DNA from: a virus
Virus record (IMG/VR): IMGVR_UViG_3300030118_006080
Span: 6,978 to 27,282 of that record
DNA length: 20,305 nt
Reading direction: 5' to 3' (one strand)
A model generated the notes under the pieces. That model had not been told where the DNA came from and did no database searches. It saw only the letters and a program-made list of their open reading frames with translations. The translations under genes were made by a program, and so were the position numbers. Shown here piece after piece: positions 1 through 20,305 of this stretch (the stretch's first letter is position 1; every line of letters begins with the position of its first letter).

Positions 1-3000
1 TAATATCTGATGATGAGAACGCAGTAATATCTCCACCAACATGAAGATCATTATTGATTCCAACACCACCAGCAAATGTTGCACCACCAGTTGTTTTACT
101 AGTTGAGTTTGTGGTTGACTGGACTGCAAGAGTTCCAGATACTGTGGTTGAATCACTTGTTGCATTACCAAGTGTCACATTACCATCAACATCAAGAGTT
201 CCACTTATATCAACGTTGTCGTTAATATCAACTAAACCACCTGCAGAATCTAGTACAAGATTACCAGATATCGTATCAATAGTATTTGCAGTTGTTTGTG
301 CAATCTTTACATTACCAAATTCGACAGAACCACCATTAAATGTGCCAGTAACTGTTAAGTCTCCACCAATAAATACACTCTTTGCAATACCAACACCACC
401 TGCGATTACCAAATCACCTGTAGATGTAGATGTTGCTTGAGTTCCTTGAGTAAGATTAATTGTCTTTGAGAATGATGTAATCGCATCAAATCTAACATCT
501 TGACTGAACGCAACTGGGCCATCAAACTGAGATAAAATTGTTCTTGATGTTCCACCCTCAACTTTAAGTCTTTCTTTAATTACAACTTCATCAAATACAA
601 CACTTAATCTTGATGGGTCTTCACCTGTTACAGTTGGTACAGGAGCATCAAATGTTTTCTCTTGTCCAGTTGCGGAACTAACTCTCTTATTACCGATGAA
701 GAAGTCACCTTCGTTGTTCATACCAGTGTAAACAACCTGTCCACATGACCTTTCTTGTGATTGAACTAAGAACTCCTCTCTTTCAGATAATGTTTTAGTC
801 TGAACTTGTGGTAAACCAGTTGAATAGTTACCAGGACCGTAACCAATATATTCAAAGGTATGTCCAGAAGCACGAATAATTGATGGTCTTCTAAATTCAA
901 TCGGTATTGGTTTAATTTTTCTAATTAATGAACCTGCCTCATGTTCTGCTTTTCTACTTCCTAAAGCACCACGGACTACATTAATTTCATTTAATAATGA
1001 ACCAGACATTTCAGAACTGGTAACTCGCATTATTTCACCATCTATTTCAATATAAGAACCTAGAGGGAATCTGATAGCAGTTCCAATTCCAGCATTTGGA
1101 ACAACCACTTGAACAGCACTTCCACTTGTTAAGTTGGCTTGTAGAGTTAGAGTTTCATTATCATAAAATGATAAACCTCTTGTGCCAAGATTTTCGTTTT
1201 CTTCATCAGAGGTTGCATCTCCTGCACTCATACCTGTTCTTAAAACAAATGCACCATTTAAGTTTGCATCTGTTTTAGCAGAAAATGTGTTTACTCCTAC
1301 TCTTTCTTTAACTGTAAAATCACCAAGTTTATTGTTTGAACTATCAACAATTCTAAATGGACTTCCAATTACTAATCCGTGTGCTGAACTACAAGTAAAT
1401 GTAGATACACCACTTACAGATTCAAAATCATCTGATGATATTGCAACAGCAGGACCAAGATTGAGTGCAAACTGACCTGCTAAGAATGAAGGATCTCCAG
1501 TAGTTGTAGCAACTGAAATCGTTTTTGTAGATGGCACAGATGCAATTCTATAAAATCCATCTGTTATAGTACCAACACCCGTAACTTGAACTACATCACC
1601 AATATTTGTTGATAATCCAACTGATGTAAATGTAGCAGCCGCACCAATAGATGGTGAACCTATAAATGTTGGATCAAATTCTAATTTTTCAGCACCATAA
1701 CCTGAACCACCATCTATAACATCAAAATTTGTAATTGAACCACCAGAAACTACAACTTTTGCTGTCGCACCATCCCAAGTGGTAGTTCCCTCATTAAATA
1801 ATTTAACATTCTCATAAGTTCCATTAGTGTATCCAGTTCCTCCTGTAAAGTCAGAATAAGTTACAATACCACTCAATCCATGCTCTCTGTCAAATGTAAT
1901 GGTTGTGACACCAGTTGTAGAATCAAAGTTGGTAATTTTAAGTGCTGTTCCAAAATCTTGTAGTAATTTGTCAGTTGCTTCTCTGGTGATACTATTTTTT
2001 AAACTATTAGTTACGACATCACCAATTGGATTTCTTTTTGCGAATGAAACTGCTGATGGTGGATTATCATTCTCATTATCTTTATCCTGTTGTGGATATA
2101 AATCTGTAACATTTTGACTATATTTTTGATCTGTAAATTCTTCAACAACTGTATTGTCTGCCTTCAAGACATATAAGTGATAGATACCGTCTTGAACATC
2201 CTTAATATATTCACTAATTACCTCACTTCGATATATGTAGAAATTAGATAATAAATCATTTCTTTGGAATCTTGGTAAATCTGTTGTTCTCGTTGTCGTA
2301 TCACTTGTAAAATCACCTGTTGTATGAGTTTTACCAGTAGTGTCTGTTATAGAGTGTTGAAACTCTTTGTCATTTGTAATTGCAGTGACATTAAATGTTC
2401 CATTAAATGCAGAATTACCAACACCTGTTGTGTTAGCAGAACTTTTAACATTTAAAATATTAATCTTATCATTAACATTCAAATTATGAGGTAATTCAGT
2501 TCTAACTGTAACTGTGTTTGAAGATGTAGAGCAAGTGCTTATGAATCTTGGATTTCTATTGAAGAAAACATCGGATGCTGTAATGGTTCTATCTGAAAAA
2601 TCTGTATTTGCACGAACACCTGTTGAACTTGATTCCTGTATTACAAATCCGTCATTAGGGTCTTTAGCATTAGCAGCTTCTTTTGGAACTACAACACGAA
2701 CAGTGTAAAGTCTTTCATCTAATGAACGTGGGTCAACAGTTCTTGAAATAAATGATACATTACTCTTTGAAGTTAAACCGTTTACACCTTGAGTAGAAAA
2801 TTCTGTAAAGATATCATTTGTGGTGTGTGTATGTAAAAACCAATTCTTATTGATTGTATCAAATTGGATTGGTGAACCAATATCACCTGATGATTTATCT
2901 GATACTCGACTTTCTATGAATAGTTTAGTTCCTTTAAATACTGTAATTGGAACATCATTTTGTGCGTTTGTTATTGATGATGCAAGTTTTATCTCTGTTC

Positions 3001-5104
3001 CAGAAACTCTTATAGCAAAATATACTGTATTAGGTTCTATATTTTCGGGTAAATCACCATCGTCACTAAAAATTCTAACTTTTTCACCTGTTTGAATAGT
3101 ATGAGTTCCGATAGTGAAAATATTTGATGCCGCTGCGTCATCTTGAACCTCAGATGGCCCAGACTCAACTCTAAATACTTTTTTACTTACACTAGTTCCT
3201 GTAACTACTGATGCACCTGTACTCACGATACTGTCAGTCATAACGATTGATGCTGTTTTAACTGTACCAGTATTCAGTGATACTACGTCTGTTTCTTTCG
3301 CACCAACACGATAACCTTGAATTACAACAGGTGGTTTATCATCAACATCATTAAATCCGAATAGGTATAGATGACTTGAAATACCGACTGATGTGGTAAG
3401 ACCAACATCAAATGCTTGCCAATCAACATTGACAGGTTCACCTGTTATCGCTTTAGGTGTAATAATGTTACTGATAAATGCTGTATCGTCCTTACTAAAC
3501 GCAACATTTTTAAATCCATCAGATGTAAGTGCTATCTGTCCAAAGTTTGAGTTAGAGTTTGTAACTGATGCGTCACTACCAGATTCAGCAGAGAAATGAC
3601 GATTAAATCCAATCGCAAACACTGATACGATTTGCATAATCGCATCGTTTTTCATGGAGATATGTGCAGTCTTCCACCCAGTTCTATAAACTGCGTTAGA
3701 ATCTAAATGATATACTTTGTTAGGATCTAGTGAGGATGACTCTTTAGGTAAAGCAGCACCTTTTGCTAGATTAATGGTTATACTTTCAAATTTTCTTGAG
3801 GATGAGTTATATTTAACAAACGCTCTGTCGTCTTTTTGAAGTGAAATACCAGTGAACTGTGCAACGACAATACTCTTAAATCCTGTTGCTTTTGAACCGT
3901 CAGCTAACACACCATTCATACCAAATACAGAACGAAGTGATACGTTGAAAATATATGGAGAAGCACCTGTTACTGTATCAGTTTCAATTGTAATGGTTTG
4001 ATTTGTTGTTTTTTGTGGAGTAGCACGGAGTCCCTGTGGAACTGATGGTAACAAATAAGTAAATTCTGTTTCAGATAGAATACTTTGTACTTTTGTTGAT
4101 ATATTATATGGTGGTTCTGATACACCATTTATTTTTATTGGTGTTCCACTACTAAAACCATGGGCTGTTTCCGTTGTAACAGTTACAACGTTACCTGCTG
4201 TATTTCCACTTCCAGAAAAAATATTTGAAATTACTATTGGATCTGATGCAAAAGCACCGACAATTTCAAACTCAGGTCTTTGAGGTGCAAAACCCTCTGG
4301 ATTTGTGGGAAACTTTTCTTCAATATCTCTAGTCGAAGCGATATTAAATGCATTAGATAATTTACTGTAATATATTTCTAAATCTGTAAGATTAAATCTA
4401 TCAACTGTATTAACACCATCTGCATACTCAAAACAAGTTAATTTGTGGTGAGAAAAACTTGGAATTGATTGATTATTTGCTGAGAAATCAACTGGATCAG
4501 TATATACTAATTTATTCTCGTTAGCATCAAAAATAGAGAACTGCCAAAAATAGCAAGTACCTGTAACTCTGAATATTGCTGTTGCAGGTGCTGATAAGTC
4601 TGTTGGATTTGGAACATATTTTGGTTTTATTTTTGTCTTTCTTAAATCTAGTCCGACAATAGATGTACCACGAGGAACAATTACACCTCCATTAATACTA
4701 TTAAATTTGTAAAGTATATTATCTTCTTGATCTATATCAAAATTAGAAGTGAGATTTAGTGTGAGAGTCGTTGCAGCATCAGACTCTGCACCAGATGGTG
4801 AAACTGCTAAAGCATTATTTGCATTTGATGGATTTACTTTTATACCAAAGCCTGGTCTATTATCAATTTCATGCTCGCCTGGATATATTAATATTGTTGT
4901 TCTTTCTATTAAATCATTATTTTTTCCCAATACATATGAAAATCTAGCAGACTCAAGTAAAGCTCTTTGAATCGTCTTAAATGGTTGTGCCAGTGAATTA
5001 CCTTGATTCGTGATTGCATCAGTAGAATCAATGTCATTTGGATTCACATAAAGAATACGACCTTCTGTATTCTTGATAAAATTCTCTAGTTTATTAAGAG
5101 GCAT
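1..5104 (-). CDS. Giant tail-fibre/baseplate-associated structural protein (partial, C-terminus outside window)
   Basis: The frame is open from an ATG at 5104 to the window edge, about 1,701 codons without a stop, so the C-terminus is missing. Residues 20-90 carry a DSTDAITNQGNSL...PFKTIQRAL segment and then ILIYPGEHEI. This resembles the start of pectate-lyase-like beta-helix phage tailspikes. Near residue 1,400 is the block EFRRPSIIRASGHTFEY, then YGPGNYSTGLPQVQTKTL and FLVQSQERS, which I recognise from very large structural proteins of T4-like cyanophages. The last 160 visible residues are fibre-type, with two GGVGI motifs 110 residues apart. A virion role as a fibre or baseplate appendage is inferred from these features and from the collar gene upstream. 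Adhesin or enzyme activity cannot be shown. A weak late-like box (ACTAAATA, 5137-5144) lies before the gene. Confidence 0.85.
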   Translation of the reverse strand, partial: MPLNKLENFIKNTEGRILYVNPNDIDSTDAITNQGNSLAQPFKTIQRALLESARFSYVLGKNNDLIERTTILIYPGEHEIDNRPGFGIKVNPSNANNALAVSPSGAESDAATTLTLNLTSNFDIDQEDNILYKFNSINGGVIVPRGTSIVGLDLRKTKIKPKYVPNPTDLSAPATAIFRVTGTCYFWQFSIFDANENKLVYTDPVDFSANNQSIPSFSHHKLTCFEYADGVNTVDRFNLTDLEIYYSKLSNAFNIASTRDIEEKFPTNPEGFAPQRPEFEIVGAFASDPIVISNIFSGSGNTAGNVVTVTTETAHGFSSGTPIKINGVSEPPYNISTKVQSILSETEFTYLLPSVPQGLRATPQKTTNQTITIETDTVTGASPYIFNVSLRSVFGMNGVLADGSKATGFKSIVVAQFTGISLQKDDRAFVKYNSSSRKFESITINLAKGAALPKESSSLDPNKVYHLDSNAVYRTGWKTAHISMKNDAIMQIVSVFAIGFNRHFSAESGSDASVTNSNSNFGQIALTSDGFKNVAFSKDDTAFISNIITPKAITGEPVNVDWQAFDVGLTTSVGISSHLYLFGFNDVDDKPPVVIQGYRVGAKETDVVSLNTGTVKTASIVMTDSIVSTGASVVTGTSVSKKVFRVESGPSEVQDDAAASNIFTIGTHTIQTGEKVRIFSDDGDLPENIEPNTVYFAIRVSGTEIKLASSITNAQNDVPITVFKGTKLFIESRVSDKSSGDIGSPIQFDTINKNWFLHTHTTNDIFTEFSTQGVNGLTSKSNVSFISRTVDPRSLDERLYTVRVVVPKEAANAKDPNDGFVIQESSSTGVRANTDFSDRTITASDVFFNRNPRFISTCSTSSNTVTVRTELPHNLNVNDKINILNVKSSANTTGVGNSAFNGTFNVTAITNDKEFQHSITDTTGKTHTTGDFTSDTTTRTTDLPRFQRNDLLSNFYIYRSEVISEYIKDVQDGIYHLYVLKADNTVVEEFTDQKYSQNVTDLYPQQDKDNENDNPPSAVSFAKRNPIGDVVTNSLKNSITREATDKLLQDFGTALKITNFDSTTGVTTITFDREHGLSGIVTYSDFTGGTGYTNGTYENVKLFNEGTTTWDGATAKVVVSGGSITNFDVIDGGSGYGAEKLEFDPTFIGSPSIGAAATFTSVGLSTNIGDVVQVTGVGTITDGFYRIASVPSTKTISVATTTGDPSFLAGQFALNLGPAVAISSDDFESVSGVSTFTCSSAHGLVIGSPFRIVDSSNNKLGDFTVKERVGVNTFSAKTDANLNGAFVLRTGMSAGDATSDEENENLGTRGLSFYDNETLTLQANLTSGSAVQVVVPNAGIGTAIRFPLGSYIEIDGEIMRVTSSEMSGSLLNEINVVRGALGSRKAEHEAGSLIRKIKPIPIEFRRPSIIRASGHTFEYIGYGPGNYSTGLPQVQTKTLSEREEFLVQSQERSCGQVVYTGMNNEGDFFIGNKRVSSATGQEKTFDAPVPTVTGEDPSRLSVVFDEVVIKERLKVEGGTSRTILSQFDGPVAFSQDVRFDAITSFSKTINLTQGTQATSTSTGDLVIAGGVGIAKSVFIGGDLTVTGTFNGGSVEFGNVKIAQTTANTIDTISGNLVLDSAGGLVDINDNVDISGTLDVDGNVTLGNATSDSTTVSGTLAVQSTTNSTSKTTGGATFAGGVGINNDLHVGGDITAFSSSDI

Positions 5105-5143
5105 CTTCTTATATTCGCCAAAATATTGCTATAATGTATTTAG

Positions 5144-5443
5144 TTAGGCAGATTCTTCCTGTTCGTATAGATATTCCAAATCATCAGGAAGTAGTTCTGG
5201 ATTTTCTAACTTTACTGGAAAATAAAGTGGGTGTAATTCTTCTAACATCAAATACCCATATGCTTTGTACATATACTCTGGATCGTAACAAGGGTTCTCA
5301 TCTGCCACTTGGCATAGATCCTCATCCCATGTATGTCCAAAAGGTAGTTCATCAAAAGTGAATGGGATTCCGTTGATGAAAAACATTTTGACAATCATTT
5401 TACTGTCATCATACCAGCAAAATTTAGTGGAGATTTTGTACAC
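5144..5443 (-). CDS. Conserved-looking small hypothetical protein (up to 99 aa)
   Basis: I do not recognise this protein. The ORF begins with GTG at 5443, or with ATG at 5398, which gives 84 residues starting MIVKMFFINGIPF. Neither start has a clear Shine-Dalgarno sequence, and an in-frame stop lies at 5462-5464, so the true start cannot be much further upstream. The product is acidic and rich in Tyr, Phe and Trp (GHTWDEDL, CYDPEYMYKAYGYLMLEEL) and ends in an acidic tail, DDLEYLYEQEESA. No signal peptide or membrane helix is evident. It lies between the 41-aa gene and the giant fibre gene on the same strand, so it is probably co-transcribed with both. It may be a small accessory factor. The protein-like composition and tight packing support a real gene. 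Confidence 0.7.
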   Translation of the reverse strand: MYKISTKFCWYDDSKMIVKMFFINGIPFTFDELPFGHTWDEDLCQVADENPCYDPEYMYKAYGYLMLEELHPLYFPVKLENPELLPDDLEYLYEQEESA

Positions 5444-5465
5444 AGATTGTAAGCAGGTAAACTAT

Positions 5466-5591
5466 TTAGCCTGCATCATCATTCTCGTGACAGTGTATAC
5501 GCACTATATCATCCACATTATCTTCAATTTTTTCTATTGCTTGACGAATATCATCATGCAATCTTTCTACAGGAGTCTTCTCCTTTTCCAT
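5466..5591 (-). CDS. Small charged hypothetical protein (41 aa)
   Basis: A short ORF runs from ATG at 5591 to TAA at 5466-5468 and encodes 41 residues starting MEKEKTPVERLHDDIRQAIE. The middle (IRQAIEKIEDNVDDIVRI) looks like one amphipathic, acidic helix, followed by HCHENDD. It is the first ORF downstream of the composite promoter at 5613-5649 and sits 22 bp ahead of the 99-aa gene, which supports expression. No family was recognised. It could be a small regulator or a coiled-coil partner protein. The alternative is that it is only a leader region for the downstream genes. Confidence 0.55.
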   Translation of the reverse strand: MEKEKTPVERLHDDIRQAIEKIEDNVDDIVRIHCHENDDAG

Positions 5592-5612
5592 TTTTATTTT
5601 AATTAACCACAA

Positions 5613-5620
5613 TATTTATA
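5613..5620 (-). promoter_or_regulatory. T4-type late promoter box (TATAAATA)
   Basis: A perfect TATAAATA, the T4-like late-promoter consensus read by the phage late sigma factor, lies 21 bp upstream of the 41-aa ORF in an intergenic gap. In DNA this A+T-rich the octamer also occurs by chance; the intergenic position is what makes this copy convincing. It would drive the 41-aa, 99-aa and giant fibre genes late in infection. Confidence 0.6.
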
Positions 5621-5649
5621 TTGTAATACAAACACACTATTAATGTCAA
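5620..5649 (-). promoter_or_regulatory. Sigma70-type promoter (TTGACA, 18 bp, TACAAT)
   Basis: On the minus strand a perfect -35 TTGACA (5649-5644) is followed after 18 bp by the -10 TACAAT (5625-5620). The -35 begins directly after the stop codon of the collar gene. The -10 shares its last base with the late box TATAAATA, so early (host-sigma) and late transcription could start within a few bases of each other. Confidence 0.6.
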
Positions 5650-6570
5650 CTAAGTTTTCATAATGTAGCAAAGTGCATAGTATGGTGGTCTATTTTCATG
5701 TGACTGTCCACCACCTGTACTTCCAGTATCCTCGGAGTTATTTGCACTACCATCTGTACCAACACCAAAATTTCTTGGTTCCTGATAAAAAGATCTGACT
5801 GCGAGGTTTATATTATGAGTATGTGCAGGTATTTGATTGATTGTTAATGTAACACTTTCTGAACCACCAGTGTCATTAACATCATAATCACTATTACTTG
5901 CATCATAACCCACTACAAATCTACCAGATAAATTAGGTGTGCTGTTATTTCCGTCACAAAGAACAAACCCTGACGGAATTGCATCAGCGGCACCTGACCA
6001 TAATATTATCATCCCAGAAACAAATGCCTCAATACCAGAAAGTGCAGATCCGTCACCTGCAAAAGAACCAGCAGTCAATCTGTTTGTACTTGGATTGTAT
6101 TTAAGACCAGCATCAACACGAATTGGGTTATTGCCACTATTATTTTCAACAAAAGTTACAAATTGATCTGCGTTCGTTGAGTTGACATTTGTTCCAACGT
6201 TATTTGCATTCGCTACACTGGTTGTACTTGCATCTATCCAAACGGTGTCAGTGCCATCAGAAGCTAATAACTGACCTGATGTTCCAAAGTCACCATCACC
6301 GTCAAATAATTTACCCTCAACATAAAGACCTGTTCTAACGGTTGCTACTCCAGTAACATCTGCGTTACGACAAGTAATTTCATCTAATTTTATATCACCA
6401 GTAAACGTAACATCACTCGTAAATGATGAAATACCAGTTACTTTTAATGATTTGACAGTGACATCATCATTGTTGAAATCATAATTTAGTTTTCCATAGA
6501 CAAAAAGATTTTCAACTGCTGAATCACCACTCTCAGCTTGTGTAAAAATAATATCATCAGGTCTACTCAT
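5650..6570 (-). CDS. Tail-collar domain fibre protein (gp12-like short tail fibre)
   Basis: This 306-aa protein has two parts. Residues 20-180 are fibre-type beta repeats (VTGISSFTSDVTFTGDI, GTSGQLLASDGTDTVW, AGSFAGDGSALSG) of the kind found in cyanophage tail fibres. Residues 184-305 form a phage tail-collar domain: GMIILWSGAADAIPSGFVLCDG, then TPNLSGRF, an AHTHN motif at 249-253 and the C-terminal block ENRPPYYALCYIMKT. In T4 gp12 the equivalent C-terminal region trimerises and carries His residues that bind metal. Length is shorter than T4 gp12. A short tail fibre or collar fibre bound to the baseplate is the likely role. The start follows AGGACAATAAA, a good ribosome binding site, and comes 2 bp after the stop of the preceding gene. 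Confidence 0.88.
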   Translation of the reverse strand: MSRPDDIIFTQAESGDSAVENLFVYGKLNYDFNNDDVTVKSLKVTGISSFTSDVTFTGDIKLDEITCRNADVTGVATVRTGLYVEGKLFDGDGDFGTSGQLLASDGTDTVWIDASTTSVANANNVGTNVNSTNADQFVTFVENNSGNNPIRVDAGLKYNPSTNRLTAGSFAGDGSALSGIEAFVSGMIILWSGAADAIPSGFVLCDGNNSTPNLSGRFVVGYDASNSDYDVNDTGGSESVTLTINQIPAHTHNINLAVRSFYQEPRNFGVGTDGSANNSEDTGSTGGGQSHENRPPYYALCYIMKT

Positions 6571-6571
6571 T

Positions 6572-7123
6572 TTATTGTCCTACGATTGCTTTTGCGACTG
6601 AAGGGAGAATTGAACTTGCATATGCATTAAGTGTTCTACCTTTTAAAAATAAACCACTCCCTCTAAGTTTTGGTTTTGACCCTCTAACAACAACACATGA
6701 TGATGTTGGATATAAGTTAATATTACTACCAAAGAGTTCCAAATGTGAAGTTGTTTTATTTACATTTCCAACTGTTACTTTCTTTCCCTGCAAAAGTAAT
6801 TCATTAGTCGCATCTAATACTATATTTTGTCCTTTTATTCTTATCCATCCATCAGATGCAGTCATGCACATATCTCCATGATGCGCCATCGCAAAATAAC
6901 TTATTCGACCTGATTTATTTTTTAATCCTGTTTGTATCTCTAATGTTTGTTCAGCATTTATAGTTGCTAAACCACTACCATGAAGTGCTTGTTGATATAC
7001 GACACCTTTGTCAGTCACAGAATATAATTGATATGCGAGTTGCCCTCCAACTCCTACATTACCATTACTTTCAATGACCAGATTAGGACCAAAACCATCA
7101 ATAACTCTACTCTCACTTCCCAT
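6572..7123 (-). CDS. Beta-repeat structural protein, possible spike/needle or baseplate component (183 aa)
   Basis: The sequence has short alternating hydrophobic/polar repeats: TINAEQTLEIQTG, MCMTASDGWIRIKGQNIVLD, NELLLQGKKVTVGN, HLELFGSNINLYP. These resemble the beta-helix or beta-prism strands of phage central spikes such as the C-terminal part of T4 gp5. No enzyme motif is visible. The ATG overlaps the stop of the 616-aa gene (TAATG) and is preceded by a strong GGAGGA ribosome binding site 5 bp away. It sits between the hub genes (gp27-like, gp5-like, 616-aa) and the collar fibre, so it is very probably a virion protein. Needle identity is an inference. Confidence 0.75.
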   Translation of the reverse strand: MGSESRVIDGFGPNLVIESNGNVGVGGQLAYQLYSVTDKGVVYQQALHGSGLATINAEQTLEIQTGLKNKSGRISYFAMAHHGDMCMTASDGWIRIKGQNIVLDATNELLLQGKKVTVGNVNKTTSHLELFGSNINLYPTSSCVVVRGSKPKLRGSGLFLKGRTLNAYASSILPSVAKAIVGQ

Positions 7124-8973
7124 TAATATCCTCCATATCCACCTCCACCACTAGGTGGTGATGATGGTGGTGATGATGGTGGTGGTGATGATGGTGGTGT
7201 CATATCACCTCCAGAATCCATGGCATCATCAGATGGATCAGAATAAGTTGGGGTGGTTGTTGTAGTTGTATCTGTTGTTCTGGTAGATGGGTCAGTTAAT
7301 TTAGTACTAGGTGTGGTAAATGATCTCAATGTTCTCAAACTTTCCTCTGGTGTATTATAAATTATTCTATCATTATCAGAGTGAGTTTTACCTGTCATTT
7401 TATTTCCATTAGGCATCACATGAAAATCACCACTATATGGTTTTCCATCAACGTAACCTACAAAATCAGATTTAGGTGATATACAGTCAATTTGCTGAAC
7501 AGTTGCCTGATCTCTTCTGACTTTAGACATGATAGGTGTTAATATTGCTCCTGTTCCTGTAACAGTCTCGATGTTTAATACTGGTAATGTTAAGTATGCT
7601 TTTTCACTTGGACAAACCTCAGTGATAGTACCGTTCTCGTCAAGTCCACAAATTTCAAAATCTTGAATCTTATCATCTATTTTATACCCAATACCTCCAT
7701 CTTCAACTATGACTTTATCAACATACACCTCAACTGACTCATTTGCAGGATAATTTAATCCCTCTGAAATCATTACAATATCAGTCAATTGACCAAATGT
7801 TGGTGAATTAGGATCTTTATCTATGACTGCTCTGGCGTATGCACCATATCCTTGATCACAATTATCCACGAGTCTTACAAGTGGTTCCTCAGTATATCCT
7901 TCACCTGGATATGTAATATCAACACCTATAATACTTCCAGTTTTGTTTATTTCTTCTGTTAATACATCTATTTCTCCTACTTCTATATTAACATTTTCAA
8001 CTATATTTCCTAAAATAGCTTCAGCAACAGCACCTGACCCATTTCCACCATAAATTTCAACTTTAGGTAGACCACATTTAAGTATATTACCAGAATTACA
8101 TTCCAATTGTTCCTTATCATCTACCTCTGAACCAAAAATTTTAAATTTACCAATATCACCCTCTAAATTTTCAATTGATGTTCCAATATCTGCTACAGCC
8201 TTTGTTGCTTTGTCAAAAGATTTTGTAATGAAATTTTGTACACCTGCCAATTGAGGTTGAGGTTTTGAACCCTTATTTAACTCGTAAGTATTTTGAACAT
8301 GACATTTTCCACCACCACCATTTACACAATTCAATATACCTGATACTTTATTTAAAATATTAAGACCACCAGCAAGAGCATTTTTTACTGAACCAAATCC
8401 CTGACCTATCTTACTGAATAAATTATTGATTGGATTTATGAGTGGACCTACAATAGAATCCATGACATTGATAACTTTGTTCAATATTCCACCAACAAAA
8501 TCCTCGACTGCACATTGTATTGGGTTCAAAATGCCATTTTTAACAATGTTAGTCAGCATATCTTTGAGTGAAAAATTCAATGCACTTTTGACATTCACTC
8601 CAAGACAACCAAAAACATTAAAAAGTTTGTCAATCGGTAAGACTGCTGACGCACTGAAAGCTTTAATTTGAGCTAATGCTGCAATCGGACTAGAAATTTG
8701 ACTGAAGAGAAAACTTGAAACACCAGATAATCCTGTAGAAATAAAACTTACTAACTTATCTTGAAGTAAATCACTCATTTGATTAGTAAATCCCATCGCA
8801 CTATCTGCAATAAGTGCTACAGTTGAGTCAATTTCTTGCGCTAAATTTAAAGCACCACCAAGTCCACCAGAAACTTTACCAATAAAATTGTTGAGAGTAT
8901 TAGTAATTTCTGATGTTACAGGATTAGAACAACGAAGTGATACTGCTACGTCAGCTGCGTATGTGGATGACAT
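7123..8973 (-). CDS. Virion structural protein, 616 aa, hydrophobic N-terminus and Pro/Ser/Gly tail
   Basis: I recognise this only as a protein type found next to the hub genes in T4-like marine phages. Residues 1-220 are rich in Ala, Leu, Ile and Gly and predict long amphipathic or hydrophobic helices (NNFIGKVSGGLGGALNLAQ, LVSFISTGLSGVSSFLFSQI). Cysteines recur along the chain (LRCSNPV, FGCLGV, NPIQCAVE, LNCVNGG, GKCHVQN, LECNSGNILKCGLP, DNCDQG, FEICGL, EVCPSE, QIDCIS). The middle holds two GEGYTEEP/GGIGYKIDD-type loops, common in cyanophage structural proteins. The last 30 residues are almost only Pro, Ser, Gly and Tyr. A late-like box lies 21 bp upstream. A tail-tip or baseplate role is inferred from context. 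Confidence 0.82.
   Translation of the reverse strand: MSSTYAADVAVSLRCSNPVTSEITNTLNNFIGKVSGGLGGALNLAQEIDSTVALIADSAMGFTNQMSDLLQDKLVSFISTGLSGVSSFLFSQISSPIAALAQIKAFSASAVLPIDKLFNVFGCLGVNVKSALNFSLKDMLTNIVKNGILNPIQCAVEDFVGGILNKVINVMDSIVGPLINPINNLFSKIGQGFGSVKNALAGGLNILNKVSGILNCVNGGGGKCHVQNTYELNKGSKPQPQLAGVQNFITKSFDKATKAVADIGTSIENLEGDIGKFKIFGSEVDDKEQLECNSGNILKCGLPKVEIYGGNGSGAVAEAILGNIVENVNIEVGEIDVLTEEINKTGSIIGVDITYPGEGYTEEPLVRLVDNCDQGYGAYARAVIDKDPNSPTFGQLTDIVMISEGLNYPANESVEVYVDKVIVEDGGIGYKIDDKIQDFEICGLDENGTITEVCPSEKAYLTLPVLNIETVTGTGAILTPIMSKVRRDQATVQQIDCISPKSDFVGYVDGKPYSGDFHVMPNGNKMTGKTHSDNDRIIYNTPEESLRTLRSFTTPSTKLTDPSTRTTDTTTTTTPTYSDPSDDAMDSGGDMTPPSSPPPSSPPSSPPSGGGGYGGY
7154..7199. repeat. Low-complexity GGTGGTGATGAT tract encoding a Pro/Ser tail
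   Basis: On the plus strand this is a GGTGGTGATGAT-type trinucleotide tract. On the coding minus strand it reads CCA/TCA codons for PPSSPPPSSPPSSPP near the end of the 616-aa protein. Such tracts can change length by replication slippage. Confidence 0.7.
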
Positions 8974-8993
8974 TTTTTATAATATGTTAAATT

Positions 8994-9001
8994 TATTTAT
9001 G
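8994..9001 (-). promoter_or_regulatory. Late-promoter-like box (CATAAATA)
   Basis: CATAAATA, one mismatch from TATAAATA, sits in the 31-bp gap between the gp5-like gene and the 616-aa gene, 21 bp before the ATG. Position favours function; the mismatch at the first base lowers confidence. Confidence 0.4.
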
Positions 9002-9004
9002 TGG

Positions 9005-9868
9005 TCACGGGCTACCGCCTGGATTTTCATTTATTGGAGTTGCACCTATATTATACAAGTCATATATCTCATCTCCTCTTCCAGTTGCAATTAATTTTAT
9101 CATATCCTTTGCAACGTCTGGTTCAACAAATTTTTGTAATTCGGCTTGTTCAATTACCTCTTCTAAGTTAACTTGAGATAAGTTTTTAATAATATATTCA
9201 AACTGTTTTTTTCCAAGTGGTTCTCTTCTACCATTTTCATCAATATTTCCCTCATATACTTTTGTTTCATTTGTTGTGGGTGGAGTTAATTTTTCACTCA
9301 TATTAGTTTCAGGTTCAGGATTCTCTGGATCAACACCTATAGATTGAACTTCCCTTTGTGAAATGGCACGATTTGATTTATTAATTTCGTTAGGTAAACC
9401 AGGTGTTTGAGGTCCTATTTGCTCATTAAACTCTCCACTAATAATACCTGTGTTTTTTAGAGATCCATAAAATCCAGATAAAGTTCCAAACTTACCACCT
9501 GATAAACTTGTCTTACTTGTTCTAGGAAATACACCCAATATCAAACGAGGACTATCACCACCATAAACTCCATAAACCATATCTCCCTGACTTATTCTAA
9601 CAGATCTTAACTTGTAAGCACCACCAGAACCAGCAGTGGTCGGGAGTAAACAAAACGCATAACTAAGATCATCCTCTTCAACTGTATCGTTATCAGAGTT
9701 ATCACCCATGATACGAACTTTATATCTCCATCCCCAACCTGACTCTAATTGATCCTTCTGTGAATCAAAAGACACGACTTTACCTGTCCAAGATTTTAAT
9801 GGTATCTGACCATATTGATCTTGAGTGCTACCTTTGATAAATGGAGTTGACGTAGAATGTTCGCTCAT
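9005..9868 (-). CDS. gp5: gp5-like baseplate hub/spike protein without lysozyme domain
   Basis: Residues 22-120 match the gp5/VgrG-type OB-fold: KSWTGKVVSFDSQKDQLESG, then YKVRIMGD, LSYAFCLLPT, GDMVYGVYGGDSPRLILGVF. In T4 this domain sits on the gp27 trimer at the tail tip. After it comes a linker rich in Pro, Asn and Glu and a charged, helical C-terminal segment (about 220-275). No T4-lysozyme-like catalytic region and no octapeptide beta-helix are present. The protein has 287 aa against 575 in T4. The ATG overlaps the stop of the gp27-like gene (ATGA). Identification as gp5 rests on the OB-fold and the gp27-like neighbour. Confidence 0.78.
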   Translation of the reverse strand: MSEHSTSTPFIKGSTQDQYGQIPLKSWTGKVVSFDSQKDQLESGWGWRYKVRIMGDNSDNDTVEEDDLSYAFCLLPTTAGSGGAYKLRSVRISQGDMVYGVYGGDSPRLILGVFPRTSKTSLSGGKFGTLSGFYGSLKNTGIISGEFNEQIGPQTPGLPNEINKSNRAISQREVQSIGVDPENPEPETNMSEKLTPPTTNETKVYEGNIDENGRREPLGKKQFEYIIKNLSQVNLEEVIEQAELQKFVEPDVAKDMIKLIATGRGDEIYDLYNIGATPINENPGGSP

Positions 9869-11166
9869 TTTTGACTTGTATATAAACCGTATGTATCACG
9901 GGCAAGAGTTAATGATGTATATGAATTATTTGTATCAAAATGATGGCAAAGATGTAATATTAGATAAAATCCACTTCGATGTTCATTATATATTTGCAAT
10001 AATTTGTCGTCTTGAGTTATATTCTCTAATTCAAGTTTGATTACATCACCTGCTTCAAGTTTTACATTACAAGGAATTTGTATATCAACGAGTTGTGAAT
10101 GTAACAAACCATATCTCATGTTTGCTTTAGGTTCGTAATTTGCTGGACTGTTTATTACATCCTCACTCACTCCTTTTTCATCTGCACCAGGATTTATAAT
10201 GTATGTATATGATTTACAGAATTTTTTAGTATCTACAGGTCTTTGCTGTTTCTCACCAAGATTAGATGAAGATAATAAATTTTCAACCTTTTCTGTATAT
10301 TCGTGAGTCAAAGTATTCATTGTGCATATTCTAACATTATATTGACCATTTCTTAATGCAGATAATTGATCTTGGTCTCTTCTTACAATCGGTGGCAGTA
10401 AAACTTTATAATTATTTGCAGTATTATCTAAATTTGCCTCTAAAGCACTTGAATAAGAATATGTATGTGTGTCTCTATAAAAACCACTAGAAAAACTTTC
10501 AATACCCTCTTTTATCAAACCATTTATTGATTTATATTTAAATCCACTTTTTGTTTCAAAGAAGAAATATCCAGGATCTGTTCCATCTTCTGGAATTGAT
10601 TTTTTACACTGTTGAAGAATAACATCTAAAGCAGTTTCATGATTACCACTTACTTTATCATTATTGCTTGTTTTTTCAATGAATTGTTTTCCCTTTGGTA
10701 CATTTAATATAGAGGGGTCTGATAATATTTTTTGAACAGTATCACTTATTGGTGCTTCTGGATAAATTCTATCAAGAGGTTTATTAGCGTTTTTGAAAGC
10801 AAATTCTGAAACCATCGGAATAAAGGTAGTTTGTTTTTGAGATGAGTCAATATTCATTGGACTACCAGTTACAATCATAGGACTTTTCTCAAAATTTAAT
10901 TCTCCTGATGCGGTGAGTATGATAAATGCTATTTCTTCAAAACCTTCAATGGGTAATGCATCTTTTAATGTTCCTCGTAAACCTGTTTTTGGATTTGCAA
11001 CTGTTCCACCAACATCCTCTATGACAACATTTGCGGTTATCATGGGTGAATAAACACTTTCAAAGTAATCAAATCCTACAATTTTTCCCTCTGTCCTTAC
11101 TACAACACCACGATTTGGTTTTGTAACTTGAAATAAAGTATAATTTGATGCTCCTGCCGCTGACAT
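9865..11166 (-). CDS. gp27: gp27-like baseplate hub protein
   Basis: This 433-aa protein looks like a phage hub of the gp27/Mu gp44 type. A beta-rich N-terminus (VVVRTEGKIVGFDYFESVYS, ITANVVIEDVGG) is followed by a segment on an early-folding domain (EFAFKNANKPLDRIYPEAPI, DTVQKILSDPSI). Next comes the hub signature of a modelling loop, GYFFFETKSGFKYKSINGLI, and a C-terminal beta region including VKLEAGDVIKLEL. T4 gp27 has 391 aa and forms the trimeric torus that holds gp5; the gp5-like gene follows directly here. An AAGGAGT ribosome binding site lies 5 bp before the ATG. Primary sequence similarity to T4 gp27 is low by eye, so the call relies on motif and order. Confidence 0.75.
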   Translation of the reverse strand: MSAAGASNYTLFQVTKPNRGVVVRTEGKIVGFDYFESVYSPMITANVVIEDVGGTVANPKTGLRGTLKDALPIEGFEEIAFIILTASGELNFEKSPMIVTGSPMNIDSSQKQTTFIPMVSEFAFKNANKPLDRIYPEAPISDTVQKILSDPSILNVPKGKQFIEKTSNNDKVSGNHETALDVILQQCKKSIPEDGTDPGYFFFETKSGFKYKSINGLIKEGIESFSSGFYRDTHTYSYSSALEANLDNTANNYKVLLPPIVRRDQDQLSALRNGQYNVRICTMNTLTHEYTEKVENLLSSSNLGEKQQRPVDTKKFCKSYTYIINPGADEKGVSEDVINSPANYEPKANMRYGLLHSQLVDIQIPCNVKLEAGDVIKLELENITQDDKLLQIYNEHRSGFYLILHLCHHFDTNNSYTSLTLARDTYGLYTSQK

Positions 11167-11168
11167 TT

Positions 11169-12122
11169 TTACTCCTTATCCGTGATAACTACTTGTCTTA
11201 ACACTTTCACTTCAGAATTAACGTTTGCAGGATTCTTGTATTCTTTTATCGTATTTGGTAATCCCTCAATATTATTGAATTTTTCATTATCAAATACATA
11301 TCCATTTGGTATCACATTAAATATATCCCACCATTGATTTTTCTTTTCCTTATAAAATCGTGATTCTGATTCATTTTTGGGAACAATTATTTTCTTGCTA
11401 GGGTTTTCTTTATTATGTTTTTCTATCATATCATTTATAAATTTATCAGTTCTTATATTTTCAATATTTCCTTTTTCGTCTGTTATTCTATAAAATGGGA
11501 CAATACCTTTATCTTCATCAAATAAATTTATAATATCGTAAGTTCTACCATCTGAAAGAGTTCCTGAGTCGGTTATTTCACCAAAAGTTCGACCCTGCAA
11601 TTTTTCAGTTTGTTTACGAATAGATTCAAAATCTTTTTGTACTTCATCAATTATTGGTTGTGCTTCCTCAAATTCATCTTCAATTTGTTTGAAATCATCT
11701 GTCTTTGAGTCATTTCTAAACATATTCACAAATCCATTTGCTCCATTGTATATTTGCTCAATAACTGATGTTATAGGTTTGAAAGTTTCTTTTATTTTAT
11801 CAACACCCTCTTTTATTTTTTCCGTTATTCCTTCAATATTATTGACAATAAATCCAAGCAATAAAAGACCTGCAAATGATATGATACCATCACCAAAATT
11901 TTTAATAATCGGAGGAGTAACCCCTCTTATTTTGTTTATTGATCTTTTAAAAGTAGAATTTTTTTCTAATTTTTCTTTTTTTTGATTCCGTATCTTGAGG
12001 AAAGTTTGACGCTCTTTTAGTTTTTGTCTTTTTATTTTTATTTTACTCAACGAATTAGTTGCTCTAGTAAGAATACTTCGTAGATTAGTTGATGTTATTT
12101 TTATTTTTTCTAGTTCTTCCAT
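11169..12122 (-). CDS. Tape-measure-like coiled-coil protein B (317 aa)
   Basis: Residues 1-66 are a highly basic coiled coil (KIKIKRQKLKERQTF, RNQKKEKLEKN). Residues 79-96 form one hydrophobic segment ending GFIVNNI, followed by a charged helix to about 115. The rest is charged and Asn/Lys/Glu-rich, partly helical (160-175), with a likely small folded domain near 185-270 (GRTYDIINLFDEDKGIVPFY, WWDIFNVIPNGYVF). This layout of coiled coil, hydrophobic helix and charged tail resembles tape-measure or tail-tube-lumen proteins, and the gene lies in the hub cluster between protein A and gp27-like. T4 gp29 has 590 aa. A structural role is probable; the exact T4 counterpart (gp28 or gp29) is not settled. 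Confidence 0.72.
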   Translation of the reverse strand: MEELEKIKITSTNLRSILTRATNSLSKIKIKRQKLKERQTFLKIRNQKKEKLEKNSTFKRSINKIRGVTPPIIKNFGDGIISFAGLLLLGFIVNNIEGITEKIKEGVDKIKETFKPITSVIEQIYNGANGFVNMFRNDSKTDDFKQIEDEFEEAQPIIDEVQKDFESIRKQTEKLQGRTFGEITDSGTLSDGRTYDIINLFDEDKGIVPFYRITDEKGNIENIRTDKFINDMIEKHNKENPSKKIIVPKNESESRFYKEKKNQWWDIFNVIPNGYVFDNEKFNNIEGLPNTIKEYKNPANVNSEVKVLRQVVITDKE

Positions 12123-12125
12123 GTT

Positions 12126-13406
12126 TTAAGTATATACAAGATTATCAAATCCAAATAAGATAGGAACCTCATTCATGAGAGCATTATTATTATTTGTCGA
12201 ACTCACACGAATAACCTGAGTTGCTGAAATATTATTCTTTTGATCTATTGTTTTCTTAGTTCTCATGTCTATAGGTGGTAAATCATCAAAAGTAAAGGTA
12301 ACTGGATTACCACTGTTCATTGCATATAATTTTTCTAATCCTATCTTATCAACCGCAGATTTTTGTAGTACAAATTCTCCAGCATGAACTCTACCAACTC
12401 CACTTGGATTATAACCACCTCTATGAAAATCTCTACCTTTTTTTAATATTGATTCTTCATAACTTGCTCCAGACTCTATTTTTTCAAAATCAATTTTTTG
12501 TCTATATTCTCCATCAAAATCTGGAGAACCCATACCTCCAGTTTGTAAAAATTTAATATCTTTTTTAAGAGCTGCTATAAGTCCTGGTCTTTGTAATAAA
12601 ATATTTTTTGATGTTTCTGCATCTAACTCTGCTTGTTTTTGTGCTATTAATTTATCTCTATTTGCTTTTGTGACTCCACCCATTTGTTCTAATAGAGTTA
12701 AATTTTTCATAACATAAGGATCTAATCTATTATAAAGACCAGGACCAAAAAATAAAGCTGCCGCTATAAATGCCTTTGAGAAAACAACTTTTAATAAAAA
12801 TTTACCAAGACCTAAAAGTAGTTTTACTGTTCCTAATAATTTTAATGCAAGTAAACCTCCACCAATAGCTGCAACCAATTTCCAATTCTTAGTTGTCCAA
12901 TCGAATACACTTTTTATCCCCTCCTGTAAATCTTCATTAAAAGCAATATTATTAATTAAAAATCCAGTGCCCAAAATAGTAGCAAGTTCAAATAACTTAC
13001 TAAAGATACTTTGGAATGGTTTTGATATGGCCCCTGTCAAACCTTTAGCAAATTTTGATGTTTTTTTACTCTCTAACCTTTCCTCCTTTAAATCTCTTTT
13101 TAGTTTATCACTATCTTTTCTTTCTCTTTCAAGTAATTCCCTTTGCTCTTTTAATCTTGAACTAAAATCCTTTTCTAACTGTGATGCAACATCAGTTAAA
13201 ATAGCATTTGTTTGAAGCATCGACTCTTGCATAGAGTCAATTTTTGGAGTTATACCTTCACTTATCTTTGCATCTTGTCTAGTAACTATCCTTCTTAAAA
13301 TAGTTATTTTTTCAGTATTTTTAGCGACCTGATTCGATAAATTACCACTACCAAGTTTAAAAGTAGTTTTGTTAATTTTAGGAGTTGTTACTGTATCAGG
13401 TTCCAC
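12126..13406 (-). CDS. Tape-measure-like protein A (426 aa, GTG start)
   Basis: The start is GTG at 13406, with an AAAGG ribosome binding site 9 bp upstream; it overlaps the preceding 58-codon ORF by 11 bp. Residues 76-118 form a charged coiled coil (QREL..RERKDSDKLKRDLKEER). Hydrophobic segments lie at 138-154 (ending GTGFLINNI) and 177-223. Near 328-364 is a motif common at the end of phage tape measures: HRGGYNPSGVGRVHAGEFVL, followed by AVDKIGLEKLYAMN. The gene directly follows gp26 and its -1 frame ORF, the canonical place of a tape measure after tail-assembly chaperones. It would set tail length inside the tube. It is short for a sole tape measure, so it may act with protein B. Confidence 0.76.
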   Translation of the reverse strand: MEPDTVTTPKINKTTFKLGSGNLSNQVAKNTEKITILRRIVTRQDAKISEGITPKIDSMQESMLQTNAILTDVASQLEKDFSSRLKEQRELLERERKDSDKLKRDLKEERLESKKTSKFAKGLTGAISKPFQSIFSKLFELATILGTGFLINNIAFNEDLQEGIKSVFDWTTKNWKLVAAIGGGLLALKLLGTVKLLLGLGKFLLKVVFSKAFIAAALFFGPGLYNRLDPYVMKNLTLLEQMGGVTKANRDKLIAQKQAELDAETSKNILLQRPGLIAALKKDIKFLQTGGMGSPDFDGEYRQKIDFEKIESGASYEESILKKGRDFHRGGYNPSGVGRVHAGEFVLQKSAVDKIGLEKLYAMNSGNPVTFTFDDLPPIDMRTKKTIDQKNNISATQVIRVSSTNNNNALMNEVPILFGFDNLVYT

Positions 13407-13572
13407 GTTGTTGTGCCTTTAAGTTTTCTTCTTCAATATATTGTTGAAGCATTGACAAATAGATTTCCCTCTCCCAAGGAATCATGTTTTCAATCTCAGT
13501 TAATGAATATTTATGATGCTGAATCAGGGCAAAATTAATTTTATAGTATGACTCTAGATTCGTATGAGCCAT
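13396..13572 (-). CDS. 58-codon ORF in the -1 frame of gp26: gp51-position protein or frameshift extension of gp26
   Basis: The ORF runs from ATG at 13572 to TGA at 13396-13398 (58 aa, starting MAHTNLESYYKINFALIQHH, then IENMIPWEREIYLSMLQQYI). It is helical and charged. It starts 2 bp after the gp26 stop and lies in the -1 frame relative to gp26. No clear Shine-Dalgarno precedes the ATG. The frame stays open back to a slippery U UUU UUC at 13581-13587, so a -1 slip would join gp26 (239 residues), Q-L-S and these 58 residues into a protein of 300 aa. In T4 gene 51 follows gene 26. The IPWEREIY helix resembles C-terminal parts of tail-assembly chaperones in other phages. Whether it is made alone, as a fusion, or both is unknown. 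Confidence 0.72.
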   Translation of the reverse strand: MAHTNLESYYKINFALIQHHKYSLTEIENMIPWEREIYLSMLQQYIEEENLKAQQRGT

Positions 13573-13587
13573 ACTTAGCTGAAAAAA
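13562..13587 (-). promoter_or_regulatory. Candidate programmed -1 ribosomal frameshift site (U UUU UUC plus small hairpin)
   Basis: In gp26 the codons GCT TTT TTC give the heptamer T TTT TTC at 13587-13581, in the phase needed for simultaneous -1 slippage. Six bases later is a 5-bp hairpin, GTATG-GCT-CATAC (13574-13562), at a spacing usual for stimulators. The -1 frame then reads without a stop into the 58-codon ORF. Slippage has not been shown here; the call is from sequence only. Confidence 0.55.
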
Positions 13588-14297
13588 GCAGCTAATCCCT
13601 CCAATACAACATCTGATTCAACATTTGTTTTTGGATTTTTCACTTTGATAGTATGTGTTAATTTTGGCATCGTAGTGAAAAAATCTTCAATCATTGCAAA
13701 TTGTTTTGTGTTCAATTGCTCTAAAAAATCCTCTAATTCTTTTTGAGTTGATTCAGATGCATCCCAACTTTCTTCCTCATTGTATATAACGTCAATACAT
13801 GATGTAATCATAGTTAGAGTAGATTTGATATCATTAGCTGTAGCACCTATTTCAAAATTATTTTCAATAAATGAATCCATTGAAGGATATTTCAATTTTA
13901 ATGATAGATTGTCATCTAATTTTATTATATTTTTATGTTTCCTATCCTTTTTTATTTTGATAAGATCAAGATCAATGGTTTTTTGAACCATTGTTTCATT
14001 ATCATCTGGACATCTAATGTTTACATCAACACTTTCTCCAACAGATTTTGCTCTGACATTTAAAAACAAATATTCTATATCAAATGTAGCGAGAGATTGA
14101 ATTTTAACGTTTTTTGATATAATACATGAATTCAATATATCTACTACAGAATCACTTATTTGTTTTGCATCCTCTGACTCAAGTGCCATGATAAGGATTT
14201 TTTCTTCTCTAACAAGAAAAGGTCTGTATTTAATTTTCTTGTTGTTTGAGGGTAATACCAACTCATAAGTTGGAGTATTAATCTTTGGTAAAGGCAT
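13575..14297 (-). CDS. gp26: gp26-family baseplate hub assembly protein / tail-assembly chaperone candidate
   Basis: This 240-aa protein matches the T4 gp26 (T4_baseplate) family by its N-terminus: LPSNNKKIKYRPFLVREEKI followed by an acidic helix (LIMALESEDAKQISDSVVDI). The pattern of a conserved basic-aromatic strand followed by REEK and acidic helices is typical. It also contains FLNVRAKSVGESVDVNIRCP, a short beta region. T4 gp26 (208 aa) is needed for hub assembly. The gene has a perfect late box 25 bp upstream. Its 3' end contains U UUU UUC (13587-13581) in the X XXY YYZ phase, three codons before the TAA, which could allow -1 frameshifting into the following ORF. Confidence 0.83.
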   Translation of the reverse strand: MPLPKINTPTYELVLPSNNKKIKYRPFLVREEKILIMALESEDAKQISDSVVDILNSCIISKNVKIQSLATFDIEYLFLNVRAKSVGESVDVNIRCPDDNETMVQKTIDLDLIKIKKDRKHKNIIKLDDNLSLKLKYPSMDSFIENNFEIGATANDIKSTLTMITSCIDVIYNEEESWDASESTQKELEDFLEQLNTKQFAMIEDFFTTMPKLTHTIKVKNPKTNVESDVVLEGLAAFFS

Positions 14298-14321
14298 AAT
14301 GAATTATCAATTCAGTAAAAT

Positions 14322-14329
14322 TATTTATA
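14322..14329 (-). promoter_or_regulatory. T4-type late promoter box (TATAAATA) for gp26
   Basis: A perfect TATAAATA lies in the 40-bp gap between the tube-fold gene and gp26, 25 bp before the gp26 ATG. It would start transcription of the gp26/tape-measure/hub genes. Confidence 0.65.
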
Positions 14330-14337
14330 TGGGTTTT

Positions 14338-14952
14338 CTAACCGTTTACTATATAGCGGTCAAAATTAAATGATACAGATACTTTCAATATATCAGCTGC
14401 ACCATATGAAACAGGCACAGGATTTATTGCTTTTGGAAATACGTTAACAAATCTGTATCTTAAGGTTCTCTTGTAATTTTTTTCAAATTTATTGATGAAC
14501 ATATTATTGCATTTGTATGAGTCTGGATATTGCATTCTTCTATAATAAGCTTGGTCATCTTGTCTTGCAAAACTATTTGAACCACTTGATATATACTCCA
14601 TCCATCCCTCAAATATTTTTAAAAGGGTATAATCTTCATCAATATAAAAAGAAAAATCTATGTCTGTGTAAAATCTTGTGTGAGCATACTGTTGTGGAAT
14701 ACCCATGAAGTTGTCCTTCACCTCTGCAGTTGCTAATGTAGATGTAGGTAATGAAGCATCACTACAAAGAATACCAGCTCTTCTAGATAAAAATTCTTTT
14801 ACATTTGTTATTTTTGTATATCTCGCTAAATATGATTCAACACTAGGAGTTAGAGTTGAAAATGTAACTAAAAAATGATTTGTCTGTGCTAATGGACCTA
14901 CAAGTCGATTAGCAATAGATTGATTATATGCTTGTACTGTTGTCTCTGCCAC
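14338..14952 (-). CDS. Tail-tube-fold baseplate protein (gp54/gp19-like, GTG start)
   Basis: The 204-aa product has the layout of the gp19 tail-tube superfamily. An N-terminal strand (HFLVTFSTL) is followed by the tube-loop block SDASLPTSTLATAEV and DNFMGIPQQYAHTRFYTDID. Then come FSFYIDEDYTLLKIFEGWM, YKCNNMFINKFEKN, and a final strand pair (YRFVNVFPKAINPVPVSYG, LKVSVSFNFDRYIVNG). Among T4 proteins of this fold, gp54 (tube initiator) and gp48 (cap) are at the baseplate. gp48 is present elsewhere in the window, so gp54 is the favoured call, though at 204 aa it is shorter than T4 gp54 (320 aa) and nearer gp19 in length. The GTG start at 14952 has no clear ribosome binding site. Confidence 0.74.
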   Translation of the reverse strand: MAETTVQAYNQSIANRLVGPLAQTNHFLVTFSTLTPSVESYLARYTKITNVKEFLSRRAGILCSDASLPTSTLATAEVKDNFMGIPQQYAHTRFYTDIDFSFYIDEDYTLLKIFEGWMEYISSGSNSFARQDDQAYYRRMQYPDSYKCNNMFINKFEKNYKRTLRYRFVNVFPKAINPVPVSYGAADILKVSVSFNFDRYIVNG

Positions 14953-14960
14953 TCTAAATA
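14953..14960 (+). promoter_or_regulatory. Late-promoter-like box (TCTAAATA) for gp4
   Basis: TCTAAATA, one mismatch from TATAAATA, lies on the plus strand 22 bp before the gp4 ATG and directly beside the GTG start of the divergent tube-fold gene. It forms part of a very compact divergent control region. Confidence 0.4.
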
Positions 14961-14977
14961 AGTATGATTGTTGTTTC

Positions 14978-14985
14978 TATTTATG
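14978..14985 (-). promoter_or_regulatory. Late-promoter-like box (CATAAATA) for the tube-fold gene
   Basis: CATAAATA on the minus strand, one mismatch from consensus, lies 25 bp before the GTG of the tube-fold gene. The box covers the ATG of gp4 on the opposite strand. Confidence 0.4.
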
Positions 14986-15420
14986 TCATATAAAGGAAAA
15001 TATTATCCTTCCTATCCCAATAAGTATAAAGGTGATCCTACAAATATTATTTATAGATCACTTTGGGAGAGAAAATTCATGGTTTATTGTGATAAAAATG
15101 ATAAAATACTTGAATGGGGAAGTGAGGAGATAGCGTTACCGTATCGTTCTCCTGTCGATAATAAAGTTCACAGATACTTTCCTGACTTTTATATAAAGGT
15201 TGAAGAAAACACTGGTCGTGTCAAAAGATATTTAATAGAGGTAAAACCACTTAAACAAACTATGAAACCTAAAAAACCAAAAAGACAAACAAAGGGTTAT
15301 TTAAGAGAGGTTTATGAATACGCTAAGAATCAAGCAAAGTGGAAAGCAGCAACTGAGTTTTGTGAAGACCGATTATGGGAATTTAAAGTTATGACTGAAA
15401 AAGAATTAGGAATCAAATGA
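14983..15420 (+). CDS. gp4: gp4 head completion protein with PD-(D/E)XK nuclease fold
   Basis: The 145-aa product starts MSYKGKYYPSYPNKYKGDPT. A longer frame beginning at TTG 14968 is less likely because it would place five hydrophobic residues before this conserved start. The core has the PD-(D/E)XK nuclease elements: E29 in YRSLWERKF, W45 with EE at 48-49 (LEWGSEEIALPY), P67-D68 in HRYFPDFY, and E86-V-K88 in YLIEVKPL. This fits the TnsA-like fold expected for T4 gp4, which is needed to finish DNA-filled heads before tails join. The basic region after it (KPKKPKRQTKGY) could bind DNA. It heads a plus-strand operon with three tail genes. Confidence 0.88.
   Translation: MSYKGKYYPSYPNKYKGDPTNIIYRSLWERKFMVYCDKNDKILEWGSEEIALPYRSPVDNKVHRYFPDFYIKVEENTGRVKRYLIEVKPLKQTMKPKKPKRQTKGYLREVYEYAKNQAKWKAATEFCEDRLWEFKVMTEKELGIK
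15048..15055 (-). promoter_or_regulatory. Perfect late box inside gp4, antisense (TATAAATA)
   Basis: On the minus strand inside gp4, TATAAATA sits about 95 bp before the tube-fold gene. It could give a longer leader for that gene and antisense RNA to gp4, or be a chance match in A+T-rich DNA. Confidence 0.3.
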
Positions 15421-15764
15421 GTCGTATCGCACCACTTGTAGATAATCTCATCGGCAGTGAGGATGCTGATGATTTAATGATTGAAATTATGGATGTTTTA
15501 AGTGACAGTGAACAGTCAGTACCAGAAGTTGGAAAAATATACGTATTTGTATATCAACCAAAAACATCAGGTAGATATGATCAAAATCCACTTGTCGCAG
15601 TAACTAATATATTTGATTGGGGTTTCCGTGGAATAAACTTTCATTGGGGTCAACCTCGTCAATATACTTTTCAAGAGGTGGTTGGTCAACTCTACCAGGT
15701 TACAAATGAAGAATTACAAGACCTAAATACAATACCATTTGCAAAATTTCGTATAAATAACTAA
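15417..15764 (+). CDS. Conserved hypothetical protein between gp4 and gp48 (115 aa)
   Basis: The ATG overlaps the gp4 stop (ATGA). The first 35 residues are acidic and helical (DNLIGSEDADDLMIEIMDVL). Residues 36-105 look like a compact beta fold with many aromatics: GKIYVFVYQPKTSGRYDQNP, LVAVTNIFDWGFRGINFHWG, QPRQYTFQEVVGQLYQV. I recall the type (Y-D-x-x-P-L, WGFRGxNFHWG) as an uncharacterised protein of T4-like marine phages but have no function for it. A role in head completion or tail assembly is possible from its place in the operon. No membrane segment is seen. Confidence 0.78.
   Translation: MSRIAPLVDNLIGSEDADDLMIEIMDVLSDSEQSVPEVGKIYVFVYQPKTSGRYDQNPLVAVTNIFDWGFRGINFHWGQPRQYTFQEVVGQLYQVTNEELQDLNTIPFAKFRINN
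15752..15759 (+). promoter_or_regulatory. T4-type late promoter box (TATAAATA) for gp48-gp53
   Basis: A perfect TATAAATA spans the last codons of the 115-aa gene, 17 bp before the gp48 ATG. It would give gp48 and gp53 their own late transcript. Confidence 0.6.
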
Positions 15765-15776
15765 AAAAGTAAGATA

Positions 15777-17159
15777 ATGCCAGTATTTGTTCCAGTATTA
15801 GCAGGTGCCACTGTGGTCACAGGCACAATCTTGTATGGCAAGTTGAAAGAATTTTCCGATAAGAGGATAGAAAATAGGAAAAATAGAATTAAATCCGAAC
15901 AATTTTTTAGTGAAGAAAAAGTAGCTGCGGCTACATCTAGCAATGAAAATAACGCAGATGTTGGAAGTCTAGGAACTTATGAATCTCTGGGCACAACTTT
16001 TGATCGTGCAACTGGTAGAGCTATTAATCCAAATACAGGTAATTTTCTACTTGATGAAGAAAATGCATCATCAAATATAGTAAAGGGAAAACCATTAACA
16101 GCAGCAGAGCAAAAAACCACCTCCCAAGTTGCAGAGGCAAGACGAAAAGAAATAGATAAAACAAGATTTAAAAGATTACAAAGATATTCAACAAGAAAAA
16201 GTGGTGGTATTCTTCGATACCCTTTAGAGTCTTTGACAGAGCATACAGATTATTTACAGATTGATATTGAAAAATACGTTCCGATTGGTTCAACTTATGC
16301 ATCAGTGCCTGGTGGAAATAATCGTTATGTTACAGGAAGTAGATTGACCAATAGGGCTGGAGTAAGGGGAACTAATAGATTATCTACAAAACCTCTTGTT
16401 AATGACGGTACGATTATATTACCAATACCAGCTAATTTAGCAGACACAAATAATGTTCAATATGATACATCAACTTTGAATGGACTTGCTGCAGCTGGAG
16501 TTGAATTTGCAGAGGGTGCCATGTCAACCATTGTTGACTTTAATAAACCTGCAGCTGCTGTTGGTCAATTAAATGAAGTATTGAATAAATCAAAACAAAC
16601 AGTAATCGAGGGTGCAGGTAATGTCGCTGCAGCGACTGATGCTGTTACGAAATTTCTTGCTTCAAAAGCTGTTAATATTTTTGGTGCTAATGTAACCACT
16701 AACCAATTGCTTGCAAGAGGAAATGGTGAAATTTTGAATCCAAATATGGAATTATTATTTGGTGGTCCGACACTTCGTAATTTTAGATTTTCATTTAAAT
16801 TTACACCTCGTAATCAAAAAGAATCAGAGCAAGTTAGATTAATAATACGTGCTTTCAAAAGAAACATGGCTCCACAAGCACAAGGTGGAACATTAGCATC
16901 AGGTAATTGGTTTCTAAAAACTCCAAACGTATTTAAATTAAGATATCGAACAGGAACAAAAAACCACCCGTTTTTGAATAAATTTAAACAATGTTTCTTA
17001 ACGGATGTTCAAACAACATACACTGGTGAAGGAGTATATGCAACTTATGATGATGGAACTCCAGTCTCAATGATTCTAGATTTATCATTCAAAGAGATAC
17101 AACCAATATATGACATTGACTATGATGCACAACCAGGAACGGAGGCAGTAGGTTACTAA
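15777..17159 (+). CDS. gp48: gp48 baseplate tail-tube cap protein
   Basis: The 460-aa protein begins with a hydrophobic segment (residues 3-21, VFVPVLAGATVVTGTILYG) and a charged coil (26-42). The middle is Ala/Asn/Thr-rich and has low complexity. The C-terminal domain (about 325-455) shows the gp48 signature: LRNFRFSFKFTPRNQKESEQ, VRLIIRAFKRNMAPQ, NWFLKTPNVFKLRY, FKQCFLTDVQTTYTGEGVYA, DGTPVSMILDLSFKEI. This is a tube-type fold that caps the hub and starts tube growth together with gp54. T4 gp48 has 364 aa, so this copy is longer, mainly in the N-terminal half. It is preceded by a perfect late box and overlaps gp53 by one base (TAATG). Confidence 0.86.
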   Translation: MPVFVPVLAGATVVTGTILYGKLKEFSDKRIENRKNRIKSEQFFSEEKVAAATSSNENNADVGSLGTYESLGTTFDRATGRAINPNTGNFLLDEENASSNIVKGKPLTAAEQKTTSQVAEARRKEIDKTRFKRLQRYSTRKSGGILRYPLESLTEHTDYLQIDIEKYVPIGSTYASVPGGNNRYVTGSRLTNRAGVRGTNRLSTKPLVNDGTIILPIPANLADTNNVQYDTSTLNGLAAAGVEFAEGAMSTIVDFNKPAAAVGQLNEVLNKSKQTVIEGAGNVAAATDAVTKFLASKAVNIFGANVTTNQLLARGNGEILNPNMELLFGGPTLRNFRFSFKFTPRNQKESEQVRLIIRAFKRNMAPQAQGGTLASGNWFLKTPNVFKLRYRTGTKNHPFLNKFKQCFLTDVQTTYTGEGVYATYDDGTPVSMILDLSFKEIQPIYDIDYDAQPGTEAVGY

Positions 17160-17806
17160 TGGGATACTTTAGAGAGTTACCAGATTTAAGATATCCATCT
17201 TTTTTATCGGATAAGATGTCATCTCTCGATTATGTAGAGGTAAAAAATATATTTCGTCGTGCTAAATTAAGAGATGATTTGCAGAATAACTTTACAGTAT
17301 TTGATAAGTACGAAATACCAATGGGTGCAAGACCCGATACAGTAGCAGAGGATTTATATGGGAATGCTCAGTTTGATTGGGTGGTTTTAACAACAGCGGG
17401 CATTATAAATGTTAGAAATGAATGGCCATTAGAAGATAGAGATTTATACAACTATGCTTTTAAAAAATATGGTGATGCATTAAATTCACCAAGATTTTTT
17501 GAAACAACCGAAGTTAAAAACTCTGATGGAGTTACCATCTTAGAAAAAGGAAAAGTTGTTGACAGCAATTTTACAATACCAAATCCAAACACACCAACAG
17601 CAACATTAAATCCAGTAATTGGAATAAGTAATTTTGAATACGAAACACGTTTAAATGATAGGAAAAGAAGTATTTTTATCTTGAGGGAAGAATATTTACA
17701 AGAATTTATTAATGATATAAGACAAATAATGACTTATGAAGAGTCATCAGAGTTTATAGATCAAAGATTAATACAAACAGAGAATACAAATATAACACTT
17801 CCATAA
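17159..17806 (+). CDS. gp53: gp53 baseplate wedge protein
   Basis: The 215-aa protein matches the gp53 family: an N-terminal YFRELPDLRYPSFLSDKM, then VEVKNIFRRAKLRDDL and the LysM-like segment DKYEIPMGARPDTVAEDLYG, FDWVVLTTAGIINVRNEWPL, followed by a C-terminal RKRSIFILREEYLQEF and IRQIMTYEESSEF. In T4 gp53 helps clamp wedges together around the hub. Length is close to T4 gp53 (196 aa). The start overlaps the gp48 stop, and a GGAGG element lies about 13-17 bp upstream. The last codons run into the A-tract that serves as the T-tract of the opposite-strand terminator. Confidence 0.88.
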   Translation: MGYFRELPDLRYPSFLSDKMSSLDYVEVKNIFRRAKLRDDLQNNFTVFDKYEIPMGARPDTVAEDLYGNAQFDWVVLTTAGIINVRNEWPLEDRDLYNYAFKKYGDALNSPRFFETTEVKNSDGVTILEKGKVVDSNFTIPNPNTPTATLNPVIGISNFEYETRLNDRKRSIFILREEYLQEFINDIRQIMTYEESSEFIDQRLIQTENTNITLP

Positions 17807-17828
17807 AAAAAAGAGGTCTTTCGACCTC
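17805..17828 (-). terminator. Intrinsic terminator for gp32 (GNRA tetraloop)
   Basis: Read on the minus strand: GAGGTC-GAAA-GACCTC, a perfect 6-bp stem with a GAAA tetraloop, followed by eight T. It ends the gp32 transcript. On the plus strand the hairpin follows gp53 but has no T-tract, so it would be weak for gp53. The T-tract overlaps the gp53 stop codon. Confidence 0.85.
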
Positions 17829-17830
17829 CT

Positions 17831-17983
17831 CTGAGTATTATACCGTGAAAACTAACAAGAGTTTTATAGTTTGAATACTAACTGAGTATTTGATAGTGAA
17901 AACTAATGAGAGTTTTTTCTCTTGAATACTAACTGAGTATTACAAGGTGAATACTGATAAAAGTATTATGCTTTGAATACTTA
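17831..17983. repeat. Three 51-bp tandem repeats made of regularly spaced short palindromes
   Basis: Units begin at 17831, 17882 and 17933, each 51 bp. The array holds five hairpin-forming palindromes starting at 17848, 17874, 17899, 17925 and 17950 (steps of 26, 25, 26, 25 bp). Their form is AAWACT - 5 or 6 bases - AGTWTT. Extra half-sites flank them: AGTATT at 17834 and AATACT at 17976. Eight-base spacers ending in TG separate the palindromes. P1 and P3 use AAAACT/AGTTTT; P2, P4 and P5 use AATACT/AGTATT, so both arms change together. The array lies between gp53 and gp32, within the 3' untranslated part of gp32 RNA upstream of its terminator. Function is unknown: a protein-binding array, RNA stabiliser or replication element are all possible. 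Confidence 0.9.
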
Positions 17984-17992
17984 CTTATGTTA

Positions 17993-18889
17993 TTATTCTT
18001 CTGCTAGTTTTGCAAAGTACGATAATGCATCATCCTCGTCTTTGTCTACTGTTGAGGTAGTTGGAGGTGCGGATACAGCAGCAGTTACTAATTCTTCTGC
18101 TTCACCACGATCATCATCTTCATCGAAGACTTCTGGATCTTGAGCAGGTCTCTTGCTTCCAAGAACGTACTCTAATCTCTTCTTGAGTTCTTCGTATGTT
18201 TTGAACTGTTCTGGTGCAACAATCTCTGCGAGTGAGAATTGTTTCTTCCATAATGCTTCGAGAGCATCGTCATCATCAAGTAGTGGACTTACTGCAGCGA
18301 ACTCAGAACTATCATAGTTTCTGTATCCTGCTACGTTCTTTGCCTTCAACTTGAAGTTAGCACCTTGCCAGAAATCGAATGGATCGATTGCTTCTTCATC
18401 CTCAAACTCAGGTTGCATCGCTGCAGTGAGTTTGTCAAATATTTTTTTACCATACTTGAACAAGAACACTTTGCCCTCGTTTTCTGGATTTGCTGGATCT
18501 TTCACAACGTAAATGTTACTCATGTAAGTGAGTTTACGTTTTTGCTTCCGTGCTGTTTCTTTTCCTGCATCTGTGCCATTGTTCCAGAGTTGGGTGTTAT
18601 ACTCAGAAACAGGATCTTTCTGACCAAGTGATGTCAGAGAGTTTTCAATATACCATCCACCAGGACCTTGAAAGGCATGGGAGTATAGTTTTACAAAGGG
18701 TAGATCCTCACCTTCGGGTGCAGGTAAGAAACGGATAACAGCATATCCATTACCACTTTTATCTACATCTAACTTCCATGTGCGTTCGTCACCAGACGCA
18801 CCGTTATTATTCATTTTCTCAACTTCTTTAACTAACTTTGCAGTCAAAGAGCCAAGCTTAGATTGTTTTTTTAGGTCTTTAAAAGACAT
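17993..18889 (-). CDS. gp32: gp32 single-stranded DNA-binding protein
   Basis: The 298-aa protein follows T4 gp32 (301 aa) along its length. It has a basic N-terminal segment for cooperativity (FKDLKKQSKLGSLTAKLVKE), a DNA-binding core (AVIRFLPAPEGEDLPFVKLY, GGWYIENSLTSLG, LTYMSNIYVVKDP, GKVFLFKYGKKIFDKL, DPFDFWQGANFKLK), and an acidic C-terminal tail ending DDALSYFAKLAEE. His71 is in the place of T4 zinc ligand His64, but the three T4 cysteine ligands are replaced (S84, D92, S95; CPVC becomes DPVS). The gene has a GAGG ribosome binding site 7 bp before the ATG, its own sigma70-type promoter, and an intrinsic terminator. It coats ssDNA in replication, recombination and repair. Confidence 0.95.
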   Translation of the reverse strand: MSFKDLKKQSKLGSLTAKLVKEVEKMNNNGASGDERTWKLDVDKSGNGYAVIRFLPAPEGEDLPFVKLYSHAFQGPGGWYIENSLTSLGQKDPVSEYNTQLWNNGTDAGKETARKQKRKLTYMSNIYVVKDPANPENEGKVFLFKYGKKIFDKLTAAMQPEFEDEEAIDPFDFWQGANFKLKAKNVAGYRNYDSSEFAAVSPLLDDDDALEALWKKQFSLAEIVAPEQFKTYEELKKRLEYVLGSKRPAQDPEVFDEDDDRGEAEELVTAAVSAPPTTSTVDKDEDDALSYFAKLAEE

Positions 18890-18927
18890 AGGATTACCTC
18901 GGATAATTTGATCGGGGGATTGTTTGT

Positions 18928-18956
18928 ATTATAACAAAGATAGATTAATTAGTCAA
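18928..18956 (-). promoter_or_regulatory. Strong sigma70-type promoter for gp32
   Basis: On the minus strand TTGACT (18956-18951) and a perfect TATAAT (18933-18928) are separated by exactly 17 bp. The -35 is formed by the last two codons and stop of the upstream gene (GTT GAC TAA). The predicted start is near 18921, giving a leader of about 30 bases with a short C-run (CCCCC) and GAGG before the ATG. Confidence 0.8.
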
Positions 18957-19275
18957 CACTCTCTTTGAGTTTGCCAATGGTGTCATCCATAGCACTAAAA
19001 ATCGAAGGCATATCAGTTCCCTCTGGGAAACCCATACCCTGTAAGGACTTACGCAATTGATTTTTCATGTCTTTTGCTTCTGGGTCATCTGATAAAGATA
19101 ACCGAGTCCACATCGTTTTTTGTTTCTCTAAAAGAGTTTCTAATTTTTCAACGTGTTCCTTTCGGTCAGTAGGACTTAGAAAACCAAAACCAAACATCTT
19201 ACCATAGATGCTAGTTTGTAGTCGATTGATTTCAGATAATTCTTCTCGGACTATTTCCGAATCAAAAAATCTCAT
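18949..19275 (-). CDS. DUF1825-type protein (108 aa)
   Basis: The N-terminus MRFFDSEIVREELSEINRLQ is the signature of DUF1825, a small helical family of cyanobacteria and of cyanophage relatives. The following HVEKLETLLEKQKTMWTRLS and DDPEAKDMKNQL continue the family pattern, and the end reads MGFPEGTDMPSIFSAMDDTI. Function is unknown. It is fully helical and mostly charged, with no membrane segment. The ATG overlaps the stop of the 61-aa gene (ATGA), so it belongs to the gp59 operon. Its stop codon lies in the -35 of the gp32 promoter. Position next to replication genes suggests a link to DNA replication or transcription, by inference only. Confidence 0.82.
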   Translation of the reverse strand: MRFFDSEIVREELSEINRLQTSIYGKMFGFGFLSPTDRKEHVEKLETLLEKQKTMWTRLSLSDDPEAKDMKNQLRKSLQGMGFPEGTDMPSIFSAMDDTIGKLKESVD

Positions 19276-19457
19276 TTCTTCTTAGTCTCCACAACTTCGG
19301 GTTGTACTGGTTCCGTTTTACTTTCCTCGATTTGTTCAAGGACATCAATTGCTCCTAGAAGTTTAAGACGGGTTTCAGTTAATTCATTTAACTTTCCCCC
19401 TACTTCTCTGAGTTGAGATTTAAGATTTTCAAGCACGGTAGCATTGTCAAGAGCCAT
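19272..19457 (-). CDS. Small coiled-coil protein (61 aa)
   Basis: This is a short protein with a heptad-like helix over residues 6-46 (VLENLKSQLREVGGKLNELT, ETRLKLLGAIDVLEQIEES) and a Pro/Glu/Lys tail. It overlaps gp59 by 11 bp and the DUF1825-type gene by 4 bp, so translation is probably coupled. Small proteins of this type lie near gp59 in T4-like marine phages, but I know no function. It could be an oligomerising partner of a neighbour. Confidence 0.75.
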   Translation of the reverse strand: MALDNATVLENLKSQLREVGGKLNELTETRLKLLGAIDVLEQIEESKTEPVQPEVVETKKK

Positions 19458-20058
19458 TACGAATAACCTCTGTTAATAATTTTTTATAACGAAACACATT
19501 AATATTTATGAAAGGACTATACTTGTTAATTTTCATCTTTACGGTTTCCCATACAGGATCGTCAAGTTTCTTGTCAAAGTTTTTTACGAAAGAAAAGATT
19601 TTTTCGTAAATTACCAAGACTTCTAAGTTTAGTTCTCCACCCAAGTGTTTCTTGAGTATTTTTGGGTGTCCCTTGGAGCAGTTGAATACTTCGTCTAATT
19701 CGTTCTCGGATAGCAATCTCTCTGATTGTTCTTTGAACAAGTAAGTTAAACTCTGTTGTGTTTTCATCCACTCTGAATAATTTCTTTCGCCAGAATTTAT
19801 AATTTCTCCAATCCATAAGTTTTCTGGGTTAGTTGATGTTACAAAGTTGGCAAGAAGAAAATCGACAATCTGACCATCAGAATACTTACGGGAAGTTTTT
19901 TCAAACCAGTATTTGTCTTTTCTTCGATTGAAAGCAGTTACTGTGGCACGGGATTTACCACCATATTTAAAGAAGTCATACTTACGATTTGTAAAATGAC
20001 TTTTCATAGAAAGATATGTTTGATAAGTTTCAAACGGTGTCACTTTCCTCTTCAACAT
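19447..20058 (-). CDS. gp59: gp59 loader of DNA helicase
   Basis: About 203 aa. The N-terminal domain has the gp59 pattern: FETYQTYLSMKSHFTNRKYD, FFKYGGKSRA, FNRRKDKYWFEKTSRKYSDG. The DKYWF(E/Q)K block matches T4 gp59 (RRDKYFFQK). Next come DFLLANFVTSTNPENLWIGE and a helical C-terminal half (NELDEVFNCSKGHPKILKKH, LVIYEKIFSFVKNFD, DDPVWETVKMKINKYSP). T4 gp59 has 217 aa, binds forked DNA and gp32, and loads the gp41 helicase. I prefer the ATG at 20058; a GTG at 20064 would add two residues. It overlaps the 67-aa gene, as expected in a coupled operon. Confidence 0.88.
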   Translation of the reverse strand: MLKRKVTPFETYQTYLSMKSHFTNRKYDFFKYGGKSRATVTAFNRRKDKYWFEKTSRKYSDGQIVDFLLANFVTSTNPENLWIGEIINSGERNYSEWMKTQQSLTYLFKEQSERLLSENELDEVFNCSKGHPKILKKHLGGELNLEVLVIYEKIFSFVKNFDKKLDDPVWETVKMKINKYSPFININVFRYKKLLTEVIRNGS

Positions 20059-20233
20059 CTTCACTTTCTAATTCTGTAATTGAGTCACAAGAAACTTCAT
20101 GATCACCTATCATATACCAGTGTTGTGGCATACCAATACTATCAGGTTTGACACCGATGTATTTTAAATCACTAAAAGAATGTTCACGAAGCATTGCTTG
20201 TAATCTCCAATGAATTAATTCTGATTTTTTCAT
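20030..20233 (-). CDS. 67-aa hypothetical protein upstream of gp59
   Basis: The protein starts MKKSELIHWRLQAMLREHSF, has a small central fold (KYIGVKPDSIGMPQHWYMIG) and ends in a very acidic tail (LESEDVEEESDTV). Its ATG overlaps the stop of the preceding gene (TAATG) and its 3' end overlaps gp59. In T4 the gene just before 59 is 33, the late-transcription co-activator, but T4 gp33 is 112 aa and I see no convincing match, so it is left unnamed. The acidic end could contact a basic partner. Confidence 0.72.
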   Translation of the reverse strand: MKKSELIHWRLQAMLREHSFSDLKYIGVKPDSIGMPQHWYMIGDHEVSCDSITELESEDVEEESDTV

Positions 20234-20305
20234 TATAAAGGTAGTTTTGCCCTCGAAGTCTTTTTCATAAAGTTAAGACGAATTGCATCCCACTTTAATC
20301 TTTCC
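20233..20305 (-). CDS. C-terminal end of an upstream gene (partial)
   Basis: An open frame enters from the window edge and reads ERLKWDAIRLNFMKKTSRAK and LPL before TAA at 20233-20235. The stop overlaps the ATG of the 67-aa gene. Only 23 residues are visible, basic and amphipathic. By T4 gene order it could be the end of gp33 or another late-transcription or replication protein, but this is not decidable here. Confidence 0.6.
   Translation of the reverse strand, partial: ERLKWDAIRLNFMKKTSRAKLPL

Follow-up and report, generated by a model that had tools for sequence, protein, structure and literature searches.

gp26 and gp51 of T4-like phages as a probable frameshift pair resembling lambda G and GT

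We conclude that gp26 and gp51 are very probably a single tail assembly chaperone gene with two products, the longer of which would arise by a -1 ribosomal frameshift like that of the lambda G and GT pair. A sequence-only reading of the same DNA had proposed such a pair for this lineage; our analysis supports the pair and shows that it is not peculiar to the lineage, as the same pattern is present in Kyanoviridae, Pootjesviridae and some Straboviridae. The occurrence of the shift, its efficiency and the roles of the two products in tail assembly are predictions that we draw from sequence comparison. If they hold, what the annotation of hundreds of marine T4-like phage genomes treats as two core genes becomes one recoded gene, the recoding explains why gp51 is often missing from annotation or given a false internal start, and the ratio of short to long chaperone becomes testable in a major ocean virus group.

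Results

The gp26/gp51 junction

The window (the whole 20,305-nt stretch of DNA that was analysed, part of a 35.8-kb uncultured virus record and derived from a marine T4-type phage) carries gp26 and gp51 one after the other on the minus strand (Table 1). The gp26 protein exceeds the curated cut-off of PF12322 (234.7 bits, cut-off 24.5) and matches positions 5-232 of the 282-column profile phrog_150 (E 1.2e-75), whilst the gp51 ORF matches positions 239-278 of the same profile; it was this shared profile that first pointed to a link between them. The 3' end of gp26 reads GAG GGA TTA GCT GCT TTT TTC AGC TAA and is followed by GT and then by the ATG of gp51. Three claims of the sequence-only reading hold at this junction: the end GCT TTT TTC AGC TAA contains a heptamer in X XXY YYZ phase (13587-13581), the -1 frame is open into the 58-codon ORF and gives a 300-residue fusion, and no Shine-Dalgarno sequence precedes the gp51 ATG. 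Read from 13587, the -1 frame encodes F-F-Q-L-S-M-A-H and continues to a stop at 13396; the tRNA-Phe molecules in the P and A sites on T TTT TTC could re-pair in this frame. The join peptide of the window's phage in the -1 frame is TNVESDVVLEGLAAFFQLSMAHTNLESYYK, and that of P-SSM2 is ENEVVLEGLQSFFR in the -1 frame versus ENEVVLEGLQSFFV in the 0 frame.

Table 1. Features of the gp26/gp51 region, in positions of the window
Feature	Position	Strand	Remarks
Tail tube protein, immediately upstream	14338..14952	(-)	PF23849 E 5.1e-19; phrog_45 tail tube E 1.3e-38
gp26, 240 aa, predicted short chaperone form	13575..14297	(-)	PF12322 E 1.3e-69
Internal Shine-Dalgarno-like GGAGG	13598..13602	(-)	ends 10 nt ahead of the heptamer
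Slippery heptamer T TTT TTC	13581..13587	(-)	X XXY YYZ phase; in-phase in 45/50 non-redundant homologues
gp26 stop TAA	13575..13577	(-)	two codons past the A-site codon of the heptamer
-1 frame extension, slip site through gp51 domain to stop	13396..13587	(-)	would give the 300-aa gp26-gp51 fusion
Stem-loop 5' arm, predicted stimulator, AGTATGGCTC	13566..13575	(-)	10-bp stem, -12.7 kcal/mol
gp51 ORF (58 aa) with the extent given in the annotation of relatives, ATG at 13572	13396..13572	(-)	phrog_634 E 8.2e-28
Stem-loop 3' arm GAGTCATACT	13545..13554	(-)	pairs with 13575-13566
Candidate tape-measure ORF, 426 aa, overlaps the 3' end of gp51	12126..13406	(-)	weak PHROG matches
317-aa ORF, possibly a second tape-measure-like protein	11169..12122	(-)	weak matches

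The gene order in the window is tail tube, gp26/gp51, tape-measure-like ORFs. A position just before the tape-measure genes had been part of the original proposal; the tail tube gene upstream is assigned by PF23849, and the ORFs downstream are plausible tape-measure genes, to judge from weak sequence matches. The 426-aa ORF gives several weak PHROG matches to tape-measure families (the best of those at E 0.001) and shows, by inspection, coiled-coil-like and hydrophobic segments. Its GTG start falls within the final codons of gp51, which gives an overlap of 11 nt (13396-13406), and P-SSM2 has a similar overlap of 8 nt. The predicted structure of gp26 (pLDDT 85) finds the HK97 chaperone 2ob9 as its highest-probability PDB match; the match is weak (prob 0.51, E 1.4) and is at most suggestive of a chaperone fold. 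A sequence search of the PDB found no relative, and a fold search of the PDB with the model of a T4-type gp51 gave nothing meaningful.

Conservation of the slippery site

By tblastn, some 600-700 phage records, most of them from cyanophages, contain gp26 and gp51. At the IMG/VR gp26 loci, which span 40-100% identity, the T run, its phase and the -1 relation are present in every locus with an intact junction. Single-query scans with distant family members recovered few loci; the set obtained after adding distant GenBank phages comprises 98 gp26 genes, 50 of them non-redundant (below 85% amino-acid identity). The alignment of these relatives shows that both the slippery run and the -1 phase are kept: 45 of the 50 have T TTT TTN in phase near the end of gp26, gp51 is reached without a stop in the -1 frame in each of the 44 non-redundant homologues readable past the junction, and the two properties persist down to about 25% identity and across local GC contents of 33-60%.

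The conservation extends to wobble positions. Among the 45 homologues of the codon analysis, which were selected for having the heptamer and are related, so that the counts express constraint and not independent trials, the first Phe codon of the site (F238) is TTT without exception, compared with 20/45 at the invariant F206, 16/40 at F78 and 26/40 at F27. The codon before F238 ends in T in all 45, though it encodes S, D, A, N, G or T. TTT is kept at the slip site even in GC-rich phages such as DLP6 (L085) and the ACP17 copy L094, in which it makes up only about 12% of Phe codons. One Rhizobium phage has TTT TTG at the slip site, and Phe-Phe itself is thus not the conserved item. The T runs are 6-8 long overall, with six Ts followed by C at 36 of the 45 sites. 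A lone motif of this sort means little in an AT-rich genome, since the gp26 of the window alone has three in-phase heptamers. We take the observation as real because the heptamer at the gp26 end is conserved in nearly all gp26 genes, whereas an in-phase T TTT TTN at most six codons from the stop is found at about 7 of 750 other ORF ends (<1%).

The heptamer-less exceptions among the 50 are three Ackermannviridae, Vibrio phage K445 and Stenotrophomonas phage IME-SM1. At the four Ackermannviridae loci inspected (L101-L104), gp26 ends ATT TTC ATT TAA and a gp51-like domain comes next in the -1 frame, three of the four having no ATG there; these phages may use a different slip (a single tRNA-Phe moving from TTC to TTT) or some other mechanism. 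In Vibrio phage K445 (L099:3570-3640), gp26 ends CTT TTC AAG TAATG with overlapping stop and start, and the gp51-like ORF is again in the -1 frame. In IME-SM1 (L088:3740-3770) the run at the expected slip site is down to five Ts, through a genuine change or an error of sequencing; the annotated gp26 enters another frame, and the gp51 domain is read in a frame of its own.

Among the phages with no start codon just past the slip, gp51 has been annotated from an internal codon in phiAS5, OLIVR6, Mosig, C48C1 and Melnitz-2 and is omitted in Atu_ph04, ACP17 and phages rabagast and phiEa2809. In seven GenBank loci (L083, L086, L098, L106, L107, L108 and L095), gp51 is unannotated or has a truncated internal start, and the -1 frame encodes the whole conserved domain.

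Elements flanking the heptamer

All three parts of a dnaX-type signal, an SD-like element, a heptamer and a stem-loop, are found in the window; among its relatives, neither the SD-like element nor the stem is present throughout. An SD match of at least 5 nt lies upstream in 23 of 44 non-redundant homologues, against 12.4 expected from synonymous codon sampling, and the Glu codon within the element favours GAG (28/34, compared with 12/45 and 9/42 at two further conserved Glu positions). The predicted 10-bp stem begins 5 nt past the heptamer (z -3.8 to -4). It is lengthened to 11-12 bp in cyanophage relatives, and stems of unrelated sequence occupy a similar place in S-N03, DLP6, OLIVR6 and locus L069. 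Folding of the junction RNA is stronger than that of control windows (mean z -2.1 vs -0.2, Mann-Whitney p 2.5e-7). A significant stem starting 3-10 nt past the heptamer is present in 17/44 homologues and several lineages have none at all, so a stem conserved across the family was rejected; as many non-cyanophage members have no strong stem, the stem-loop is at best a lineage-specific stimulator. Covariation is slight, with one pair changed on both sides in ten hand-picked sequences of the main class, and an Rfam search gave no match above chance. The small hairpin GTATG-GCT-CATAC to which the sequence-only reading had drawn attention does exist; as a stimulator it is weak (-2.7 kcal/mol, z -1.8) and gives way to the longer and far better stem of Table 1.

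Comparison with T4

T4 genes 26 (208 aa) and 51 (249 aa) are divergent neighbours (L080:3803-5229), which the sequence-only reading had taken for separate factors. On phrog_150, T4 gp26 matches the gp26 part only and T4 gp51 nearly the whole profile; the homology of the window's gp51 ORF is confined to the C-terminal part of T4 gp51. In hhalign alignments, residues 7-201 of T4-type gp51 pair with the gp26 profile (prob 97.5) and residues 200-246 with the -1 frame domain (prob 94.2). The two alignments meet at the predicted slip site (FF-R/Q-L vs VF-K-L), which makes T4 gp51 a natural in-frame version of the fusion. Read in this way, the alignments make T4 gp26 and T4 gp51 the short and the full-length version of a single protein, and not two separate factors. 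The Phe-Phe pair is retained in the T4-type gp26 of several phages, where it is coded TTC TTT after GAG or GAA; the slippery run is thus gone from the short gp26, in which the shift would not be needed. In the tree, the T4-type short and long proteins form one group each, and a branch whose support (88/69) falls short of decisive sets both groups together apart from the frameshift types; a single duplication in the T4 lineage would fit. The T4-type phages, with the same short and long proteins from two genes and the slippery codons lost, are a natural comparison. Both T4 proteins are listed as hub assembly chaperones, gp51 being required for assembly and not in the particle, and genetic support for the presence of gp26 in the hub has also been reported (PMC3004832).

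Discussion

We suggest that most ribosomes would terminate at the gp26 TAA and so produce the short form, while some would pause on T TTT TTC, aided by pairing of the upstream GGAGG with 16S rRNA and by the downstream stem-loop. The paused ribosomes would slip back by one base, both Phe tRNAs re-pairing, and would continue to a 300-residue long form that carries the gp51 domain at its C terminus. By analogy with lambda gpG and gpGT, many short and few long forms would coat the tape-measure protein, and the C-terminal domain of the long form would recruit tail tube subunits. In T4 and its close relatives, the same two proteins would come from separate paralogous genes, 26 for the short and 51 for the long form. 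We incline, with rather modest confidence, to a more specific reading: Kyanoviridae-type gp51 would exist only as the C terminus of the frameshift fusion, made through a dnaX-like signal that sets the ratio of short to long form, and in the T4 lineage this arrangement would have been replaced by duplication, with loss of the slippery codons.

The two genes are listed separately in GenBank records, and gp51 could in principle be a small protein in its own right, produced through translational coupling or reinitiation from the ATG that lies two bases past the gp26 stop, with the T run incidental. The window and 27 further non-redundant homologues do carry a start codon close to where gp51 naturally begins, in most cases an ATG directly after or overlapping the gp26 stop, and the window's own clade keeps the gp51 ATG at the same position, for which reason separate or coupled initiation of gp51 could occur in addition to the frameshift. 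Reinitiation as the only route is, however, very improbable. At 16 of the 44 non-redundant junctions, the first seven codons past the slip include no ATG, GTG or TTG, although conservation of the gp51 protein sequence reaches all the way to the slip site; for those 16, the frameshift is the simplest, and so the likely, way in. Moreover, conservation of the heptamer at the wobble level plays no part in reinitiation, and T4 gp51 is a natural fusion through the very same point. We rejected the reinitiation-only reading on these three grounds.

The -1 product might also arise during transcription and not at the ribosome. Slippage at runs of T or A is known in bacteria, and the site is a run of 6-8 T; the most frequent form, six Ts and then C, is however short for slippage of RNA polymerase, and the conserved codon phase, SD-like element and stem-loop all act on ribosomes. 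We hold transcriptional slippage to be very unlikely. That an AT-rich genome (in which, as noted, one gp26 has three in-phase heptamers) and a conserved Phe-Phe merely yield a slippery-looking heptamer by chance is scarcely credible and is refuted by the alignment, given the invariant TTT and the invariant T before it across the whole range of local GC, the rarity of such heptamers at other ORF ends, and a product of synonymous probabilities of about 10^-23 if the sequences were independent, a figure that is overstated because they are related. A -1 ribosomal frameshift remains by far the best account of the junction.

The closest match in signal architecture is E. coli dnaX, in which an SD-like element about 10 nt upstream and a stem-loop 5-6 nt downstream flank the heptamer; the window has the same layout. 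The dnaX heptamer is A AAA AAG rather than T TTT TTC, the protein is unrelated, and the frameshift product of dnaX is the shorter one. In function, the proposed counterpart is the lambda tail-assembly chaperone pair G and GT, made by programmed frameshifting at G GGA AAG; this -1 frameshift was reportedly described by Xu, Hendrix and Duda in 2004. The likeness lies in a long form with a C-terminal domain and in the V-G-T-H order, which is matched by tail tube, gp26/gp51 and tape-measure-like ORF. The differences are the slippery sequence, T TTT TTC here, a short C-terminal domain (about 60 aa) and a larger gp26; there is no significant sequence match, and the fold match to a solved chaperone is weak.

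According to a 2016 review, long-tailed phages other than T4 widely conserve G-T frameshifting (PMC5009743). In 2022, Vladimirov, Gautam and Davidson identified tail assembly chaperones in T4-like phages (Virology 566:9-15, as cited in PMC10885494 and PMC12846349). The papers that cite this work credit it with the finding that some T4-like phages have one short gene and one fused long gene (PRFect, PMC10885494) and with poly-T slippery sequences in T4-like TAC-N genes (PMC12846349); to the extent that these citations convey it, a frameshift of the gp26/gp51 kind was thus already known. Judged from its title and from the citing papers, that study concerns the same family, with a short form and a longer form bearing a C-terminal extension; the title stresses a non-frameshift mechanism, whereas most lineages sampled here look like frameshifters. 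In the literature searched, which included few subscription papers, we found nothing on the absent gp51 starts, the stem-loop, the GGAGG element or the disappearance of the slippery codons from T4-type gp26. A further likeness is to the chaperone of Vandenendeviridae and Andersonviridae, with a poly-T -1 site (GTTTTT) at the 3' end of TAC-N and an uninterrupted -1 frame to TAC-NC (PMC12846349). These are other phage families, likened to gp26/gp51 by the layout of the site.
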